DNA of 64,000 nt, taken from contig NC_015423.1 in the NCBI RefSeq assembly GCF_000204645.1, positions 1-64,000 of the forward strand, read 5' to 3'. Made by a program: the position numbers and the translations under genes. The notes below the pieces were generated by a model. It did no database searches and was not told where the DNA came from. It saw only the letters and a list, made by a program, of their open reading frames with translations. Shown here in pieces: positions 1-64,000 of the stretch. Numbering within the stretch: position 1 is the first letter of the stretch; each line of letters starts with the position of its first letter. Source of the DNA: Alicycliphilus denitrificans K601 (lineage in GTDB: Bacteria; Pseudomonadota; Gammaproteobacteria; Burkholderiales; Burkholderiaceae_C).

Positions 1-16
1 TATGGAGTAAAGGAAA

Positions 17-394
17 ATGCCGAGAGCGAAAGGAACAGGGAAAGGCCCAACCGAGCGGTTCAACATCCGACTCGATGAGGACACGGCGGGGTTCTATCGA
101 ACCAAGGCAAACGAGCACGGAATCAGCATTTCCGAGTTTTTGCGCCAAACGCTGGTGCAGGGCGTGATCGCAGAAAACGTGCAAGACATCGAGCAGCGGC
201 TGCGCCGCCTTCTCGATGAAATCCGCGCTGGCGGGCAGGGTGGCGGAAAGGTCGAGATTCCCGATGAACTGTGGCTTTCGGTCTTCACTGCGGAGTACAT
301 GCTGGCGGCGATTGTTGAGGCGCGTGACGTGCAGCAGTTGTACGAAGCGCAGAACAAGGCGAAGGCAAAGCTCAAGCGAGTGAAAGGAGGCTGA
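17..394 (+). CDS. TrwA-like ribbon-helix-helix relaxosome protein
   Basis: This 125-residue basic protein has an N-terminal stretch (about residues 13-50, TERFNIRLDEDTAGFYRTKA then ISISEFLR) that reads as a beta strand followed by two helices, the ribbon-helix-helix fold. A charged helical C-terminus would suit multimerisation. It lies 1 bp upstream of the coupling-protein gene, and a relaxase gene follows, which is the trwA-trwB-trwC order of R388. Its likely role is binding oriT, repressing its own operon and stimulating the relaxase. A TAAAGGA ribosome site precedes the ATG. oriT would then be expected just upstream of position 1, outside the window. The fold and position are strong evidence; sequence identity to TrwA itself is not claimed. 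Confidence 0.72.
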   Translation: MPRAKGTGKGPTERFNIRLDEDTAGFYRTKANEHGISISEFLRQTLVQGVIAENVQDIEQRLRRLLDEIRAGGQGGGKVEIPDELWLSVFTAEYMLAAIVEARDVQQLYEAQNKAKAKLKRVKGG

Positions 395-395
395 A

Positions 396-2393
396 ATGGC
401 AAAGAGAGAGGAAAAGGGAAGCGCCGGTAGCTTCTCCCGTGGGGCCGAGTTGTGGATGCACCAAGCCAGGCTGTTCGTGGTGGCCATCTGGACGGTTGTG
501 CTGATTTCCATCTTGGCCGGTCTGGCAGTCACGACGGCGTACTTCTGGAATGCGACTACCGCAGACGAAAAGTACGCGCTGGAGCGGAACGTCTTGGCGC
601 ACACGCGGGATGCGCTCTACATGACGGCCGGAAAGATGGAGCTGAACGTCAACGGCGAGCTGCGCAAGATGGAAGTTTCCGAGGTTGCCTTGCTGACCGA
701 CGACATGGCCGAAGATGCTTGGCGAAAGCTGCGCAACGGCGGCATGTTCGGCTTGCTGACTTCCATCGGTGTGGTGTTTCTGATCTCTTTGTACTGGTGG
801 GGCTATGGCCGTGAACGGATGCAGGACAACCAACTGCGCGGGGCCAAGCTGGTGGAAGGAAAGGAGCTTGCGCGACTGATCCGACACCGCGACGAGGCAA
901 GCCCTTATGAGATTGCGGGCGTGCCCATGCGCGTGAAGTCAGAGACGCTGCATACGCTGTTTGCCGGCGCGCAGGGTACGGGTAAGTCACAGCAGTTTTT
1001 CGCACTCATGAAACAGGTGCGGGCGCGTGGCAAGCGGATGATCGTGTATGACCCGACCGGCGAGTTCACCCAGGCGTTCTACCGTGAAGGCAAAGACATC
1101 CTGATGAACCCGCTGGACTCCAGAAGCCCGAACTGGAACATCTGGAACGAAATCGCCAAGGACTACCACTTCGACAACATGGCGAACGGCCTGATCCCCG
1201 ATCCGGCCGAGTCCGATCCATTTTGGGCGCTTGCGGGCCGGATGGTGCTAAAGGACGTGATTGCAGTATTGGGGCGCGAGGGCCGCCGCACGAACCGCGA
1301 CCTCTACAACGCTATCGCCAAGAGCAACCTGGACGCCATGCACGCATTGTTGCAGGGGACAGCGGGCGCAACCTATGTTGATCCCACGACCGAGCGCACG
1401 GGGATGTCACTCAAGATGACTGTTCAGAACCAGCTTGAAGCCTTCCGGTTTTTGCCAGATGAGGGCGAATCGTTCTCCATCCGAAAATGGGTACATGAAG
1501 AAGGCGATTCATGGATGTTCATCACAGCACGGGAAGCGATGCGCGAGGCATTGAAGCCCGTTCTGTCGTTGTGGATCGACACGGCAATCAAGGCCGTGCT
1601 TGACTTGGAGCCGATCCACCGCGAGCGGCTTTGGTTTTGCATTGACGAGCTGCCGACACTCCAAAAACTCGACATCCTGAAGCTGGCTCTGACGAACACA
1701 CGGAAGTACGGTTTGTGCATGGTGCTGGGCGTGCAGGACTTCAGCCAGCTCTACGAAATCTACGGGCACGATCTGGCCAAGACGATCATTTCCGGGTGCC
1801 AAACGAAGCTGCTGCTGCGTGTGACGGATGGAGCTGCGGCGAAGCTGTTGGCCGAATTGATGGGACAGGCCGAGGTGGATGAAAAGGATGAAACCTTGAG
1901 CTACGGCCTCAGCTCGCAGCGTGACGGCGTGAGCGTGATGGCGCGCCGACAGATGCGCGACCTTGTGCTGACATCGGAGATTTTGACGTTGCCCGATATG
2001 ACCGGCTATCTGCTGGTTCCGGGCGACTATCCCATTGCCCGCGTCAAGTATGGTTACGTGCCGACAGAGAAACAGGCCAACGGCTTCATCGAGCGCGACG
2101 GCTTTGCGATCAGCTTCAAGCCGACCACGGCGGCCGCAGCGCCGGCACCCGCTCCGTCCGCCGCTGAAGTTCAGCAGCCGGCCGCGCCGGAGCAAGGCGA
2201 CATGTTGGATGACGACGATATGGACGCGCCGGCTACGGTGGAGGTTATGCGCAACGAAAATGGCGATGTGATCGACAAGGCAACCGGCGAAATCATCAAG
2301 CCAGCCGAGAAGGTTTCGCGCGCGAAAGATGATGCAGATGCGAAATCAGCCGGCCAGGGCAAGAAGCCCAACCCGCTGGCGGATGCGCTATAG
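396..2393 (+). CDS. traD: Type IV coupling protein (TraD/TrwB family)
   Basis: This 665-residue inner-membrane ATPase should couple the relaxosome to the T4SS channel. Two membrane helices lie near residues 24-50 and 120-140. A Walker A motif, GAQGTGKS, lies near residue 190, and a Walker B-like segment, LWFCIDELPTL, near residue 410. The C-terminal ~120 residues are Ala/Pro-rich and acidic, as in the variable substrate-binding tails of this family. The start has a strong AAAGGAGG site and follows the TrwA-like gene directly. A degenerate P1 palindrome lies inside the 3' end. Residues 40-115 form a periplasmic loop between the helices, as in TrwB. Family assignment is firm. Confidence 0.95.
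   Translation: MAKREEKGSAGSFSRGAELWMHQARLFVVAIWTVVLISILAGLAVTTAYFWNATTADEKYALERNVLAHTRDALYMTAGKMELNVNGELRKMEVSEVALLTDDMAEDAWRKLRNGGMFGLLTSIGVVFLISLYWWGYGRERMQDNQLRGAKLVEGKELARLIRHRDEASPYEIAGVPMRVKSETLHTLFAGAQGTGKSQQFFALMKQVRARGKRMIVYDPTGEFTQAFYREGKDILMNPLDSRSPNWNIWNEIAKDYHFDNMANGLIPDPAESDPFWALAGRMVLKDVIAVLGREGRRTNRDLYNAIAKSNLDAMHALLQGTAGATYVDPTTERTGMSLKMTVQNQLEAFRFLPDEGESFSIRKWVHEEGDSWMFITAREAMREALKPVLSLWIDTAIKAVLDLEPIHRERLWFCIDELPTLQKLDILKLALTNTRKYGLCMVLGVQDFSQLYEIYGHDLAKTIISGCQTKLLLRVTDGAAAKLLAELMGQAEVDEKDETLSYGLSSQRDGVSVMARRQMRDLVLTSEILTLPDMTGYLLVPGDYPIARVKYGYVPTEKQANGFIERDGFAISFKPTTAAAAPAPAPSAAEVQQPAAPEQGDMLDDDDMDAPATVEVMRNENGDVIDKATGEIIKPAEKVSRAKDDADAKSAGQGKKPNPLADAL
2312..2329. repeat. 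P1 palindrome, degenerate, inside traD
   Basis: The core TTTCGCGCGCGAAA is intact and the two outer positions on each side do not match the consensus. It encodes Ser-Arg-Ala-Lys in the coupling-protein tail. Confidence 0.5.
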
Positions 2394-2404
2394 GAGGATA
2401 CCGA

Positions 2405-2860
2405 ATGAAAACTCAGAGACGGGCATTTCTACATTCCGTCGCGGCCGCCTGCTTGGCGGCTTTTTGCGTTTCCGTGCAGGCCGAGCCGGACTTGCTGCAA
2501 CCTGATGAAGCCTTCCGGGTGTCGGCTCGCCGGGTGGATGCGCGAGTGGTGGAGCTGGAGTACATCATCGCACCGGGCTATCACCTGTACCGCGACCGTT
2601 TCAGCTTCAAAACGGACAACCCAGCCGTGACGGTGGCCGGCGTTGAGCTGCCGCCACCGCTTGAAAAGTTCGACAAGGCGATGGGCCAGAACATGCGCTA
2701 CTACACCGAGCGGGTGGCGGTGCGCGTGCGCTTGGCTGGGGGCAATCAGGCCGTCAAACTGGTGGCTACGGCACAGGGCTGCGCGGCGATTGTGGGGGTG
2801 TGCTATGCACCGATCACCAAGGCTTTCAGCGTGCCGGCAATGGGAGGAAGACAGGGATGA
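2405..2860 (+). CDS. Periplasmic DsbD alpha-domain-like protein
   Basis: This 151-residue protein has a signal peptide (about residues 1-26, ending VSVQA) and one domain resembling the N-terminal periplasmic domain of the thiol:disulfide interchange protein DsbD (FRVSARRVD, APGYHLYRDRF). The redox cysteines would be C126 and C133, six residues apart where E. coli DsbD has five. The membrane and thioredoxin domains of DsbD are absent, so it could only act as a shuttle or holdase. It sits between the coupling protein and relaxase genes and overlaps the relaxase start by ATGA. The plasmid also encodes DsbC and the thioredoxin-like TraF, so a role in disulfide handling during T4SS assembly is a reasonable inference. 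Confidence 0.7.
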   Translation: MKTQRRAFLHSVAAACLAAFCVSVQAEPDLLQPDEAFRVSARRVDARVVELEYIIAPGYHLYRDRFSFKTDNPAVTVAGVELPPPLEKFDKAMGQNMRYYTERVAVRVRLAGGNQAVKLVATAQGCAAIVGVCYAPITKAFSVPAMGGRQG

Positions 2861-5742
2861 TTAGCATGAACAACGTGGGCAGCGCCGGGCAGGCACTGCA
2901 CTACTTTTCCGCTGACAACTACTACACCCAGGACGAGGGCTTGGAGCATTCCGAGTGGTTCGGCAAGGGGGCCGAGCACCTTGGGCTTTCCGGCAAGATT
3001 GATCGTCAAGCCTTCTTCGAGGTGTTGAACGGAAAGGTGGATGGCCAAGAGCTGGGCAAGTGGGTCAAGAACGAGGAAACCGGCGAGAAGGAACGCGAGC
3101 ACCGGCCGGGCACCGACATGACGTTTTCCGCGCCCAAGAGTGTTTCTCTCATGGCCGAGGTGTACGGCAAGCGGGACGTGCGGGAGGCGCATGAGGCGGC
3201 CGTCAAGAAGGCACTCAGCCACATCGAAACCGAGCTGGCCAGGACGCGGCAAACCGTGGACGGGAAGACCGAAGCGGTACAGACCGGCAACGTGACTGTG
3301 GCCATGTTCCGGCATAACACAAGCCGCGACCTCGACCCGCAGACGCATACGCACGCCGTCATCATGAACGCCACCAAGCGGGAGGATGGGCAGTGGCGCT
3401 CCCTGACGAATGAAGAAATCTACAACGCCCAGCGCGTTATCGGGGCCATCTACACGTCCGAGCTGGCCGACCGGCTCCAGGCGCTGGGCTACGACATTCG
3501 CCGCACCGACGAGAAAGGCAACTTCGAGATTGCCGGTATCACCCGCGAGCAGATCGAGCACTTCAGCCAGCGCCGGGCAGAAATAGAGGCGGCGCTGAAA
3601 GCCAAGGGCGTGGACATCGACGATGCCAGCGCGCAGCAGAAGGAAGACGCCACGCTGAAGACCAGAGCGCGCAAGGTGGACGTGGATCATGAAGCCTTGA
3701 TCGGGAGCTGGAAGGAACGAGCCAAAGACATCGGGATCGACTTCGACGCCATCCAGGCCAAGGCCGACGCGCAACGGGCGCAAGGTGGTGTGGTGCGCGC
3801 TGACAAGCTCACCGGGCGCGAGGCGATGTCCTTTGCGGCCGCACACCTGATCGAGCGCGAGGCCGTGGTATCCAAGAACGACCTCATGGCGGCGGCCATC
3901 GAGCACGGGGCAGGGCGCGTATCGGCATCGGAGGTGAAGCGGGCCTTCGACAAGCTGGAGAAGGATGGTGATCTGGTGGCCTTGCCTGACGGCAACTACA
4001 CGACCAAGAAGATGCTGGGCAGCGAAATGTGGGCACTCGACCAAGTGCGCGCACAGAAGGGCCAGACGCCGAAGATGATGGAGCCGGAAGCGGTGGCAGC
4101 GCGGATCGCGCAGGCCGAGGGCCGGCAGGGCTTCAAATACAGCGAAGGCCAGAAGGAGGCCATCAGCAAGGTACTGACCACTGAAGATCGTTACGTGGCG
4201 GTGCAGGGCCTTGCCGGGACGGGTAAGACCACTATGCTCAAAGGCGTGCGCGAAATGGCGCAGGAGCAGGGCTACACGGTGCGCGGCATGGCTCCGACCG
4301 GGGCGGCCAGCAAGGTGCTGGCCAGGGAGACAGGTATTGCTACTGATACCGTCTCGATGTTCCAGATCAAGGAGCGGCAGCTACAGAAGGACATCGAGTT
4401 TGCCAAGCAGTACGCACCCGACTTCCAGCGCAAGGCGGAAGTCTGGATCGTGGATGAATCGTCCTTCCTGTCGCAGCGCCAGAAGGCCCAGCTCGACCAC
4501 ATGGCCGAAAAGGCCGGGGCCAAGGTGGTGTACCTGGGCGACACGCTCCAGTTGCAGGGTGTAGAGGCCGGCAAGCCCTTCGAGCTGGCCCAGCGGGACG
4601 GCATGGAAACCGCGTACATGACCGAAATCAACCGCCAGAAGACCGCCGACCTGAAGCAAGCCGTGGACATCATCACTGGCCGCGACAACCTGGGGGACGG
4701 CCAGCGGCTCACCCAAGTGGAGCTGGCCAACAACGCGCGGGCCTTCGAGTACATGGACAAGGCTGGAATGATCCGGGAAATTCCCGAGAAGTCCGAGGAG
4801 GACAAGGGCCGCCTGGTGGCGGCCGTAGTGCAGGACATCTTGAAGCTCGACAAGGCAGAGCGTGAGCGCACCATCGTCATTACCGCCTATAACGAAGACA
4901 GGCGGGCCATCAATGCCGGCGTGCGCGAGGGACTGAAGGAGCAGGGCGAACTGTCGCGCTCCGAGGATACGCGCGAAATCTACACCTCGAAGGGGTGGAC
5001 GCGGGCCATGCAGAAGGAGGCGCAATACTACAAGGCCGGCGACGTGGTGCGCTTCGGGCGGGACTACCAGCAGATCGACGCCAAGAAGGGCGAATACATG
5101 CGCGTGTCGGCCGTGGATGCCCCCAATGGCACTGTGGTGCTCCAGAAGGAAGACGGCTCTGTGATCGCATGGCAGCCGAAGAAGCACAACAAAATCGAGG
5201 TGTACGACCGCGACACCCGCGAGCTGGCCAAGGGCGACCTGATCCGTATCACCCGAAACGAAGGCGAGTTCAAAAACGGCGAGGTGGCGCGCGTCACGGC
5301 TGTGGCTGGGGACAAGGTGACGCTGGAGCTGAAGCAAGGCAAGGATGTGTCACTGCACCAAGTGGATCTCTCTCGCAACAAGCATTGGGATCATGCCTAC
5401 GCGCAGACGGTTCACGCCTCCCAGGGCGCGACTCAGCACCGGGCCATCTTCCACATCCGAGCGCCTCAGACCGAGAGCGAGAAGAAGCAGGAGCGGGCGC
5501 TGGAGAACATGGCCAAGGTCTTCGGGGATCGGAGCTTCTATGTCGGGGCCACGCGCGCCTCGCATGAGCTGCGCATCTACACCAACGACAAGGCGGTGGC
5601 GGCCAAGGCGGTGGCGGCGAAGCAAGACAAGACCAGTGCGGTGGAAACGCTCCGGCAACACGAACGGGCCACGGCAATCACGGCCGACAAGGCGGGAGAA
5701 CGCCCGGTGTCGCCGCAGCGAAACGGTGACGTTCAACGGTAA
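2857..5742 (+). CDS. traI: MOBF relaxase-helicase (TrwC/TraI family)
   Basis: This 961-residue protein nicks oriT, stays bound to the transferred strand and unwinds the plasmid. The N-terminal relaxase domain has the candidate nucleophiles Y22 and Y23, the motif TFSAPKSVSL, and the metal-binding histidine triad in FRHNTSRDLDPQTHTHAVI. The C-terminal SF1 helicase has Walker A GLAGTGKT near residue 452, a motif II region WIVDESSFLS, and late motifs TVHASQGAT and VGATRASHELRIYT. I chose the ATG at 2857 because GGGAGG lies 10 bp upstream and TrwC proteins begin about 20 residues before the tyrosines. Its length matches TrwC (966 residues) and is well short of F TraI. Confidence 0.96.
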   Translation: MISMNNVGSAGQALHYFSADNYYTQDEGLEHSEWFGKGAEHLGLSGKIDRQAFFEVLNGKVDGQELGKWVKNEETGEKEREHRPGTDMTFSAPKSVSLMAEVYGKRDVREAHEAAVKKALSHIETELARTRQTVDGKTEAVQTGNVTVAMFRHNTSRDLDPQTHTHAVIMNATKREDGQWRSLTNEEIYNAQRVIGAIYTSELADRLQALGYDIRRTDEKGNFEIAGITREQIEHFSQRRAEIEAALKAKGVDIDDASAQQKEDATLKTRARKVDVDHEALIGSWKERAKDIGIDFDAIQAKADAQRAQGGVVRADKLTGREAMSFAAAHLIEREAVVSKNDLMAAAIEHGAGRVSASEVKRAFDKLEKDGDLVALPDGNYTTKKMLGSEMWALDQVRAQKGQTPKMMEPEAVAARIAQAEGRQGFKYSEGQKEAISKVLTTEDRYVAVQGLAGTGKTTMLKGVREMAQEQGYTVRGMAPTGAASKVLARETGIATDTVSMFQIKERQLQKDIEFAKQYAPDFQRKAEVWIVDESSFLSQRQKAQLDHMAEKAGAKVVYLGDTLQLQGVEAGKPFELAQRDGMETAYMTEINRQKTADLKQAVDIITGRDNLGDGQRLTQVELANNARAFEYMDKAGMIREIPEKSEEDKGRLVAAVVQDILKLDKAERERTIVITAYNEDRRAINAGVREGLKEQGELSRSEDTREIYTSKGWTRAMQKEAQYYKAGDVVRFGRDYQQIDAKKGEYMRVSAVDAPNGTVVLQKEDGSVIAWQPKKHNKIEVYDRDTRELAKGDLIRITRNEGEFKNGEVARVTAVAGDKVTLELKQGKDVSLHQVDLSRNKHWDHAYAQTVHASQGATQHRAIFHIRAPQTESEKKQERALENMAKVFGDRSFYVGATRASHELRIYTNDKAVAAKAVAAKQDKTSAVETLRQHERATAITADKAGERPVSPQRNGDVQR

Positions 5743-5782
5743 TCCCTATAAAATGTCAACTTACGCGCGCTGGCCTTAACCA

Positions 5783-5800
5783 ACTTTCGCGCGCGAAAGT
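5783..5800. repeat. P1 palindrome, perfect, after the relaxase gene
   Basis: This is a perfect ACTTTCGC-GC-GCGAAAGT. The dyad extends by three more matched bases each side (5780-5803, flanks CCA and TGG). It lies in the intergenic region between the relaxase gene and the next small regulator gene. Confidence 0.8.
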
Positions 5801-5883
5801 TGGCGGCTGGTTCTGCCTTTCGCCAGTAGGCAAGTCGGCTTAGACTTGTGTGATGAACCTTTGACTATGCTAAAGAACAAGCC

Positions 5884-6096
5884 ATGACCGACCCAAAGGA
5901 CGCCGAGATGTCGGCCGATGGGCAGGGAACTAAACGCCGTAGAACTCGCAATTATGGCGATCGCCGAACGGTATCCCTGCGGATGGACCCCGAGCTGCAC
6001 GAGCGCATGATGGACTTGTGCGACGATCTGAAAATACCTGCCAACACCTATATTTCGGGACTCATCGAGACCGACCTGAAGAAACGGAAAAAGTGA
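5884..6096 (+). CDS. Small ribbon-helix-helix DNA-binding protein
   Basis: This 70-residue basic protein has a low-complexity arginine-rich N-terminus followed by RRTVSLRMDPELHERMMDLCDDLKI, which fits a ribbon-helix-helix (CopG/Arc-like) DNA-binding domain, and a lysine-rich tail. It is preceded by a 140-bp intergenic stretch that holds a P1 palindrome, so it may begin a transcription unit leading into the signalling island. Possible roles are a repressor of the island or a second relaxosome accessory protein. The fold call is moderately sure; the function is unknown. Confidence 0.6.
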   Translation: MTDPKDAEMSADGQGTKRRRTRNYGDRRTVSLRMDPELHERMMDLCDDLKIPANTYISGLIETDLKKRKK

Positions 6097-6186
6097 CCGC
6101 GCCATAGACGCCTCGCCCTGTTTGCCGGGGTGCCGAGAACCCGAATATCATGTGAGGTTCATCGGTGGATTCAGGGAGAGGCGCGC

Positions 6187-7041
6187 GTGTCTATTATTTC
6201 AACGATCAACTGGAAACGTCTGGCTTCGGTTTTTGTGCCGGGCGTACTGATCGCAGCCATCAGCATTTATGTGCTGGGCTTTCGTGCCCCGCCTTCCCCT
6301 GATCTTAGGGTTCTGCCCGGTAAAGCACTGGCCGCCTACGACGACTTCTACCCGATCCGCGCCGATGACACCGGGGCGCTATACCTGGATCGGGAATTGT
6401 TCGTGAAGGCGGTCAACTACCTCTCTCAGCATCCCTCGCCGCGCGCCGTGGCGGATTTGATCTACCTGGGCAACTCCAACAACGTCACCCTGTTGCTGGA
6501 CGGGCCGACCAAGGCCAAGTACCTCATGCTGACCCAGCAGCCCGACTATGTGGCGCTGTCGGAGGTGGATCGGGAGAAGGATCGCATCTTCCAGTCCTAT
6601 GCGGACATCGTGAACGGCATTGGCCAGACGTTCGCGGGCACGCCGGTAGAGATCGTCTTGCACGACACGCGCAACCCGCTGCGCTCGATTGTGGCTGTGC
6701 AGAACCCCATTTCCGGCCGCAGGCTGGGCGACACGAATACCAACTTCGGTATCCAGCTCATCAAGAACTACAGCTATGGCGAAGGGCAGGGCCAGGGGCG
6801 TGGTGCTTCGTTTGTGAGCTACGACCTCACCCTGAAAGACGGACGCGCGGTGAAGTCCACCACGATCCCGATTTTTCACGATGTGTACGGCTTGATCGGA
6901 TTCATCTGCATCAATATCGACATATCGAAAATGGACAAGAAACACCCGGAATATATCGAGCATTTTGTTGATACCTTCAAGGCTACCATCGCCAATGACG
7001 CCATTAACGAAATGATCCAGAACAGCAAGCGTAAGAACTGA
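6187..7041 (+). CDS. Membrane-anchored YheO-like PAS sensor protein
   Basis: This 284-residue protein has one N-terminal membrane helix (VFVPGVLIAAISIYVLGF) followed by a soluble region. Residues from about 150 to 245 (TPVEIVLHDTRNPLRSIVAVQNPISGR, then VSYDLTLKDGRAVKSTTIPIFHDVYGLIGFICINID) match the YheO-like PAS domain pattern. I prefer the GTG at 6187, which has AGGGAGAGG six bases upstream. The gene is first in a row with a DUF1805 gene and a histidine kinase gene, so it is likely the signal-sensing component of that system. No catalytic or DNA-binding domain is apparent. The ligand is unknown. Confidence 0.68.
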   Translation: MSIISTINWKRLASVFVPGVLIAAISIYVLGFRAPPSPDLRVLPGKALAAYDDFYPIRADDTGALYLDRELFVKAVNYLSQHPSPRAVADLIYLGNSNNVTLLLDGPTKAKYLMLTQQPDYVALSEVDREKDRIFQSYADIVNGIGQTFAGTPVEIVLHDTRNPLRSIVAVQNPISGRRLGDTNTNFGIQLIKNYSYGEGQGQGRGASFVSYDLTLKDGRAVKSTTIPIFHDVYGLIGFICINIDISKMDKKHPEYIEHFVDTFKATIANDAINEMIQNSKRKN

Positions 7042-7073
7042 TTTTCTCAACCCTCTCTGTAAAGGAAATGACT

Positions 7074-7349
7074 ATGGACGCTGGAGCCATTCAAGAGCAC
7101 CTGGAGCTGCTGCAATTCGATCTGGCGCGGCCGCTACTGGTAATGAAGGCCCCCAAGGGGATTCTCGGTTGCGGTTATATCAATGTGGAAACCTGCAACA
7201 AGACCGGCGAGGTTTGCGCCATCGTCACCGGGGTGAATACCTTTGACGACATGCGCAAGGCCAAGGTGGTAGCCACCTCGAACAAAGCGGTTGAGCTGGG
7301 CATCCAAGTGGGTGAGTCTGGCCAAGACGCACTGAACAAGATGCGGTGA
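7074..7349 (+). CDS. DUF1805 (YunC-like) protein
   Basis: This 91-residue cytosolic protein has the DUF1805 signature: KGILGCGYINVETCNKTGEV followed by GVNTFDDMRKAKVVATSNKA and a terminal VGESGQDAL. The family is small, of unknown biochemical function and widespread in bacteria and archaea. It lies between a PAS-sensor gene and a histidine kinase gene with short gaps, which suggests co-transcription and a role in the same signalling pathway. Two cysteines (in GCGY and ETCN) might respond to redox or metals, but that is speculative. The ATG at 7074 is better spaced from AAAGGA than the one at 7068. Confidence 0.72.
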   Translation: MDAGAIQEHLELLQFDLARPLLVMKAPKGILGCGYINVETCNKTGEVCAIVTGVNTFDDMRKAKVVATSNKAVELGIQVGESGQDALNKMR

Positions 7350-7357
7350 TTTAGACC

Positions 7358-8326
7358 GTGCCGCCTGGAGATTGGAGCAAGGCCATTCAAGTGGAAGTCA
7401 TCTTCTATACGAGCTGCGCTTTTCTGCTGACCGTCTTTTTGGTCAGTATGGTGCTGGCTCTGCGCGGCAACCAGGCGGCCAAGTATTTCCTGTGGGTATG
7501 GGCGGCGCTGATGATCCTGGCGCTGCCGCTCATGAACCGGGCCAACATGATTTCGCACATCGCCGCTGGCCTGATGCTTGTGTTTTTTCTCTACGTGCTC
7601 TACATCACCGTCCGCTATGGGATGGAGCGCGTGGACGTTTCTCACGAAGAAACCCGCCGTGTCCTGGCTGAATCGAACCGGCGCATTGACGAGGAACGGC
7701 GCACCCTTGCACGCCGTCTGCACGACGAGGTGAATCCCCAGCTCCTGCTCACGCGCAACGTACTGAAGCAGCTTGAGCCACTGGTGGCTGGGAATGGGCG
7801 GGCCGCCGAGCTGCTGGGTAATGCCTCGGGAATGCTGAATGATGCCTATGCCGAAATGCGCGACATCATCAAGAACACGCGAATCGAGGTGATCGACTCC
7901 ATCGGCTTCACTGCGGCCTTGGAGTCGCTGGTGGCCCACTACACGAACATTTCCGAAAAGCCGGCCATCACGCTGGAGCACGATCTACCAAAGCGGCCTG
8001 CGATGCCAGAGGCATCGGCTATCAGCGCCTACAAGATCATCCGGGAAGCGATTTTCAATGCCATCAAGCACTCCAAAGCTGCCCAGGTGCGCGTCAGCAT
8101 CCACCACAACAAGGCGCTAGACACCTACAAGGTGGAAATCACCGATGACGGGGTGGGGATGAAAGCCACGGTTCGCAATGGAGAGCACGCCGGCATTGGA
8201 CTGATCGACATGCGCGAGCGGGTGCGGGTGCTTGGTGGTGCGCTGAAAATACAGGCGGCCGATCCTGCCAACCAGAAGCGGCCGGGAACGAAACTCAGCT
8301 TTTCGTTTTCAGGGCAGTTGTCGTAA
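7358..8326 (+). CDS. NarX-type membrane histidine kinase
   Basis: This 322-residue kinase has three hydrophobic segments in the first ~95 residues, no obvious periplasmic sensor domain, then a HisKA_3-type dimerisation domain with the phosphoacceptor histidine near residue 121 (ARRLHDEVNPQLLL). An HATPase domain follows with an N box (REAIFNAIKHS), a G1 box (DDGVGM) and a G2 box (HAGIGLIDMRERV). It probably starts at GTG 7358, a few bases after the DUF1805 stop. It lacks its own input domain, so the upstream PAS protein could supply the signal. Its 3' end overlaps that of the convergent response-regulator gene by 32 bp. The cognate pair is very likely. Confidence 0.9.
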   Translation: MPPGDWSKAIQVEVIFYTSCAFLLTVFLVSMVLALRGNQAAKYFLWVWAALMILALPLMNRANMISHIAAGLMLVFFLYVLYITVRYGMERVDVSHEETRRVLAESNRRIDEERRTLARRLHDEVNPQLLLTRNVLKQLEPLVAGNGRAAELLGNASGMLNDAYAEMRDIIKNTRIEVIDSIGFTAALESLVAHYTNISEKPAITLEHDLPKRPAMPEASAISAYKIIREAIFNAIKHSKAAQVRVSIHHNKALDTYKVEITDDGVGMKATVRNGEHAGIGLIDMRERVRVLGGALKIQAADPANQKRPGTKLSFSFSGQLS

Positions 8327-9005
8327 TGCCGTGACGGATCGCCAGCTTGGTGATGTCAGCTTGGCTTTCAACGCCTAGCTTGGCTTTTACGCCCTTCATC
8401 AAGTGGCCAATGGTCTTGGTGGACAAGTCCATCGCGGTGGCAATTTCGGTCATGGATGCGCCATCGGCTGCAAGGCTGAAGGCCCGCATTTCGTTCTCAT
8501 CCAGGAGCCGGTTCGGGTTCCGATCCTTGACGGCCGACCATGCGAGTAGGCGGGCAATCTCGGGGGAAAAGTATTCCTTGCCCTGGGCTACCGTGTTGAT
8601 CGCCTCGTTGAGCACTTCCGTACTTTCATCCTTGCGCACAAAGGCCAGCACGCCGAGCTTGTAGGAACGCTCGATGATGTATTGGTCGTCAAACTGGCTA
8701 AAGACAATGATTTTGGCCGAGGGGTCGCGGGCCAGTAGTTCCTCGCACACGTCCAGCCCGTTCTCACCACAGCCTTTGCTGTCAAAGCGCACGTCGATCA
8801 CCAGGACATCCGGCTTGACCTCTAAGAAGCGGTCGATCAGCCCATCCAGGCTGTAGGCCACCTCTACTACGTCGATCCCGTAGTCCTTCAATACATCGCG
8901 GAAACCGGCTACCAGCAGCCGGTGATCGTCCGCAAGAAATACTTTTATTCCCAAAACGTCACCTATTGGTTTGGGATCGTATTGATCCCGAAGTTCGTTG
9001 GCCAT
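8295..9005 (-). CDS. NarL/FixJ-type response regulator
   Basis: This 236-residue regulator has a receiver domain with phosphoacceptor D71 (DVLVIDVRFD), acidic pocket ADD near residue 26, and a C-terminal LuxR-type helix-turn-helix (SLAADGASMTEIATAMDLSTKTIGHLMKGVKAKLGV). I chose the ATG at 9005 because the receiver fold begins about 20 residues later; an in-frame ATG at 9143 would add an unconserved 46-residue extension. A perfect TATAAT on this strand at 9173-9168 is a plausible promoter. The regulator faces the kinase gene and points away from the T4SS operon. Likely targets are the T4SS promoter near 9400 and its own promoter, which is inference from position. Confidence 0.88.
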   Translation of the reverse strand: MANELRDQYDPKPIGDVLGIKVFLADDHRLLVAGFRDVLKDYGIDVVEVAYSLDGLIDRFLEVKPDVLVIDVRFDSKGCGENGLDVCEELLARDPSAKIIVFSQFDDQYIIERSYKLGVLAFVRKDESTEVLNEAINTVAQGKEYFSPEIARLLAWSAVKDRNPNRLLDENEMRAFSLAADGASMTEIATAMDLSTKTIGHLMKGVKAKLGVESQADITKLAIRHGITTTALKTKS

Positions 9006-9160
9006 GCAGGCAGGCGCTGCCGTGCTTGGCGGATAGCGGCCATGCAGATCGGCGGTGGGTGCAACACCCTCGCCGGCGAGGCAATAACCGAATTTTGACA
9101 GAAAAGCCGCATTCGATATACCGCGCCCGGCTGATCTAGCCATGATCCGCACCGTTCGGG

Positions 9161-9209
9161 GGACGGCATTATACGTGCGAACTAACCTATTGCTTCCGCT
9201 GACAGGAAG
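9161..9209 (-). promoter_or_regulatory. Likely promoter and dyad for the response regulator
   Basis: On the reverse strand a perfect -10 TATAAT occupies 9173-9168. There is no good -35, and an interrupted dyad (CTTCC-N7-GGAAG, 9193-9209) lies where the -35 should be. That arrangement suits an activator site, possibly for the regulator itself. Confidence 0.4.
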
Positions 9210-9335
9210 TTATTTTTCTCCTGCATGGTATCATTTGGCCCCTTGTCGTGGGCATTTCATGCCTTTGGCAAGCTGGATTCGGCGGGTAAAGCGGGGCTGT
9301 CGGATGGGTGCCTCAACGCCACCTCCCACGATGAC

Positions 9336-9373
9336 AAACCTAGGCTAGATGCCTTGTCGCTCTAGGTTTTTTC
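9336..9373 (+). terminator. Rho-independent terminator before the T4SS operon
   Basis: An eight-base stem (AAACCTAG at 9336-9343 with CTAGGTTT at 9362-9369) is followed by a T run on the + strand. No protein gene reads into it from the left, because the 9006-9335 stretch holds no convincing coding sequence. It may end a short untranslated RNA or simply insulate the T4SS promoter. Confidence 0.55.
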
Positions 9374-9381
9374 TGTTATCG

Positions 9382-9416
9382 TGCTTTCATCGTGAAAGCA
9401 AGTTGACTGCTACAAT
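9382..9416 (+). promoter_or_regulatory. P2 operator and promoter of the T4SS operon
   Basis: A perfect palindrome, TGCTTTCA-N3-TGAAAGCA, occupies 9382-9400. It is followed by a good -10 box, TACAAT (9411-9416), so the palindrome overlaps the expected -35 region. Two other copies of this palindrome occur near 32843 and 53730, also ahead of operons. A repressor or activator bound here would control the whole T4SS operon. Confidence 0.6.
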
Positions 9417-9422
9417 ATCGCA

Positions 9423-9938
9423 ATGGGAAACGCCTCTATGTACTTCTCTGCACGCGCACTGATCGCGGCGGCATCGCTGATGATGCCGCTCGCTGCTTCT
9501 GCAACGTGCTGGGATGAGGCTGGGCGCGGCTACGGGATCGACCCCTTGCTGTTGAAGGCGATTGCCTGGAAGGAATCGCGCGGCTGGACGGGTGCAGTCG
9601 GCCCGAAGCTGAAAGACGGCAACCGCGCGCTGGGCCTCATGCAGATCAACACGATCCACCTGCCGAACCTCGCGCGCTTCGGCATCCGCCGTGAACACCT
9701 GTTCGACGCTTGCACCTCGCAGAAGGTGGGGGCCTGGGTTCTGGCCGACTGCATCCAGCGTTTCGGCGCTACCTGGAAGTCCGTGGGCTGCTACTACGCC
9801 GGCCCGGCATCGACCAATGTGAGCGCCCAGGTTGAGTACGTCCGCGACGTGCAGCGGTTCTACGAGGGCTACCGCAGACAGCAAGCCCACCAAATTTCAA
9901 CTTCACCGGCCCAAGTGGCCAGTTTCCAAGGGGATTGA
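9423..9938 (+). CDS. Lytic transglycosylase (VirB1-like)
   Basis: This 171-residue protein carries a signal peptide (cleavage near ASA-TCW, residue 26) and a lysozyme-like SLT domain. The catalytic glutamate is in AIAWKESRGW, followed by the conserved ALGLMQINTIH. It would open peptidoglycan for T4SS assembly. It is the first gene of the T4SS operon, directly after the P2 operator. The ATG at 9423 lies about where transcription should start from the TACAAT box, so a second ATG at 9438 may be the true start. The family call is firm. Confidence 0.9.
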   Translation: MGNASMYFSARALIAAASLMMPLAASATCWDEAGRGYGIDPLLLKAIAWKESRGWTGAVGPKLKDGNRALGLMQINTIHLPNLARFGIRREHLFDACTSQKVGAWVLADCIQRFGATWKSVGCYYAGPASTNVSAQVEYVRDVQRFYEGYRRQQAHQISTSPAQVASFQGD

Positions 9939-9939
9939 T

Positions 9940-10323
9940 ATGGCGTTGCCAGCCAAACCGTTTCGCATTTCTATCGTCTTTGCGCTGGCTGCTGCTGGCG
10001 TCACTGCTGCCAATGCGCAGTCACTGAACCAGCCCAACCCCCTGGATCGTCTCTCCGACGTGGTGCAGTTCGGCGTGCCCCGCGACACCAAGTTTGTGTT
10101 CTGCGACGGGGAAGACTGCCCGGAACGCTCCATCAAGCATCTGTACGTGCCGCCTCCACCGCCGCCTGCTGTCCAAGAGCCGGTCATGCCTGCGCCTCAA
10201 TCCATCCAGCCGCCCGAAGAACTTTCGCACGCGAAAGTCCCGGCCAAGAAAAAGCCACTGAAGAAGAAGCGGAAGAAGCCCGCGATTCAGTACGAATGCA
10301 AGCCTGTCAGCAAACCGAAGTGA
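9940..10323 (+). CDS. Exported proline/lysine-rich T4SS-linked protein
   Basis: This 127-residue protein has a signal peptide ending ANAQS, a segment with two cysteines (VFCDGEDCPERSIKHLY), a polyproline run and a strongly basic tail (KKKPLKKKRKKP). I do not recognise a family. The proline run and basic tail could span the periplasm and touch peptidoglycan or DNA. It sits between the transglycosylase and the pilin genes, so a role in pilus or wall interaction is plausible. A P1 palindrome lies within its coding sequence. Confidence 0.72.
   Translation: MALPAKPFRISIVFALAAAGVTAANAQSLNQPNPLDRLSDVVQFGVPRDTKFVFCDGEDCPERSIKHLYVPPPPPPAVQEPVMPAPQSIQPPEELSHAKVPAKKKPLKKKRKKPAIQYECKPVSKPK
10221..10238. 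repeat. P1 palindrome, AC centre
   Basis: Both arms are perfect (ACTTTCGC and GCGAAAGT) and the central two bases are AC. It lies within the coding sequence of the proline/lysine-rich exported protein, encoding Leu-Ser-His-Ala-Lys-Val. Confidence 0.75.
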
Positions 10324-10417
10324 TGGGCTTTCCGTCTTTGCGCATCCCCCTGGCGCAAGGCCCCACACGGGGAAATGCAGGGGTTCCAACCAACTTTCTA
10401 CGTAGGAGTTATTGAAG

Positions 10418-10750
10418 ATGAACGCAGCAATTCAAGCAGTCGATGTTCGCAAGGAAGCGGGCCAGTGGTTCAAGGCCCTGATGCTCGCCGGCCTGATCCT
10501 GGGTCTGATGATGCTGGCTTCCGGCGCATACGCCAGTGACGGCACGGAGTTCGACGCCGCCGTAACCAAGTGGGACGGCTGGGTGAAGGGCAACCTGGGC
10601 AAGCTGGCCGCCCTGATCGCCATCGGCGTGGGTTCCGTCGTCGCCGCCGTCAAGAAGGACTGGAGCTGGTTCTTCGGCGCGGTGGTGCTGTCGATGGGTA
10701 TCGGCGTGATCGTCGGCATCGTCAACGCCAGTTTCACGGCCGTCATCTAA
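10418..10750 (+). CDS. traA: F-type pilin precursor TraA
   Basis: This 110-residue prepilin has a long leader ending in ASGAYA, after which the mature chain begins SDGTEFD. The mature chain has two hydrophobic helices (LAALIAIGVGSVVAAV and FFGAVVLSMGIGVIVGIVN) separated by a short charged loop, KKDWS, as in F pilin. I chose the ATG at 10418 over the TTG at 10412 because of its spacing from GTAGGAG. It comes directly before traL, as in F. No TraQ- or TraX-like gene is visible, so pilin maturation may use the S26 peptidase gene downstream. Confidence 0.88.
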   Translation: MNAAIQAVDVRKEAGQWFKALMLAGLILGLMMLASGAYASDGTEFDAAVTKWDGWVKGNLGKLAALIAIGVGSVVAAVKKDWSWFFGAVVLSMGIGVIVGIVNASFTAVI

Positions 10751-10765
10751 GCGCAGGAGGTGGCC

Positions 10766-11059
10766 ATGTCCGAAAAAACGGATCTCTCTCACTACATCCC
10801 GCGCCGATTGGACGACGGAGCCAAATTCCTCTTTTGGGAAATGGACGTTGCCATGATCGGCCTCATGGGCGTGTTGGTTGGCATTGGCTCAGGCTTCCCG
10901 GTGATTGGGCTGTTCCTCGGTATTGGAGCGGCCTTTTTCTACGGGAAGCTGAAGGCTGGGAAGCATCCGGGCATGGCCACCCACCTCCTGTACTGGTTCA
11001 CCGGGTTTCCCGAGCCGAAAGAGCTGCCGGGTAGCCACATTCGAGAACTCAATGGATAG
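10766..11059 (+). CDS. traL: T4SS pilus assembly protein TraL
   Basis: This 97-residue inner-membrane protein has the TraL pattern: a short N-terminal segment YIPRRLDDGAKFLFWEMD, a hydrophobic hairpin (MIGLMGVLVGIGSGFPVIGLFLGIGAAFF) and a C-terminal stretch with LYWFTGFP. It corresponds to VirB3 of P-type systems and joins the pilus assembly platform. The ATG at 10766 follows an excellent CAGGAGG site. Its position between traA and traE is canonical. Confidence 0.92.
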   Translation: MSEKTDLSHYIPRRLDDGAKFLFWEMDVAMIGLMGVLVGIGSGFPVIGLFLGIGAAFFYGKLKAGKHPGMATHLLYWFTGFPEPKELPGSHIRELNG

Positions 11060-11073
11060 GGGCTACACGCGCT

Positions 11074-11667
11074 ATGGCACCAGATAAAGCAATCAATGAG
11101 CGGGACAAGTTGCAATCGCAAGTCCGCTTCCACCGCGCGATGAACGCGGGCCTGCTGGGCACTCTGTTTTTCGGGGTGCTGCTGCTGGGCTTCGTCGTCG
11201 TGCGCGACACAACCAAGATCGTGCCGCCTGAAGTTAAGCGGCCCTACGAGATTGGATCGAACTACGCCAATAAGGACTACCTGCTGGATATGGCCGGTTA
11301 TGTCCTGGGCACGGTGTTGACCGTCACGCCGGAGACGGTTGATTACAACAACAAGGTGATTCTCAAGATGGCCGACCCGGACGGCTACGCCGGGTTGAAG
11401 ACCGCGCTTGATGCGGCCGCAATGCGGCTCAAACAGGAGCGAGTCACCACTATTTGGGTTCCTCGCAAAGAGGAAGTCAGCGAGCAGGACAAGCGCGTGA
11501 AGGTCAGCGGAAAACTCAAGACCTTTATTGCCGACAAGCTCACTTCCGAACGCGAGAAGGACTATCTCGTTGAATTCACCATCACTACCTCGGGGCGTCT
11601 CTATGTTTCCAAGATCGAAGAAATCGTTAAGCGCGATCCTTCTGCTAACAAGCCTGCTGGCAACTGA
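11074..11667 (+). CDS. traE: T4SS core protein TraE
   Basis: This 197-residue protein is the VirB8-like component of F-type systems. It has a short cytoplasmic start, one membrane helix (LLGTLFFGVLLLGFVVVRDTTKIVPP) and a periplasmic domain. The family motif around IVPPEVKRPYEIG is present. Its 3' end overlaps the start of traK by 65 bp, which is longer than usual for this operon. Confidence 0.93.
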   Translation: MAPDKAINERDKLQSQVRFHRAMNAGLLGTLFFGVLLLGFVVVRDTTKIVPPEVKRPYEIGSNYANKDYLLDMAGYVLGTVLTVTPETVDYNNKVILKMADPDGYAGLKTALDAAAMRLKQERVTTIWVPRKEEVSEQDKRVKVSGKLKTFIADKLTSEREKDYLVEFTITTSGRLYVSKIEEIVKRDPSANKPAGN

Positions 11668-12340
11668 AGCAGGCGCAACGCAAGTCGTTGAGAACGCTGA
11701 CCGGGGCCACGTTCAAGTCAATATCTCGGTCAACGAAACCAACCGTCTCGCAATCGACGGGCGCCGCATTGCCAATGTGGTGCCCAGCGTGAAGGGCGTG
11801 CTGGCAGGCCAGAAGGACGAGGCCCTGGGGGCTTACTACTTCACGCTGGCCAGCGAGTCGCCCAACCAGGGCACGGTCACGGTTTTCGTGTCCGACGAGA
11901 AGGGCGTTACCTACAAGCTGATCCTCGTTCCGCGTCCGGTGGCCGGCGAGGAAATCATCATCCGGCCGCCGAGCGAGAAGGCTACGCCTTCGAGCCGCGC
12001 AGCCGCTGATGGCCGCACCGTCTCCTACCAGCGCCGCATCAAGGACTTGATGCTGGTGATGGCCGACGACGAGCTGAAGGACAGCGTTGAAACCATCCAG
12101 GTGAACAAGGAAGTGCCTTTGTGGAAAGAGGGGCGCTTGATCTTGGTGGCCAAGTACATGGATGGCGAAGTGGTGGGCGAGAAATACCGCCTGACCAACG
12201 TTTCCCCCTCCGAAATGCTGCTGGTCGAGCAGGAGCTTTACCGCCGTGGCGTGCGCGCCATTGCCGTAGAGCACCACACGCTGATGCAGGGCGACGGGAC
12301 GGACATCTACATCGTTCGGGAGCGCAAAGACAATGAGTGA
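11603..12340 (+). CDS. traK: T4SS secretin-like protein TraK
   Basis: This 245-residue protein has a signal peptide (LSAILLLTSLLATEAGA) and two beta-rich periplasmic domains typical of TraK, the VirB9 counterpart that forms the outer-membrane core complex with TraV and TraB. The ATG at 11603 lies well inside traE and was chosen because it begins the signal peptide. It ends in an eight-base overlap with traB. Confidence 0.92.
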   Translation: MFPRSKKSLSAILLLTSLLATEAGATQVVENADRGHVQVNISVNETNRLAIDGRRIANVVPSVKGVLAGQKDEALGAYYFTLASESPNQGTVTVFVSDEKGVTYKLILVPRPVAGEEIIIRPPSEKATPSSRAAADGRTVSYQRRIKDLMLVMADDELKDSVETIQVNKEVPLWKEGRLILVAKYMDGEVVGEKYRLTNVSPSEMLLVEQELYRRGVRAIAVEHHTLMQGDGTDIYIVRERKDNE

Positions 12341-13682
12341 GCCGAACGCACAAACAAAGAAACGCCAGATGATGCTCATCGGCGGGGCAGTGACCGGCAT
12401 TCTCGGTCTGGCCGGGGCTGGCATGTTCCTGTTCGACAGTGGCCCAGCACAGCACCGCGAAAAGCCCAAGACCGTCAGCATCACCGCACCGGGCACCGTA
12501 GATGACAAGGATGCGTGGCGTGCGCAGCAAGCGGCCAAGGAGAAGTCCAACGAAGCCTTGATCGGGGAAGTTAAGACCCAGCTCAAGGCCCAGGAGGAAC
12601 AGAACAAGAAGCTCGCGCAGGCGCTGGAGGAACTGAAGGCCAACAAGGCCGCAGCCGGTTCGGCTGGCAGCGCAACGGCTGCGAAGCCAGATGCTTCGGT
12701 TCTGGACAAGCCTTTGCCCATTGGCAACGGCACCGGGCCGGGCCAGCGTGTTCTCCAGTCACCGAACGGCAAGGGCGGGGCCACCACCCTAAACCAGCCG
12801 CTCAATCAGGTGGATGTGCCGGCGCGGCGGGAAGTGGAAATCATCACCTTCAACAATGCCGAGGGCAAGGGCGCAGCGGGCGCAGCCGTTGGCGGCGCTG
12901 GTGGCATCACCGAGGTGCTGGGCTTCCCAACCGACGAGAAGGCCAAGAAGTACGGCACCACCTCGGGCGGGGCAGACGGCAAGAAGCAGACCATCGAGTT
13001 TCTGCCGGCTGGCTCCTTTGTGCGCGTGGCCATGCTCAACGGCGTGGATGCGCCGACAGGCGGGCAAGCCCAATCGAACCCGCTGCCGGTGGCTTTCCAT
13101 GTGCTCGATGTCGCCAATCTGGCCAACAAGCACAAGCTGGACATCAAGGATTGCCGCATCGTGGCCGCCACCTGGGGCGATCTGTCCTCAGAGCGGATGA
13201 TGGGCCGCACCGAAACCCTGGCCTGCGTTATCAACGGCGAGGCCGTTGAAATGGCGATCAAGGGCCAAGTGATTGGGGAAGACGGCAAGGCTGGGGTTCG
13301 GGGCCGTCTCGTCACCAAGCAGGGCCAGTTGCTCGCCAATGCCCTGTTTGCCGGCGCGCTCAGTGGTATCGGCAAAGCCTTCCAGTCCTCCGCAACCATC
13401 ACCAGCACAGGCGGCGGCGGCATCACGCAAACCATCGACCCGGACAAGATCGGGCAAGCCGCTATCGGTGGTGGGGTAGGCAGCGCGGGCCAGCAGCTCG
13501 CTCAGTACTACCTCAAGGCTGCGGACAAGCTGTACCCCGTCATCGAAACCGATGGCGGCCGTACCGTCGAAATCCTCATCACCAAGGGCGCTGTTTATTC
13601 CGGCAAGGCGCTCGCCAAGGACGATTACCGGGGCCTCCTGAAGCGCACCGGCACCAACTCCAGGAGATACGAAGATGATTAA
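12333..13682 (+). CDS. traB: T4SS core channel protein TraB
   Basis: This 449-residue VirB10-like protein has one N-terminal membrane helix (MLIGGAVTGILGLAGAGMFLF), a coiled-coil segment (about residues 65-110), a long Pro/Gly/Ala-rich linker and a C-terminal beta-barrel domain with the pattern FLPAGSFVRVAMLNGVDAP. It spans both membranes and senses energy from the ATPases. It overlaps traK and the dsbC gene by a few bases on each side. Confidence 0.95.
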   Translation: MSEPNAQTKKRQMMLIGGAVTGILGLAGAGMFLFDSGPAQHREKPKTVSITAPGTVDDKDAWRAQQAAKEKSNEALIGEVKTQLKAQEEQNKKLAQALEELKANKAAAGSAGSATAAKPDASVLDKPLPIGNGTGPGQRVLQSPNGKGGATTLNQPLNQVDVPARREVEIITFNNAEGKGAAGAAVGGAGGITEVLGFPTDEKAKKYGTTSGGADGKKQTIEFLPAGSFVRVAMLNGVDAPTGGQAQSNPLPVAFHVLDVANLANKHKLDIKDCRIVAATWGDLSSERMMGRTETLACVINGEAVEMAIKGQVIGEDGKAGVRGRLVTKQGQLLANALFAGALSGIGKAFQSSATITSTGGGGITQTIDPDKIGQAAIGGGVGSAGQQLAQYYLKAADKLYPVIETDGGRTVEILITKGAVYSGKALAKDDYRGLLKRTGTNSRRYEDD

Positions 13683-14424
13683 ACGAGTGTTGACCCTCGC
13701 GCTGGCTGCTGCGCTGGCTGTTCCCGCATTTGCCCAAGATGAAGCGCCCGCGTCCGTGGTCGAGAAGTTCAAGACCATGTACCCGAAGACGACCTTCAAG
13801 GAAATTCGCAAGTCGCAAGTTTCCGGGCTGTATGAGGTAGTGATGGGCGAGAACATCGCCTACACCGACGAGTCGGGCCGCTACTTCATTTTCGGGCACC
13901 TGTTCGACATGCAGCAGCAAGTCGATCTGACTGCCCAGCGCAAGCTCGATAGCAAGAAAACCGAGTTCCCGGCACAGCAACTTGGCCAAGCGATCAAGAC
14001 GGTCAAGGGCGACGGCAGCCGAATCCTGGCCGTGTTCAGCGACCCGGATTGCCCCTACTGCAAGCAGTTGGAGGGCGAGCTGGCCCGCCTGGACAACGTG
14101 ACCATTTACACGTTCCTGTACCCGCTCGAATCGCTGCACCCGGAAGCCAAGACCAAGGCCGTCAGCGTGTGGTGCGCGCCGAACAAGGCGAAAGCCTGGA
14201 GCGAGCTGATGCTGGCCGGCAAGAAGCCCAAGCTGGTGGCCTGCAACAACCCCGTCAACGACAACTTGGTGCTGGGTTCCAAGCTGGGCGTGGTGGGCAC
14301 TCCTACCCTGATTGCCGCCGATGGCCGCGTCCTGCCTGGTTCCGCACCGGCCGAGAAGATCGACCAGTGGCTGAACGCCGGTAAGCCTGGCGCGCCGGCC
14401 GCTGCGCAGGAGGCAACCCAATGA
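13675..14424 (+). CDS. dsbC: DsbC-type disulfide isomerase of the T4SS operon
   Basis: This 249-residue protein has a signal peptide (ending VPAFA), an N-terminal dimerisation region and a thioredoxin fold with active site C126-P-Y-C129 (FSDPDCPYCKQLE) and cis-proline region GVVGTPTLI. It should isomerise disulfides in cysteine-rich T4SS proteins such as TraU, TraN and TraH. Plasmid DsbC proteins of this kind are known in F-type operons. It overlaps traB by eight bases and the next small gene by ATGA. Confidence 0.94.
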   Translation: MIKRVLTLALAAALAVPAFAQDEAPASVVEKFKTMYPKTTFKEIRKSQVSGLYEVVMGENIAYTDESGRYFIFGHLFDMQQQVDLTAQRKLDSKKTEFPAQQLGQAIKTVKGDGSRILAVFSDPDCPYCKQLEGELARLDNVTIYTFLYPLESLHPEAKTKAVSVWCAPNKAKAWSELMLAGKKPKLVACNNPVNDNLVLGSKLGVVGTPTLIAADGRVLPGSAPAEKIDQWLNAGKPGAPAAAQEATQ

Positions 14425-14570
14425 AGCGCACCGCCTTGATGTTTGGTGCCGGCGCGCTCGCCTTGGCCCTGACGGGCTGCGGTTCGCTCGCTGGCCGCGA
14501 CTGCGGCGCTTGCTGCAAGGGTGTCGGTTTCAGCGGCAGTGCCGCGCACGCATGGGAGGGAAGCAAATGA
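14421..14570 (+). CDS. Small cysteine-rich lipoprotein of the T4SS operon
   Basis: This 49-residue gene starts in an ATGA overlap with dsbC and ends in an ATGA overlap with traV, so translational coupling is likely. It has a clear lipoprotein signal (ALALALTGC, lipid cysteine at residue 20) and then only 30 residues, including the cluster CGACC. Three further cysteines next to a DsbC gene suggest a disulfide-bonded outer-membrane peptide. I do not recognise a family. It could be a small partner of TraV. Confidence 0.7.
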   Translation: MKRTALMFGAGALALALTGCGSLAGRDCGACCKGVGFSGSAAHAWEGSK

Positions 14571-15217
14571 AGGCACTGGCCTTGACCTTTGGCATCGGGG
14601 CCGTGGTGGCCCTATCCGGTTGCAGCAGCATGTCTGGCTTTGATGCGAAATCCGAATTCGCGTGCAAGGCCCCGGACGGCATCTTGTGCGAGTCGATGAG
14701 CGGCATCTACGCCAATGCCCAGGCGAAGAACCTGCCGGGCCAGCGCGTGAATGCGCGCGGCGAGGCTCCGGTGGAACTTTCGCAGGCGAAAGCCGGCAGC
14801 AACGTGATGACCAAGCCCATCTACTCGGGCACGCCGATCCGCAGCGCACCGCGCCTGCTTCGCGTCTGGTTCGCCCCGTGGGAAGACACCGATGGCGATC
14901 TGCACGACCAGTCCTACGTGTACCTGCCGGTCGATTCCGGCCGCTGGCTGATCGAGCACAACCGCCGCCGCATCCAGGACAACTACCGGCCGGTACGCGC
15001 CCCGTCGAATGTGACGGCCCAGGCTGCGCAGCCGCAAACGGCCGGCGCTGGCCAGCAACGGCAAAGCCCTGGCGTGCTGGGGCAGCAGCCAACGCCTCCC
15101 GCTGACAACGGGATGGAGTCTATCGGCGTCCGTCAAGACCGCATGAGCAACGAGCAAGCCACCGAGCTGCTGAACGGAATCATGCGCCCCGGCAACGTCA
15201 TCCCGGACAGCGAATAA
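14567..15217 (+). CDS. traV: T4SS outer-membrane lipoprotein TraV
   Basis: This 216-residue lipoprotein has the lipobox LSGC and the TraV pattern of spaced cysteines soon after (FACKAPDGILCESMSGIYANA). A mid-protein segment RVWFAPWEDTDGDLHDQSYVY is typical, and the C-terminal third is low-complexity. TraV (VirB7-like) anchors the TraK ring in the outer membrane. A P1 site is embedded at the codons for VELSQAKAG. Confidence 0.93.
   Translation: MKALALTFGIGAVVALSGCSSMSGFDAKSEFACKAPDGILCESMSGIYANAQAKNLPGQRVNARGEAPVELSQAKAGSNVMTKPIYSGTPIRSAPRLLRVWFAPWEDTDGDLHDQSYVYLPVDSGRWLIEHNRRRIQDNYRPVRAPSNVTAQAAQPQTAGAGQQRQSPGVLGQQPTPPADNGMESIGVRQDRMSNEQATELLNGIMRPGNVIPDSE
14776..14793. repeat. P1 palindrome, AG centre, in traV
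   Basis: The left arm ACTTTCGC is perfect; the right arm is GCGAAAGC, one outer mismatch to the dyad, and the centre is AG. It is within the traV reading frame. Confidence 0.6.
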
Positions 15218-15254
15218 GCATCGCTGGCCGGGCGGCCAACATGGAGAACATTCA

Positions 15255-17879
15255 ATGCAAGACAGCATGATGGACAAGCTAAAGGGTGCTGCCGCCCGGT
15301 TTTGGGACGAAACCGTGCTGGGCAACACCTCGGATGTCGGGAGCCAGCCGGCCCCCGTGGCGGCCGCCAACGAGGTGACGAGCCTCTATGGGCTGCACAG
15401 CATCCTCAAGTACGACCAATACGACCCCGACACGGGCCTTTTCTACAACGACAACTCGGTGGCCTTCTGCTTTGAAGTCATCGCGCAAACCGGCGCGGAC
15501 GACGACATGGCGAGCCGCCTCAATACGCTCTTTACCCCGGTGCCGCCGCACTACGGAATTCAGTGGTGCCTGTTCGGTAGCCCGGTGCTGGATGACCAGT
15601 TCCAAGCGTACATGGATCAACGCCATATCGCGGTGGACAACGGCAAGACCACGCCGTTCTTTCAGGAGCTGGCCAAGCGCCGCGTGGAGTACATCTACAA
15701 GGCAAAGGGCAAGCCGCTTTGGCCCAATGACAACTACGTGGTGAAGAACATCCGCCTGCTGTTCTCCATCACCAAAGCCGGTTCCTTCCGTGACGCCAAG
15801 CTGGTGGAGGAAATGTACGAGCTGCGCGAGACAGTGCGCGCTTCGCTGCGCACGGCAAGCCTGCCGTCCTTCCCCCTCGATGCTGACGGGCTGATTAGCT
15901 TCCTGTGGCCGATCCTCAACCCCGAAAGCATGTTCAGCAAGGAGCCGTTCCCCGATCTGCGCTACGACGACGGGAAATCCATCAAAAACCAAGTCACGGC
16001 CTTTGGCCAGCATGTGCGCGTGAAAGCCAACGAGCTGCTGTTTGGCCTGCCGCCCGAGAAGCAGGGCGACGAAGACAAGCGCATCGCCGTGCGTGGCTTC
16101 GGCGTGCTTCAGTACCCGCAGAAGAAAGAGCTGTGGGAGATGGCCAACATCATCGGTTCGTTTTTCGATGACGGCCTTCAATACCCGTGCCCATTCCTGG
16201 TGTGCGGTGGCGTCTTCACGCTTGACCCCAACGTGGTGGACGGCAAGGCTCAGATCAAGGCCGCACGCACCAAGCAAAACGCCAAGTCCAAGATGGCCGA
16301 GTTCCAGCCCGAGCTTCAGGCCCAGGCGAACGATTGGGACATCGTGCTGCACCAGCTCAACAACGGCGGCAGCATGTGCGAGCTGTACCACACGCTGCTG
16401 CTGTTCGCACCCAAGCGCGTCATCAACCGGGCAAGCCAAGTGGCCCTGAACGTGTGGCGCAGCGAACGCTTCACGATCTGCCCGCTGCAACTGCTGCAAC
16501 TGACGGCCCTGTATTCCAGCCTGCCCATGACGCTCACCGAGACGGTGCGCGACGACTTGCAGAAGCTACGCCTCATCACGTCCAAGACCACGGTGAACGC
16601 GGTGGACATGGCCCCGGTGATTGGCGAATGGAAGGGCGCAGGCGACCCGGTGATGATGTTCTTTGGCCGTCGTGGCACCCCTACCTTCCTCGACTTCTAC
16701 AGCAACCAGCAGGGCAACTACAACGTGTTCGTGGCGGGCGTGTCCGGTTCGGGCAAGTCCGTGACCATGAACGAAGTCGTTTCGGCCTATCGAGGTATTG
16801 GCGCGCGGGTGTGGGTGATCGACGTGGGCCGCAGCTATCAGAACCTGATCCGGCTCCAGAAAGGCACCTTCCTGGAGTTCACGCCGAGCACGAAGCTGTG
16901 CATCAATCCATTCACTTGGGTGGGCACTGACGACGAGCTGGATTTCAAGGCGGAAATGCGGATGCTCAAGCCGATGATCGGCCGCATGGCGTCCCCCAAT
17001 GCGCCGCTGACGGAATTCCAGTACGCGCTGATCGGGGAGGCGATTACCGCCGTCTGGCAAGACTACGGGCAGGACACCAACCCGACCCGCATCCGCGACT
17101 ACCTGTTGAGCAACATCAAGAACGAGTCGGGCAGCACCGAGCGCGTGGCCTACGAGCTGGCCAAGCAGCTCGCGCCGTTCACCAAGGATGGCGTCTATGG
17201 GGACTTCTTCAACGGCCGCGCCAACATCAGCTTGGACGCCGACATGGTGGGGCTGGAGCTGGAGGAACTGAAGAACGCTCCCGAGCTGCGCCGCGTGGTG
17301 CTGTTCGTGCTGACCTCGCGCATTGCCCACGACATGTATCTGACCCGCGACCGCAAGAAGCTGTGTCTGGTCGATGAGGCATGGCAGCTCCTGGGGGCTG
17401 ACAAGGAAACCGCAGAGTTCATCGAGGAAGGCTACCGCCGCGCCCGGAAGTACAACGGCATTTTTTGTGTGGGCACGCAAGGTATCGAAGACGCCTATAA
17501 AAATGATGCGGCCCAGGCGGCCTACAACAACGCCGACTGGAAGATTCTGCTGCGCCAAGACCGCAAGAACCTGGAAAAGCTGATCGAGGACGGCATGGTG
17601 AATTTCTCGCCGGCCGTGAAGCGGATGCTGCTGTCGCTGCGCACCGAGCGCGGCCGCTTCAGCGAAATGCTCATTTCCTCGCCCAACGGCGATTCCGTGG
17701 TGCGCCACATCCCCGATCCCTTCTCCCTGCTGATGGCTTCGACCAACGCGCAGGACTTCAACGAATGCAACGCGCTGCTGGAGCAGGGCCATTCCACGAT
17801 GGAAGCCCTGGAAATCATGCTGGCCCGCCGCACCCCTCAAGAACAACTGTCCCCGCGCCGGAGGAAAGATGACTACTGA
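15255..17879 (+). CDS. traC: T4SS ATPase TraC
   Basis: This 874-residue VirB4-family ATPase drives pilus assembly. Walker A is VSGSGKS near residue 497 and Walker B is LCLVDEAWQLLG near residue 703, followed by an arginine-rich segment (EEGYRRARKYNG) and the C-terminal motif LLRQDRKNLEKL. Its length matches F TraC (875 residues). A TraC-type N-terminal domain precedes the ATPase. It overlaps trbI by 11 bases. The family call is certain. Confidence 0.97.
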   Translation: MQDSMMDKLKGAAARFWDETVLGNTSDVGSQPAPVAAANEVTSLYGLHSILKYDQYDPDTGLFYNDNSVAFCFEVIAQTGADDDMASRLNTLFTPVPPHYGIQWCLFGSPVLDDQFQAYMDQRHIAVDNGKTTPFFQELAKRRVEYIYKAKGKPLWPNDNYVVKNIRLLFSITKAGSFRDAKLVEEMYELRETVRASLRTASLPSFPLDADGLISFLWPILNPESMFSKEPFPDLRYDDGKSIKNQVTAFGQHVRVKANELLFGLPPEKQGDEDKRIAVRGFGVLQYPQKKELWEMANIIGSFFDDGLQYPCPFLVCGGVFTLDPNVVDGKAQIKAARTKQNAKSKMAEFQPELQAQANDWDIVLHQLNNGGSMCELYHTLLLFAPKRVINRASQVALNVWRSERFTICPLQLLQLTALYSSLPMTLTETVRDDLQKLRLITSKTTVNAVDMAPVIGEWKGAGDPVMMFFGRRGTPTFLDFYSNQQGNYNVFVAGVSGSGKSVTMNEVVSAYRGIGARVWVIDVGRSYQNLIRLQKGTFLEFTPSTKLCINPFTWVGTDDELDFKAEMRMLKPMIGRMASPNAPLTEFQYALIGEAITAVWQDYGQDTNPTRIRDYLLSNIKNESGSTERVAYELAKQLAPFTKDGVYGDFFNGRANISLDADMVGLELEELKNAPELRRVVLFVLTSRIAHDMYLTRDRKKLCLVDEAWQLLGADKETAEFIEEGYRRARKYNGIFCVGTQGIEDAYKNDAAQAAYNNADWKILLRQDRKNLEKLIEDGMVNFSPAVKRMLLSLRTERGRFSEMLISSPNGDSVVRHIPDPFSLLMASTNAQDFNECNALLEQGHSTMEALEIMLARRTPQEQLSPRRRKDDY

Positions 17880-18297
17880 ACCGAACACCAACCCAACCCC
17901 CGAGACGCCAGCGCCGGCCGAGGCCGCCGCGCCGGCCGCCGACCGGATGCGTTATGTGATCCCGGCCGTGCTGTCCACCTTGCTCACGCTGGTGGCGCTC
18001 GCGCCAGTGGCCTACGTCATCAACCGCAACATGCCTGCGCGTGTGGCCACCGTTGATTTGCAGGTGCTGGTGGAGGAAGACCAGAAGCGCACCCTCGACG
18101 TGATCGGGAAGGGTGGCGACGTGACCGACGAGCAGCGCGCCGTGGCGCAGAAGCTGACCATCGACTTTGCCAAGAAGCTGTCCGCGACCGTGGATGCGCT
18201 GGGGCAAGAGTGCAACTGCGTGATCGTCAACAAGGCGGCGCTGCTGGGTGGCGTGACCATCGACTACACGGATCAAGTCCGGGCGAGGATGAAGTGA
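17869..18297 (+). CDS. trbI: F-type TrbI protein
   Basis: This 142-residue protein has an N-terminal Pro/Ala-rich region, one membrane helix (VIPAVLSTLLTLVALAPVAYVI) and a periplasmic helical domain, which ends with CNCVIVNKAALLGG. It matches the F-type TrbI family between traC and traW. In F, TrbI influences pilus retraction. It overlaps the S26 peptidase start by TGATG. Confidence 0.88.
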   Translation: MTTEPNTNPTPETPAPAEAAAPAADRMRYVIPAVLSTLLTLVALAPVAYVINRNMPARVATVDLQVLVEEDQKRTLDVIGKGGDVTDEQRAVAQKLTIDFAKKLSATVDALGQECNCVIVNKAALLGGVTIDYTDQVRARMK

Positions 18298-18773
18298 TGA
18301 AGGCGAAGCGCATCTACTGGACAGTTTGCGCGGGTGTGTTCGCCGTGGGTGCGCTGGCCGCCGCCACTACCCCTTGGCTGGATTACACCTTCAACCTCAC
18401 CAACAGCCTGCCCGGCACCCTCTACGTGATCCACAAGGGCGGGGAAGTGAAGAAGGGCGAGCTGATCGCCTACCGCTGGCATGGCGGTGCGACCTATCCC
18501 GCTGGCACCACCTTCATCAAGCGCGTGGCCGGTGTGGCTGGCGACACGGTTAAACGGGCCGGCAGCGCGTTTTGGGTGAATGACCAATACATCGGCACCG
18601 CCAAGCCCTTCTCGAAGGCTGGCGTGCCTCTCCAGCCCGCGCAAGAGGGCGTTATCGGGGCAGGGGAGTATTTCGTTTCGACGCCCAACCCGAACAGCCT
18701 GGACTCGCGGTATGCGCTGACCGGCAACGTGAAGCAGGCCGAAGTCATCGGGAGGGCTTATGAGATTTTCTAA
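18297..18773 (+). CDS. S26 signal peptidase (RP4 TraF-like)
   Basis: This 158-residue inner-membrane serine protease has one membrane anchor, then the S26 catalytic serine in LTNSLPGTLYVI and the catalytic lysine in TFIKRVAGVAGD. A late conserved pattern, DSRYALTGNV, completes the fold. In RP4 the homologous TraF matures the pilin and can cyclise it; many F-type operons carry one in this position between trbI and traW. It may process TraA here, since leader-peptidase helpers such as TraQ are not seen. Confidence 0.92.
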   Translation: MKAKRIYWTVCAGVFAVGALAAATTPWLDYTFNLTNSLPGTLYVIHKGGEVKKGELIAYRWHGGATYPAGTTFIKRVAGVAGDTVKRAGSAFWVNDQYIGTAKPFSKAGVPLQPAQEGVIGAGEYFVSTPNPNSLDSRYALTGNVKQAEVIGRAYEIF

Positions 18774-19398
18774 GCTGATCGCAGCCCTGCTGATCGCCTC
18801 GATCCTGCCTGCCGCGAACGCGGCGAGCTTGGGCAGCATCGGGCCGACCTACCCGATTGGGGAGGAAAGCGCCCTCGACATGATTATGAAGAAGCTGCGC
18901 GAAAAGGAGCGTAGCGGCGAGCTGAAGCGGTTGCAGGAAGAAGCCATCCGCCGCTCGATGGGCAGCATCAAGAACATGAAGCCGGTGGACGGTATCACCA
19001 CCGTGCGCGCCCGCGCGCAGCGTTTCATCGACCCCACCGTGACCTACACCAAGCCGGTGACGACCGACGACGGCCGCATCGTGGTGCCGGCTGGAACGAA
19101 GATCAACCCGCTGGACATGACCAGCCTGACGAAGACGCTGGTTTTCTTCGACGGCCGCGACCCCGAACAGCGCGAAGCAGTGGGGCGCTTGGTGGCCAAG
19201 GGCGGCCAGCTCAAGGTGAAGCCGATTCTCGTTGCTGGGTCTTGGCTCGACCTCACCAAAGCCTGGAAGACCCAAGTTTTCTACGACCAGAAGGGCACCC
19301 TTTCCAAACGGTTCGGCATCACGGCCGTGCCGGCTGTGATTCGTCAGCAGGGAAAGATGCTTGTGCTCGATGAGATTCCCGCGAAGGAGCTGCAATGA
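18760..19398 (+). CDS. traW: T4SS pilus assembly protein TraW
   Basis: This 212-residue periplasmic protein has a signal peptide ending PAANA and the TraW patterns GPTYPIGEESALDMI near the start and TLVFFDGRDPEQ in the middle. TraW works with TrbC and TraU to assemble pili. It overlaps the previous gene by 14 bases and traU by ATGA. Confidence 0.93.
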   Translation: MRFSKLIAALLIASILPAANAASLGSIGPTYPIGEESALDMIMKKLREKERSGELKRLQEEAIRRSMGSIKNMKPVDGITTVRARAQRFIDPTVTYTKPVTTDDGRIVVPAGTKINPLDMTSLTKTLVFFDGRDPEQREAVGRLVAKGGQLKVKPILVAGSWLDLTKAWKTQVFYDQKGTLSKRFGITAVPAVIRQQGKMLVLDEIPAKELQ

Positions 19399-20396
19399 AA
19401 CGCTGGCTTGTAATGGCTTTCATGGTGCTCGCGGCGACTTTCGCGCGCGAAAGTATGGCCGGCGTGTGCCAGGGCAAGTTTGCCAACCCCATCACCGATA
19501 TTTGCTGGAGCTGCCTGTTCCCGCTGACGTTGGGCGGCACGCCGATCATGACGATGGGCCAGGAGGACACCGGCAACCCGGACGGCTTCCTCTGCACCTG
19601 CACCAACCCGCTGCGCATCGGCATCAAGACCGGCTTTTGGGAGCCGGCGCGGCGCGTGGATGTGACCCGCACCCCGTACTGCTTTGTCTCGCTGGGAGGC
19701 ATCAAGCTCGATCCCGGTATCCGTGCCCCGGAAGGCGAGATCCGTTTGCAGCAGGACAACACCAAGCAGTCCAACTATCAGGTTCATTGGTACGCCGATC
19801 CGATCCTTTATTGGCTGGAGGTGATCCTGGATAACCCGTGCCTGGAGACGGGTTCCTTTGACGTGGCCTACATCACCGAAGTCGATCCGACTTGGAACGA
19901 CGACGAGCTGACCATGCTGCTGAACCCGGAAACTTTCCTGTTCGGCAACCCCATTGCCCAAGCCGCGTGTGCCGGCGACTGCGTGTTGTCATCGGCTGGC
20001 TTTGGCAGTAACGCGCTTTTCTGGTGCGCCGGCTGCCAGGGTTCGATCTACCCCTTCAACGGCCATGTGCAGGCCCACGTCTCACACGTACAAGCCAGTT
20101 CGCTGCTGGTGCAGCGCATGACGGCCAAGCTGCACCGCGAATTCCTGATGTGGGGCACCTCTGGCGCTGACGGCTTGTGCGGCATCTATCCCGAGCCGGT
20201 GATGGACAAGACCCAATACAAGTACCAGATGCTCTACCCGATCCCGCAGACGGAAAAGATCAACGGGCGCTGCTGCCAACCCTATGGCCGCACGACCGCG
20301 ATTTGGGGCGCTGGCAAGAGCTACCCGTATGCCGGCGAAGACTTCGCCTACATGATTTTCCGCAAGAAAAACTGCTGCCTGGGAGTGGGATTCTGA
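19395..20396 (+). CDS. traU: T4SS protein TraU
   Basis: This 333-residue exported protein is cysteine-rich, with TraU motifs ITDICWSCLFPLTLGG, FLCTCTNPLRIG and GRCCQPYGRTTAIWG. It takes part in pilus assembly and DNA transfer and needs disulfide formation. A perfect P1 palindrome sits inside the signal peptide, encoding the sequence ATFARESMAG just before the cleavage site. It overlaps traW and trbC start/stop codons. Confidence 0.95.
   Translation: MKRWLVMAFMVLAATFARESMAGVCQGKFANPITDICWSCLFPLTLGGTPIMTMGQEDTGNPDGFLCTCTNPLRIGIKTGFWEPARRVDVTRTPYCFVSLGGIKLDPGIRAPEGEIRLQQDNTKQSNYQVHWYADPILYWLEVILDNPCLETGSFDVAYITEVDPTWNDDELTMLLNPETFLFGNPIAQAACAGDCVLSSAGFGSNALFWCAGCQGSIYPFNGHVQAHVSHVQASSLLVQRMTAKLHREFLMWGTSGADGLCGIYPEPVMDKTQYKYQMLYPIPQTEKINGRCCQPYGRTTAIWGAGKSYPYAGEDFAYMIFRKKNCCLGVGF
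19437..19454. repeat. P1 palindrome, perfect, in the traU signal peptide
   Basis: A perfect ACTTTCGC-GC-GCGAAAGT encodes Thr-Phe-Ala-Arg-Glu-Ser at the end of the signal peptide h-region. The charged Arg-Glu pair is unusual so near a cleavage site. Confidence 0.8.
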
Positions 20397-21172
20397 TGAA
20401 CAAGAAAACTGTCATCGGGCTGATGCTGCTGGCCGCTTTCGCCCGCGAAAGCGTGGCGCAGAGCACGCCGACCGCATCCCAGCTCGACCAAGAACGCCAA
20501 CGCATCGAGCTTGAGCGCAAGCAGATGTTTGACCCGAACAACCCCGCCTCGAAGGCCAAGAAGGGCGCTATGCCCAACTCGGCCGACATCGACCGGGAAA
20601 TGCGCCGCGTAGATCGTGAGCGCAAGCAGATGTTCGATCCAAACAACCCCGCGACCAAGAACGCCGCCAACGTGTTCCCCAACGTGCCGACGCCGGAGCG
20701 CGCCGGGATCGACATCGAGGCGCTGGCCAAGCAATACGAGCAAAAGGCCCAGGCCCGCAAGATGGATGACCTGATGATTTTCGCCAGCTTCACGATGCCG
20801 GCCGAATCACTCAAGCGGATCGTCAGCCAAGCCAACCGGGTGGGGGCTTCTGTGGTGCTGCGCGGTTTCAAGAACAACTCGCTGAAGGATACGGCGCTGG
20901 CCATCAAGGAGCTGGGAGAGCAGGGCGGCAACGTCCTGGTGAACCCCAACGCCTTCACCAAGTACAAGGTCAAGGCTGTTCCCACGATGGTGCTGGCCAA
21001 GGCCGCAACCATCGACCAAGTGGACAACGAGGGCTGCGCCCTCCCTGACAACTTTGTGGCAGTGGCCGGTGACGTTTCGCTGGACTACGCCCTGGACGAG
21101 ATTGTGCGCCGCGCGCCGCAGTTTGAAGCCGTGGCGTCTCGCTACCTTCGCCAGATCAGGGGGAACCAATGA
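20396..21172 (+). CDS. trbC: F-type TrbC protein
   Basis: This 258-residue periplasmic protein has a signal peptide that again contains AFARESVAQ, encoded by a P1 palindrome. Residues from about 30 to 90 hold two copies of a repeat (ERKQMFDPNNPASK and ERKQMFDPNNPATK). The C-terminal half is the TrbC domain with a thioredoxin-like look (MIFASFTMPAESLKRIV, VLVNPNAFTKYKVKAVPTMV). Its start overlaps the traU stop by TGATG. TrbC cooperates with TraW and TraU. Confidence 0.92.
   Translation: MNKKTVIGLMLLAAFARESVAQSTPTASQLDQERQRIELERKQMFDPNNPASKAKKGAMPNSADIDREMRRVDRERKQMFDPNNPATKNAANVFPNVPTPERAGIDIEALAKQYEQKAQARKMDDLMIFASFTMPAESLKRIVSQANRVGASVVLRGFKNNSLKDTALAIKELGEQGGNVLVNPNAFTKYKVKAVPTMVLAKAATIDQVDNEGCALPDNFVAVAGDVSLDYALDEIVRRAPQFEAVASRYLRQIRGNQ
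20435..20452. repeat. P1 palindrome, CC centre, in the trbC signal peptide
   Basis: GCTTTCGC-CC-GCGAAAGC has matched arms with G/C as the outermost pair and a CC centre. It is only 1 kb from the traU copy and encodes the same Phe-Ala-Arg-Glu-Ser peptide. Confidence 0.7.
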
Positions 21173-22467
21173 AGCGCGTCCTTTCCATCGCCGCGATGCT
21201 GGCCGCTGTGGGCGTAGCCAGCGCACAAACCATCACGACGCCGGCCGACGCCTTCAATGCCGGCAAGGACTTCGCCAACACGGGCAAAGGTGTGGCGGGG
21301 GGCAAGATCAATGGGGCAACTGGCTCCAACGTGCTGCCGTACTACAGCACCACGGCACCGGAGACGGCCAACTTCCAGGAGGGGCGCAACCTCATCGGCG
21401 GGGCGGGCACGAACAAGCAGATTCAGTGCGAGACGTACAAGGCCCCCAATGCCTTCCAGCAGCAGGAATGCGACGCGGTGAACTTCATGAGCAAGAACCC
21501 GACGCAGCGGCCGAAGTTCACCATCGACAAGCAGACCGACCCGATCCTGACCGGCTCCAAAGGCGTCATCAACAACCCCGGCAGCATCCCTGGCGCTTCG
21601 ACGCAGCAATGCCGCGTGGAGCGCGTGAAAAACCCGGCGACCTACATCACCGAGACTTGCACGGAAACGCAGACGCTGGAAAACCTGTCCTGCAAGCGCG
21701 TGCTCAAGGTGGCGTGCGATCCAGAACGCGACGGCTGCGACCAGGGCGGCATTGTCCCGAATAGCTGGGCCGGCGACATGGCCACCAGCTTCACCCCGGA
21801 CGGGGCCGGCAACTACATCCTCCAGTTCGGCACCATCGCGGACAACTATTGGGGCGGCTGGGGTGCGGTGTACGACCGCAACCTCACTTTCGACATCCGT
21901 GACGTGGGGCTGATTACCCGTTTCGCCCTGACCCGTGCCGCGTTTGACGACTGGCTGATGGTCAAGGTGAACGGCAACCTCGTCTATGTCGGCCCGCGTG
22001 GTGGCGACCGCCTCGAAATCTATTCGCCGCCTCCGGTCTTCGAGTCCTCCAGCACGCGCTCATGCACGCAGACTTGGGACGATTGGGGCAGTGGCTGGCA
22101 GTGCTCCGATACGGGCGGCGGCGGTTGGTGGGGCGGCGGCGGTGGCGGTAATGCCGTCTCCTACCAATCCTGCACGGCCGTGGGCGGCGGCTGGAATTGC
22201 ACAACCAGCGACTACCGCACCGGCATGGTTCAGTACTGCGCCACCTGCTTCAGCGGCCCGGAGCTTTCGACGAGCTGGAACTTCGGCTTGAACATCGACG
22301 TGAAGCCCTACCTCAAGAACGGCTCCAACACGATCTTCATGCGGACGATTGTTGCGGGCGGCGGGGAAGGGGCGATCCAGCTCACGACGCGCCAACTGTG
22401 CCCGCGCAACTGCTATGACCAATGGGACAACAGCCAGTGCGCTCCCCTGGAACAGAGGGCTCAATGA
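21169..22467 (+). CDS. TraN-like protein, N-terminal half (split TraN)
   Basis: This 432-residue exported protein has a signal peptide (ending GVASA) and a middle region with CRVERVKNPATYITETCTETQTLENLSCKRVLKVAC, a pattern seen in large TraN proteins. It continues with a glycine/tryptophan-rich stretch (TGGGGWWGGGGGG) and CPRNCYDQWDNSQC at the end. It overlaps the following gene, which carries the conserved C-terminal TraN domain and its own signal peptide. Together they would total about 850 residues. It probably acts at the recipient surface in mating-pair stabilisation. Confidence 0.78.
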   Translation: MKRVLSIAAMLAAVGVASAQTITTPADAFNAGKDFANTGKGVAGGKINGATGSNVLPYYSTTAPETANFQEGRNLIGGAGTNKQIQCETYKAPNAFQQQECDAVNFMSKNPTQRPKFTIDKQTDPILTGSKGVINNPGSIPGASTQQCRVERVKNPATYITETCTETQTLENLSCKRVLKVACDPERDGCDQGGIVPNSWAGDMATSFTPDGAGNYILQFGTIADNYWGGWGAVYDRNLTFDIRDVGLITRFALTRAAFDDWLMVKVNGNLVYVGPRGGDRLEIYSPPPVFESSSTRSCTQTWDDWGSGWQCSDTGGGGWWGGGGGGNAVSYQSCTAVGGGWNCTTSDYRTGMVQYCATCFSGPELSTSWNFGLNIDVKPYLKNGSNTIFMRTIVAGGGEGAIQLTTRQLCPRNCYDQWDNSQCAPLEQRAQ

Positions 22468-23708
22468 TGATGAAGAAGATTCTTGCCGCATTGGCCTTTG
22501 TCGCCAGCTTCAGCGCCTTCGCAGCGCCTGACTGCCAGAAGACGGGAACGGTTTGCACCGCGCCCAACCAGACCCGCAACGTGTCGGGCCTGTCCGTCTT
22601 TCGTGAATGCTGGGAATACCAGGACACCTATCAATGCCGCAGCCAGAACATGGTCAACGACTGCCAGCCGCTGCGAGACAAGGGGTGCTCTCAGATCGGA
22701 TCGTCATGCGTGGAGCGCGACGATTCCGGCACCTGCGTGATGTACGAGCAGAAATACAACTGCCCGGACAAGCCTGAAACCTACACCGAGAAAACGGTGT
22801 GCGATCAAAGCGCCTTCTGCCAGAACGGCGGGGCTGGGTGCTTTGATACCAGCGCGCCACCCGACAAGGACTTTGGCCAAGCGGCCGTGATGATGGAGGC
22901 CGCCCGCGAGGCCGGCGTGTACGGCATCGACCCGAACAAGGTCGAAATCTTCAAGGGCTACATGGAGGAATGCAGCATCAAGGTCTTGGGTGGCACCACG
23001 CTCAAGAGCTGCTGCAAGTCAGCCGGTGGTGGCGCTGCCTTCAGCAATTACGCGCTCCTGGGCGCCGGCATGAAGGCGGCAGGCGAAGCGGGCCGCGAAT
23101 CCATCGTGCTGGGTTCCAAGTACATGTACGACTCGCTGTATGGCCAGCTCGACAGCTCCCTTGTAGATAAGGGACTTGGCGCAATGAATAGCTGGGCCTC
23201 CGGCTTGGGTGATGGTGTCTTCAATCCGCAATTCGGGTTCTATGGCTTCACTTTTGAGTTCACCTTTGCCAACGGCTTCCAGTTCGTCGGTTTTGACCCG
23301 TACAGCTTCGCCCTGTCCGTGGCAATCATGCTGGTGCAGGAATGGTTGAGCTGCGATTCGGCCGAGCAGGTCATGGCCATGAAGCGCGGCCAAAACCTGT
23401 GCGTCCATATTGAGACGTATTGCAGCAAGAAGGTGCTCAAGGTCTGCGTGGAGAAGAAGGAACGCCACTGCTGCTTTAACTCCAAGCTGGCCAAGATCAT
23501 CAACCGCCAAGGCCGCGCCCAACTCGGGATGCCGATGAATAGCTGCGGCGGCTTCAACCAGGCGCAGCTCCAGGCCCTCGATTTCTCCCGGATTGATCTG
23601 TCCGAGTTCATCGCGGACATCGTGCCCAAGGATGTGCCGGCATCGACCATGAGCAACCGGGTGCAGCAGACCGTCAACAAAAAAGTTCAGAGCTACTACG
23701 ACCAATGA
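22464..23708 (+). CDS. traN: TraN-like mating-pair stabilisation protein, C-terminal half
   Basis: This 414-residue protein has its own signal peptide (KKILAALAFVASFSAFA) and about two dozen cysteines. It carries the TraN signature near the end: KVCVEKKERHCCFNSKLAKII followed by GRAQLG. The N-terminal third has TraN-type cysteine repeats (CWEYQDTYQCRSQ, CSQIGSSCVERDDSGTC). It starts at ATG 22464 in a four-base overlap with the upstream half. TraN is usually one outer-membrane polypeptide that binds recipient porins, so the division into two exported proteins is notable. Confidence 0.88.
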   Translation: MMMKKILAALAFVASFSAFAAPDCQKTGTVCTAPNQTRNVSGLSVFRECWEYQDTYQCRSQNMVNDCQPLRDKGCSQIGSSCVERDDSGTCVMYEQKYNCPDKPETYTEKTVCDQSAFCQNGGAGCFDTSAPPDKDFGQAAVMMEAAREAGVYGIDPNKVEIFKGYMEECSIKVLGGTTLKSCCKSAGGGAAFSNYALLGAGMKAAGEAGRESIVLGSKYMYDSLYGQLDSSLVDKGLGAMNSWASGLGDGVFNPQFGFYGFTFEFTFANGFQFVGFDPYSFALSVAIMLVQEWLSCDSAEQVMAMKRGQNLCVHIETYCSKKVLKVCVEKKERHCCFNSKLAKIINRQGRAQLGMPMNSCGGFNQAQLQALDFSRIDLSEFIADIVPKDVPASTMSNRVQQTVNKKVQSYYDQ

Positions 23709-24067
23709 AAACTCTCTCTATCGCCCTCATTCTGCTGGCCTGCTCGACTTTCGCGCGCGAAAGCCTCGCTGGGCCAACCGTCTATACCCGGCAACACGAC
23801 GTGCTGGCCGCTGCGATCCGCAACGGCAGCTCCAGCGGCGTCATGGAAGGGGAGGTGGCCGAGCACTTCACGCGCCAATTCCGCTCGACCGGGCCGCTGC
23901 TGGTGACTGCGAAGGTCATCAAGTCTTTCAGCCGCGCCGACTGCAAGCGCCTTGAAATGGTGTTCACCAAGAAGGACGTGGATACCCCACAAGGCCGCAC
24001 CGACGCGATCCTGAAGACCCAGCTCAACTACTGCCTCGACGGCACCCCGCCAATTTCCGTGGAGTAA
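23705..24067 (+). CDS. Small exported T4SS-operon protein, unknown
   Basis: This 120-residue protein has a signal peptide containing STFARESLAG, encoded by a P1 palindrome, and a mature domain of about 95 residues with two cysteines (RADCKRLEM and QLNYCLDG). It starts in an ATGA overlap with traN and is followed by traF four bases later, so it is part of the T4SS operon. I do not recognise a family. The cysteine pair probably forms a disulfide. A periplasmic assembly role is inferred from position only. Confidence 0.75.
   Translation: MKTLSIALILLACSTFARESLAGPTVYTRQHDVLAAAIRNGSSSGVMEGEVAEHFTRQFRSTGPLLVTAKVIKSFSRADCKRLEMVFTKKDVDTPQGRTDAILKTQLNYCLDGTPPISVE
23747..23764. repeat. P1 palindrome in a third signal peptide
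   Basis: ACTTTCGC-GC-GCGAAAGC has one outer mismatch in the dyad. It encodes Thr-Phe-Ala-Arg-Glu-Ser in the signal peptide of the 120-residue exported protein. Confidence 0.7.
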
Positions 24068-24071
24068 GCCA

Positions 24072-24884
24072 ATGATGAAGCGAAGCCTTCTCCTGCTGGC
24101 CCTGCTGTCCGGGTACGCCAATGCGCAGTCACTGGATTACCCGTCTGTTTGGCAGTGCGATGCGAACAAGCCCAACTGGTACTGCGACATGGAAGACGCC
24201 AAGCCGCAACCTGTGCAGCCGACGCCGGCACCGGCACGGCAGCAGACTAGCCGCAAGGCTGACCAGCCAAAGCGCATCGAGCTGAAGGACATCAAGACCG
24301 CCGAGCAACTGCGACAAGAACTGAAGCGCCGGGAAGACGTGGCGGTGATGAACCCCACCGACCAGAACATGAAGGACTACCTGGAGCTTTGGCAGATGAC
24401 GCAGGACAAGGGGGCTGTCTTCGCTGACAACTGGCGGCGCGTGGTCTGGCAAAACCCGAGCCTCGACTACGCGCAAAAGCGGCCGGTCAATAACTCCGCG
24501 ATCAAGATTTACGACGAAGGCCGCATTCAGAACGAGGAACAGCAACTGAAGATGTTGGCCAAGGAGCACGGGCTGATCTTCTTCTTCCGTAGCGACTGCC
24601 CGTACTGCCATGCAATGGCCCCGACGCTGAAGATGCTTTCCGACAAGTACGGCATCGAGGTGCTGCCGGTATCAGTCGATGGCATGGGCCTGCCCGAGTT
24701 CCCGAACCCCCGCGACGGCCGCGCGCAAGCTGCGGCTTGGGGGATTGAGCGCGTGCCGGCACTGTTCATTGGCTCAAAGCAGACCGGCGACCGTGCGCCC
24801 GTGGGCTTCGGAATGATGGCCCTAACCGAAATCGTCAATCGAATCTTTGTCCTCACCGGCACCAAGCCCGGCGATAACTTCTAA
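24072..24884 (+). CDS. traF: T4SS protein TraF (thioredoxin-like)
   Basis: This 270-residue periplasmic protein has a signal peptide (ending GYANA), a linker and a thioredoxin-like domain with active-site motif C176-P-Y-C179 (FFFRSDCPYCHAMAP) and the late segment GIERVPALFIG. F TraF lacks the CXXC, but many F-type homologues keep it, as here. It assists pilus assembly and may oxidise or isomerise partners such as TraH. It stands in the standard traF-traH-traG order. Confidence 0.93.
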   Translation: MMKRSLLLLALLSGYANAQSLDYPSVWQCDANKPNWYCDMEDAKPQPVQPTPAPARQQTSRKADQPKRIELKDIKTAEQLRQELKRREDVAVMNPTDQNMKDYLELWQMTQDKGAVFADNWRRVVWQNPSLDYAQKRPVNNSAIKIYDEGRIQNEEQQLKMLAKEHGLIFFFRSDCPYCHAMAPTLKMLSDKYGIEVLPVSVDGMGLPEFPNPRDGRAQAAAWGIERVPALFIGSKQTGDRAPVGFGMMALTEIVNRIFVLTGTKPGDNF

Positions 24885-24894
24885 GGAGCTGCCC

Positions 24895-26301
24895 ATGCTA
24901 CTGAAAAAAGTAACGGCGCTGGTGACGGCATTTGCTTTCACCACCTCTACCTACGCCATGAACATGCAGGAGCTTTTCGACTCCGTGAATGCTCAAGGCA
25001 ACGTCAGCAACCCGGCCGTGCTGCAAGGCCAGACGATGAACCTCTACACCGGAGGCAGTCTGTTCATGCGGATGCCCAAGCGCACCTACCAACTGGCGAC
25101 GGTGACGCCGCCGAGCTGGAACGCTGGGTGCGGCGGCATTGACCTGTTCGCGGGCGGCTTCTCGTTCATCAACAAAGAGCAGTTCGTGGCCATGCTGCGC
25201 AACATTGGCTCGAATGCCCTGGGCTACGGCTTCAAGCTGGCCATTCAGAACCTGTGCCCGACCTGCGACAACGTGATGCAGGCCCTGCAAGCCACGGCGC
25301 AAGCTGCCAATCGTCTCAACATGGATTCCTGCGAGGCGGCCAAGGGGATCGTCAATGCGGCCGTGCCCGACACCTGGACGCGCGGCAAGCAAAACGCGGC
25401 TAAGAACTTCGGTGTGGACACCAACATTTTCGAGAACATCACCGACGCTTGGACGAACGTGATGAACAGCGAAAGCCGGGCCAACCAGACGGTGAACTCG
25501 GCGGCCAGCGCGCGACCCGAGGCGAAAGACCAGCTCCCGACCGGCAACGTGGTTTGGAAGGCGCTCAAGAAGCTCGATGGCGTCACCGACGAGCAACGCA
25601 TGATCCTGATGTCGATGATCGGCAGCATGATTTTCCCGACCGGCGACACCCCGCAACTGCCTATCCCGCTGCTGCGCAAGGAAATCACGGTGGAGGCCCT
25701 GGTGGGTGCGCGTACCACCTCCGACACCATCACGGTGCCGATCTGGCGTTGCGACACCACCAGCGCGGACGGCTGCTTGAGTCCGACCGAGGATGAAGTG
25801 ACCACCAAGAGCTTCAAGACGATGGTGCGGGAGAAGATGGAAAAAATCTCCGACAAGATCGCCAACCGTTCAGCTCACGACGACATGGCGGCCACCATCG
25901 GCTTCCTGAACGCAACCGATCTGCCCATCTACAAGATGCTGGCCGTGACGACAACCCTCAACAACACCTCGATGGCCGACGCGCTGATTGGCCGCTACCA
26001 GGAGCTGATCGCCGCCAAATACGCCGAGGTTTACATCCAGCGTGCCGTCACCGACCTGCGCGGCGCGATGGCGAAGTTCTCTGCCGCAGCCGATGCCACC
26101 CAGGCCGCCGAGCTGGGCAAGATGAAGCCCGAGCTGGAGGAAATTTCGCGCGCGGCAAAGCAGGTGCTGGCCACTGCCTACTCGCAGACCATCAGCACCT
26201 ACAACATCGCCCAGGAGGTGCAGTACATGGAGCGTGCGCTGAATGCCAACCTGTCGCAGACGCTGCGTAACTCGCTCGCCTTCGGCAAGAGCCTGCGCTA
26301 A
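24895..26301 (+). CDS. traH: T4SS protein TraH
   Basis: This 468-residue exported protein has a signal peptide (ALVTAFAFTTSTYA) and the TraH patterns PPSWNAGCGGIDLFAGGFSFIN and NLCPTCDNVMQAL. It has long helical stretches, including a coiled coil toward the C-terminus. It acts with TraF in pilus assembly in the outer part of the channel. The ATG at 24895 follows TAAGGAG. The C-terminal region carries a weak P1-like sequence that I did not count. Confidence 0.94.
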   Translation: MLLKKVTALVTAFAFTTSTYAMNMQELFDSVNAQGNVSNPAVLQGQTMNLYTGGSLFMRMPKRTYQLATVTPPSWNAGCGGIDLFAGGFSFINKEQFVAMLRNIGSNALGYGFKLAIQNLCPTCDNVMQALQATAQAANRLNMDSCEAAKGIVNAAVPDTWTRGKQNAAKNFGVDTNIFENITDAWTNVMNSESRANQTVNSAASARPEAKDQLPTGNVVWKALKKLDGVTDEQRMILMSMIGSMIFPTGDTPQLPIPLLRKEITVEALVGARTTSDTITVPIWRCDTTSADGCLSPTEDEVTTKSFKTMVREKMEKISDKIANRSAHDDMAATIGFLNATDLPIYKMLAVTTTLNNTSMADALIGRYQELIAAKYAEVYIQRAVTDLRGAMAKFSAAADATQAAELGKMKPELEEISRAAKQVLATAYSQTISTYNIAQEVQYMERALNANLSQTLRNSLAFGKSLR

Positions 26302-26312
26302 GGGGGGATGCC

Positions 26313-29300
26313 GTGGACATCGAAATTCAAACCTACTGGAACGTAGAAACGCTCTACTACGTCTTCAACGCCGTGGCCTCGATGATGGCCGGCGCTGGCT
26401 TCGCTGGCTTGCTGAAGCTGGTTTTCCTGTTCGCCATCGCAATCGGCATGTTCGGCTACATGAACAAGCAGCTCGAAATGGCGAAGTGGTTTATCCACGC
26501 CCTGGCCTTTGTGACCGTGCTCAATCTGCCGATCGCGCGCGTTGCCTTGACCGACAAGACAGGGCTGGAGCCGCCGCGCGTGGTTGATAACGTGCCCTTT
26601 GCCCTGGCCGTCACTGCGCAGACGACCAATCTGGTGTTCGGCGCGCTGACCAACACCTATGAAACGGTCTTCGGTGTCCCTGAAGACCTGGGCCTGCAAA
26701 AAGGGGATGTGGGCTTCGGGCACCGCATCCTGAAACAAGTCAATAACGCGACGATCCGCGACCCCAGCTTGCGCTCCGACCTGATGCAGTTCATCAAGGA
26801 ATGCACGCTGTACGACGTGAAAGACGGTGAAATCACCCCGCAGCAGATTGTGGGCGGCACCGATACCTGGAACGTGATTTTCAACAACACGAGTCCAGCC
26901 CGCTTCGTCACCTACAACACCCTGACGAATGCGCCTACCACCGATACCTGCACCAATGTTGCGGCCATCCTGAAGGAGAAGGTCAACGACGCGGTAACGG
27001 CTGGCCAAGCCTTCTACGGCAAGCAGGCTTTCACGCGGGCAAGCAGTGATGCTATCGCTACCAGCATGTTCGTTTCGACGGTGGGCACGTCCTACGACTG
27101 GATTCTGAACAACTCCAGCAACGCCTCAGACGCGATGAAGCAGGCGATGTTCAACAACATCTGGAAGGAGGCCGGCACCGAGCTGCCGGCGCTGCTGAAC
27201 GATCCTGCGCGGGTGGCCGAGGTTAATGCCCTGGCCGGCGCTGCCCAAGCGGCGCGGCAAGCGGACGGCTCCAACAGCACCTTGAGCCTGCTGGCGCAAG
27301 AGACGCTGCCCCACATGCGCAACTGGATCGAGGCAATCATCTACGGTCTGTTCCCGGTTGTTGTGGTGCTGATGGTTGTCAGCTCGACCGAGGGGGCAAA
27401 GAAGATCATTGCGGGCTACATGATGTCGCTGGCCTGGATCGGCCTGTGGCCAATCTTGTTTGCCGTCATCAACCACCTGTCGCTCATGCACTTGCGCTAC
27501 AAGGCGCGCGCGCTGGAGCTGGCGGCCGGTGTGCCGTTCCAGCTCACCGATGCTTTCGACGCCACGCTGACCAACGAGCAGGCGGCCATCGGCTACATGG
27601 TTGTCCTGGTGCCATTCATCGCCGGGGCCATCATCAAGCTGGGGCAGGGCGGTTTCATGGGTGTTGCCGACCGGATGATGACCGGCTTTGCCTCTGCCGG
27701 GGCGGCGGTGGGCGCAAGCAATGCCAGCGGCAATGTCAGCATGGGCCAAGCTGGACTTGATACCGCATCGGTCAACACGACCTCGATGAACAAGTACGAC
27801 AGCAACATCGGCCTGCAAGGTGGCGGGGCAACCATCGGTCGGGGCAATGGCTCGACGGCCACGATGGCCGCGAACGGCGCGGTTGCCTTGCAGCAGCTCC
27901 AAAACCGGATGCTGACGCAGATGAACATGGATCACCGACTGGAAGCCGGCCGCAACCAGGAAGCGCATCGTACCGACATCACATCGACCGGGGATCAACT
28001 GGCGCGCCGGCACGGCGACAGCTCCAGCCTCACGGACGTGAAGGGGCACGATACAACCCGTGGTCAATATCAGAATACGGGTGTGGTGGCGGCTCGCGGG
28101 AGCGAGGGTGGGTATGGTGGCCAGCACTCAACCGGCCAGAACTTGGATCGCAACTTCCGTGAGGGTTCGCACTTCCGCACGGCGGCCGGTGCCAATGACC
28201 AGCTCCACATGAATTTGGGTGTTGGCCGTGGGAACCCCAACGGCGGCGGTGCGCCTGGTGCTGGCGGTGCAGGCGGTGCGCCTGATCCGCGCGAGGAAAA
28301 GCGCATTGCCGACGCCATGAAGCAGGGCGGCGCGAACCAGCAACAGATCGACCAAGCTCTGAAGAACTACCGGGGCGGCAAGGGTGGTGCCCAGCCTTCG
28401 GGCGGCCTCATCAACGCGGGCCTGGGGTACAACGGCGCGAAGACCTACACGGCCGAGCACGGCCGGGATCGGGGCGTGGATACGGTTCATGGCAACCAGG
28501 AAGCCGCGCGCACCGAGCGCACGTTTGCTGAACGCGGCTCACGAACCGAGCAGGCCGGGACGGGCAACCAATCGGCCCAAAACGACCGCCACGGCCGCGA
28601 TGCAGCCCTCACAAACGTGGATGAAGTTTCCCGCGTGCGTGATGTCTCTGACCGCCGTGAGTTCGGTACTGGCGACCGCGCCAACCGTAGCGACAGCAAC
28701 AGCTTCACGACTCACAAGGATCTGATGGCCGATCCGTATCTGTTCGAGAAGGTGGCCGCGCGCAATGGCATGACCGCCATGCGTTTCGCCAACCAATCCG
28801 AAGACCGGATCATGGACATGGTGCAGGACTACGTGAGCGAGAAGGGCATGGTTCAACAAGCTACCACCATGCCGCAGCAGACTTTCGCAGGCGAAAAACT
28901 GCCGACCACGAAGGGCGAGCTGGAGAAGCAATCCGCCAAGGATCGCGCCGGCATCCCGCAGGACATCCAGGGCGTCCACAAGAAGAAGGTGGCACAGACC
29001 GGCTACGGCGGAACCGCTCCGCTCAAGGTCGATACCTCTGCGCCTCCGATCATTGCGGAATCCAGAGGGGACGTACAGGGCCAGCTCGACCCGAAGAACA
29101 AGGGCAGCATCCCGGCGCGTGCTGGGGCCTTGGACGAGAACGTGAATGCCTGGGCCAGCCCGGACAAGGCTGTAGGCGCTGGGCGGGCCAATCCCGCAGC
29201 CGTCAACGAGGACAACATGATCCGCGACGGCAAGGACACCGTTCAGAAGGCTTGGGACAAGCTGACTGGCGGCGACGGTACGGCAGACGGCGAAAAGCTG

Positions 29301-29360
29301 AACGACAACATGAAGCGGGAAACGGCCGCCTCGGTTCAGATCAACAACGGCAGCAAGTAA
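26313..29360 (+). CDS. traG: T4SS protein TraG
   Basis: This 1015-residue protein has membrane helices near residues 10-50 and 340-470 and a long, low-complexity Gly/Gln/Asp-rich C-terminal periplasmic region of about 550 residues. F TraG acts in pilus assembly through its N-terminus and in mating-pair stabilisation and entry exclusion through its C-terminus. It starts with GTG at 26313, twelve bases after the traH stop and behind AGGGGGG. A degenerate P1 lies near its 3' end, and a strong hairpin follows the stop codon. It closes the T4SS operon. Confidence 0.95.
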   Translation: MDIEIQTYWNVETLYYVFNAVASMMAGAGFAGLLKLVFLFAIAIGMFGYMNKQLEMAKWFIHALAFVTVLNLPIARVALTDKTGLEPPRVVDNVPFALAVTAQTTNLVFGALTNTYETVFGVPEDLGLQKGDVGFGHRILKQVNNATIRDPSLRSDLMQFIKECTLYDVKDGEITPQQIVGGTDTWNVIFNNTSPARFVTYNTLTNAPTTDTCTNVAAILKEKVNDAVTAGQAFYGKQAFTRASSDAIATSMFVSTVGTSYDWILNNSSNASDAMKQAMFNNIWKEAGTELPALLNDPARVAEVNALAGAAQAARQADGSNSTLSLLAQETLPHMRNWIEAIIYGLFPVVVVLMVVSSTEGAKKIIAGYMMSLAWIGLWPILFAVINHLSLMHLRYKARALELAAGVPFQLTDAFDATLTNEQAAIGYMVVLVPFIAGAIIKLGQGGFMGVADRMMTGFASAGAAVGASNASGNVSMGQAGLDTASVNTTSMNKYDSNIGLQGGGATIGRGNGSTATMAANGAVALQQLQNRMLTQMNMDHRLEAGRNQEAHRTDITSTGDQLARRHGDSSSLTDVKGHDTTRGQYQNTGVVAARGSEGGYGGQHSTGQNLDRNFREGSHFRTAAGANDQLHMNLGVGRGNPNGGGAPGAGGAGGAPDPREEKRIADAMKQGGANQQQIDQALKNYRGGKGGAQPSGGLINAGLGYNGAKTYTAEHGRDRGVDTVHGNQEAARTERTFAERGSRTEQAGTGNQSAQNDRHGRDAALTNVDEVSRVRDVSDRREFGTGDRANRSDSNSFTTHKDLMADPYLFEKVAARNGMTAMRFANQSEDRIMDMVQDYVSEKGMVQQATTMPQQTFAGEKLPTTKGELEKQSAKDRAGIPQDIQGVHKKKVAQTGYGGTAPLKVDTSAPPIIAESRGDVQGQLDPKNKGSIPARAGALDENVNAWASPDKAVGAGRANPAAVNEDNMIRDGKDTVQKAWDKLTGGDGTADGEKLNDNMKRETAASVQINNGSK
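28881..28898. repeat. P1 palindrome, degenerate right end, in traG
   Basis: The left arm is perfect, the centre is AG and the right arm reads GCGAAAAA, so two outer bases have been lost. It encodes Thr-Phe-Ala-Gly-Glu-Lys. Confidence 0.5.
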
Positions 29361-29363
29361 AGG

Positions 29364-29386
29364 GAAAGGGGGCTTTGCCCCCTTTC
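29364..29386. terminator. Bidirectional terminator after traG
   Basis: A perfect ten-base stem (GAAAGGGGGC with GCCCCCTTTC) and three-base loop lies three bases after the traG stop codon. It also coincides with the stop codon of the convergent reverse-strand gene, so it can end both transcripts. Confidence 0.75.
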
Positions 29387-29696
29387 AAGAATTGCCGCCC
29401 GTGTAGTTATCGCCCCAGGGTAAATGATGAACAACACAAGACTTGCCGGTAAATGGATTAACGCCTGCTGCGCTATTTGGCGCGCCAGTGCCGGGCCATT
29501 TCGACATTCCCTTGAATCCATCGCTTAACCACCATGCAAGCCAGAATGGAATCCAGAAAATCAATCCGCCGCCGAGCATTGGAATGTAGTCGGCAAGGAA
29601 ATTACCACCGGATGCCGAAAGTGCGGCAGCGGCCGGCAATGGAAGCCAGAGCATCCAGCGCCTTCGAGAGAACAGCATTTTTTTCAGTCGCATCAT
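29385..29696 (-). CDS. Small inner-membrane protein, possible entry exclusion
   Basis: This 103-residue protein begins with a basic segment (KKMLFSRRRW) and has two hydrophobic segments (MLWLPLPAAAALSA and MLGGGLIFWIPFWLAWWL), then a soluble tail with one cysteine. It lies immediately after traG on the opposite strand, next to a small exported protein gene with which it shares a start/stop overlap. In F, the exclusion gene traS follows traG. A membrane exclusion protein is therefore plausible, but I recognise no family. Confidence 0.6.
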   Translation of the reverse strand: MMRLKKMLFSRRRWMLWLPLPAAAALSASGGNFLADYIPMLGGGLIFWIPFWLAWWLSDGFKGMSKWPGTGAPNSAAGVNPFTGKSCVVHHLPWGDNYTGGNS

Positions 29697-29950
29697 TATT
29701 GTTCCTCAATAACCAGCATCACGTAGGTGGCCGTGTTTTTGTCATCTTGCATATGCACGACACGGAAGCCCTTTTCGTAAATCTGCTTGATCGTCACCTT
29801 GCCGATGTGTTCGCACTGCAACACCGAGTCGCCACCACGGAAGGGGCCGATGCAGACACCGCCACGCTTCGCGGCGGCCGCTTGGGCGCTGGCGTTCGTC
29901 ATGTCGGCAAGTGCTGCCACGATGAAAGCAGCGTAAAGCATCTTTTTCAT
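29696..29950 (-). CDS. Small exported protein, unknown
   Basis: This 84-residue protein has a signal peptide (MLYAAFIVAALADMTNASA) and a mature domain of about 60 residues with two cysteines (GVCIGPFRGGDSVLQCEHIG). It has a good AAGGAGAG ribosome site and precedes the 103-residue membrane gene in a two-gene reverse operon. The pairing of an exported and a membrane protein next to traG suggests an exclusion or immunity role. No family recognised. Confidence 0.65.
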   Translation of the reverse strand: MKKMLYAAFIVAALADMTNASAQAAAAKRGGVCIGPFRGGDSVLQCEHIGKVTIKQIYEKGFRVVHMQDDKNTATYVMLVIEEQ

Positions 29951-29988
29951 TACAACTCTCCTTCCAATTTGGATAGAATTTGCGCATC

Positions 29989-30033
29989 TTGTCTATTGAC
30001 AAAATACGCTCAAAACCCTTACGGTGCAAGGGG
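29989..30033 (+). promoter_or_regulatory. Divergent control region with a P3 half-site
   Basis: Between the reverse-strand exported gene and the KorA-like gene lies TTGTC-N4-GACAA (29989-30002). It contains CTATTGAC (29993-30000), the half-site of the P3 palindrome, overlapping a consensus -35 TTGACA. I see no good -10 at the right distance on the + strand. Confidence 0.4.
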
Positions 30034-30363
30034 ATGAGCCAGATATTCAAGACTGTTTCCGCAGCGTGTGGCCATGTGTCGCGTGCTGTCTTCGTGAAAG
30101 CAGCGCGGCGGCTTGGTCTTTCGTCCGAATCTTACCGCATCGCTGAAGAAGTGTTCCTCAAAGGCTACCGGCAGGCAACCGTCGCGCGCCACGTCGGCGT
30201 CTCGCGTCAGCGGGTGCATTCAGTGTGCCGGGAGCTGCTGGAAGAAATCAACAACCAACTTTCCCCTGAAAGGGCAACCGATGAAAAAACTACTCCTGAT
30301 TCTCATTACCACGGCCACCTTGGGCGGATGTGCTTCGCAACAGCCTCTCAGCATGAGAAATGA
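30034..30363 (+). CDS. TrfB/KorA-like regulator 1
   Basis: This protein of about 109 residues has a helix-turn-helix region, YRIAEEVFLKGYRQATVARHVGVSRQRVHSVCREL, that resembles the KorA/TrfB family of IncP plasmids, in which a repressor binds operators at several backbone promoters. I chose the ATG at 30034 after GGGG; an upstream in-frame start at 29980 is possible. The last ~28 codons overlap an out-of-frame lipoprotein gene and look unconserved. The control region ahead contains a P3 half-site, so P3 or P2 sites are candidate targets. Confidence 0.68.
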   Translation: MSQIFKTVSAACGHVSRAVFVKAARRLGLSSESYRIAEEVFLKGYRQATVARHVGVSRQRVHSVCRELLEEINNQLSPERATDEKTTPDSHYHGHLGRMCFATASQHEK

Positions 30364-30442
30364 CTGGCGCGCTGGCACCGATCAAACGCCGTATCGCTCG
30401 ATCCCCACAGCCTTAATCTGTGACGACTGCAATTTGCAATGA
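30281..30442 (+). CDS. Small lipoprotein overlapping the KorA-like gene
   Basis: This 53-residue gene has a well-formed lipoprotein signal, KKLLLILITTATLGGC, with the lipid cysteine near residue 17, followed by a short polar tail that ends CDDCNLQ. It starts inside the KorA-like gene in another frame after GAAAGGGCAACC, and its stop codon overlaps the M48 protease start. The lipobox is strong evidence for a real gene. Function unknown; the short tail would lie at the outer membrane or inner leaflet. Confidence 0.62.
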   Translation: MKKLLLILITTATLGGCASQQPLSMRNDWRAGTDQTPYRSIPTALICDDCNLQ

Positions 30443-31164
30443 TCCCGTCTCACTGGTTCAGACGGATCATTCTGATCGTCTTCATCATGGAGGTTGCTGG
30501 CGGCATTTTGTGGGTAACTGGCAGGTTATCCACGAATCCGGCCGCCAAGCCAATGACTCAGGCTCTCGGTAGCCTGATATTCCTGTTCGGCTTTTATGCC
30601 AGCGCGCCATTATCGGCGCGCTTCCTTGCTCCGCGACCGTCGCGGGATGCTGTGCTTCAAGAGCGTTTGGCAAGGATAGTGGCAACCGTCCCTGATAGTC
30701 GCCCCGTCTTCCTGTATGACCATGCCGACAAGGAAGCCAACACCGTGGGGCTGCTGCCGAGTCATTCGCGCATCTACGTGACAACCGGCCTGCTGGCCAG
30801 CATGAGCGACGAGGGTATGCGGGGCGTGATCGCCCATGAAAACGCACATGTTCATGAGCGCCATATCTTCGCCACGTTCACCTATGCCTGCTGCTTTGCT
30901 GTGAGCAGCCACCTCCTGGACAACAACAACTTTTTCTTTGCCGCCTTCCTCCTGTTCCTGGGGATTCGCCGGTATTGCGAGTACCGGGCGGATGCCGGCG
31001 CTGCGCAGTCCGTAGGGCGCGAAGCGATGTTGACGGCGCTGCGCGAGCTGGCCGTGTTGTACCCCTCGAAATCCTGGGTTCGCTGGTTCTCGTTCGCCAA
31101 TGCTTACCCAACCTTGGCCATGCGGATGCGGGCCGTGGAAACCGGGCGAAAGGCCCTTCTGTGA
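30439..31164 (+). CDS. M48-family membrane metalloprotease
   Basis: This 241-residue protein has two N-terminal membrane helices, a zinc motif H-E-N-A-H near residue 133 (GVIAHENAHVHERH) and the third ligand region CEYRADAGAA near residue 181, as in HtpX-type M48 peptidases. A further hydrophobic stretch lies between the two motifs. It could degrade misfolded membrane proteins or process a partner protein. It overlaps the small lipoprotein gene by four bases and heads a row of four tightly packed genes ending with a Cas4-like nuclease. Confidence 0.85.
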   Translation: MIPSHWFRRIILIVFIMEVAGGILWVTGRLSTNPAAKPMTQALGSLIFLFGFYASAPLSARFLAPRPSRDAVLQERLARIVATVPDSRPVFLYDHADKEANTVGLLPSHSRIYVTTGLLASMSDEGMRGVIAHENAHVHERHIFATFTYACCFAVSSHLLDNNNFFFAAFLLFLGIRRYCEYRADAGAAQSVGREAMLTALRELAVLYPSKSWVRWFSFANAYPTLAMRMRAVETGRKALL

Positions 31165-31171
31165 GGTGAGC

Positions 31172-31432
31172 ATGGATGCCTTCTACCTGCAATGGATCGG
31201 CTGCGCGTTTGGGGTGCTGGGGGCCTTGCTGCTGGCCCTCAACAACCGTTTGTCGGGCTGGGGGTTCGTGTCTTTCCTAGCCTCGAATGTCTGCTGGATC
31301 GGCTTCGGCGTCATGACCGACGCGCCGGGCCTTATCTTCATGCAGGTGGCTTTCACTGCCACAAGCCTGCTGGGCATTTATCGCTGGATGCTGGCCAAGC
31401 CCGGCTTTCGCGCGCGAAAGCAGGAGGGGTGA
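31172..31432 (+). CDS. Small three-helix membrane protein
   Basis: This 86-residue protein has three hydrophobic helices (IGCAFGVLGALLLALNN, FVSFLASNVCWIGFGVM and GLIFMQVAFTATSLLGIYRWML) and little else. The layout resembles small PnuC-like or SemiSWEET-like half-transporters, but no motif decides it. A P1 palindrome encodes its penultimate residues (GFRARKQ). Its stop codon overlaps the next start. Confidence 0.65.
   Translation: MDAFYLQWIGCAFGVLGALLLALNNRLSGWGFVSFLASNVCWIGFGVMTDAPGLIFMQVAFTATSLLGIYRWMLAKPGFRARKQEG
31404..31421. repeat. P1 palindrome, GC centre, in a membrane-protein gene
   Basis: GCTTTCGC-GC-GCGAAAGC is a perfect dyad with G/C outer pair. It encodes Phe-Arg-Ala-Arg-Lys at the protein C-terminus. 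Confidence 0.72.
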
Positions 31433-31851
31433 TGAGGCGGGCGAAAAAGTACCACACCATCACCGACATCGTAGGCACGGTTTACTGCGAGCAAAAGGTG
31501 GTTTTCGACCGTGAGCGCGGGGATGCCCGGCCGCTGGAGGTTCGGGCGAAGGCCGCTGCCGGCACCTTCGAGCACCTACGGTTTCAGGTCGAAGGGCAGA
31601 CGCGCGCGGCGATTGACCGGCGCTGTTTCATTGCCACCACGATCTACGGGCCTGACGCCGCCGAGACAAATTTCCTCCGCGCTTGGCGTGACCGGGTGCT
31701 GATGCCGGCAATGGTAGGGCGCTTGTTCGTCCGAGCCTACTACGCCGTCTCACCTGGCTTGGTGCCTCTGCTGTGCAGGAGCCGGTGCGCGGCCACGGCT
31801 GTGCGCGCTGGGCTGAACGCCCTGCTTCGCTTGCTGGGGATGCCGCGATGA
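31432..31851 (+). CDS. CFI-box protein with Cas4-like N-terminal segment
   Basis: This 139-residue protein starts with YHTITDIVGTVYCEQKVVFD, which resembles the N-terminal cysteine-bearing segment of Cas4 nucleases (cysteine at residue 19). Its middle has RRCFIATTIYG, the CFI-box motif, followed by LRAWRDRVLM and a hydrophobic C-terminal region (VRAYYAVSPGLVPLL). It overlaps by four bases with the next gene, which carries a PD-(D/E)XK nuclease core and a terminal cysteine cluster. I infer that the two proteins work as one unit. The function of the CFI box is unknown. Confidence 0.6.
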   Translation: MRRAKKYHTITDIVGTVYCEQKVVFDRERGDARPLEVRAKAAAGTFEHLRFQVEGQTRAAIDRRCFIATTIYGPDAAETNFLRAWRDRVLMPAMVGRLFVRAYYAVSPGLVPLLCRSRCAATAVRAGLNALLRLLGMPR

Positions 31852-32372
31852 GCAACTTGGCCAGCTACATCCTATTCGCCCTGGCCCTGGTGCTGGCCGG
31901 CTGGACATTCATGGTCTGGCGCGGGTTCACTCAGAACTGGCTCCCTCCCGAGCTTGCGGCCGGCAAGGTGGCTCAAGTGGAGCGCAACCTGTTCATCAAT
32001 GCACCGTTCCCCGTCGTGGGCCGGCCCGATCAGGTGTATCGGCTTCCTGATGGGCTGCATGTTCCCCTCGAAAACAAGAACCGCGATGCCCACCGCGTCT
32101 ATGAGACGGACATTGCACAGCTCTCTTTGCAAGCGTGGCTGCTTCGCCTGAACGGACTCGAAACAGCGCCCTTTGGCTTCGTGGCCATCAACAACCGAAA
32201 AACCCGTGAGCGCCGAGCCATGCGCGTGGAGCTGCGCGACGACGCCTATTGCGAGCAGTTGGTGGCCCGGTACATCGACCTCACCGAGCGCAGGGCCAAG
32301 GCGCGCAAAAGCCGGGGCCGCAAATGCGACACATGCGGCCATCGTTCCGAATGCTTTTCTCTCAACCCTTAA
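31848..32372 (+). CDS. Cas4/RecB-like PD-(D/E)XK nuclease
   Basis: This 174-residue protein has an N-terminal membrane helix (SYILFALALVLAGWTFMVW), then the nuclease core: D61 in VVGRPDQVY, E75-N-K77 in LENKNRD and the QxxxW-like motif AQLSLQAW. Cysteines C135, C160, C163 and C169 (KCDTCGHRSEC) could bind an iron-sulfur cluster as in Cas4 and AddB-type nucleases. A membrane-anchored form is unusual. The Cas4-typical first cysteine segment is missing but is found in the protein encoded just upstream. A role in processing incoming DNA or in defence against phage is inferred. Confidence 0.72.
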   Translation: MSNLASYILFALALVLAGWTFMVWRGFTQNWLPPELAAGKVAQVERNLFINAPFPVVGRPDQVYRLPDGLHVPLENKNRDAHRVYETDIAQLSLQAWLLRLNGLETAPFGFVAINNRKTRERRAMRVELRDDAYCEQLVARYIDLTERRAKARKSRGRKCDTCGHRSECFSLNP

Positions 32373-32395
32373 CCAACAACATGGAGATTCCACCA

Positions 32396-32764
32396 ATGAC
32401 TACCCCTGACCGCGAACTGCGCCTGATGGAAACCTTTGTCGGCCTTCTCAGCGACCATCAAAAGGACTTCGAGGGCTTCGTGCGCGACGTGGAGAACGTC
32501 CGCTACTGCCATACCCCCATCGACGGCCAGCAAATCAATCGTTGCGAGTATGCGCTGCGCAACATGGAGATTCGCCTGCTGACCATCCACAACTGCATCC
32601 AGGCGGGGCGGTTCGACGCTGAAACGCTCGATGCGTTGGTTCAGACCAAACATACCTGGGCCAGCATGAAGAACCGGGTGGATAGCTACCTGGGCGAAAT
32701 CCACCAGATCATCAGCCAGACATCCGCCGCGCTGCGGCCGGTGCGCGAGAGCTTGGTGGCGTGA
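32396..32764 (+). CDS. Helical protein of unknown function
   Basis: This 122-residue soluble protein is almost entirely helical and contains LRLMETFVGLLSDHQKDFEGFVRDVENVRYCHTP in its first half. No domain is recognised. It has a good GGAGA ribosome site and is the last gene before a 125-bp control region with P2 and a larger inverted repeat. It may belong to the protease/nuclease gene row upstream. Confidence 0.6.
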   Translation: MTTPDRELRLMETFVGLLSDHQKDFEGFVRDVENVRYCHTPIDGQQINRCEYALRNMEIRLLTIHNCIQAGRFDAETLDALVQTKHTWASMKNRVDSYLGEIHQIISQTSAALRPVRESLVA

Positions 32765-32778
32765 TCGCTCTCCCCTTC

Positions 32779-32879
32779 CTATTGACGTTATCGCGCTAAA
32801 CGCCTAGTGCCAGTAGGATTTTTTTGATAAACTTGCTTTCACCGTGAAAGCAAACAAACGGCATCTGAATACTGGCACT
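32779..32879 (+). promoter_or_regulatory. Nested dyad control region: P2 within a larger inverted repeat
   Basis: A P3 half-site CTATTGAC (32779-32786) overlaps a -35-like TTGACG. The perfect P2 palindrome occupies 32833-32853 and lies exactly at the centre of a wider inverted repeat whose ten-base arms, AGTGCCAGTA and TACTGGCACT, are at 32806-32815 and 32870-32879. The region precedes the Fic/zeta toxin island. Confidence 0.6.
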
Positions 32880-32889
32880 GGACACCCGC

Positions 32890-33135
32890 ATGGACAACTT
32901 ACCGATGGATGCGCTGCTGACGCAGATATGGCAAATGGTTTCTCCCTACGTGGGCGGGGCCTGGGCCGCACTGCAACGCATCTTCGCTGAAACCCCTACC
33001 CCGCTGTTAATCGGCATTGTCGTTGGCTTGTTGCTCGCGCGCGTGCTGCGCGGCGTGCTGATCGTGGCGGGGCTGGCGGCAGTGGTGTTTGTTGCCGTGC
33101 GGGTGTTTGGCATTGCTGTGCCCGGCTTGGGCTGA
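32890..33135 (+). CDS. Small membrane protein ahead of the toxin island
   Basis: This 81-residue protein has an amphipathic N-terminus and two overlapping hydrophobic helices (LLIGIVVGLLLARVL and VLIVAGLAAVVFVAVRVFGIAV). It is the first gene after the nested P2 control region and stands 12 bp before the Fic antitoxin gene. No family is recognised; it may be an anchor or a small pore-like protein. Confidence 0.6.
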   Translation: MDNLPMDALLTQIWQMVSPYVGGAWAALQRIFAETPTPLLIGIVVGLLLARVLRGVLIVAGLAAVVFVAVRVFGIAVPGLG

Positions 33136-33147
33136 CTGGAGGCGAAC

Positions 33148-33375
33148 ATGGAAGACAAGAACCCTTATGAACTCGATACCGGCCCCGTGGCTGCGCCCCA
33201 TCCGGCCGACGTGCGCCGTGCGCAGTTTGTTCAAGCCAATGCTTCCCTGTCCCTGGAGGGGATGCCGGTGGACGCCGCCGACCTCGCCATTCAGGAGGCC
33301 GTCATCGCCGGCACCCTGACCCCTGACGAGGCGGTAGCCAAGTACCTGGAGCGCACACGCGGGGCCAGCCAATGA
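33148..33375 (+). CDS. VbhA-like Fic antitoxin
   Basis: This 75-residue helical protein contains SLSLEG (residues 33-38), the inhibitory motif [S/T]xxxE[G/N] found in VbhA-type Fic antitoxins, whose glutamate blocks ATP binding in the toxin. A second half, AIQEAVIAGTLTPDEAVAKYLER, matches the antitoxin-VbhA-like pattern. Its stop codon overlaps the Fic gene start, so toxin and antitoxin are translationally coupled. The pairing and the motif together make the call strong. Confidence 0.88.
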   Translation: MEDKNPYELDTGPVAAPHPADVRRAQFVQANASLSLEGMPVDAADLAIQEAVIAGTLTPDEAVAKYLERTRGASQ

Positions 33376-34460
33376 GCGAGCAAGAGGACTACACCTACCC
33401 CGGCACGCACGTTCTCAAGAACAAGGCCGACATCCGCGACCTCGCGGCGCTTCAACGCTTCGAGCGCGGCGCAACGGCCGTTCGCATCCAGGAGCTGCGC
33501 GAAAACCCGGTACGGGGCGAATACGACTTGGCCCACCTTCAGGCGATCCACAAGCAGGTTTTTCGGGATGTCTACGAGTGGGCCGGCGAAGTGCGCAAGG
33601 TGGATATTGCAAAGGGGCCTGCGGGCGACCGAACCCTGTTCACCTTCAAGGAAGACATCCCGCAGAAGGCGCAGGAAATCCAATCCGCGATCAAGGAAGC
33701 CAACTATCTGCGCGGGATGGACAAGGAGCAGTTCAGCGGGAAGATGGCCGAGGTCTATGCCGGCGTGAACGAAATGCACCCCTTCCGCGAAGGGAACGGC
33801 CGCACGACGCGCGAATTCATCGGGCAACTCGCCAAGGATGCGGGCTACCAGCTCGATTACTCCAAGGTCGATAAGCAGACGTGGAACGAGGCCGCCAAGG
33901 AATCCGCGCGCGGCAACCTGGAGCCGGCGCGCGAGGTTTTCTACGAAATCACGACAGTGGAGCGGGCGGTGGCCTTCGACAAGCTGGCCACGCGCGAAGC
34001 TCTGGCCAAGCATCCCGAGCTGGATGGTGCCTACAAGATGCTGCACGACGCCCACCGGGCCGGGCAGGACGCCGCTTACCTGCGGGCAGAAATTTCCAAA
34101 GAGCTGCACAGCGGCCGGCTGGTGGGCGATGGCGTGACGCTGGACGAGTCCAAGCGAGTCATCGACCACGCCGCAGCCTATCGCGGCCTGATGGTGCGGG
34201 ATGCCGAACGGCTTGGCGGGCAATTCAAGGGCGAAGTGGTGGCGGTTTCGTCGCACCACGCGATGCTCCAAGTGGGCGACATGATCGCCGTGCGCTACGA
34301 ACGCGCCAATCTGGATCGTGACCTTGCCGTGGGCGACCGCGTGACGATCCAGTACGACAAGGCGCGCAGCCAAGTCTATGAGCAGGGCAAGGAGCCGGCG
34401 CGGGATCGTGGCGGCAAGGACATGCAGATGGAGCGCGAGCGCGTGCCGACGCCGCGCTGA
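33372..34460 (+). CDS. Fic toxin with C-terminal KfrB-like module
   Basis: This 362-residue protein has an N-terminal Fic domain (about residues 1-190) with the complete catalytic motif H136-PFREGNGRTTR, so it should AMPylate target proteins. Residues 199-362 form a separate module beginning AVAFDKLATREALAKHPELDGAYK and containing GEVVAVSSHHAMLQVGDMIAVRYE, which I read as a KfrB-type domain. The same module ends the zeta-toxin protein encoded 2 kb downstream. In Bartonella VbhT, a Fic domain is followed by a T4SS-secretion domain, so this module may be an export signal. The protein ends in an Arg-rich tail. Its stop codon lies in a P1 palindrome. Confidence 0.9.
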   Translation: MSEQEDYTYPGTHVLKNKADIRDLAALQRFERGATAVRIQELRENPVRGEYDLAHLQAIHKQVFRDVYEWAGEVRKVDIAKGPAGDRTLFTFKEDIPQKAQEIQSAIKEANYLRGMDKEQFSGKMAEVYAGVNEMHPFREGNGRTTREFIGQLAKDAGYQLDYSKVDKQTWNEAAKESARGNLEPAREVFYEITTVERAVAFDKLATREALAKHPELDGAYKMLHDAHRAGQDAAYLRAEISKELHSGRLVGDGVTLDESKRVIDHAAAYRGLMVRDAERLGGQFKGEVVAVSSHHAMLQVGDMIAVRYERANLDRDLAVGDRVTIQYDKARSQVYEQGKEPARDRGGKDMQMERERVPTPR

Positions 34461-34477
34461 CTTTCGCGCGCGAAAGA
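34460..34477. repeat. P1 palindrome overlapping the Fic stop codon
   Basis: ACTTTCGC-GC-GCGAAAGA has one outer mismatch. Its first base is the last base of the Fic TGA stop codon. Confidence 0.68.
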
Positions 34478-34492
34478 CCAACGGAGAAGAAC

Positions 34493-34954
34493 ATGAATCG
34501 AGAAACGCTTGAGCTGCTGGTTTTTGTGGGGATGTGCTTTGCCGCGTCCTACCTGTTGATGCGCGAGTTTCGTGCCTACCTGGATGCCGTCTTCAGCCGT
34601 TCCCCCGGAGAGCTGTGGGCCGATGTCTGGAAGCGCGCTCATGCCGAGCACGACCTGAACCGTAAGGCCCAGCTCGAAATGTTCGGCTCCAAGTGGGCGA
34701 CCGTAGGGGGCCGCTTGCTTGTGGTGGGGCTTGTCATAGCTGGGGTGTGGTTTCTGGCTTTTGTCCCGGCTGCTGCCGTGCTGCTGGCCGTCTATCTGGC
34801 TTGGGGGTTGTACGCCACCCGCAGCCTTGGGCTGACGGCCAACGACGTGTATGCGCGCCTGCTGAAGCGCGACCGCATCACCTACCGCCTGCTGCACGCG
34901 GCCCTGTGGCCGCTCCATGCAAACCAAGCCAAGAACCAATCCGGTAATCAGTGA
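34493..34954 (+). CDS. Membrane protein between the two toxin modules
   Basis: This 153-residue protein has a short N-terminal hydrophobic segment (LLVFVGMCFAASYLLM), a charged helical region and a long hydrophobic pair (LLVVGLVIAGVWFLAFVPAAAVLLAVYLAWGLY). No family is recognised. It sits between the Fic gene and the zeta antitoxin candidate, with small gaps on both sides. It might be an immunity or docking protein for the toxins, but that is inferred from position. Confidence 0.62.
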   Translation: MNRETLELLVFVGMCFAASYLLMREFRAYLDAVFSRSPGELWADVWKRAHAEHDLNRKAQLEMFGSKWATVGGRLLVVGLVIAGVWFLAFVPAAAVLLAVYLAWGLYATRSLGLTANDVYARLLKRDRITYRLLHAALWPLHANQAKNQSGNQ

Positions 34955-34966
34955 GGAATCCAGACC

Positions 34967-35227
34967 ATGACCAATCAACTTTTCAGCCGTGCCGGCGTCC
35001 GCTACGAGGTGGCGCTGGATGTCCTGGGGGCCATCATCGCCCACCACTCCGAAGCCATTGCCGCCGAGCGCGAAAAAGCTACCCCTGACGAGGCCGTGAT
35101 TGCGGCCGCTCAGAAAGCGAAGGACGAGCTGCGCACGATCCGCGAAGACCTCGATCCGAATGCTGACGAGGCCATCGAGCGCGTCATCACTCAGTACGGC
35201 CAGCAGGCCCGCGACCTTTACCAATAA
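34967..35227 (+). CDS. Candidate antitoxin for the zeta-like toxin
   Basis: This 86-residue protein is predicted to be entirely helical (VALDVLGAIIAHHSEAIAAE, AAAQKAKDELRTIREDL, EAIERVITQYGQQA), which suits the three-helix fold of epsilon antitoxins. It ends 17 bp before the zeta-like toxin gene. I see no direct sequence match to epsilon, so the call rests on size, fold and neighbour. Confidence 0.6.
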   Translation: MTNQLFSRAGVRYEVALDVLGAIIAHHSEAIAAEREKATPDEAVIAAAQKAKDELRTIREDLDPNADEAIERVITQYGQQARDLYQ

Positions 35228-35244
35228 GGCAGGAGGGCAGACAA

Positions 35245-36927
35245 ATGGCTGGGGAGGTTTCCAAGTACGCAATGGAGAGCGCCTACAAAGACGTAGAGCG
35301 CGATGCACTGGCAAGAACGACGGCGCAGGAGAATCCGAAGGCGATCCTGTTGGGTGGCCAACCGGGATCGGGTAAATCGGCGCTGGCGGCCGAAGCGATC
35401 CGCGAGCTGCGCGCCAACGGTGGCGCTGTGGTGATCGACGCCGACCGGATGCGCGAGGAAAACCCGCGCTACAAGCAGCTTTCGCGCGAAGACCCCCAGC
35501 ACGCCGCCGACCGAACGCAGAAAGAGGCCGGCGAATGGGCTACCCGCCTCACGCTGGCCGCCGTGGAGAACCGCCGCAATCTGGTGGTGGACGGCACGAT
35601 GCGCAGCCCGGAGAACATCCGGGACTTGACCACTCGCCTGAAGGAACAGGGTTACGAGGTGGAGGCCAGAGTGTTGGCCGTCAACCCGGAAACCTCAGTG
35701 ACCCGCGCACGGCTGCGCTTCGAGGAACAGGTGGCCGAGCGCGGCACCGGGCGGTTCGTCAACAAGGAACAGCACGACAACGCCTACAACGGCATGGTGG
35801 AGTCCGTGCGCGCCTTGGAGCGGGACAAGCTCACCGACTCGGTGCGCGTCTATGACGCCAACCAACGGCAAATCTACGAGAACAGCCAAGAGCGCGGAGA
35901 GTGGAAACGGCGAGCAGCAGCGGTTGATGTGTTGGAGCAGGAGCGCGGGCGCGCCTGGACGCACGCCGAGCGGCGCGATTACGTGTCCGCCCTGGACGAC
36001 ATCAATACGCTGGCCAAGCAGCGGGAAGGTGTGCGCGACAACGTGACCTACACCGTGGGCACCGTGGCCAAGAACGATGCGAAGGACTACAGCAACGTCA
36101 ATGACGCCGCCAGGGCCTTCCGGGATGCCAAGGCTGAAGACCTGCCCTATGTGATCCGCACCGAGCGCCTTCCCAATGGCCGGGAATCGGCCTCGACGCC
36201 GGGGCAGACCACGTACACCGAGAAGGAGGGTGTGCGGGAGTATGGCAAGTACATCGGGGGCAACGACGAGGCCCTGAAGCGGGCCTACGCTGATGCCTTG
36301 CGGCCGGAACAGGAGCGCACCGCGCGGCCGGTGCTGGCCGACCGTGACGAGCTGGCGGCCAAGCTCGAAGCGGCTCGAAACGACTTGGCCCGTTTCGAGC
36401 AGACCCCGGCCTATCAGCGCGCCCAGGCATTCGACCAGCTCACCAAGCGGGAGGCGCTGGAGCGCCACCCGGAGCTGGACGGGGCCTACAAGCAGCTTCA
36501 CGACATCAAGCAGAGCTGGACACCTCAGACCAGTCAAGACCAGCGGGAAACCAGCTACTTCAATGCGCGTGCCGAGCTGTCCGGGCAGCTTCATCGGGGC
36601 CGCGTCCCGGAGGGAAGTGTCACCGTGGATGAATCGCGGCGCGTGATCGACATGGCCGCCAGTCATCGGGGCTTGGTGGTGCGGGATGCGCAAGAACTCA
36701 AGCAGGACGTGAAGGGCGAAGTGGTGGCCACCTCATCGCATCACGCCCTGGTGAAGATGTCCGACATGGTGGCTGTGCGCTACGAGAAGGAAGGGCTGGA
36801 TCGGGATGTCCGGGTAGGCGAGAAAGTGACGATCCAGCACGGCAACGAAAAGAGTCAGGTGTACGAGCAGGGCAAAGAGCCTGCGCGGGAGAACGCGCGG
36901 GACGTGGGCCGGGACATGGGCCGGTAA
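35245..36927 (+). CDS. Zeta-like toxin kinase with C-terminal KfrB-like module
   Basis: This 560-residue protein has a zeta/PezT-type kinase domain in the first ~230 residues: Walker A GQPGSGKS (38-45), VVIDADRMREENPRY, NLVVDGTMRSPENI and RARLRFEEQ. Zeta toxins phosphorylate cell-wall sugar precursors. A middle region (about 240-390) has the segment VIRTERLPNGRESASTPGQTTY. Residues 393-560 are a near copy of the C-terminal module of the Fic toxin. The last residues are Arg/Asp-rich. Two unrelated toxin domains with the same terminal module indicate a common use, perhaps delivery through the conjugation channel. Confidence 0.85.
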   Translation: MAGEVSKYAMESAYKDVERDALARTTAQENPKAILLGGQPGSGKSALAAEAIRELRANGGAVVIDADRMREENPRYKQLSREDPQHAADRTQKEAGEWATRLTLAAVENRRNLVVDGTMRSPENIRDLTTRLKEQGYEVEARVLAVNPETSVTRARLRFEEQVAERGTGRFVNKEQHDNAYNGMVESVRALERDKLTDSVRVYDANQRQIYENSQERGEWKRRAAAVDVLEQERGRAWTHAERRDYVSALDDINTLAKQREGVRDNVTYTVGTVAKNDAKDYSNVNDAARAFRDAKAEDLPYVIRTERLPNGRESASTPGQTTYTEKEGVREYGKYIGGNDEALKRAYADALRPEQERTARPVLADRDELAAKLEAARNDLARFEQTPAYQRAQAFDQLTKREALERHPELDGAYKQLHDIKQSWTPQTSQDQRETSYFNARAELSGQLHRGRVPEGSVTVDESRRVIDMAASHRGLVVRDAQELKQDVKGEVVATSSHHALVKMSDMVAVRYEKEGLDRDVRVGEKVTIQHGNEKSQVYEQGKEPARENARDVGRDMGR

Positions 36928-36942
36928 GCAAGGGAGAAAAAC

Positions 36943-38154
36943 ATGGCGATCTACCAGATTGGCGGGCAATCCATTCATTCAGACGACCCAGCCTTGTCCG
37001 AGCTGCTGGCCAATATCTACAGCTCGCGGGAGCGGCCGCTGTGCCTGTGCCGTACCCCTGGCATTGAAATGTACGTGGCCAAGGTCGATGACAAGTACCT
37101 CATCAAACGGATGCCCAATTCTGGTAGCGGCCACGCCCCGGCCTGCGATTCCTACGAGCCGCCGCCCGAGCTGTCCGGGCTTGGCCAAGTCATTGGCTCC
37201 GCGATCCAGGAGAACCCCGACGAAGGCACCACGGCGCTGAAGTTCGACTTCGCGCTGTCCAAGGGGGCCAGCCGATCCGCGCCGGCACCGAGCGGAAAGG
37301 AGACGGATAGCGTCAAGACCGATGGCAACAAACTGACCCTGCGCGGCACCCTGCATTACCTGTGGGAAGAAGCGGGCTTCAACCGATGGGCACCGACGAT
37401 GGCCGGCAAGCGCAGTTGGTACGTGATCCGCAAGTATCTGCTGCAAGCAGCCGAGGACAAGACTGCAAAAGGCGCGAGCTTGGCCGGAATGCTCTACATG
37501 CCCGAATCGTTCAACGCCGAGAAGAAGAACGAAATCACCCAGCGGCGACTCGCGCAGATGATGCGAATCGCCACGCCCGAGAAGGGCACCCGGCGCTTGA
37601 TGCTGGTGGTGGGGGAGGTGAAGGAACTGGCTCAGTCGCGCTACGGGCACAAGATCGTCCTCAAGCACCTGCCCGATTGCCACTTCATGATGAACGACGA
37701 CATCTACAAGAGGCTGCTCAAGAGATTCGAGGTGGAGCTGGGCCTGTGGGATGCCTTGGAGGGCACCCACCTGATGATGATCGGCACTTTCAGCATCGGC
37801 GCTACCGGCGTGGCCTCGCTGGAGGAAGTCGCGCTGATGTGCGTGACCGAGAACTGGATTCCGTTTGAAAGCACCTTCGAGAAGATGGCGCTCGATGCTC
37901 TGACGCAGCAGAACCGGCGCTTCATGAAAGGGATGCGGTACAACCTGCCTTCCACGCGGCCGCTGGCCTGCGCGGTGGCTTCGGATACCGAGCCGGAGCC
38001 GACCGCCATGTACGTGGTTCCGCCTGGGGCCAGTGAAGACTATGCGGCCGCCGTCGATGAATTGATTGCGGAAAGCAAGCTCCCTTCATGGAAGTGGGTG
38101 GCTGGCGAGGCTCCTATGCCGGCGCTGCCGGCGCTGCCGGAGCACGGCCGATGA
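36943..38154 (+). CDS. DUF1173-family protein
   Basis: This 403-residue protein shows the pattern of the DUF1173 family, including an N-terminal cysteine segment (PLCLCRTPG, HAPACDSYEPP) and a middle region with LWEEAGFNRWAPTMAGKRSWYVIRKYL. The function is unknown; members are found on conjugative plasmids and integrative elements. It follows the zeta toxin gene by 15 bp with a GGGAGA ribosome site and overlaps the HAD gene by ATGA. Confidence 0.75.
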   Translation: MAIYQIGGQSIHSDDPALSELLANIYSSRERPLCLCRTPGIEMYVAKVDDKYLIKRMPNSGSGHAPACDSYEPPPELSGLGQVIGSAIQENPDEGTTALKFDFALSKGASRSAPAPSGKETDSVKTDGNKLTLRGTLHYLWEEAGFNRWAPTMAGKRSWYVIRKYLLQAAEDKTAKGASLAGMLYMPESFNAEKKNEITQRRLAQMMRIATPEKGTRRLMLVVGEVKELAQSRYGHKIVLKHLPDCHFMMNDDIYKRLLKRFEVELGLWDALEGTHLMMIGTFSIGATGVASLEEVALMCVTENWIPFESTFEKMALDALTQQNRRFMKGMRYNLPSTRPLACAVASDTEPEPTAMYVVPPGASEDYAAAVDELIAESKLPSWKWVAGEAPMPALPALPEHGR

Positions 38155-38675
38155 TGAGCGCCCTACTCCGCTTCGTCGGCATTCGCCCGACCGTCGCCCC
38201 GACTTTCGCGCGCGAAAGTCTGCCGGCGACTCAACGCGCAACACGATGGGCGCTTCAGCGTGCTCCCCGTGGCCCCGTCCTGATGCTGGACATCGACGGG
38301 GTTCTACACCCTGGCCAGTCTGGCACGCTGATTTACCTGCCCCTGCTGGAAACATGGCTGCGAACGCATCCCGATGTTGATGTGGTGATTTCGTCCAACT
38401 GGCGCGAGACGCATACGCTGGATGAGCTGCGCAACTTCTTCTCCATCGAGCTGCGCGAGCGCGTTATCGGCTGCACGCCCGTTTTGCCTGATTGCACCAG
38501 GCTGGACGAGATCCTTTGCGTTGTCCGCGAGTACGGCGTCACCCAGTGGGCTGCCCTCGATGACCGCGTGCAGGAATTTCCAGATACACGCCGGCTGGTG
38601 GCCACCGAGTATCTGGACGGACTTACCGGGGAGTCGCTGCTTCAGCTCACCCGCGTGATGTGGGCCGCACCGTGA
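38151..38675 (+). CDS. HAD-like hydrolase (Swiss-army-knife RNA repair type)
   Basis: This 174-residue protein has a HAD motif I, PVLMLDIDGVLHPG, a motif II-like VVISSNWRE and an acidic late motif ALDDRVQEF. The compact size and motif spacing resemble the HAD domain linked to RNA repair proteins. A perfect P1 palindrome encodes residues around TFARESLP near the N-terminus. It overlaps DUF1173 upstream and a 47-residue gene downstream. A phosphatase role is likely; the substrate is not known. Confidence 0.75.
   Translation: MMSALLRFVGIRPTVAPTFARESLPATQRATRWALQRAPRGPVLMLDIDGVLHPGQSGTLIYLPLLETWLRTHPDVDVVISSNWRETHTLDELRNFFSIELRERVIGCTPVLPDCTRLDEILCVVREYGVTQWAALDDRVQEFPDTRRLVATEYLDGLTGESLLQLTRVMWAAP
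38202..38219. repeat. P1 palindrome, perfect, in the HAD gene
   Basis: ACTTTCGC-GC-GCGAAAGT is perfect, with G and C outside extending the dyad to 20 bp. It encodes Thr-Phe-Ala-Arg-Glu-Ser, here not in a signal peptide. Confidence 0.8.
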
Positions 38676-38815
38676 AGGTGTGGAACGCCCTGCTTTGCCT
38701 GTTTGGCATCCATTCGCCGCTGTCCACGCCCATCTATTCGAGCTGGGACGGAACCCAAGTACATGAACGGCGCTGCGCCCGTTGCGGCAAGGTGCTGGGT
38801 CATATTCTCAACTGA
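38672..38815 (+). CDS. Very small zinc-ribbon-like protein
   Basis: This 47-residue gene starts with GTG in an overlap with the HAD stop codon and ends 15 bp before the HU gene. The product is basic and carries RRCARCGKVLGH, a CXXC that with the nearby histidine could bind zinc. There is one more cysteine near the N-terminus. It is too short for a confident family call. Confidence 0.5.
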   Translation: MKVWNALLCLFGIHSPLSTPIYSSWDGTQVHERRCARCGKVLGHILN

Positions 38816-38830
38816 CACACGGAGATTTCC

Positions 38831-39106
38831 ATGAACCGACAAGACCTGATCGACGCCATTGCTGAAGACACCGAAGCATCCAAGGCGGCCACCACGCGCT
38901 TTCTCGATAGCCTCATCACCATCGTACAAAACGAGGTGGCCAAGGGCGGCGCGGTGAAGCTCACCGGCTTTGGCACTTTCGAGAAAGCAGCCGTTGCGGC
39001 GCGCACCGGGCGCAACCCGAAGACCGGCGCGCCGATCAAGATTCCCTCGACCCACAAGCCGAAGTTCACGCCTGGGGCCACGTTCAAGGACTTGGTGAAG
39101 GACTGA
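38831..39106 (+). CDS. HU-family DNA-binding protein
   Basis: This 91-residue protein is a complete HU homologue: N-terminal helices (RQDLIDAIAEDTEASKAATTRFLDSL), GGAVKLTGFGTFE, and the DNA-binding arm around GRNPKTGAPIKIP with the conserved proline. Plasmid-borne HU proteins bend DNA and may lessen the cost of the plasmid to the host nucleoid or assist partition and replication. A GGAGA ribosome site precedes it. Confidence 0.95.
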   Translation: MNRQDLIDAIAEDTEASKAATTRFLDSLITIVQNEVAKGGAVKLTGFGTFEKAAVAARTGRNPKTGAPIKIPSTHKPKFTPGATFKDLVKD

Positions 39107-39109
39107 ACC

Positions 39110-40165
39110 ATGAGCAAACATCCCGACTTGAACGGAACCGCGCTTGCGCTGCTGCGTGCGCTCGACCGTGGCGAAGTGCGGGGCATTCGGGTGCTTTCGG
39201 AACGCGCGGCGGGCCGCCCATTGTGCGGTGCTGTCGATCTGGCCGTGATGCGCGAGTACCTGGGTGAAACCCGCCACCTTATCGACCGCGGCTATCTGTC
39301 GCGCAAGCCTGCCGGCACATCCATCCGACTGTCTCTGACGCGCAAGGGCCGGCGCGCACTCCATCCTGGCACGCCGTTCTGGCCAGCGCCTGTGACTTGG
39401 GCGCTAGGGGCGTCCATGCTTGCCGCTGGCGTAACCGGATGCGCGCCGATGCCTCCCGAGCAACCCCGTGTGCTCCTGATGGGCGCGCCCGTGCTCACCG
39501 GGCTGGCCCAAGTGCGCGATCCACAAACCGGCACCGACTACTTTGTGCCATGCAATCCGTGTGCGGCACCAACGCCCAAGACTCCGATGCTGGGCAGCAC
39601 CGATGCTGCACCAGAGGCGACCGGCAAGGCGGCTGCACGGCCGCAGCCTTCGGTCTTGGCCAAGCTAGACGCCCATACTGTCGCCACACTCGCCATCCGG
39701 GCCGAAGCGGATGCCATCCCGGCCGGCTCCGCCCAGCTCACCGACGACGTGCGCCCCGTGACGGTAGTTGCAGTCGGCCCGGCCACGGCCGCGCCAGTCG
39801 CGGCTACTGCCTCCAGTTCCTTGCGCTCGCTCCCGTTTTCTAGCTCCGTGGCAAATCTGAACGATGAGGCCAAGCGTAATTTGTCCGAGCTGCTGCCACT
39901 GGCCATGACGGCCGAGCGCGTCTTGATCCGTGGCCGCACTGATTCGACCGGCACCGTGGCCGGCAATCGCGCCTTGGCCATCGCAAGAGCTGCGACTGTG
40001 CGCGCCGCGTTTGCCCGTGGTGGCGTTGACCCCCGAAAGCTGAAAGTCTCCTACTGCGTGACCTGCTTTGTCGCCTCGAATGACACCGAGGCTGGGCGCA
40101 GCGCAAACCGGCGCGTAGAGGTTGAGCTGGTGATGCCAGCGCCGGCCGTGGCCTTCAGCAAGTGA
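39110..40165 (+). CDS. Winged-helix/OmpA-like fusion protein
   Basis: This 351-residue protein starts with a soluble region (about residues 1-90, ALLRALDRGEVRGIRVLSERAAG then LIDRGYLSRKPAGTSIRLSLTRKGRRAL) that looks like a winged helix. A hydrophobic segment with a lipobox-like sequence follows (TWALGASMLAAGVTGC), then a Pro/Ala/Thr-rich linker and a C-terminal OmpA-like domain (LIRGRTDSTGTVAGNRALAIARAATV). It starts four bases after the HU gene. Either it is a real membrane-tethered fusion or an upstream regulator has been joined to an OmpA lipoprotein whose own start is GTG near 39391. Confidence 0.75.
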   Translation: MSKHPDLNGTALALLRALDRGEVRGIRVLSERAAGRPLCGAVDLAVMREYLGETRHLIDRGYLSRKPAGTSIRLSLTRKGRRALHPGTPFWPAPVTWALGASMLAAGVTGCAPMPPEQPRVLLMGAPVLTGLAQVRDPQTGTDYFVPCNPCAAPTPKTPMLGSTDAAPEATGKAAARPQPSVLAKLDAHTVATLAIRAEADAIPAGSAQLTDDVRPVTVVAVGPATAAPVAATASSSLRSLPFSSSVANLNDEAKRNLSELLPLAMTAERVLIRGRTDSTGTVAGNRALAIARAATVRAAFARGGVDPRKLKVSYCVTCFVASNDTEAGRSANRRVEVELVMPAPAVAFSK

Positions 40166-40174
40166 AAGCTGGCC

Positions 40175-40993
40175 ATGAGCGCAGATGACCGGGATTGGTA
40201 CCGAGAGCGGGCCGCGAAAACCATGCAGGATCATTACTATGACCCGAAGGTGTTTCGCGGTTCGCGCGAGGTTCGCGCAGACCAACCCCGTATCACCTTT
40301 TTGCAGTTCGTCATCGCCAATGCGCTGCCCTACGCCTTTCTGATTGTCGCGGGCGCGATCTGGCAAATAGCGCATGGGGCGACTCCACACGACGCCCTCT
40401 TGATGACGACCCAATGGCTCAAAGGTTTCGTGTTGAGCCATCCGGTCTTGTGCCTCCTGATGGTAGCCGGTGCGGCCTTCTACATGGCAAGGCCGCGCCT
40501 CGCCGGCATCGCCTATGTCTGGATCGGGATCGGGTTCCTGTGCTTTGTTGCCTTCGACTACTTCGGCAAAAAGCCTGCCGCCACGGCCGCACAACGAGCG
40601 GGCGAGCCGCCGCGCGTGGCCACCATGAGCGTGCCAAAGAATCAGCGCGGGCACTATGAGACGCCGGGCAGCATCAACGGCCAGCCTGTCACCTTCATTG
40701 TGGATACCGGCGCGGGCGTGACATCCGTTCCTGGCTCGCTGGCCAAGCCCTTGGGCATCACATCATGCGAACCTCGCCAGTTCAGCACGGCGGCCGGCGA
40801 GGTCTTCGGATGCGTCGCCACGGTAGCAGAAGTGGTTTTCGGTTCCTTCCGTGCCCATAACGTCCAGGTTGCCGTCATGCCCACCATGAACGGCCCTGCA
40901 TTGCTGGGCATGAACATCCTGGGGATGGTGCAGATCGAGCAACGCGGATCGGCGCTGCTGTTCTCCACCACCCATTTCCGAGAAGACGATTGA
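40175..40993 (+). CDS. Membrane retropepsin-like aspartic protease 1
   Basis: This 272-residue protein has three or four membrane helices in its first ~135 residues, then a clan AA retropepsin-like domain: VTFIVDTGAGVTSVP with the catalytic Asp near residue 177, and the late flap motif LLGMNILG. Members of this family in Proteobacteria are membrane-bound homodimers of poorly known function. Another retropepsin gene is encoded at 42176-42703, but without the multi-helix anchor. The two may act on each other or on envelope proteins such as the intervening exported protein. Confidence 0.82.
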   Translation: MSADDRDWYRERAAKTMQDHYYDPKVFRGSREVRADQPRITFLQFVIANALPYAFLIVAGAIWQIAHGATPHDALLMTTQWLKGFVLSHPVLCLLMVAGAAFYMARPRLAGIAYVWIGIGFLCFVAFDYFGKKPAATAAQRAGEPPRVATMSVPKNQRGHYETPGSINGQPVTFIVDTGAGVTSVPGSLAKPLGITSCEPRQFSTAAGEVFGCVATVAEVVFGSFRAHNVQVAVMPTMNGPALLGMNILGMVQIEQRGSALLFSTTHFREDD

Positions 40994-41019
40994 ACATCAA
41001 GAACAACAAGGAGGAAAAC

Positions 41020-41781
41020 ATGCGTCACCTTCCGCTTTACCTGCTTCTGACCGCTGCGGCCGGCTGCGCCCTACCTGCGCTGGCCAGTTCTGAAGCGGTG
41101 CCCGACGATGCTCCGGCTGCTGTAGCGGCCGCCACGGCCGCCACGGCCGCCGAGGTCAAGGTGGCCATCACCGGGCGCATCGACCTGACTGCTGATCGAG
41201 GGCGCAAAGTCTTCATCGAATTCCTGGCCAGCCCAAAGCTGACGGCCGCCGCGCGGGCTTCGCTGGCCTCCAGCGGCTTCGAGCTGGTGGACACCCGCGA
41301 ACAGGCTGACGTGGTGTACGAGCTGGACGGTGCCTTCCAGGCGCTGCGCCCCGCGACCCGGCGTACCGCCGAGGTTCGCGTGGGCGACTATGCCGAGAAC
41401 CCCGCACCCTTGGCCACCAAAAGCGGCCGGGGCGGCTCCGTGATGCTGTCGCTGAACCCGCTGGCCATGCTGATCGGCACGATTGCATCCAATGTCGGGA
41501 ATGCAACCGGCGCGCAGGACTCGGTGAACGCGGCCACGGCCGGCGACCCGGACGGCAAATGCCTGTCGCGCTGCGAGACGTGGCGCTACCGTCAGCGCAA
41601 TGTCGTCAACCTGACGCGCAAGGAAGGCAGCACGGAACAGAAGTGCTCCGTGCTGGCCACGGCCGAGGATGCCGAGCTGGTGCCGGCGCGACTCATCCAG
41701 TCGTCCCTTGCGGGCTTGCAGGAGGCTGCCGGCTTGATTGTGGCCCTGGGCCTCTCCGCTGATCCTGCTTTGGCGAAATGA
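41020..41781 (+). CDS. Exported Ala-rich protein, unknown
   Basis: This 253-residue protein has a signal sequence (LPLYLLLTAAAGCALPALA), an Ala-rich stretch, then a domain with VFIEFLASPKLTAAARASLASSGFELV and YELDGAFQAL that suggests a curli-assembly or TraT-like lipoprotein fold. There is also a Gly/Asn-rich stretch (AMLIGTIASNVGNATG). The sequence alone does not settle the family. The ATG at 41020 follows AAGGAGG. It lies between the protease and DUF1294 genes and may be an envelope substrate or partner. Confidence 0.65.
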   Translation: MRHLPLYLLLTAAAGCALPALASSEAVPDDAPAAVAAATAATAAEVKVAITGRIDLTADRGRKVFIEFLASPKLTAAARASLASSGFELVDTREQADVVYELDGAFQALRPATRRTAEVRVGDYAENPAPLATKSGRGGSVMLSLNPLAMLIGTIASNVGNATGAQDSVNAATAGDPDGKCLSRCETWRYRQRNVVNLTRKEGSTEQKCSVLATAEDAELVPARLIQSSLAGLQEAAGLIVALGLSADPALAK

Positions 41782-42179
41782 ACGCGCCGGGCCTGTCACT
41801 GGCGGATCGCTTTTGGATCGCCCATCGCTGGGCCGCTTTTGCGCTGGGCACGGTGTTCCTTGTGGGCGTAATTGTCGCCAGCATCGCCGGGCGTATCCGG
41901 CCTCACTACGCTTGGGCCTATGCGCTCATGAGCAACTTGGCCTTTCTGGCCTACGGCCTCGACAAATCAGCGGCCGTCGCTGACCGTTGGCGCTGGTCTG
42001 AAAAGTCTTTGCACTGGATCGCGCTGCTATGCGGCTGGCCCGGTGCCTTGATTGGTCAACATGCCTTCCGCCACAAGTCGCGGAAGGCTTCCTTTCTGTT
42101 TTTCACCTGGCTGGCCAGCGCCGCGAACGCCGCTATTTTCGCGCACTTGACTGGCTTCTATCGCTGGAGTTGGCAATGA
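41778..42179 (+). CDS. DUF1294 membrane protein
   Basis: This 133-residue protein has four hydrophobic segments and the DUF1294 signature: AYGLDKSAAV, RWSEKSLHWIALLCGWPGALIGQHAFRHKSRKASF. The family has no known biochemical role. It overlaps the upstream exported-protein gene and the second retropepsin gene by ATGA, so it is translationally coupled on both sides. Confidence 0.86.
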   Translation: MNAPGLSLADRFWIAHRWAAFALGTVFLVGVIVASIAGRIRPHYAWAYALMSNLAFLAYGLDKSAAVADRWRWSEKSLHWIALLCGWPGALIGQHAFRHKSRKASFLFFTWLASAANAAIFAHLTGFYRWSWQ

Positions 42180-42703
42180 ACGCTACTCGCGCCCTTGTGG
42201 CACTGATGGCCTGCCTTGCCATTGGAACATCGCACGCGCAGCAGCGCGAATACATCATCTATGACGGCCAGAGCTACCCCGGCGACCAGCTAGACGTTGC
42301 GGCCGCCTCTCCCGTGATGGTCAAGCCGGCGCAGCGCCTGGGCAATGGGGACTACTCCATCCCGCGCGCTGCGGACGGCCACTACTATATCGCCGGGGCC
42401 GTCAACGGCTTTCCCGTGGTCTTCATGGTGGACACCGGAGCGCGCTTCACGACGCTGCCGGTCAAGCTCGCCCGCAATGCTGGCATCCGCGCTGGCCGCG
42501 CAACATCCTTTGACACGGCCGCAGGCCGTGAACGTGGTGGCATCACTGCGGCCAACACGGTGATCGTCGGCCCCTTCGCCGTTGAGGGTGCGGCTATCGC
42601 CGTCCTGGAGCGCCTTTCCGCTCCGCTGCTGGGGATGGACGTGCTCAACCGCTTCCAGATCGCCTATTCGGGCGGCTTCATGATCTTGCGAGGCGGCCGA
42701 TGA
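42176..42703 (+). CDS. Exported retropepsin-like aspartic protease 2
   Basis: This 175-residue protein has a signal peptide (ALVALMACLAIGTSHA) and a retropepsin-like domain with VVFMVDTGARFTTLP (catalytic Asp near residue 85) and the late motif LLGMDVLNRF. It differs from the first retropepsin in being soluble in the periplasm. Family members cleave as dimers. It overlaps the HD gene start by ATGA. Confidence 0.82.
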   Translation: MNATRALVALMACLAIGTSHAQQREYIIYDGQSYPGDQLDVAAASPVMVKPAQRLGNGDYSIPRAADGHYYIAGAVNGFPVVFMVDTGARFTTLPVKLARNAGIRAGRATSFDTAAGRERGGITAANTVIVGPFAVEGAAIAVLERLSAPLLGMDVLNRFQIAYSGGFMILRGGR

Positions 42704-43347
42704 CGCAGGCAAAGGCGCGCGCGTGGGTTCGGCTTCCTTCTGGCCGTCGCCTCGACCTCATCAATCCCGATCCCGGCGTGTGGCTCGACAGTGACCTTGC
42801 CTTGCGTTTGGCGAGGACGTACCGCTGGGGTGGGGAATCATCATGGCCCCTGCCCCTCTCTGTGGCCCAGCATTCGCTCCTGGTGCTCGCTTTGCGCCGG
42901 CAGTGGAGCGACACCCCTTTGCCGGCCTCTGACGCGCTCCTGGAGCTTCTACACGACGCCGAGGAAGGTTTCCTTGGGTTCGATTGCATTTCTCCGCTGA
43001 AGGACGTGCTGGGCCTTTCCTTCCGTGCTGTTTCGTCTCGCCTGATGGCTGCGGTTTCGGAACGGTACGAGCTGCGCGCTTGGTCGCCGGCAGCGCACGC
43101 CGTCCACAAGCGGGCCGACTCGGTGGCGGCCGCTTCCGAGGCTGTGCATTGCATTGGCTGGCCAGCTCATGAAGTGCGTGATGTCCTGGGCATCGTGCAT
43201 CCGGTGCTTGATGTCGATCCGCTGGCTGAAATCTACGGTTGTCGGCCGTGGGAGCCGTGGGCGGCTGACGTTGCGGCCGAGCGGTTCCTGGCTGCGCTGG
43301 AGTCGTTGCGTGCTGCTGTGCATGGGCAGATCGAGGCGCAAGCGTGA
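42700..43347 (+). CDS. HD-domain phosphohydrolase
   Basis: This 215-residue protein has a metal-binding HD domain with H in SVAQHSLLV and the HD pair in LLELLHDAEEGFLG, followed by a later aspartate region (VHKRADSVAAASE). The order resembles YfbR-type nucleotidases, which hydrolyse deoxynucleoside monophosphates. The N-terminal ~45 residues (RLPSGRRLDLINPDPG) match phage and plasmid versions. Its stop codon touches the start of a 676-bp repeat, shared with 63308-63982. Confidence 0.82.
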   Translation: MTQAKARAWVRLPSGRRLDLINPDPGVWLDSDLALRLARTYRWGGESSWPLPLSVAQHSLLVLALRRQWSDTPLPASDALLELLHDAEEGFLGFDCISPLKDVLGLSFRAVSSRLMAAVSERYELRAWSPAAHAVHKRADSVAAASEAVHCIGWPAHEVRDVLGIVHPVLDVDPLAEIYGCRPWEPWAADVAAERFLAALESLRAAVHGQIEAQA

Positions 43348-44022
43348 CCCCTGGGCGTCTCCCCTGCGGGGCCGGGCTTTCGTGCTGCGCATCGAGCCGC
43401 CTGCGGCGTCTCGCCCCTTCGGGCGTCAATCCCTGACGCCTCCGCGCCGTGCCGGCGCTGCGCGCTCCGCTTGCCCGGCCTGAAGGCCGCATCGAGGAAC
43501 TTTCGCGCGCGAAAGTTCAGGCTGTGGATCTGATCCGTGGTGTGCCGGCGCTGGTGCGCTGAATCCGCTACGCGCGGGGCCGCACCCCACCACTACCTCG
43601 CGCCTTTATTCGTCGTCATGGTGCCCTCCGGCCGGGCTTCTCCGGTCAAGGGCCGGGCTGCGCCCTGAAATCCTCACCCGTTCGGTGCTCGCCCTTCGGG
43701 GCTGCGCTCCGCGTGCGGCCTCCGGTTTCTCCCTTGACCGCGCCCGTCCTGCGTGCCCCTGGACGCCGAGGCGACGAGGTAGATGGTGGGATGCAAAAGC
43801 CGGCCCCGCGCTCCGCTGGCCATGTGGGTAATCGACGGGGAGCAGGGGAGCTTGTGCCCCTGCGGGGCAAGAGCAACTGCAACACCTTGGGGGCCTGTTC
43901 CGGCCCCCAAACCCCGCCCCGAGGCTCCAAGGTAGCTTGCCTGAACCCCGAAGAAACACAAGCCGGGAACCCGCGAAAAATCAGGCTTTTTTCTCTCACA
44001 AACTATTGACGGTCAATAGTTT
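43347..44022. repeat. 676-bp long direct repeat, copy 1
   Basis: This stretch recurs at 63308-63982 with one base missing there (one G in the CTTCGGGG run near 43700) and otherwise identical by eye. It starts at the last base of the HD gene and ends two bases into a promoter that follows P3. It has no convincing gene. It is GC-rich, full of short inverted repeats, and contains a P1 palindrome. Both copies come directly after a stop codon and directly before a P3 promoter, so the arrangement is a repeated control unit. Confidence 0.92.
43499..43516. repeat. P1 palindrome, perfect, inside the long repeat copy 1
   Basis: ACTTTCGC-GC-GCGAAAGT is perfect. The dyad extends by GA and TC outside. 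It is intergenic and repeated identically in copy 2. Confidence 0.8.
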
Positions 44023-44034
44023 GACGGGTAGAAT
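44001..44034 (+). promoter_or_regulatory. P3 operator/promoter 1
   Basis: The palindrome CTATTGAC-G-GTCAATAG (44003-44019) is extended by AA and TT. It supplies the -35 box TTGACG (44006-44011); 17 bases later is the -10 box TAGAAT (44029-44034). Binding to the palindrome would block RNA polymerase directly. It drives the small genes and primase at 44064-45713. Confidence 0.85.
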
Positions 44035-44063
44035 GTAGGCATTGGTTGAGTAGGAGTTTCAGC

Positions 44064-44336
44064 ATGGCAGATCAAGGCGCTTTCGACTTTGGCCCGGATG
44101 TTCCTCGGAGCGGCGTGGCTCTGAAGCGGGACTTCCACGGGTTCGCTCAGTTCCGCGAGGATGAGCACAGCCCTTGGGTGTTCTACGTGTGCGGCTTCGA
44201 CTCTACCGTGACCGGCGAGGCTGGCCAATGCACCGTGTTGCGGGCCGATGGCGGCCGCGAGTGCGTGCCCATCGACGCCGAAGATCGCATCACCATCGCC
44301 GGCCGAAAGTACGGCCGGAAGCACTGGAACCATTGA
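44064..44336 (+). CDS. Small acidic protein, unknown
   Basis: This 90-residue soluble protein has no recognised domain. It contains ALKRDFHGFAQFREDEHSPWVFYVCGFD and a basic C-terminus. It is the first gene after P3 promoter 1, with a TAGGAG ribosome site and a short leader, and is followed closely by another unknown gene and the primase. An early-expressed accessory role after transfer is possible but not shown. Confidence 0.65.
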   Translation: MADQGAFDFGPDVPRSGVALKRDFHGFAQFREDEHSPWVFYVCGFDSTVTGEAGQCTVLRADGGRECVPIDAEDRITIAGRKYGRKHWNH

Positions 44337-44345
44337 GGGCCTGCC

Positions 44346-44723
44346 ATGCGTTTCCATCGCTTCGGCAAATACGAGTTCCGCGACACCGAGCGCAAGCGTG
44401 CCGCTTTCGCGCGCAAGCAGAAGGCCGAGCGCGAGGCCCTTCCTCTGTTCGCTGACCAAGTGGCGGCCGAGCAGATCGACGTGGACGAGGAAATGACGGC
44501 TCGCCGGCTGCAATGGGAGCGTCAGCAAGCCACTGACCGCAAGCGCCGAGCCGACAAGTGGCGCGAGGCACGGCGGCGCCTCAATGGCTACCAAGAGCCG
44601 GTGCGCGGGGCCTTGCTGGCGTACTGGCAGGGATGCAAGTGGCCTGCCGATCCGAGCTACTTCCTCTCCATGCTGCACATGTACGACACCGGCCGCCTCT
44701 CTCTCAACATCCCGAAGGCTTGA
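44346..44723 (+). CDS. Small basic protein, unknown
   Basis: This 125-residue protein is rich in Arg and Glu, with a helical middle (RKQKAEREALPLF, RRLQWERQQATDRKRRADKWREARRRL) that may form a coiled coil and bind nucleic acid. A degenerate P1-like sequence lies near 44403. It precedes the primase by three bases and probably forms an operon with it. No family recognised. Confidence 0.65.
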   Translation: MRFHRFGKYEFRDTERKRAAFARKQKAEREALPLFADQVAAEQIDVDEEMTARRLQWERQQATDRKRRADKWREARRRLNGYQEPVRGALLAYWQGCKWPADPSYFLSMLHMYDTGRLSLNIPKA

Positions 44724-44726
44724 ACT

Positions 44727-45713
44727 ATGTCCCACATCTTGATCGACCACCTGACACAAGCCGCATCGTTTTACCGTGGCCAGCTCCGCGCCTCTCATCG
44801 TGCGGTTGCATACCTGAAGGCGCGCGGCCTGCGCGGCGACATCGCGGCCCGTTATGGCTTGGGCTATGCCCCGGCCGGCTTCCAGGCGCTGCGCGAGGCA
44901 TTCCCGAACTACAACGACCGGGCCTTGGAGAAGGCCGGGCTGGTTGCGGTCAATGACGGCGGCCGCCGCTATGACCGCTTCCGCGACCGAATCATGTTCC
45001 CCATCCTCGATGACGCCGGCAGCGTGATCGGCTTCGGTGGCCGCGTGCTCGAAGGCGACGGGCCGAAGTATCTCAACTCACCGGAAACCGAAGTTTTCCA
45101 GAAGGGGCGCGTGCTGTTCGGTCTGACCCAGGCGGCCGAGGCCATTGCCGCGACCGGCACCGCCTATGTGGTGGAGGGATACCTGGATGTCGTCAGTCTG
45201 GCCCAACATGGTGTGCAGAACGCTGTGGCCACGCTGGGCACGGCTACAACAGGCCAGCATGTGGAGCGGCTGCTGGGCTTGGCCAAGCGCGTGATCTTCT
45301 GCTTTGACGGGGACGACGCCGGCAGACGGGCGGCTGCGCGCGCCCTGGACGTGTGCCTGCCTCATGTCACCGACGCGGCCGACGTGAGTTTCCTTTTCCT
45401 TCCGCGCGACCACGACCCGGACAGCTACGTGCGCGCCAAGGGTGGGGATGCCTTCAACGACTTGGCCTTGGAGGCTTCGAGCCTCGAAGGCTTCTTCTTG
45501 GCCAGCGCGATGCAGGGTTGCCAGTTGGAGTACGCCGAGGGCCGGGCGCGGCTGGTTGCCATGGCTGCGCCGCGTCTCCAGCAGATCAATGCACCGGCAA
45601 TGCTGTGCCGGATTCTGACCGCCATTGCTGGGCCGTCCAAGTTTTCCGTGGGCGAGCTGATCGACTTATGCGGCTTGGAAAAAAACATGCTTTTAACTAT
45701 TGACCGTCAATAG
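44727..45713 (+). CDS. DnaG-like primase lacking the zinc domain
   Basis: This 328-residue protein has the DnaG catalytic core: an RNAP-like N-terminal part (AVAYLKARGLRGDIAARYGLGYAP), DRIMFPILDDAGSVIGFGGR, and a Toprim domain with VVEGYLDVVSL near residue 148 and FCFDGDDAGRRAA near 193. It lacks the N-terminal zinc-binding domain and the helicase-binding end. A primase of this type may help convert the transferred strand to double-stranded form. The stop codon lies within the next P3 palindrome, so that operator overlaps its last codons. Confidence 0.9.
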   Translation: MSHILIDHLTQAASFYRGQLRASHRAVAYLKARGLRGDIAARYGLGYAPAGFQALREAFPNYNDRALEKAGLVAVNDGGRRYDRFRDRIMFPILDDAGSVIGFGGRVLEGDGPKYLNSPETEVFQKGRVLFGLTQAAEAIAATGTAYVVEGYLDVVSLAQHGVQNAVATLGTATTGQHVERLLGLAKRVIFCFDGDDAGRRAAARALDVCLPHVTDAADVSFLFLPRDHDPDSYVRAKGGDAFNDLALEASSLEGFFLASAMQGCQLEYAEGRARLVAMAAPRLQQINAPAMLCRILTAIAGPSKFSVGELIDLCGLEKNMLLTIDRQ

Positions 45714-45727
45714 TTTTATGGTAGAAT
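45695..45727 (+). promoter_or_regulatory. P3 operator/promoter 2
   Basis: CTATTGAC-C-GTCAATAG supplies TTGACC (45700-45705) as the -35, with TAGAAT at 45722-45727 after 16 bases. It overlaps the end of the primase gene and drives the 139-residue gene and probably parA-parB. The leader that follows carries GTGAGCAGAC and AGACCATCATCAAC, both also found after P3 promoter 3. Confidence 0.82.
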
Positions 45728-45803
45728 TCAACTCATCGGCAGCGGATGGACGGCCGATGAACCCCGGAAACAACTGTGAGCAGACAGTGGGGCGCTGAAC
45801 CGA

Positions 45804-45821
45804 TCTTTCGCACGCGAAAGG
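45804..45821. repeat. P1 palindrome, AC centre, in a leader
   Basis: TCTTTCGC-AC-GCGAAAGG has intact inner arms with mismatched outermost bases. It lies in the untranslated leader between P3 promoter 2 and the 139-residue gene. Confidence 0.6.
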
Positions 45822-45834
45822 GACGATCCACCGA

Positions 45835-45848
45835 AGACCATCATCAAC
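45835..45848 (+). promoter_or_regulatory. Shared leader element AGACCATCATCAAC, copy 1
   Basis: The 14-base element recurs ahead of rep (49620-49633) and, with one change, ahead of the 73-residue gene (53859-53872). Here it stands 20 bases before the start codon. The upstream part GTGAGCAGAC also recurs near 53834, so the leaders probably share an RNA feature. Confidence 0.55.
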
Positions 45849-45868
45849 ATGACTTAGGAGCTTTGACC

Positions 45869-46288
45869 ATGCGTACTACCGTTTATGCCCGCCTCTTTGA
45901 CCGACTGGCCGACCTGATCCCCAGCCTGCAATCCGCCCGCGCTGGTGCGGTTTTCTGCGCCCCTCCGCGAATCCCTGACGACATGGCCGTGTATTGCCAC
46001 ATTGCGGCCGCCGAGGGTGACATGCGCCTGATCGAGCTGGCCGACGACAACCAGAAGAAGGGCACGGTAATGCCTGCGCCGTGGCTCAAGCTGCGTGTGG
46101 ATATGGCCAACAAGCTGGCCGAGGTGCTGGAGATGGAAGACACCTTCGGTTATCAGGTGATCTACACGGGCGGCAGTGCGGTGAATCCGCGCCGCGCCCA
46201 AATCAACATGTTCGCTATGAACTGGCTGCAAGTCATGGTGAATTTTGAGCTGTGCTTCCAGCCTGCCGACGTGTCGGTGGCGGCCTGA
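45869..46288 (+). CDS. DUF6908-like small protein
   Basis: This 139-residue protein has YARLFDRLADLIPSLQSARAG at the start and a conserved-looking core, MAVYCHIAAAEGDMRLIELADDNQKKG then QINMFAMNWLQVMVNFEL. I think it matches a family of plasmid proteins of unknown function (DUF6908), but I am unsure of the label. It comes between a P3 promoter and parA, with a TAGGAG ribosome site, and may be the first gene of the partition operon. Confidence 0.62.
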   Translation: MRTTVYARLFDRLADLIPSLQSARAGAVFCAPPRIPDDMAVYCHIAAAEGDMRLIELADDNQKKGTVMPAPWLKLRVDMANKLAEVLEMEDTFGYQVIYTGGSAVNPRRAQINMFAMNWLQVMVNFELCFQPADVSVAA

Positions 46289-46316
46289 TCGACAACCAGG
46301 GAAAGGACGAACGATC

Positions 46317-47099
46317 ATGAAAACCATCGCTATCGCCAACCAGAAGGGCGGAGTCGGCAAGACCACTGTTGCCCGCAACCTGGCTTTCTTCGCCATCGAG
46401 CGCGGCTTGCGCGTCCTGTGCGTTGACCTCGATCCGCAAAAGAACTTCAGCAAGACCCTCCGGGCACTGCGCGAGCGTACCGTGGGCGACCAGGGCGACG
46501 AGCTGCAATCGCTGACGGGTAGCGCCTTGTTCGACGGAGAGGCCATCGAACTGCAACCGCTTCCGTGCGGGGAGTCCGCTGCGCTGGTGGCTGCTGACCG
46601 CGAGCTGGTGGACGTGGCCAGCCGCCCGCTGGAAGACCTGCACGCCCCGCGCGCTGCGCTTGCCAAGCTGGCCAAAGACTTCGACGTGTGCATCATCGAC
46701 ACGGCCCCGACGCTGGGGAATCCGCTGTATGCCGCGCTGATCGCCGCTGACTTCGTGGTGTGCCCCTGCACGATGGATCAAGACGCCATCGACGGCCTGG
46801 GCGACCTGTTTGAAGACATTGCGCGCGTGCAGCAACTGGAATGGAACGCCGACCTTGTGACGCTGGGCCTGCTGGCCAACCGCGTCAATACCCGCCGCGC
46901 CTTCGACCGCAACGCCCTGGAGCAATTGCGCGACGAGCTGGGCGAGGTGGTGATGGAAGGGGTGCTTTACGACCGCGCAGCCACGCAGTACGCCAAGGAT
47001 CGGCCGGTGTGGCGCGTGCAAAGCGGCGAAAGCCAAATCCTGGCCGCCCGCGAAATGAAAGCGGTGTGCAACCAGATTTTCGACAAAGCCGCGATCTAA
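46317..47099 (+). CDS. parA: Partition ATPase ParA
   Basis: This 260-residue deviant Walker ATPase has KGGVGKTTVARNLA at residues 9-22, the Walker A' region VLCVDLDPQKN and FDVCIIDTAPTLGNP. It lacks an N-terminal helix-turn-helix, so it is likely type Ib or an IncC short form rather than a P1-type ParA. With the adjoining ParB it should move the plasmid along the nucleoid. An operon with parB is clear from the 12-base gap. Confidence 0.95.
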   Translation: MKTIAIANQKGGVGKTTVARNLAFFAIERGLRVLCVDLDPQKNFSKTLRALRERTVGDQGDELQSLTGSALFDGEAIELQPLPCGESAALVAADRELVDVASRPLEDLHAPRAALAKLAKDFDVCIIDTAPTLGNPLYAALIAADFVVCPCTMDQDAIDGLGDLFEDIARVQQLEWNADLVTLGLLANRVNTRRAFDRNALEQLRDELGEVVMEGVLYDRAATQYAKDRPVWRVQSGESQILAAREMKAVCNQIFDKAAI

Positions 47100-47111
47100 A
47101 AGGACAAGGAC

Positions 47112-48404
47112 ATGACCGCAACCACAACCAACAAAAAGCCCGGCCTCAACCTGGGCAAGCTGTCCGCCGTGGCTCAGATCGCCGTCAAGCCGGTGCAGCC
47201 GGCCGACGCCGAAATCGAACTGGCGCGCATCTACAGCGTCAAGCAGGTTCGCAAGACGTTCCGCAACCTGGAGGAACTGGCCGAGAGCTTCAAGCTGAAC
47301 GGCATCATCGAGCCGCTGGTGGTGCATGAAGAAGCGGACGGCCGCTACCGCATCATCGTCGGGGAGCGCCGCTACCGCGCCGCGCCGCTGGCTGGGCTGG
47401 TCAAGGTGCCCGTCATCATCAAGAAGGGGTTGACCGAGCTGCAAATCCGCCGTTTGCAAGTCACGGAGAACAACGACCGCGACGACCTGACCGCCTACGA
47501 GGAAGCAATGGGCGTGATCGAAGACGTGGAGCTGTACGGCACCAAGGAAGCCATGACGATCTGGAACCGTGGCGAGGCATGGGTTAGCAAGCGCATGGCT
47601 GTGCGCCGCTATGCAGACCCGGTGCGCGAGCTGCTGGAGAACGATCTGTGCGGCGACTTCGAGGTGCTTCACTGCCTCAACCAGATTTACGACATCGAGG
47701 ACACGCACACCGAGTTTTCGCGCCTCTCTCACCGCATGAACGAGGGCTTGCCCTTGTCGCGCGACGAAGCCCGCAACACGCTGGCCAGAATGAAGGCATG
47801 GAAGCAGCAGCAAGACGATCTGGCCCAGCGCCGCATCGAGCTGGACAACGCCAAGAAGGCCGGCGACAAGGCCCCGGAGAAGACGCCTGCATGGCTGGAA
47901 GAACAGCGCAAGCGGGATGCCGAGCGTGCGGCTGCTGGAGCTGATGCCGGCGACCAGGACGAGGACGGCGGCCAAGACCCCGCACCGGCCCCGGCCGTCG
48001 CCTCGGGACGCGGCCAGCAAGCCCTCCCGACGATGGAGCTGACCCCGGAGCAGAAGGCCGCCGCCGAGAAGGAGCGAGCCAACGAAAAGCTGCTGTCGCT
48101 GCGGGAAGAAACCTTCGAGTGGGGCGAAGCCAATCAGGCGCAGTTCTTCAGCATGAAAACCCACATGACCACGCTGGGCCACAACATGCACGAAACCGAG
48201 TGGGTGCTGTGGCAAGGGTTCCTGTCCATGACCTTGCCGATGCTGGAAGGCATCGGCCCGGAGCGGGCTGTCATGTACCTGAAGAAGCTCCAGGGCGAGC
48301 TGAAGGACAAGACGCCGGCGCAGTTGTGGGAAGAACTGCATCCCGACATCGAGGGCGCTGGCCGGAATGCCTCTCCCGACATGCCGGAAGGCTGGCGTTT
48401 CTGA
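47112..48404 (+). CDS. parB: ParB/KorB-type partition protein
   Basis: This 430-residue protein has the ParB N-terminal domain (VRKTFRNLEELAESFKLNGIIEPLVVHEE, IIVGERRYRAAPLAGLVKVPVII), a CTPase-type motif with GERRYRA and a helix-turn-helix stretch (TIWNRGEAWVSKRMAVRRYADPVREL). The last 190 residues are low-complexity and then a separate helical domain. It is larger than most ParB proteins. P1 palindromes are candidate parS sites; a degenerate copy lies 39 bp after its stop codon. In IncP plasmids the ParB homologue KorB also acts as a global repressor, which would suit the distribution of P1. Confidence 0.93.
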   Translation: MTATTTNKKPGLNLGKLSAVAQIAVKPVQPADAEIELARIYSVKQVRKTFRNLEELAESFKLNGIIEPLVVHEEADGRYRIIVGERRYRAAPLAGLVKVPVIIKKGLTELQIRRLQVTENNDRDDLTAYEEAMGVIEDVELYGTKEAMTIWNRGEAWVSKRMAVRRYADPVRELLENDLCGDFEVLHCLNQIYDIEDTHTEFSRLSHRMNEGLPLSRDEARNTLARMKAWKQQQDDLAQRRIELDNAKKAGDKAPEKTPAWLEEQRKRDAERAAAGADAGDQDEDGGQDPAPAPAVASGRGQQALPTMELTPEQKAAAEKERANEKLLSLREETFEWGEANQAQFFSMKTHMTTLGHNMHETEWVLWQGFLSMTLPMLEGIGPERAVMYLKKLQGELKDKTPAQLWEELHPDIEGAGRNASPDMPEGWRF

Positions 48405-48442
48405 CCTCTCCATGAGGGCGGCCGCTGGCCGCCTCTCTTTCA

Positions 48443-48460
48443 ACTTTCGCGCGCGAAACC
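48443..48460. repeat. P1 palindrome, degenerate, after parB
   Basis: The left arm ACTTTCGC and GC centre are perfect; the right arm reads GCGAAACC. It lies in the short gap between parB and the second TrfB-like gene. Confidence 0.55.
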
Positions 48461-48484
48461 GCGCTGATGCACCGGACGGCCCCA

Positions 48485-48865
48485 ATGAGACTGAAACGCC
48501 TTACCCCGCAAGCCTTTGACCGCGCTGCCGCCGACACCCGCATGGGCGACCAAGCCCGTGAAATGGCGCGCGCCGTGTTGGTGGATGGACGCGCCCAAGT
48601 GGACGTGGCCACCGAGTACGGTATGAGCAAGCAACGTGTCAGCGGAGCCGTGGCCACTATCGAGCGGGCATACAAGAAAACTACGACGCCGGGCGTGAGT
48701 TCCATTCGCGTGGAGCTGGATCTTCCTGAAACCTTGGCCTTGGAGCTGGCCGCCTTGGCCGAGGCAATGAAAGGGTGCGACGACGCGGCCAGATGCGCCG
48801 AGGCGCTGGATAAGGCCACGAACGCCGTGCGCAAGGCCGCCAAGTTATTGGTGGCCGCGCCATGA
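48485..48865 (+). CDS. TrfB/KorA-like regulator 2
   Basis: This 126-residue protein has RLTPQAFDRAAADTRMGDQAREMARAVLVDGRAQVDVATEYGMSKQRVSGAVATIERAY, a TrfB/KorA-type helix-turn-helix, followed by a helical C-terminus (LPETLALELAALAEAMKGC) likely for dimerisation. It lies after parA-parB, as korA lies by incC-korB in IncP plasmids. It is the stronger of the two KorA-like genes and the natural candidate for controlling P3 or P2 promoters. An in-frame ATG at 48467 could add six residues. Confidence 0.82.
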   Translation: MRLKRLTPQAFDRAAADTRMGDQAREMARAVLVDGRAQVDVATEYGMSKQRVSGAVATIERAYKKTTTPGVSSIRVELDLPETLALELAALAEAMKGCDDAARCAEALDKATNAVRKAAKLLVAAP

Positions 48866-48903
48866 CCTACGCGATCAACCAAGACGAGGCGCAGGGTGCT
48901 CCC

Positions 48904-48932
48904 TTGCGCCTTTGTCGTTTATAAACGATAAT
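48904..48932 (+). promoter_or_regulatory. Autoregulated promoter of the toxin-antitoxin pair
   Basis: TTGCGC (48904-48909) and GATAAT (48927-48932) are 17 bases apart. A perfect 14-base palindrome, TCGTTTATAAACGA (48915-48928), fills the spacer and touches the -10 box, a usual arrangement for autorepression by antitoxin-toxin complexes. Transcription should start near 48939, at or within the toxin start codons. Confidence 0.72.
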
Positions 48933-49262
48933 ATGGACATGTTCACCGTTCGGCACTACATCACCGAGGACGAGCACGACCCGTTTCAAGAGTGGCTGAA
49001 GAAGCTGCGCGACCCGATTGCAAAAGGCCAGGTGGTCAGGCGCGTGGGCCGCATTGAGGCGGGGAACTTTGGCGATCACAAGCCCTGCCGCGAAGGTGTG
49101 TGGGAGCTGCGAATCGACCAAGGCCCCGGCTACCGCGTCTATTACGCGATGGCGGGCGCGGTGGTAGTTCTACTGCTATGCGGCGGTGACAAAGGCACCC
49201 AGGACGCCGACATCGAGCGCGCGATTGGGTTTTGGAAAGACTGGCAACGGAGGTCAGCATGA
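48933..49262 (+). CDS. RelE/HigB-like toxin (HI1419 type)
   Basis: This 109-residue protein has the phage-derived Gp49/HigB-like pattern: FQEWLKKLRDPIAKGQVVRRVGRIEAGNFGDHK, then VWELRIDQGPGYRVYYAMAG and GGDKGTQDADIERAIGFWKDW. Members are ribosome-dependent mRNA nucleases. The start codon is at 48933 or 48939, right at the expected transcription start, so it may be translated from a leaderless mRNA. Its stop codon overlaps the antitoxin start. Confidence 0.88.
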   Translation: MDMFTVRHYITEDEHDPFQEWLKKLRDPIAKGQVVRRVGRIEAGNFGDHKPCREGVWELRIDQGPGYRVYYAMAGAVVVLLLCGGDKGTQDADIERAIGFWKDWQRRSA

Positions 49263-49570
49263 AGGATCGAAGCCACGACGAAGCAATGGCCGAACTGTTC
49301 AAGGAAGACCCGGCTTTTGCGGCCGAGTACCTAAACCAGCTTCTCCTGGATGGAGAACCGGCCGATCTACTGGTGGCGCTGCGCCAGATGGCTCAAGCGC
49401 GCGGTGGCGTGCGCGCTATCGCCAAAGAAACCGAGCTGAATGCCAACCAGCTCTACCGCACGCTGTCGCCCCAGGGCAACCCGGAGCTGCGCAGCCTGTC
49501 TGCCGTGCTCAAGGCGCTGGGCCTGCGCTTGGCGGTGCAGCCAGTCGGCCAGCACCATGCCACGGCATGA
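49259..49570 (+). CDS. HigA-like antitoxin (HI1420 type)
   Basis: This 103-residue protein has an N-terminal helix (DEAMAELFKEDPAFAAEYLNQLLLDG) and an HTH-XRE-like domain (LRQMAQARGGVRAIAKETELNANQLYRTLSPQGNPELRSLSAVLKALG), the pattern of the addiction-module antidotes paired with HI1419-like toxins. The toxin-first order is typical of this type. It overlaps the toxin gene by four bases. Confidence 0.88.
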   Translation: MKDRSHDEAMAELFKEDPAFAAEYLNQLLLDGEPADLLVALRQMAQARGGVRAIAKETELNANQLYRTLSPQGNPELRSLSAVLKALGLRLAVQPVGQHHATA

Positions 49571-49591
49571 ATCGGAACGCACAAAAGAAAA

Positions 49592-49613
49592 TGCCCGGCG
49601 AGCAGGCCGGGCA
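49592..49613. terminator. Stem-loop between the antitoxin and rep genes
   Basis: TGCCCGGC and GCCGGGCA form an eight-base stem with a six-base loop. There is no T run on the + strand. An A-rich run precedes it, so it would terminate better in reverse. It may instead attenuate read-through into rep. Confidence 0.4.
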
Positions 49614-49619
49614 CTTCAA

Positions 49620-49633
49620 AGACCATCATCAAC
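49620..49633 (+). promoter_or_regulatory. Shared leader element AGACCATCATCAAC, copy 2 (rep leader)
   Basis: It is identical to the copy at 45835-45848 and lies 50 bases before the rep start. No P3 promoter is near, so the element is not simply carried along with that promoter. Confidence 0.5.
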
Positions 49634-49683
49634 CCCTAACGGATCAACCCGCTTGGCAGCAAGAGACACATAAGGAGCAATGA

Positions 49684-50646
49684 ATGTCCCATCATAACAC
49701 AGACAGCGAAAGCGCAACACTTTTTCCACTTGGGCGAGGCGATGAGCCGGCAAGTGGGAACATCCTGGCCAGCGCCGTGCAACCTGACCTGTTTGTGGTG
49801 CTTGAGGCGATCCATGATTGGCCCGTTAAAGATGATGTGTCCTCAATGGAGTACCCCATCTTCTCCCTGTCAAAGAACCGCGACACGCGCATCCGCGTCT
49901 ATTCGCGTGCAGGCCGGAGCATTCGCATCATCCCGTCCGCTGTGGGCGCGGCTACAGTCTTCGACAAAGACATCCTGATCTACTGCATCAGCCAGATCGT
50001 GCGAGGGCACGATGCTGGCATCAAGGTTTCGCGCCGTGTCCGCGTGGACGTGTACCCGTTTCTGCTGGGAACGCGCCGCAGCACCGGAGGCGCGGCCTAC
50101 GAGCGCGTGGTGGACATGTGCCGGCGCTTGAAGGGCACCACCATTGAAACGAACGTCAAGACGAACGAGAAGGAACAGCTCGAAGGCTTCGGCTTGATCG
50201 AAGACTACCGCGTGACGACCTGGACGAAGAACGGCAAGGGCGCGCTGGAGTTGGAACTGACAATTTCTGAATGGCTCTACCGGGCCGCAATGGACTTCGA
50301 CATCCTCACGCTACACCCAGACTACTTCAGCCTTGGCCAAGCCCTGGAACGCCGCTTGTACGAGCTGGCCCGCAAGCACTGCGGCGATAAGGCATGGTGG
50401 GAAATCAGCTTGCCGTTGCTGCTGGAGAAAACGGGCAGCTCGCAGACCTTGCGCCGCTTCAAGCAGGAGATCAAGGAAATCGTGGAGCGCGACCCATTGC
50501 CCGACTACCGGATGTTCCTCGACGAGTCCGTGAAGCCCAACAAACTGGTCATCATGACCCGCGATAACGCCAAACTGGTATGCGAGGCCAACAAGGCCGG
50601 CAAGCTGTCCTGGGTGTCCTACTTCTTGCAAAAAAAGCTGACCTGA
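49684..50646 (+). CDS. repA: Plasmid replication initiator RepA (RPA family)
   Basis: This 320-residue protein resembles the replication initiator A family: RDTRIRVYSRAGRSIRIIPSAVGAATVFDKDILIYCISQI, a winged-helix region with FLLGTRRSTGGAAYERVVDMCRRLKGTTIETN, and a second winged helix with SLGQALERRLYELARKHCGDKAWWEI. It should bind the iterons immediately downstream and load host replication proteins. The ATG at 49684 is seven bases after AAGGAG. Broad-host-range plasmids often use this type. Confidence 0.9.
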   Translation: MSHHNTDSESATLFPLGRGDEPASGNILASAVQPDLFVVLEAIHDWPVKDDVSSMEYPIFSLSKNRDTRIRVYSRAGRSIRIIPSAVGAATVFDKDILIYCISQIVRGHDAGIKVSRRVRVDVYPFLLGTRRSTGGAAYERVVDMCRRLKGTTIETNVKTNEKEQLEGFGLIEDYRVTTWTKNGKGALELELTISEWLYRAAMDFDILTLHPDYFSLGQALERRLYELARKHCGDKAWWEISLPLLLEKTGSSQTLRRFKQEIKEIVERDPLPDYRMFLDESVKPNKLVIMTRDNAKLVCEANKAGKLSWVSYFLQKKLT

Positions 50647-50738
50647 CGCCCATGCAGAGGCTCGCCGCACTGCCCCAGCTTGACCACCGGCAGAGCCTCA
50701 ACCGCCCATCGTGGCCCCCTGGCCAGCGCCGGCCCGGA

Positions 50739-51076
50739 CTCGTCTATCGGCGTACATTTCGCCTTCTTGCCAAACTGCGCGAATTCGTCTATCGCGGTAC
50801 GGTTTACTCGTCTATCACCGCACACCCCTGTGCGACAAAACTACCGAAAAACCCGCGTCAGCATTGGATTTTTAGCCCGGAAGCATCCGAAAACGCCTTT
50901 TTTGCTGCCACGCTGAAAGCATCCGATACTGCCAAAAACACTCGTCTATCGGCGTACATTTGGCTACTTATCCACAGAAAAACCGGCCGTTTCGTCTATC
51001 GACGTACAAACACTCGTCTATCGCGGTACGTTTTTCTCGTCTATCGGCGTACAGCTTTCTCGTCTATCGGCGTACA
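50739..51076. other. oriV with eight iterons and two DnaA boxes
   Basis: Eight 18-base direct repeats of the type YTCGTCTATCGSCGTACA start at 50739, 50784, 50807, 50941, 50991, 51013, 51036 and 51059. The last four are 22-23 bases apart, about two helical turns. Perfect DnaA boxes TTATCCACA lie at 50968-50976 and 51120-51128. An AT-rich stretch with repeated TTTTAACG follows at about 51149-51176, a likely melting site. It lies 92 bp after rep. All iterons face the same way. Confidence 0.93.
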
Positions 51077-51182
51077 TGCCACTTAGAAAAAGTCTTACGC
51101 GACAAGGACTTACGACAGCTTATCCACAGCGTAACACGCGCGCGCGTTTTAACGCCTTCTTATTTAACGTTTTAACGCCGCC

Positions 51183-51418
51183 GAAGGGGGGGTGCCCCCC
51201 CTTCTCGAACCCTCCCGGCCGGCTTCGCCGTCCTCCCATCCCCCCAGGGGCTTTGCCCCTCGGCCTTCGGCCTCACCCCAAGTCGTGCGCGCCCTTGGCG
51301 CGAGTGCTTACAAAGCCCGGCTGCGCCGGGCGGGGGTGCTCCACCGCCCTGCAACCACGGTCTAAGCGGCTCAGGCCGTCCGCAAGCGGCCGTCCTGACC
51401 TGCCCCGCAAGCGGGGCA
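51183..51418. repeat. Cluster of GC-rich hairpins beside oriV
   Basis: Several perfect hairpins follow one another: 51183-51204 (GAAGGGGGGG stem, two-base loop), 51246-51260, 51262-51272, 51315-51331 and 51401-51418. No gene is convincing here. Such a cluster could stop replication forks, act as a single-strand initiation site, or be a control RNA. Confidence 0.55.
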
Positions 51419-51420
51419 CC

Positions 51421-52076
51421 CTACGGGCGCTAAGACACCGGATAAATCACGCCCGCCGCGTCCTACGGCCGCGCCGGCCGCTCAACCGGGCGCGCTGCGC
51501 GCCGTGGAAGACCGTCCCTGCTACACAACCGTCAAAAAGTCTTCAAAAGGGAGGGGCGAAGCCTTCCGCGATGGGCATGACGGCTTAAAAGGGCTGAAAT
51601 GGCCGCGCAGGAGGCCCGCTACGGCGTTTTCTGACCATTGGCCAGCCCTGACCCCTCGGACACCCGGAAAAATCGCTTGTAGCGCGTTCTGTGCGGTCGA
51701 TTTTTTTGCTGAACAGCTCATGCGAACCGCTGGCCAGCCACTGCCCTACGGCGGCCGCCTCGATGCGAGCCGGATGCCTGCCGGCGAAAGTGAACACGAT
51801 AGACGAATCACTGCCCGCGAAGGCTCTGTTTCCGGGGCTTGGCGGTCGAATTCGAGTGCCAGCACGCATGAAATCGGCCTGATCCTGGCTAACTTGCCCA
51901 TTTTTCCCGGCCTGGAGCCATTCGAGGCTCGGGCCGACGCGCCCGATTCGTCTATCGGGGGCTTTTCCAGAAGGACGGCCGCCGAGGTGGCCACCGACCT
52001 GCTTCCACCACCAGCTCGACGCCGGCACGCCGAAGGCAAGGGCGACGGCGGCCGATCCCGACCGGCACTTCGCCTG
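51421..52076. other. No gene seen; two isolated inverted iterons
   Basis: This 650-bp stretch has open frames but none with a credible start, domain or composition. It holds two half-length iteron matches, ATTCGTCTATCG at 51946-51957 and its reverse complement at 51798-51809, which face each other, and one P1 half-site (51784-51791). Confidence 0.55.
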
Positions 52077-52130
52077 TTGCGTTTGTTGTTGTTTGCTGTA
52101 AAATACAACATACAACAACAAACAACACAA
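52077..52130 (+). promoter_or_regulatory. kfrA promoter with inverted-repeat operator
   Basis: A -10 TAAAAT (52099-52104) follows TTGCGT (52077-52082) by 16 bases. A run of GTTGTTTG-type repeats on the left and CAACAACAAACAAC on the right forms a broad inverted repeat across the promoter. IncP-type KfrA represses itself at such sites. Confidence 0.65.
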
Positions 52131-52150
52131 TCAACCGAAAGGAGCCTGTC

Positions 52151-53188
52151 ATGGCAAGCGAAGCGATCATCACGGAAGAACTGATCTGTAAAGCCGCCGA
52201 ACAACTGGCGGCAGAGGGGATGCGCCCGACGAACGAGACGGTGCGCGAACTGCTGGCGAAGTGGACGAGCACGAAGGGCGGCAGCTACGCCACCATCGGC
52301 CCGGTGCTGCGCGCCTGGAAGGCCCGCCGCAAGGCTGCCGAGTCGGCCGAGCCGGTACGCGAGGCCGCGCCCCAGGTTGTGCTCGACAAGGTGCAGGGCT
52401 GGGCTTCGGACATGTGGGGCGTGGCCCTAGAGCTTGCCAATGGCCGCTTGGCCTCCGAGCGTGAATCCCTGGAGCGGGTGCGTCAGGAACTCGAAGCCGA
52501 GACAGCGGAGGCGCTGGCCCTGGCCGAGAAGCGAGAGGACGAGCGCGATGAAGCACGCCGGCAAGCCGCCGAGCTGACCGACCAACTCGCCAGCCTTCAA
52601 GTCGACGTGGCTGCGCAAACCGAACGGGCTGCGGCTGGTGAAGCACGGGCGGCAGAGCTGGAGAAGCGGGCCAATGAGGTGCATGACGACCTGAAGGCCG
52701 AGCGTGCGCGGCGTGATGAAGCGGAGGCTGCGCGCCGGACGGTGGAAGCCGAGCTTTCCACCCAGCGCGCGGACGTGGCCCGACTCTCCCAGCAAGCGGC
52801 AGACTTGGAGCGCGAGCTGGCCCAAGTTCGCGGTGAACTTGCGCGAGTGCAGGATCAAGGAGCGGCCGAGCTGGCGGCGGCGCGGAAAGAGCACGCCGAA
52901 GGGGCGGCTGCTCAACGTGCCCAGCATGATGCCGAGGTGGGGCGACTGAAAGATGCTCACCAGCAGGCATTGCACGACCAGAAGCAGCGCAGCGTGGAGG
53001 TCATCGGCAAGCTGGAGACTTCCAAGCAGCGCATGGAGGCCGAGCTGGACGAGGCGCGCAAAGAGGCACGCGATGCGGCCGCCCAACTTGGCCGGGTGAC
53101 AGGGGAACTCGACGCGCTGCGCAGTCAAGTCGCCAGTCAAGAGGCGACCATCCGGGGCTTCACCGCAAAGAAGGCTGACAAGACATGA
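52151..53188 (+). CDS. kfrA: KfrA-like coiled-coil DNA-binding protein
   Basis: This 345-residue protein has an N-terminal DNA-binding domain (LICKAAEQLAAEGMRPTNETVRELLAKWTSTKGGSYATIGPVLRAWKA), then an uninterrupted alpha-helical coiled coil from about residue 90 to 330. That is the KfrA design: autorepressor and plasmid-segregation helper that forms filaments. A clear AAAGGAG ribosome site and a repeat-rich operator precede it. The next gene overlaps its stop codon. Confidence 0.93.
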   Translation: MASEAIITEELICKAAEQLAAEGMRPTNETVRELLAKWTSTKGGSYATIGPVLRAWKARRKAAESAEPVREAAPQVVLDKVQGWASDMWGVALELANGRLASERESLERVRQELEAETAEALALAEKREDERDEARRQAAELTDQLASLQVDVAAQTERAAAGEARAAELEKRANEVHDDLKAERARRDEAEAARRTVEAELSTQRADVARLSQQAADLERELAQVRGELARVQDQGAAELAAARKEHAEGAAAQRAQHDAEVGRLKDAHQQALHDQKQRSVEVIGKLETSKQRMEAELDEARKEARDAAAQLGRVTGELDALRSQVASQEATIRGFTAKKADKT

Positions 53189-53685
53189 TCGGCTCCGCGT
53201 GGCTGCATCTGGCCAGCTTCGCGGTCATGCTGGTGGCGACCCGCACCGTTCGGCGCTGGACGTGGCTGTACGCCCTGTCCGCGCTGCCTGGCACGCTGGC
53301 CCATGAGGCTATGCACTGGATGGCCGGCTGGCTGTTTGGTGCGCGCCCGGTTTCCATGTCGATCCTGCCGCGCCGGATGCCTGACGGGGAGCTGCTGCTG
53401 GGGCGCGTGCTGTTCATGCGCCTGCGCTGGTGGAATGCGGTTCCCGTGGCCCTCGCGCCGTTCCTTCTCATCCCGTTGAGCGCCGGCCTGCTGTGGCATT
53501 CCGCTGGCTGGCCCGCTCTGGCGTGGCCCAGCCTTGGCCTGAAGCTCCTGGCGGTGCAATGCCTGCTGGCGACGTGGCCGAGTGGCCGCGATTGGTGGCA
53601 CGCCCTGGGCGGTGCAGCCGTGGCCGGGGCGCTGACGCTCGCTGGCCTCTACCTCTACAACCGTTTTGGCTTCGCCCTGCGGTGA
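53185..53685 (+). CDS. Membrane protein with HEXXH motif (site-2-protease-like)
   Basis: This 166-residue protein has several membrane helices and the zinc-type motif H40-EAMH44 in LPGTLAHEAMHWMAGWLFG, close to the first helices as in M50-like intramembrane proteases. A second metal-ligand motif was not identified. It starts in a four-base overlap with kfrA, and its stop codon lies in a P1 palindrome. A protease role is likely but not certain. Confidence 0.7.
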   Translation: MIGSAWLHLASFAVMLVATRTVRRWTWLYALSALPGTLAHEAMHWMAGWLFGARPVSMSILPRRMPDGELLLGRVLFMRLRWWNAVPVALAPFLLIPLSAGLLWHSAGWPALAWPSLGLKLLAVQCLLATWPSGRDWWHALGGAAVAGALTLAGLYLYNRFGFALR

Positions 53686-53702
53686 CTTTCGCGCGCGAAA
53701 GT
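53685..53702. repeat. P1 palindrome, perfect, at a gene end
   Basis: ACTTTCGC-GC-GCGAAAGT is perfect. Its first base is the last base of the stop codon of the HEXXH gene. The next P1 copy is 9.8 kb away, across the efflux cassette. Confidence 0.8.
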
Positions 53703-53717
53703 CCGCGCTTGCGTGTT

Positions 53718-53742
53718 ATTTGCTTTCACAATGAAAGCAAAT
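53718..53742. promoter_or_regulatory. P2 operator, third copy (longest dyad)
   Basis: TGCTTTCA-CAA-TGAAAGCA is extended by ATT and AAT to a perfect 25-base dyad. It stands 11 bp before the P3 palindrome of promoter 3, so two regulators may act here. Confidence 0.75.
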
Positions 53743-53754
53743 AAACGCCAATAT

Positions 53755-53786
53755 CTATTGACGGTCAATAGTTTGACGGGTAGAAT
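53755..53786 (+). promoter_or_regulatory. P3 operator/promoter 3
   Basis: CTATTGAC-G-GTCAATAG (53755-53771) gives TTGACG (53758-53763) as -35; TAGAAT (53781-53786) follows after 17 bases. It drives the 73-residue gene, the methyltransferase and probably the PLD nuclease. The leader resembles the one after promoter 2. Confidence 0.83.
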
Positions 53787-53858
53787 ATAGGCATTGCTTC
53801 AGTGATGAGGCGATGCCCCGGCAGGGGTGACGGTGAGCAGACCAGACCCCAGCCGCTT

Positions 53859-53872
53859 AGACCATCTTCAAC
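53859..53872 (+). promoter_or_regulatory. Shared leader element, copy 3 (AGACCATCTTCAAC)
   Basis: It differs by one base from the two other copies and lies 23 bases before the start codon. GTGAGCAGAC is found 25 bases further upstream, as in the leader after P3 promoter 2. Confidence 0.55.
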
Positions 53873-53895
53873 CCTTCCGCATAAGGAAAACGACC

Positions 53896-54117
53896 ATGCA
53901 GACCGCCCACGTCGCCCAGGCCAACACCACCGCCCAAGCCACGGATTACCCGCAATGGGTGATCGTTGAGAACGCCGGCACCGATGCCGAAGACGTGTGG
54001 AGCGACCACCACACTTTCAAGGCGGCGCTGAAGGAGCTGGAGAGCTGCGGCGGGACGGATAACGGCTTCGACCTGATGAAGCGCCTCCCCGATGGCACCC
54101 TGACCACGGAATTCTGA
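53896..54117 (+). CDS. Small acidic protein, unknown
   Basis: This 73-residue protein has TDYPQWVIVENAGTDAEDVWSDHHTFKAALKELESCGG and an acidic character. No family recognised. It is the first gene after P3 promoter 3 and ends three bases before the methyltransferase. Small acidic proteins in such positions can mimic DNA and block restriction, but I see no proof of that here. Confidence 0.65.
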   Translation: MQTAHVAQANTTAQATDYPQWVIVENAGTDAEDVWSDHHTFKAALKELESCGGTDNGFDLMKRLPDGTLTTEF

Positions 54118-54120
54118 CCC

Positions 54121-55035
54121 ATGCGCTGCATCGACCTCTTTGCGGGGGCCGGTGGCTTCACCGAGGGCGCGCGCCTTGCCGGCGCGCGCGTCGTGTGGGC
54201 CGCAAACCATTGGCCGCTCGCTGTTCAGTACCACCAGACCAACCACCCGGACACTTGGCACGAGTGCCAAGACCTTCAGCAAGCCGACTGGCGCGCGGTG
54301 CCCGCGCATGATGTTGTGCTGGCTTCGCCAGCCTGCCAAGGGCATTCGAGGGCAAGAGGCCGCGAACGGCCGCACCATGACGCGCTGCGCAGCACGGCTT
54401 GGGCCGTGGTGGCTTGCGCGGAATATCACCGCAGCCCGGTGATCCTGGTCGAGAACGTGCCGGACTTCGAGAAGTGGGTGCTTTATCCGGCTTGGCGCGA
54501 TGCGCTGCGCCGGCTGGGCTACGCCGTTTCGCCGCATCTGGTCGATGCGGCCGATCATGGCGTGCCGCAGAACCGGCAACGCCTGTTCCTGGTCTGCACA
54601 CGCTCGCGGCGGCCGCTGCGTTTGAGCCTGCCGCGCCGCGAGCACCGACCCATTGCCGACGTGATCCAGTGGGATGCCCACCCGTGGAGTCCGATCGCCA
54701 CGCCCAGGCGCAGCGAAAAGACGCTGCGCCAGATCGCGGCGGGCCGTGCTGCGCACGGCGACCGCTTCTTGATCCCGTACTACTCCAGCGGGAGCGGCCT
54801 CACTGGCCGCAGCATCCACCGGCCTGTCGGCACCATCACGACCCGCGACCGCTGGGCCGTGATCGAGGGCGACCGGATGCGAATGCTTGCCGTGCCCGAG
54901 GCACGGGACGCTATGAGCTTTCCGCCGTCCTACGTCCTCCCCAACGTCCACCGCGATGCCATGCACCTGCTGGGCAATGCCGTCTGCCCCGTGGTGGCCG
55001 CTGACTTCCTCAACGAGCTGCGCCTTGCGGCTTGA
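54121..55035 (+). CDS. Orphan C5-cytosine DNA methyltransferase
   Basis: This 304-residue enzyme has motif I DLFAGAGGFTEG, the catalytic motif IV as SPACQGHS (alanine where most have proline before the cysteine), motif VI VENVPDF, motif VIII QNRQRLFLV and motif X HLLGNAVCP. The target-recognition region is short. No restriction endonuclease is encoded next to it, so it is probably protective: methylating the plasmid in the new host shields it from restriction. It is promoted by P3 promoter 3. Confidence 0.93.
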   Translation: MRCIDLFAGAGGFTEGARLAGARVVWAANHWPLAVQYHQTNHPDTWHECQDLQQADWRAVPAHDVVLASPACQGHSRARGRERPHHDALRSTAWAVVACAEYHRSPVILVENVPDFEKWVLYPAWRDALRRLGYAVSPHLVDAADHGVPQNRQRLFLVCTRSRRPLRLSLPRREHRPIADVIQWDAHPWSPIATPRRSEKTLRQIAAGRAAHGDRFLIPYYSSGSGLTGRSIHRPVGTITTRDRWAVIEGDRMRMLAVPEARDAMSFPPSYVLPNVHRDAMHLLGNAVCPVVAADFLNELRLAA

Positions 55036-55057
55036 TCGAACTTCCTGGAGCTACCCC

Positions 55058-55675
55058 ATGAAACCCTCTCGCTTCCTTCCTGTGATCCTCGCCGGCCTCG
55101 CCTTGAGCTGGGCCGGCTCCGCTTCCGCCTACAAGCCCGGCGTGCTGCGCGAGCTGGCCGATGCCATCGAGACAGCCGCGCCCGTATCCGTGCCTGCGGC
55201 CGGCTCCATCGAGGTGGGCTTTTCTCCCAAAGGCGGGGCCGAGGCCCTGGTGCTTCGCGTCATCGACTCCGCGAAGACAGACATCAAGGCACTGTCCTAC
55301 AGCTTCACCAGCCCGCGCGTGGTGGCCGCGCTGCTGCGCGCGGCCAAGCGCGGGGTGGCCGTTTCCCTGGTGGCCGACTACAAGAACAACGTCACCGACG
55401 ACCGGAGCGGAAAGGGCCGGGCGGCCCTTTCGGCGCTGGCTGAAGCTGGCTGCGACGTGCGCGTAATTTCCGCTTACCCGATCCACCATGACAAGGTGCT
55501 GATCGTGGATCGCCAGACTGTCGAGCTGGGGAGCTTCAACTACTCCGACGCGGCCGCGCGCGTGAATTCGGAGAATGTCCTGGTGAACTGGAATAATCCG
55601 GCGCTGGCCAAGGCATATCTGGCCCATTTTGATCGCAACTGGCGGCAATCCGAGCCTTTCCGTGCCCGGTATTAA
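55058..55675 (+). CDS. Exported PLD-family nuclease (Nuc/EndA-like)
   Basis: This 205-residue protein has a signal peptide (LPVILAGLALSWAGSASA) and one phospholipase D motif, H-H-D-K in AYPIHHDKVLIVD, followed by GSFNYSDAAARVNSEN. That is the plan of the pKM101 Nuc endonuclease, which works as a dimer in the periplasm. A nuclease that cuts any DNA there might act on competing or stray DNA. It has GGAG before the ATG. It follows the methyltransferase by 22 bp. Confidence 0.9.
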   Translation: MKPSRFLPVILAGLALSWAGSASAYKPGVLRELADAIETAAPVSVPAAGSIEVGFSPKGGAEALVLRVIDSAKTDIKALSYSFTSPRVVAALLRAAKRGVAVSLVADYKNNVTDDRSGKGRAALSALAEAGCDVRVISAYPIHHDKVLIVDRQTVELGSFNYSDAAARVNSENVLVNWNNPALAKAYLAHFDRNWRQSEPFRARY

Positions 55676-55694
55676 CAGGAACTCGGAGAACATC

Positions 55695-55754
55695 ATGACC
55701 GTCGATTTTTTCCTCATTGACGCCCCGCACGCCGTCCCCCAGGAATTCCAGGGT
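55695..55754 (+). pseudogene. 5' fragment of a backbone gene cut by the efflux cassette
   Basis: After a good GGAGA site, ATG at 55695 begins VDFFLIDAPHAVPQEFQG and is then disrupted where the cassette starts at about 55754. A possible 3' part of the same gene lies just after the TetR gene, at 62533-62610. The parent family is not recognised. The junction bases show no obvious target duplication. Confidence 0.5.
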
Positions 55755-55801
55755 AGTTCTTCGGCGACAGCGAGAAAGCAGCGTAAGTGTCGAATCTCCA
55801 T
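55754..55801 (-). pseudogene. Truncated LysR-type regulator (first 16 residues)
   Basis: Read on the reverse strand from 55801, the sequence is MEIRHLRCFLAVAEEL, the classical start of a LysR-family transcription factor, and it then breaks off at about 55754. This pins the left edge of the inserted DNA. It lies directly after the end of the outer-membrane efflux gene. Confidence 0.7.
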
Positions 55802-55815
55802 TTCGCCTCCTGTTG

Positions 55816-57417
55816 TCAGTACAAAGGCCGTTTGAGAGTCGCAGCGTTGTAGCCGCTCATCTCACCGAGTTCATCCAGTTCAGGCCTGTCGCCGCTTTTG
55901 TGGCGCTGCGCGACTGCCTCGCCCTGCGGTCCGGGCAAGGCGTGTGACCAGCCGCCGGCCAGCGTCTTGTAGACCGCCACCAACGCCGTCGCCCTGCGGG
56001 TGGCGCTTTGTGCCAGCAAGTCTTCGGACTCCAAGCGTGAACGTTCGGCCTTCAGCACATCCAAAACATGGATGGCGCCGCCCTCAAATTGCAGGCGAGC
56101 CGTCTTGGCTGCCCGGCGGCTGGCCTCGGTCGCCTGTACCAGCATGGCGTACTCGGTCTGCGCGCGCGATAGGCGTACCAGCGCGTTCTCGGTTTCTTCC
56201 ATGGCGCGCAGCACCGTGCGCTCGTATACCGCCAAGTTTTCGGCAGTGGCTGAATTGGCCGCCGCGATGCGCGACCGCACCCGGCCCACGTCTAGGAAGG
56301 AACCACCCACACCGAGCGAGATCATTCGCGTTTCACTATCACGCTCGAACAACGAACCAAAGCCCAACGCCTGCGTGCCGATCAGCCCTCCCAACGTAAA
56401 GCGAGGGAACAGGTCTGCCATGGCTACGCCGATACGCGCAGTGGCCGCAGCCAGCCTACGTTCTGCCGCAGCCACATCGGGACGGCGACGCAGTAGATCG
56501 CCCGGTGCACCGGCGTTGATCTGGGCGGGCAGCTCAGGCAAGGCTGCGGGGTGATCCAGCACTTCGGCCATCGCCGCAGGCGTGCGGCCAGTGAGCACGG
56601 CAATGCGGTGGGCGGCCACAGCAGCCTCAGCTTCAAGCGGCGGAATGCGCGAGCGTGTCAGCGCCAATTGCGTGCGGGCGCGGTCGGCATCGAACGACGT
56701 GCCCCGGCCGTTCTCGAACAAGACCTCGATCAGCCGCAGCGTATCGGCTTGGTTGATTTCGTTGTCCCGCGCGACCTGTAATTGCACTTGCAAGCCGCGC
56801 AAGCGGAAATAGGCGTCGGTCAACTCGGCCACCATAGCCACTTGTACGCCCGCCAGGTCGGCTGCGCTGGCCTCGGTCTCGGCGCGCTGCGATTCCACGC
56901 TGCGCCGCACTCGGCCAAAGAAGTCCAATTCCCAGATCACGGATAGGCCAGCCGAATGCAGATCGTTATCCCGGTCGGAGCGGGACGCATCCGGTGCTTG
57001 TGCAGCACTGGCGCGCTGGGTACTGATTTCACCGGACGCGCCCAGCGTCGGATAGTAGTCTTGGCGACGTTCGCGCGACAGTGCGCTGGCTTGCTCGTAG
57101 CGCGACAGTGCTATGCGGATGTCGTGATTGGCGTGAAGAGCATTCTCCACCAAAGAGTGCAGCACCGGGTCATCCAGTTCCCGCCAGAATTGCGCATCGG
57201 CCTCCGGTACAAGCTGGGACACGGCAACGGGGTCTTGGCGGGCATACGTCACTGCCTGGGGCGCGGCAGGTGCCTTGTAATTCGGCCCTACTGCGCAAGC
57301 TGCCAGCGTCAACGCCACCAAAGGGAGCAGTACCAGATGTGGCATCCGACGTAGGCATGGTCGGATGCGGGATGGCGTTTGAAGCATGACGGAATCAGTC
57401 CTTGTGGAGTCAGTCAT
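55816..57417 (-). CDS. RND outer-membrane channel (OprM/OprN-like)
   Basis: This 533-residue lipoprotein has a lipobox (LTLAAC), the outer-membrane factor repeat pattern (AQFWRELDDPVLHSLVENALHANHDIRIALSRYEQA, later LGVGGSFLDVGRVRSRIAAANS) and a tail with AVYKTLAGGW. It forms the trimeric exit channel for the pump. I chose the ATG at 57417, with GGAGG ten bases upstream; it overlaps the pump gene stop by eight bases. It is the last gene of the efflux operon. Confidence 0.93.
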   Translation of the reverse strand: MTDSTRTDSVMLQTPSRIRPCLRRMPHLVLLPLVALTLAACAVGPNYKAPAAPQAVTYARQDPVAVSQLVPEADAQFWRELDDPVLHSLVENALHANHDIRIALSRYEQASALSRERRQDYYPTLGASGEISTQRASAAQAPDASRSDRDNDLHSAGLSVIWELDFFGRVRRSVESQRAETEASAADLAGVQVAMVAELTDAYFRLRGLQVQLQVARDNEINQADTLRLIEVLFENGRGTSFDADRARTQLALTRSRIPPLEAEAAVAAHRIAVLTGRTPAAMAEVLDHPAALPELPAQINAGAPGDLLRRRPDVAAAERRLAAATARIGVAMADLFPRFTLGGLIGTQALGFGSLFERDSETRMISLGVGGSFLDVGRVRSRIAAANSATAENLAVYERTVLRAMEETENALVRLSRAQTEYAMLVQATEASRRAAKTARLQFEGGAIHVLDVLKAERSRLESEDLLAQSATRRATALVAVYKTLAGGWSHALPGPQGEAVAQRHKSGDRPELDELGEMSGYNAATLKRPLY

Positions 57418-60400
57418 GGGTGGCCTCCATGGCGACATTTGCCTGGCGACGTGGCTTGCGCGTCGCGAGCCTGCGTAACGCGACGTAGAAAACAGGAGTC
57501 AGGAATAAACCGAACAAGGTCACGCCGAGCATGCCGGCGAACACAGTCACTCCCATAACCTGGCGAATCTCCGCGCCTGCGCCGGAACCGACCATCAGCG
57601 GCACCACGCCAGCGATGAAGGCGATGGAAGTCATGATGATCGGGCGCAGACGAAGGCGTGATGCCTCCAGCGCGGCATCGAGGATGCTGTGCCCCTTGCG
57701 CTCAAGTTCACGGGCGAACTCCACGATCAGAATGGCATTCTTGGAGGCCAGACCAATCAGCACTATCAAGCCAATCTGCACGAAAATGTTGCTGTCACCA
57801 CCCGCGAGCCACACGCCCGTCATGGCCGACAACAGGCTCATGGGCACGATCAGGATGACGGCCAGCGGCAACGTCCAGCTTTCGTACAGTGCCGCCAGCA
57901 CCAGGAAGACCAACAGTACCGCCAGCGGGAACACCACCAGCGCGGTATTGCTTTGCGTGACCTGCTGGTAGCTGAGGTCGGTCCACTCCAGTTGCATGCC
58001 TGGCGGCAGCACCTTGTCTGCAATGGATTGCACTTGCTGCAATGCCTGCGATGACGACACCAGACGCGGATCTGACTCACCAATCAGGTCGGCAGATGGA
58101 TAGCCGTTGAAGCGGATGACGGGATCGGGGCCGAATGTCTTGCGCACGTCCACCATGCTGCCGATGGGCACCATGTCGCCATTGGCGTTGCGGGTGCGCA
58201 GTTTGACCACGTCCTCGACAGAACTGCGGAACGGTGCGTCCGCCTGAGCCATCACCCGGAAGGTGCGGCCAAAGCGCGTGAAGTCGTTGACATACGCCGA
58301 ACCCAGGTACACTTGCAGCGTATCGAAAAGATCGGTCACGGCCACGCCCTGTGCCTTCGCCTTGGTGCGGTCCACTACGGCGTCAAGCTGCGGCACATTG
58401 GCCTGATAGGAACTGATCGGATATTGGAATCCCGGTTCTTGCGAGATGGCCGTCGCCAGCTCGGTGGTCGCCGTCTGCAATGCGGCATAGCCCTCACGGT
58501 TGCGATCCTGCACGTAAAGAGAGAACCCGGAACCCGCGCCCAGCCCCATGACAGGGGGCGGCATGATGGCAAAGGCCAGACCGTCCTGCTCCTGAGCGAA
58601 GCGCTCGTTCAACTGTTCCGCAATCTCGGTTGCAGTGTGCTTGCGCTCATTGATGGGCTTGAGTACGAAATACACTAGGCCGCTATTGGACGTGTTGGTC
58701 GACTGCAAGGCGTTCATGCCCGGGAACTGCACGGCGTTGTAGACGCCATCGGTCTTGAGCGCGATGTCGCTCACACGGCGGACCAGCGCTTCCGTGCGCT
58801 CCAGGGATGCACCCTCGGGTAGCTGGATGACACCGATGAGATACAGCTTGTCCTGCATGGGGATGAATCCGCCAGGGACGGCCTTGAACACAGCTCCCGT
58901 CGCCACCAGTAGCGCGATGTAGACGAGAAACACCGCACCACGCCGCCCGAGGATGCGCGACACGCTGTTTCCATAGCCATCCGCGCTGCGCAGGAAGAAA
59001 CGGTTGAACGGCCGGAATATCCAGCCCAGACTGCGATCCAGCACCCGCGTGGGCAGGTCTGGCGCGGCACCATGCGGGCGAAGCAGGCGCGCGGCCAGCG
59101 CAGGCGACAGCGTCAGCGAGTTGATGGCCGAAATTACCGTGGAGATCGCAATGGTGACGGCGAACTGTTTGTAGAACTGCCCTGTCACGCCGGACAGGAA
59201 TGCCATAGGCACGAATACCGAGCACAGCACCAGCGAGATGGCGACGATGGGGCCACTGACTTCGCGCATGGCCTGATGGGCCGCAGCCAGCGGCGCCAGC
59301 CCTTCGGCGATGTTGCGCTCGACGTTTTCCACCACCACGATCGCGTCGTCCACCACGATCCCGATGGCAAGCACGAGTCCAAAAAGCGTGAGCGTATTGA
59401 TGGAAAAGCCCAGCATCAGCAGCACGGCGAAGGTGCCTACCACCGACACCGGCACGGCTAGCAGTGGGATGATGGAGGCACGCCAAGTCTGAAGGAACAA
59501 GATCACCACCAGCACCACCAGTCCGATGGCTTCCAGCAGAGTGTTGACGACCGCCTTGATCGACTGACGCACGAAGACAGTTGAGTCATACTCCACCGAC
59601 CATTCCACTCCCTCGGGAAAGCGCTTGGCCAACTCGTCCATCTTCGCGCGGACTTGATCCGAGATTTCGATGGCATTGGCGCCCGGGGCTTCAAGGACAG
59701 AGATCGCGACAGCAGGCTTGTTGTTGAGCAACGACATCAGCGAGTAGCTGGATGCGTCCATTTCCACGCGCGCCACATCTCGCAGCCGGGTGACCTGACC
59801 CTGCGATCCGGTCTTGACGATGACGTCGCCGAACTCTTCTTCCGTCACCAGCCGGCCCTGCGCATTGATGGACAGGAGGAAGTCGCTTCCCGAGGGGTTG
59901 GGCGGCGCACCTAGTTGACCGGCCGAGACCTGGACGTTCTGTTCGCGCACGGCTTCGACCACATCGCCGGCGGTCATACCCAGCGCCGCAATTTTGTCGG
60001 GGTCCAGCCATAAGCGCATGGCGTAGTCGCCAGAGCCGTAGATCTTGGCATCGCCCACCCCCTGGATGCGTGCCAACTCGTCGCGTACATGGAGCACGGC
60101 ATAGTTGCGCAGGTACAGCGCGTCATAGCGATCGCCCGGCGAGCGCAACTGCACGACCAGCGTTTCGTTGTGGGACTGTTTGACGGTCACCACACCTTGC
60201 TGGCGCACCGCTTCGGGAAGACGCGGCTCTGCCTGGGCGACACGGTTCTGTACCTTGACCTGGGCGTCGTCGGGATCGGTGCCAGGACGGAAGGTGACGG
60301 TCAGCACCAACACGCCATCACTACCGGCCACGGACTTCATGTAGAGCATGTTTTCCACGCCGGTGATGGATGCCTCCAGTGGTGCGGCTACCGTGTCGGC

Positions 60401-60577
60401 GATTTCGCGCGGATTTGCGCCAGGATACGTGGCGCGAACCTGTACGCTGGGTGGCACGACTTCCGGGTACTCGCTGACGGGCAAGAGCGGGATCGCGATC
60501 AACCCAACCACGAAAATGATGATGGACAGCACGGCCGCAAAAATCGGCCTGTCCACGAAAAAGCGGGCAAAGTTCAT
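57410..60577 (-). CDS. RND multidrug efflux pump (MexF/OqxB-like)
   Basis: This 1055-residue HAE1-family pump has twelve membrane helices in two halves, beginning MNFARFFVDRPIFAAVLS. The proton relay acidic pair is in GLVLAIGIVVDDAIVVVENVERN. The sequence looks closest to the MexF/BpeF/OqxB branch, but I cannot rank it by search. It would export chloramphenicol, quinolones or similar compounds if expressed. It lies between the adaptor and channel genes, with short gaps or overlaps. Confidence 0.95.
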   Translation of the reverse strand: MNFARFFVDRPIFAAVLSIIIFVVGLIAIPLLPVSEYPEVVPPSVQVRATYPGANPREIADTVAAPLEASITGVENMLYMKSVAGSDGVLVLTVTFRPGTDPDDAQVKVQNRVAQAEPRLPEAVRQQGVVTVKQSHNETLVVQLRSPGDRYDALYLRNYAVLHVRDELARIQGVGDAKIYGSGDYAMRLWLDPDKIAALGMTAGDVVEAVREQNVQVSAGQLGAPPNPSGSDFLLSINAQGRLVTEEEFGDVIVKTGSQGQVTRLRDVARVEMDASSYSLMSLLNNKPAVAISVLEAPGANAIEISDQVRAKMDELAKRFPEGVEWSVEYDSTVFVRQSIKAVVNTLLEAIGLVVLVVILFLQTWRASIIPLLAVPVSVVGTFAVLLMLGFSINTLTLFGLVLAIGIVVDDAIVVVENVERNIAEGLAPLAAAHQAMREVSGPIVAISLVLCSVFVPMAFLSGVTGQFYKQFAVTIAISTVISAINSLTLSPALAARLLRPHGAAPDLPTRVLDRSLGWIFRPFNRFFLRSADGYGNSVSRILGRRGAVFLVYIALLVATGAVFKAVPGGFIPMQDKLYLIGVIQLPEGASLERTEALVRRVSDIALKTDGVYNAVQFPGMNALQSTNTSNSGLVYFVLKPINERKHTATEIAEQLNERFAQEQDGLAFAIMPPPVMGLGAGSGFSLYVQDRNREGYAALQTATTELATAISQEPGFQYPISSYQANVPQLDAVVDRTKAKAQGVAVTDLFDTLQVYLGSAYVNDFTRFGRTFRVMAQADAPFRSSVEDVVKLRTRNANGDMVPIGSMVDVRKTFGPDPVIRFNGYPSADLIGESDPRLVSSSQALQQVQSIADKVLPPGMQLEWTDLSYQQVTQSNTALVVFPLAVLLVFLVLAALYESWTLPLAVILIVPMSLLSAMTGVWLAGGDSNIFVQIGLIVLIGLASKNAILIVEFARELERKGHSILDAALEASRLRLRPIIMTSIAFIAGVVPLMVGSGAGAEIRQVMGVTVFAGMLGVTLFGLFLTPVFYVALRRLATRKPRRQANVAMEATHD

Positions 60578-60596
60578 GATGGCTGGCTCTCCGCGC

Positions 60597-61796
60597 TCAT
60601 TCGCTCGCCTGGATTTGTCGGCCTGCAGGCGCCATTTCGATGTCCTGGGCCGTCACTGGCATGCCGACAGAAACCTTCTGGATGCCGTTGACGATCACGC
60701 GGTCGCCGGGATTTAGACCTTCCTCGACGATGCGCAGGCCTTCGGCCTTGCGTCCCAGCGTGATGTCGCGGCGCTGGGCGGTGTTGTTCTCATCGATCAC
60801 ATACACGTACTTGCGGCTCTGGTCGGTCAGGATGGCCTTGTCGTCGATCAGCATGGCCTCGAAACTGCCGCTACCCGGCAGGCGCACTCGGGCATAGAGG
60901 CCCGGCGTAAGCAGGCCGTCGGGGTTGACCAGGGTGGCGCGTGCGCGGATGGTGCCGGTGGCCGCATCGACACGGTTGTCCACGAAGTCCACGTTTCCGG
61001 CGTGTGGATAGCCGTTCTCGCCGACCAGGCCCACCTGCACCGGGATACTTTCGCTGCGCTGGTCGGGGCGCTCTCCGTTGCGAGCCATGTGGGCGTAGCG
61101 CAGATAGGTACGCTCGTCGCTATCAAAATGCACGTGCACCGGGTTCAGCGAGACTACGGTGGTCAGGATGCTGGCCTGGCCGTCAGCACTCACCAAGTTG
61201 CCTGCCGTGACCAGTGCACGTCCGGCGCGGCCTGTGATGGGCGAACGTACCTGGGTGAACGACAGATCCAACTTGGCGGTCTCGACTGCGGCTTGGGCGA
61301 ACTGCACGTTGGCTTGGGCCTGATCGGCGGCGGCGTGGCGCTGCTCCAACTCCTCGGTGGAGGCTGCTTGCAACGAAGCCAGCTTTTGAGCACGGGCCGC
61401 TTCGCTACGTGCCAGTGCGGCCTGCGTGCGGGCGCGGGCCAAGTCTGCTTCCGCGCGAGCCAGAGCAGCACGGTAACTGCGAGCGTCAATCTCGAACAGC
61501 ACGTCGCCACGTTTGACGATCTGGCCCTCTTCGTAATTGACCCTGTCGATGTAGCCACTCACACGTGGCCGCAGCGCAACGCTTTCCACCGCCTCGACGC
61601 GGCCATTGAACTCATCCCATAGGACGATCTTGCGCACCGACACAGGTGCCACGCTGACCGTGGGTGGAGGGGCGGCGACCGCGTCGGCGGCGTCGCTATT
61701 GCAGCCAGCCAGGGACAGCGCCAGCAAGCTCGCCGCAGCTAACGGCAAGGCGCGGCGCCAGGAAGGCAGGACCGCAAGGTAAGGCAATGTGCTCAT
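60597..61796 (-). CDS. RND membrane fusion protein (MexE/OqxA-like)
   Basis: This 399-residue periplasmic adaptor has a lipobox (LALSLAGC, lipid Cys near residue 32), the lipoyl and hairpin segments (VESVALRPRVSGYIDRVNYEEGQIVKRGDVLFEID, then a coiled coil with EADLARARTQAALARSE) and a beta-barrel region ending in VIVNGIQKVSVGMPVTAQ. I moved the start to ATG 61796, where the signal begins; an upstream start at 61862 would run into the operators. It is the first gene of the operon. Confidence 0.92.
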   Translation of the reverse strand: MSTLPYLAVLPSWRRALPLAAASLLALSLAGCNSDAADAVAAPPPTVSVAPVSVRKIVLWDEFNGRVEAVESVALRPRVSGYIDRVNYEEGQIVKRGDVLFEIDARSYRAALARAEADLARARTQAALARSEAARAQKLASLQAASTEELEQRHAAADQAQANVQFAQAAVETAKLDLSFTQVRSPITGRAGRALVTAGNLVSADGQASILTTVVSLNPVHVHFDSDERTYLRYAHMARNGERPDQRSESIPVQVGLVGENGYPHAGNVDFVDNRVDAATGTIRARATLVNPDGLLTPGLYARVRLPGSGSFEAMLIDDKAILTDQSRKYVYVIDENNTAQRRDITLGRKAEGLRIVEEGLNPGDRVIVNGIQKVSVGMPVTAQDIEMAPAGRQIQASE

Positions 61797-61843
61797 TGTT
61801 TTCAGTCTCGAAGGGATGGCGAAACCCGGTTGATAAAATTTGA

Positions 61844-61915
61844 CATACGTGACGTATGCCATTTATCATCCACTCATACGCAACGTATGTCAATCATTTA
61901 CATACACTTCGTATG
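61844..61915. promoter_or_regulatory. Three TetR operators between tetR and the efflux operon
   Basis: Three copies of CATACR-N3-CGTATG lie at 61844-61858, 61875-61889 and 61901-61915; the third has one arm change. Start-to-start spacings are 31 and 26 bases. They cover the divergent promoter region between the adaptor gene and the TetR gene, so the regulator should repress both. Confidence 0.85.
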
Positions 61916-61937
61916 TGAAAAATCGGAGGACGACCTA

Positions 61938-62543
61938 ATGGCACAAAAGCGTGCAGAGATGATTGAGGAAACGCGGGCCAAGCTCATCAGTGCCGCCCGC
62001 GCTGCGTTCGCAACCGTGGGGTATGCGGACAGTTCAATGGATGAGCTGACGGCCCAAGCCGGACTGACGCGCGGAGCGCTCTATCACCACTTCGGTGGAA
62101 AGAAAGGGCTGCTGGAGGCGGTCATCGCCCAGATTGATGCAGAGATATCTGGCCGACTGGCCGTCATCGTCGAGGAGGCGGAGTCCACCTGGGACGGCTT
62201 CGTTCAGGAGTGCATTGGCTACATCAAGATGGCCGTCGAGCCCGAAGTCCAGCGGATCGTCCTGCTGGACGGGCCAGCGGTTCTGGGCGATCCCTCCCCG
62301 TGGCCCAGCCAGAACGTGTGCATCGTGAATATGCGCCGCAGCCTCCAGAAGTTGATCGAGGAGGCAGTCATACGCCCCGTCGATTCCCTGGCGACGGCCC
62401 GCCTGATAAGCGGGGCGCTGCTGGGCGCATCGCTGTGGATCGCCAGCGCAGACGACCCACGCGCCGCTTTCGAAAAAGCCGTGCAGGGATTTCTTGTACT
62501 GGTGGCGGGCTTGCGGCGGGACACCTCTCCCGCGCAGTCGTAA
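61938..62543 (+). CDS. TetR-family repressor of the efflux operon
   Basis: This 201-residue regulator has an N-terminal TetR helix-turn-helix (FATVGYADSSMDELTAQAGLTRGALYHHFGGKKGLLEAV) and a ligand-binding C-terminal domain with a tryptophan-rich helix (SLWIASADDPRAAFEKAVQGFLVL). The ATG at 61938 follows CGGAGGACG. It is divergent from the RND operon, and three inverted repeats lie between them, so it most likely represses the pump until a drug or metabolite binds. Confidence 0.93.
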   Translation: MAQKRAEMIEETRAKLISAARAAFATVGYADSSMDELTAQAGLTRGALYHHFGGKKGLLEAVIAQIDAEISGRLAVIVEEAESTWDGFVQECIGYIKMAVEPEVQRIVLLDGPAVLGDPSPWPSQNVCIVNMRRSLQKLIEEAVIRPVDSLATARLISGALLGASLWIASADDPRAAFEKAVQGFLVLVAGLRRDTSPAQS

Positions 62544-62610
62544 CAACCCAAAGGTGCCGACCGGCAGGCCGGACTCTTTGACCCAGACCATTCACCTATT
62601 TGGATTTTGA
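62533..62610 (+). pseudogene. 3' fragment of the interrupted backbone gene (possible)
   Basis: One frame just after tetR reads NNPKVPTGRPDSLTQTIHL and then four more residues to a TGA at 62608-62610, two bases before the next ATG. The ending right before a closely spaced downstream gene suggests the tail of an older gene. Its head may be the 5' fragment at 55695. The match is by position and frame only. Confidence 0.35.
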
Positions 62611-62612
62611 CC

Positions 62613-63308
62613 ATGAACCCTTTCAAAAATCAGGCTTGGGAGGACGCGAAAGCGCATCATCGCGCTGTTTTTCTGCGCTGCGTGGATGCCGAAGATGGCA
62701 GCGCCGAACAATCCCGCCTCGATGCGGAAGGCCGGGCCGCGAAGGGCGAGGCTGACCGCTTGGAGCAGGCCGCGCGAACGGCTTGGTTGCGGGCGAAGCG
62801 GCAGTCCGTGGAAATCCACCTCAACGATGACACGCGCGAAACCCGGCATTGCTTTACCGAGCAGCCGTTGCGAATCCACGCTGGTTTCACGCATGAGGAT
62901 GCGGCCGCTGGCTGGCGTCAAGTCCTGTCCTTTTCTGCCAGTCCGACCCCTGACGCCGACACCTTGGCCCGGATCGAGCGGGCGAAATCGGATGCCGTCT
63001 CGCAACTGGAGTCCTATTGGGCCGAGCTGGCCGACGCCACCGATATTCAGCGCGTGATCTACCAGGGCGTGCATTACACCTGGAATGTGCTTGGCGAGGG
63101 AATCGGCTTCGGCGGGCAGGCATTCCGTGTTGAGTGGCTGACCGCTGATCGAGAGCCGACCGAGTGCAATTTGTTCGCGCAGGGCCGCATCCCGGTTTGG
63201 ATGCGTGACAAGCTACCCGACAACGCCCGTACCATTGAAGACTTGGGCTACCGGATTAACCCGTTTCCGGCTGTGGATGACAGCTTGGATGACGACCCGC
63301 CGTATTAA
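62613..63308 (+). CDS. Backbone protein of unknown function
   Basis: This 231-residue soluble protein has a helical N-terminal half (AWEDAKAHHRAVFLRCVDAE, RLDAEGRAAKGEADRLEQAART) and a second half with RVIYQGVHYTWNVLGEGIGFGGQAFRVEWL. It ends acidic (DDSLDDDPPY). No family is recognised. It precedes the second 675-bp repeat directly, as the HD hydrolase gene precedes the first. It likely continues the P3-promoter-3 operon interrupted by the efflux cassette. Confidence 0.65.
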   Translation: MNPFKNQAWEDAKAHHRAVFLRCVDAEDGSAEQSRLDAEGRAAKGEADRLEQAARTAWLRAKRQSVEIHLNDDTRETRHCFTEQPLRIHAGFTHEDAAAGWRQVLSFSASPTPDADTLARIERAKSDAVSQLESYWAELADATDIQRVIYQGVHYTWNVLGEGIGFGGQAFRVEWLTADREPTECNLFAQGRIPVWMRDKLPDNARTIEDLGYRINPFPAVDDSLDDDPPY

Positions 63309-63982
63309 CCCCTGGGCGTCTCCCCTGCGGGGCCGGGCTTTCGTGCTGCGCATCGAGCCGCCTGCGGCGTCTCGCCCCTTCGGGCGTCAATCCCTGACGC
63401 CTCCGCGCCGTGCCGGCGCTGCGCGCTCCGCTTGCCCGGCCTGAAGGCCGCATCGAGGAACTTTCGCGCGCGAAAGTTCAGGCTGTGGATCTGATCCGTG
63501 GTGTGCCGGCGCTGGTGCGCTGAATCCGCTACGCGCGGGGCCGCACCCCACCACTACCTCGCGCCTTTATTCGTCGTCATGGTGCCCTCCGGCCGGGCTT
63601 CTCCGGTCAAGGGCCGGGCTGCGCCCTGAAATCCTCACCCGTTCGGTGCTCGCCCTTCGGGCTGCGCTCCGCGTGCGGCCTCCGGTTTCTCCCTTGACCG
63701 CGCCCGTCCTGCGTGCCCCTGGACGCCGAGGCGACGAGGTAGATGGTGGGATGCAAAAGCCGGCCCCGCGCTCCGCTGGCCATGTGGGTAATCGACGGGG
63801 AGCAGGGGAGCTTGTGCCCCTGCGGGGCAAGAGCAACTGCAACACCTTGGGGGCCTGTTCCGGCCCCCAAACCCCGCCCCGAGGCTCCAAGGTAGCTTGC
63901 CTGAACCCCGAAGAAACACAAGCCGGGAACCCGCGAAAAATCAGGCTTTTTTCTCTCACAAACTATTGACGGTCAATAGTTT
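63308..63982. repeat. 675-bp long direct repeat, copy 2
   Basis: This copy equals 43347-44022 except for one missing base near 63660. Again it starts at the last base of a gene and ends at a P3 promoter. The bases after the repeat differ from those at copy 1, so this is a true second copy and not an assembly overlap at a circle end. It is 19,961 bp from copy 1. Confidence 0.92.
63460..63477. repeat. P1 palindrome, perfect, inside the long repeat copy 2
   Basis: It is identical in sequence and position within the repeat to the site at 43499-43516. Confidence 0.8.
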
Positions 63983-63993
63983 TATGGTACAAT
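63961..63993 (+). promoter_or_regulatory. P3 operator/promoter 4
   Basis: CTATTGAC-G-GTCAATAG gives TTGACG (63966-63971), followed after 16 bases by TACAAT (63988-63993). The downstream gene is beyond the window. The sequence after the palindrome resembles that after promoter 2 more than promoter 1. Confidence 0.8.
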
Positions 63994-64000
63994 ATGACTC

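What the first reader, a model, noticed from the sequence alone, without database searches (positions are those of the whole stretch)
33966..36924. Fic and zeta toxins share one C-terminal module: candidate conjugation-delivered toxins
Seen: residues 199-362 of the Fic protein and 393-560 of the zeta-like protein align along their whole length, sharing for example REALxxHPELDGAYK, VTxDESxRVID, GEVVAxSSHHA, VAVRYE and QVYEQGKEPAR, although the catalytic domains are unrelated. Known: in Bartonella, VbhT joins Fic to a BID domain that is a T4SS export signal, and its antitoxin VbhA has the motif also seen here. Inference: this KfrB-like module, with its charged Arg-rich tail, is an export or docking signal for the plasmid's F-type T4SS, so toxins may enter recipients or competitors during mating. 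The alternative is a shared DNA-binding or partition domain.
Basis: partly seen in the sequence, partly recalled or inferred. Interest (0 to 1): 0.9.

Follow-up and report, generated by a model that had tools for sequence, protein, structure and literature searches.

The report
Shared conjugation tail on two toxins
Two unrelated toxins on a conjugative plasmid carry the same C-terminal module, and its barrel domain also ends relaxases, coupling proteins and other DNA-transfer proteins of conjugative plasmids, which suggests, but does not prove, that the toxins are brought to the mating machinery and passed to the partner cell.

Summary
Fic residues 199-362 and zeta residues 393-560 share one module (55% identity, E 2e-61); the catalytic parts score no better than shuffles. 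The module is a helical part, a Pfam KfrB barrel (predicted OB-like) and a basic, disordered end finishing in Arg. Of 126 plasmid records with it, 109 are typed conjugative. In eight of nine F-type plasmids inspected the toxin genes lie just behind traG.

Going wider, the KfrB barrel is a C-terminal tag on TraI relaxases, coupling proteins, ArdC, Toprim-like proteins, methylases, KorA-type repressors, and Fic, zeta and AbiEii toxins; one plasmid has 13 KfrB domains. Most tagged proteins end in Arg (16 of 19 versus 21 of 192 untagged); three tagged coupling proteins do not. The best solved relative is the OB domain of gonococcal zeta1 toxin.

This favours recruitment to the transfer complex, plausibly with delivery as for VbhT. 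Against: no transfer was measured, this plasmid's own relaxase and coupling protein lack the tag, and KfrB of R751 is a KfrA-KfrC linker. Best reading: conjugation docking tag with probable delivery, a new variant of a known kind.

The parts
33148..33375 (+). VbhA-family antitoxin, 75 aa, overlaps the Fic start
   Evidence: Pfam VbhA PF18495 E 2.8e-11. The stretch SLSLEG fits the Fic-inhibition motif [ST]xxxE[GN] (motif recalled).
33372..34460 (+). FicT-type toxin with C-terminal module, 362 aa; HPFREGNGR present
   Evidence: Pfam Fic + KfrB; best PDB relative VbhT 3zc7 E 6.9e-40
33966..34220 (+). helical half of the shared module in Fic
   Evidence: alignment; model helices 2-72, pLDDT about 90
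34221..34382 (+). KfrB (OB-like) barrel of Fic
   Evidence: PF18790 5.1e-14; five strands in model; Foldseek to OB/S1 folds
34383..34457 (+). disordered basic C-terminal tail of Fic ending ...VPTPR
   Evidence: pLDDT below 50 for module residues 147-160
34493..34954 (+). 153-aa ORF with hydrophobic stretches between the toxin pairs, no confident family
   Evidence: only a sub-threshold CobD hit
34967..35227 (+). probable antitoxin of zeta, 86 aa
   Evidence: conserved small gene just upstream of zeta (or of its broken frames); aligned from 8 plasmids; no Pfam or PDB family
35245..36927 (+). zeta/PezT-type toxin with C-terminal module, 560 aa
   Evidence: Zeta_toxin 6.7e-50, KfrB 3.9e-8; PezT 2p5t E 1.4e-25
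36421..36711 (+). helical half of the shared module in zeta
36712..36867 (+). KfrB (OB-like) barrel of zeta
   Evidence: PF18790 8.4e-9
36868..36924 (+). basic C-terminal tail of zeta ending ...RDMGR
36943..38154 (+). DUF1173 protein, recurrent neighbour of zeta-KfrB
   Evidence: PF06666; same order
26313..29360 (+). TraG (F-type), end of the T4SS block upstream of the toxins
   Evidence: PF07916 6.4e-80
396..2393 (+). coupling protein TraD/TrwB type, no KfrB hit
   Evidence: PF10412 1.3e-126; own-genome KfrB search
2800..5742 (+). TrwC/TraI (MOBF) relaxase, no KfrB hit; C-terminus ...NGDVQR (start is the mechanical ORF start)
   Evidence: PF08751 3e-87; C-terminus
52151..53188 (+). KfrA-type DNA-binding protein (partner candidate in the rival model)
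   Evidence: KfrA_N PF11740 7.8e-18

Best explanation
The KfrB part of the module is an OB-like C-terminal docking tag that conjugative plasmids attach to proteins acting during DNA transfer. Shown by sequence: the same barrel closes relaxases, coupling proteins, ArdC, Toprim-like proteins, methylases, KorA-type repressors and toxins of three families; most tagged proteins end in a basic tail with a terminal Arg. Inferred: the barrel gathers its carriers at the transfer complex (coupling protein/relaxosome), the short basic end serves as the T4SS substrate signal, and on this plasmid the Fic and zeta toxins, held by their separate untagged antitoxins in the donor, are carried into the mating partner without them. 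There Fic would AMPylate topoisomerases and zeta would phosphorylate cell-wall precursors until the antitoxins are made from the incoming plasmid, so that partners that fail to establish it would be penalised.
For: Module strongly tied to conjugative plasmids: 109/126, versus 287/786 (RelE/ParE), 553/2073 (Fic domain) and 719/1352 (zeta kinase) controls. Toxin genes lie 1.3-5.9 kb behind traG on the same strand in the window and in 8 of 9 MPF_F plasmids inspected. KfrB over its Pfam cut-off at the C-terminus of three TraI relaxases, three coupling proteins, two ArdC proteins, one C5 methylase, two Eco57I methylase-helicases, two AbiEii toxins, two KorA-type repressors and DUF5710/Toprim-like and LPD7 proteins (the Toprim hits themselves are under their cut-off). 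Relaxase, coupling protein and AbiEii toxin tagged together on W15 and on W17. Other, apparently separate Fic-KfrB and zeta-KfrB fusions. Terminal Arg 16/19 tagged versus 21/192 untagged CDS, p 2e-11; [LIVM][STGE]R at the end 10/19 versus 1/192; the three tagged coupling proteins lack the terminal Arg. A coupling protein is found in 19/20 KfrB plasmids, KfrA only in 9/20. Precedents: VbhT shares its tail with its relaxase and is translocated (PMC5675462, passages); an F-type system carries at least 16 plasmid proteins (PMC11288057, passages); RP4 TraC1 and pSa ArdC are stated to be transferred (PMC5512222, passages).
Against: No transfer was measured. The window plasmid's own relaxase and coupling protein have no KfrB, so the VbhT-type argument (same tail as its relaxase) fails on this plasmid. 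Tagged coupling proteins and KorA-type repressors are not obvious cargo, so the barrel alone is not simply a secretion signal. KfrB of R751 is described as a KfrA-KfrC linker, and no KfrC-coupling protein interaction was detected for RK2 or R751, unlike RA3 (PMC8124265, passages). R388 ArdC was needed in recipients, not donors (PMC7213743, passages). The terminal Arg is missing from three Fic tails (...LENH...LASS...LATP), and tagged proteins share ancestry, so the counts are not independent events. The plasmid collection is redundant (many B. glumae records). The nine plasmids and the 20 records were chosen because they carry KfrB; two of the nine are typed non-mobilizable although MPF_F.
Confidence: 0.48

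Rival explanations
1. Plasmid-anchoring: the KfrB barrel docks the toxins on the KfrA/partition complex, as KfrB links KfrA to KfrC in R751. The toxins stay in the donor as an addiction or stability device; nothing is exported.
For: KfrB described as a KfrA-KfrC linker (PMC8124265); the window and near relatives such as CP094347 carry KfrA; in IncP-like plasmids VbhA-Fic sits inside the kfrA-kfrB-kfrC operon or is fused to kfrB with no kfrA-like gene annotated in front.
Against: KfrA is detected in only 9 of 20 KfrB plasmids (KfrA is poorly conserved, so some may be missed). The tag is also on relaxases, coupling proteins, ArdC and methylases, which are not partition proteins.
Confidence: 0.25
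2. Nucleic-acid tether: the OB-like barrel binds the transferred single strand (or RNA), so tagged proteins ride on or act at the T-strand without a protein signal of their own.
For: Foldseek matches to OB/S1/cold-shock folds; many carriers act on transferred DNA; for RP4 TraC1, travel bound to the T-strand is presumed in the literature (PMC7213743, passage).
Against: The nearest solved relative is an OB domain on a kinase toxin; OB folds can also bind proteins (recalled); no binding data.
Confidence: 0.12
3. Ordinary plasmid addiction modules: the tail is a passive by-product of fusion or an intramolecular regulator of toxin activity or stability.
For: Fic comes with a standard antitoxin and zeta with a conserved small gene; on the IncP branch a kfrB gene next to fic could fuse by read-through; zeta is broken up on two replicons; in zeta the barrel is less conserved than the kinase (48-77% versus 65-84%, five relatives).
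Against: In Fic the barrel is conserved about as well as the catalytic part (68-77% versus 62-80%, four relatives), and the same barrel recurs on many unrelated enzymes.
Confidence: 0.13

Closest known systems
VbhT/VbhA of Bartonella pVbh (FicTA with a BID domain; Harms 2017, PMC5675462)
   Same: VbhA-type antitoxin plus FicT-type toxin (best PDB relative is VbhT) with a C-terminal domain, on a plasmid with conjugation genes; the C-terminal domain type is shared with relaxases on some other plasmids
   Different: The tail is KfrB/OB-like plus a short basic end, not BID; F-type rather than VirB-type T4SS; the relaxase of this plasmid lacks the tail; transfer untested
PezT-BID toxin of Chelativorans plasmid 1 (proposed in PMC5675462)
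   Same: zeta/PezT toxin with a C-terminal domain on a plasmid with a conjugative T4SS
   Different: tail unrelated; predicted only, in both cases
Gonococcal zeta1 toxin (PDB 6epg/6eph/6epi; PMC5923241)
   Same: zeta toxin on a conjugative plasmid with a C-terminal OB domain; best PDB match of the KfrB profile (E 0.019) and Foldseek rank 1
   Different: the helical half is not shown there; the passages seen give the OB domain no role and report it only in gonococcal and one Eikenella toxin
KfrB of IncP-1 plasmids
   Same: PF18790 domain and a basic C-terminal end (for example ...KLSR)
   Different: stand-alone protein, described as linker of KfrA and KfrC
Polyvalent proteins of phages and conjugative elements (Iyer 2017, PMC5512222)
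   Same: KfrB carriers include ArdcN, MPTase-PolyVal, LPD7, Toprim-like and methylase-helicase proteins of that class
   Different: the paper's main text holds neither Kfr nor Fic as a word (passages only)

Membership tests
KfrB domain (PF18790) | profile score over Pfam gathering cut-off | tested here: met
   51.1 and 33.6 bits, cut-off 25
FicTA (VbhA/VbhT) toxin-antitoxin | Fic core with HPFx(D/E)GN(G/K)R and a VbhA-family antitoxin next to it | tested here: met
   Pfam; HPFREGNGR; best PDB relative VbhT
FicTA (VbhA/VbhT) toxin-antitoxin | toxic AMPylation neutralised by the antitoxin | not testable with these tools
   needs bench work
Zeta/PezT toxin | zeta kinase domain with Walker A (GGQPGSGKS) | tested here: met
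   Zeta_toxin 6.7e-50; PezT
Zeta/PezT toxin | epsilon/PezA-type antitoxin gene upstream | tested here: inconclusive
   conserved small gene upstream, but no family hit
[quoted passage not shown]
   no BID hit in Pfam; the C-terminus is KfrB
VbhT-like interbacterial T4SS effector | toxin tail homologous to the tail of its own plasmid's relaxase | tested here: not met
   window relaxase has no KfrB; the condition is met on other plasmids for AbiEii-KfrB (W15, W17)
VbhT-like interbacterial T4SS effector | translocation into recipients | not testable with these tools
   needs a CRAfT-type assay
Conjugative (MOBF/MPF_F) plasmid | relaxase, coupling protein and F-type T4SS proteins on one replicon | tested here: met
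   near relative CP094347 typed conjugative MOBF/MPF_F

The most novel reading that the evidence does not exclude
KfrB plus a short basic C-terminus ending in [LI]-[STGE]-R is a general address tag of conjugative plasmids: the barrel, present also on the coupling protein of some plasmids, collects a whole set of tagged proteins (relaxase, primase-like, antirestriction, methylase, repressor and toxins of at least three unrelated families) at the channel, and the terminal Arg motif, absent from the coupling proteins, marks those to be exported. Toxin delivery during mating would then be widespread and predictable from sequence, and would include gonococcal zeta1.
Probability: 0.3. Interest if true: 0.92.

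Novelty: new variant of a known kind. Interest (0 to 1): 0.76.

Why it matters
Few conjugative effector toxins are known, and T4SS signals of most conjugation systems are hard to predict. A single domain that closes relaxases, coupling proteins, antirestriction proteins and toxins gives a sequence handle on which proteins a plasmid may send along with its DNA, gives a C-terminal domain of a solved gonococcal toxin a candidate role, and turns the question of whether TA toxins are weapons during mating into a simple reporter test in laboratory strains.

Tried and rejected
A BID domain: rejected, no Pfam hit. Recent duplication of the tail or gene conversion: rejected; DNA identity 65%, and the 8 Fic tails form one clade (100/100) apart from 24 zeta-type tails in a 32-row tree (12 of 29 inner branches open, the tool warned of long branches meeting, and the zeta side includes rows from cut or broken frames). 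KfrB elsewhere in the host genome: only two weak chromosomal hits (E about 1e-3, below cut-off) in prophage-like frames. The helical half outside Fic/zeta: the one genome scan matched 58 stretches; 23 were relatives, giving 18 loci: 10 with both Fic and zeta tails, 1 Fic only, 6 zeta only, 1 partial. PDB search with the whole-module profile: nothing below E 0.28; the barrel profile gave gonococcal zeta1 at 0.019, weak alone, so I lean on its agreement with Foldseek rank 1 (E 3.8e-3, TM 0.33, none below 1e-3). Full-length Fic model: useless (pLDDT 43). How common: Pfam KfrB in 8 of 369 genomes of the class, the barrel alignment in 13 of 399 of the order, both counts including the window's own genome, and 537 of 72,556 plasmid records by tblastn with one KfrB query: uncommon everywhere. 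Only 30 proteins with the barrel went through Pfam, hand-picked for variety (2 window toxins, then 9, 10 and 9; the rest were judged by my own profile or by the family search of whole records), so the list of carriers is not a frequency table. Papers: nothing on KfrB as a shared tail in the searches (15 papers hold the word KfrB, several of them unrelated; open-licence papers only). I saw passages of eight papers and no whole text.
Full report
WHAT IS THERE. The window is bases 1-64000 of a 75,488-bp contig of a two-contig genome. It encodes a TrwC/TraI relaxase, a TraD-like coupling protein and F-type T4SS proteins such as TraC and TraG; the near relative CP094347 is typed conjugative, MOBF, MPF_F. 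Behind traG lie two toxin-antitoxin pairs: VbhA-like antitoxin and Fic toxin (33148-34460), and an 86-aa gene and a zeta toxin (34967-36927). The 86-aa gene has no known family, but its relatives lie just upstream of the zeta gene, or of its broken frames, on the other plasmids aligned (8 rows), so I take it as the zeta antitoxin (inference).

THE OBSERVATION. The C-terminal 164 residues of Fic and 168 of zeta are homologous: 55% identity, E 2e-61, score 445 against at most 78 in 1000 shuffles, while the catalytic parts are unrelated (38, with 519 of 1000 shuffles as high). The second half of the module holds the curated Pfam domain KfrB, over its cut-off in both proteins. The AlphaFold2 model of the module (18 sequences, mean pLDDT 87) shows helices at 2-72, five strands at 86-139, and a disordered end. 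Foldseek found no match below E 1e-3; the best is gonococcal zeta1 toxin (E 3.8e-3, probability 1.00, TM 0.33), followed largely by S1, cold-shock and other OB-like folds, with the Bartonella Fic effectors BepA and Bep1 also on the list. A profile of the barrel picks the same zeta1 toxin as best PDB sequence (residues 335-392, E 0.019). The zeta1 paper (PMC5923241, passages) calls its C-terminal domain an OB fold, gives it no role in the passages I saw, and reports it only in gonococcal and one Eikenella toxin. That domain is probably a KfrB domain (two weak agreements of different kind).

HISTORY. In a tree of 32 tails all 8 Fic tails form one clade with full support and 24 zeta-type tails lie on the other side. 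Of 18 loci from the genome scan, 10 have both tailed Fic and tailed zeta, 6 zeta only, 1 Fic only, 1 a partial frame. So the pair has been kept while the plasmids diverged (Fic catalytic identity down to 62%, zeta kinase to 65%). The Fic barrel keeps 68-77% identity (four relatives), about as much as the catalytic part; the zeta barrel keeps 48-77% against 65-84% for the kinase (five relatives; a sixth could not be scored).

LINK TO CONJUGATION. Of 126 plasmid records with the Fic module 109 are typed conjugative, 7 mobilizable, 10 non-mobilizable; with the zeta module 109 of 127 are conjugative. Controls: 287 of 786 for a RelE/ParE toxin, 553 of 2073 for the Fic catalytic domain, 719 of 1352 for the zeta kinase domain, the last two including tailed ones (Fisher p 5e-27, 5e-42, 2e-14; redundancy of the collection makes these optimistic). 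I inspected nine MPF_F plasmids (two of them typed non-mobilizable): in eight the tailed toxin gene lies 1.3-5.9 kb downstream of traG on the same strand; in the ninth (Paraburkholderia) it lies beside other tra genes, in the other orientation.

THE TAIL IS A COMMON TAG. Following the barrel outward changed the picture. KfrB is over its Pfam cut-off at or near the C-terminus of: TraI/MobA-type relaxases with LPD7 (three: W17, W15, G766), coupling proteins (three: W15, W17, W19), ArdC-type proteins (two; one, on W20, with four KfrB copies), a C5 methylase, two Eco57I-methylase/helicases, two AbiEii toxins, a DUF6036 nucleotidyltransferase, two KorA-type repressors, an LPD7 protein, and two proteins with Toprim hits that are themselves under their cut-off, one of them with DUF5710. 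Fic-KfrB exists in three lineages: this one, IncP-type plasmids, and a genome of the same order (L052). Zeta-KfrB also occurs as an apparently separate fusion (L013; no tree of the catalytic parts was made). Searching 24 records or genomes already known to hold KfrB gave 13 KfrB domains on pMsip01 (in 11 frames), 9 on pBVB_1, 6 on W20 and 5 on W17. On W15 and W17 the relaxase, the coupling protein and an AbiEii toxin are all tagged.

THE C-TERMINUS. I grouped 152 tail-bearing frames into 57 clusters (single linkage, 60%). In 53 of 57 the last barrel ends within 30 residues of the C-terminus and 38 of 57 end in Arg (four internal or doubtful frames are included; without them 36 of 53). Among 211 annotated CDS from eight loci of seven plasmids, 16 of 19 tagged versus 21 of 192 untagged end in Arg (p 2e-11), and 10 of 19 versus 1 of 192 end in [LIVM][STGE]R (two searches gave 21 and 1 of 187 before five omitted CDS were added). 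The three tagged coupling proteins stop flush with the barrel and have no terminal Arg (0 of 3 versus 38 of 54 other clusters). Limits: tagged tails are homologous, so this is conservation across divergence, not independent gain; three Fic tails have another last residue; the motif was read off overlapping data.

HOW IT PROBABLY WORKS. Shown: shared tail, tie to conjugative plasmids, carriers. Inferred: the barrel docks its carriers on the transfer complex and the basic end gives substrate character. In favour: the identified carriers are mostly proteins that act when DNA moves; a coupling protein is present in 19 of 20 KfrB plasmids but KfrA in only 9 of 20 (records chosen by KfrB; KfrA is hard to detect); VbhT sets the precedent for a FicT toxin carried by a conjugative T4SS through a tail shared with its relaxase (PMC5675462, passages); [quoted passage not shown] and RP4 TraC1 and pSa ArdC are stated to be transferred (PMC5512222, passages). 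Against: no transfer data; this plasmid's own relaxase and coupling protein are untagged; KfrB of R751 is a KfrA-KfrC linker, and KfrC of RK2 and R751, unlike that of RA3, showed no interaction with the coupling protein (PMC8124265, passages); R388 ArdC is needed in the recipient, not the donor (PMC7213743, passages), so being a carrier type does not prove travel. The untagged antitoxins would stay behind, as expected of a delivered toxin, but that is equally true of ordinary addiction modules. The stated targets (topoisomerases for FicT; cell-wall sugar precursors for zeta1) are by family, not tested here.

AN EVOLUTIONARY STEP. In Acidovorax plasmid pAV3334-2 the order is DNA-binding protein (kfrA position), VbhA, Fic, separate kfrB, kfrC; in pJJ1886_4 and in the Klebsiella plasmid OW969791 Fic and KfrB are one frame between VbhA and kfrC (in OW969791 that next gene is annotated only as hypothetical), and KfrA is not detected in OW969791. 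This shows how such a fusion can arise by joining neighbours, and it keeps the stability-operon reading alive for that branch.

VERDICT. Observation confirmed. A new variant of a known kind (VbhT-like conjugation-linked toxins), with a new candidate tag. The fusions themselves are visible to Pfam; I found no paper that treats them (searches listed under Tried and rejected).

Noticed in passing
L028, L117 (IncP-type plasmids OW969791, pJJ1886_4) and L116 (pAV3334-2): VbhA-Fic sits in the kfr operon: separate fic and kfrB in pAV3334-2, one fused fic-kfrB frame with no kfrA-like gene annotated between korB and VbhA in the enterobacterial plasmids; some E. coli plasmids match only the second half of the fused frame.
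   Followed up: partly
PDB 6epg/6eph/6epi, residues 335-392: The C-terminal OB domain of gonococcal zeta1 toxin is the best structural and sequence match to KfrB.
   Followed up: partly
W19 (pMsip01), L039 and L106-L107: Thirteen KfrB domains in 11 frames on one 77-kb plasmid, on coupling protein, methylases, LPD7, TrfB-related and unknown proteins.
   Followed up: partly
L113:1678-5004 (-), Diaphorobacter plasmid NZ_CP080762: An ArdC-type protein ending in four tandem KfrB domains.
   Followed up: no
L010:9939-11471 and L026:5276-6501: On a Denitratisoma plasmid and a Mycetohabitans megaplasmid the zeta gene is split over several frames while a frame with the tail persists.
   Followed up: no
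window 36943-38154: A DUF1173 gene directly follows zeta-KfrB on several MPF_F plasmids, also in Paraburkholderia, where the rest of the order differs.
   Followed up: no
G000:C1:1851139-1851264 and 1998695-1998820: Two prophage-like chromosomal frames with a weak KfrB-like barrel (E about 1e-3, below cut-off), very similar to one in genome G262.
   Followed up: partly
window 34493-34954: A 153-aa ORF with hydrophobic stretches lies between the Fic and zeta pairs, also in CP094347; no family.
   Followed up: no
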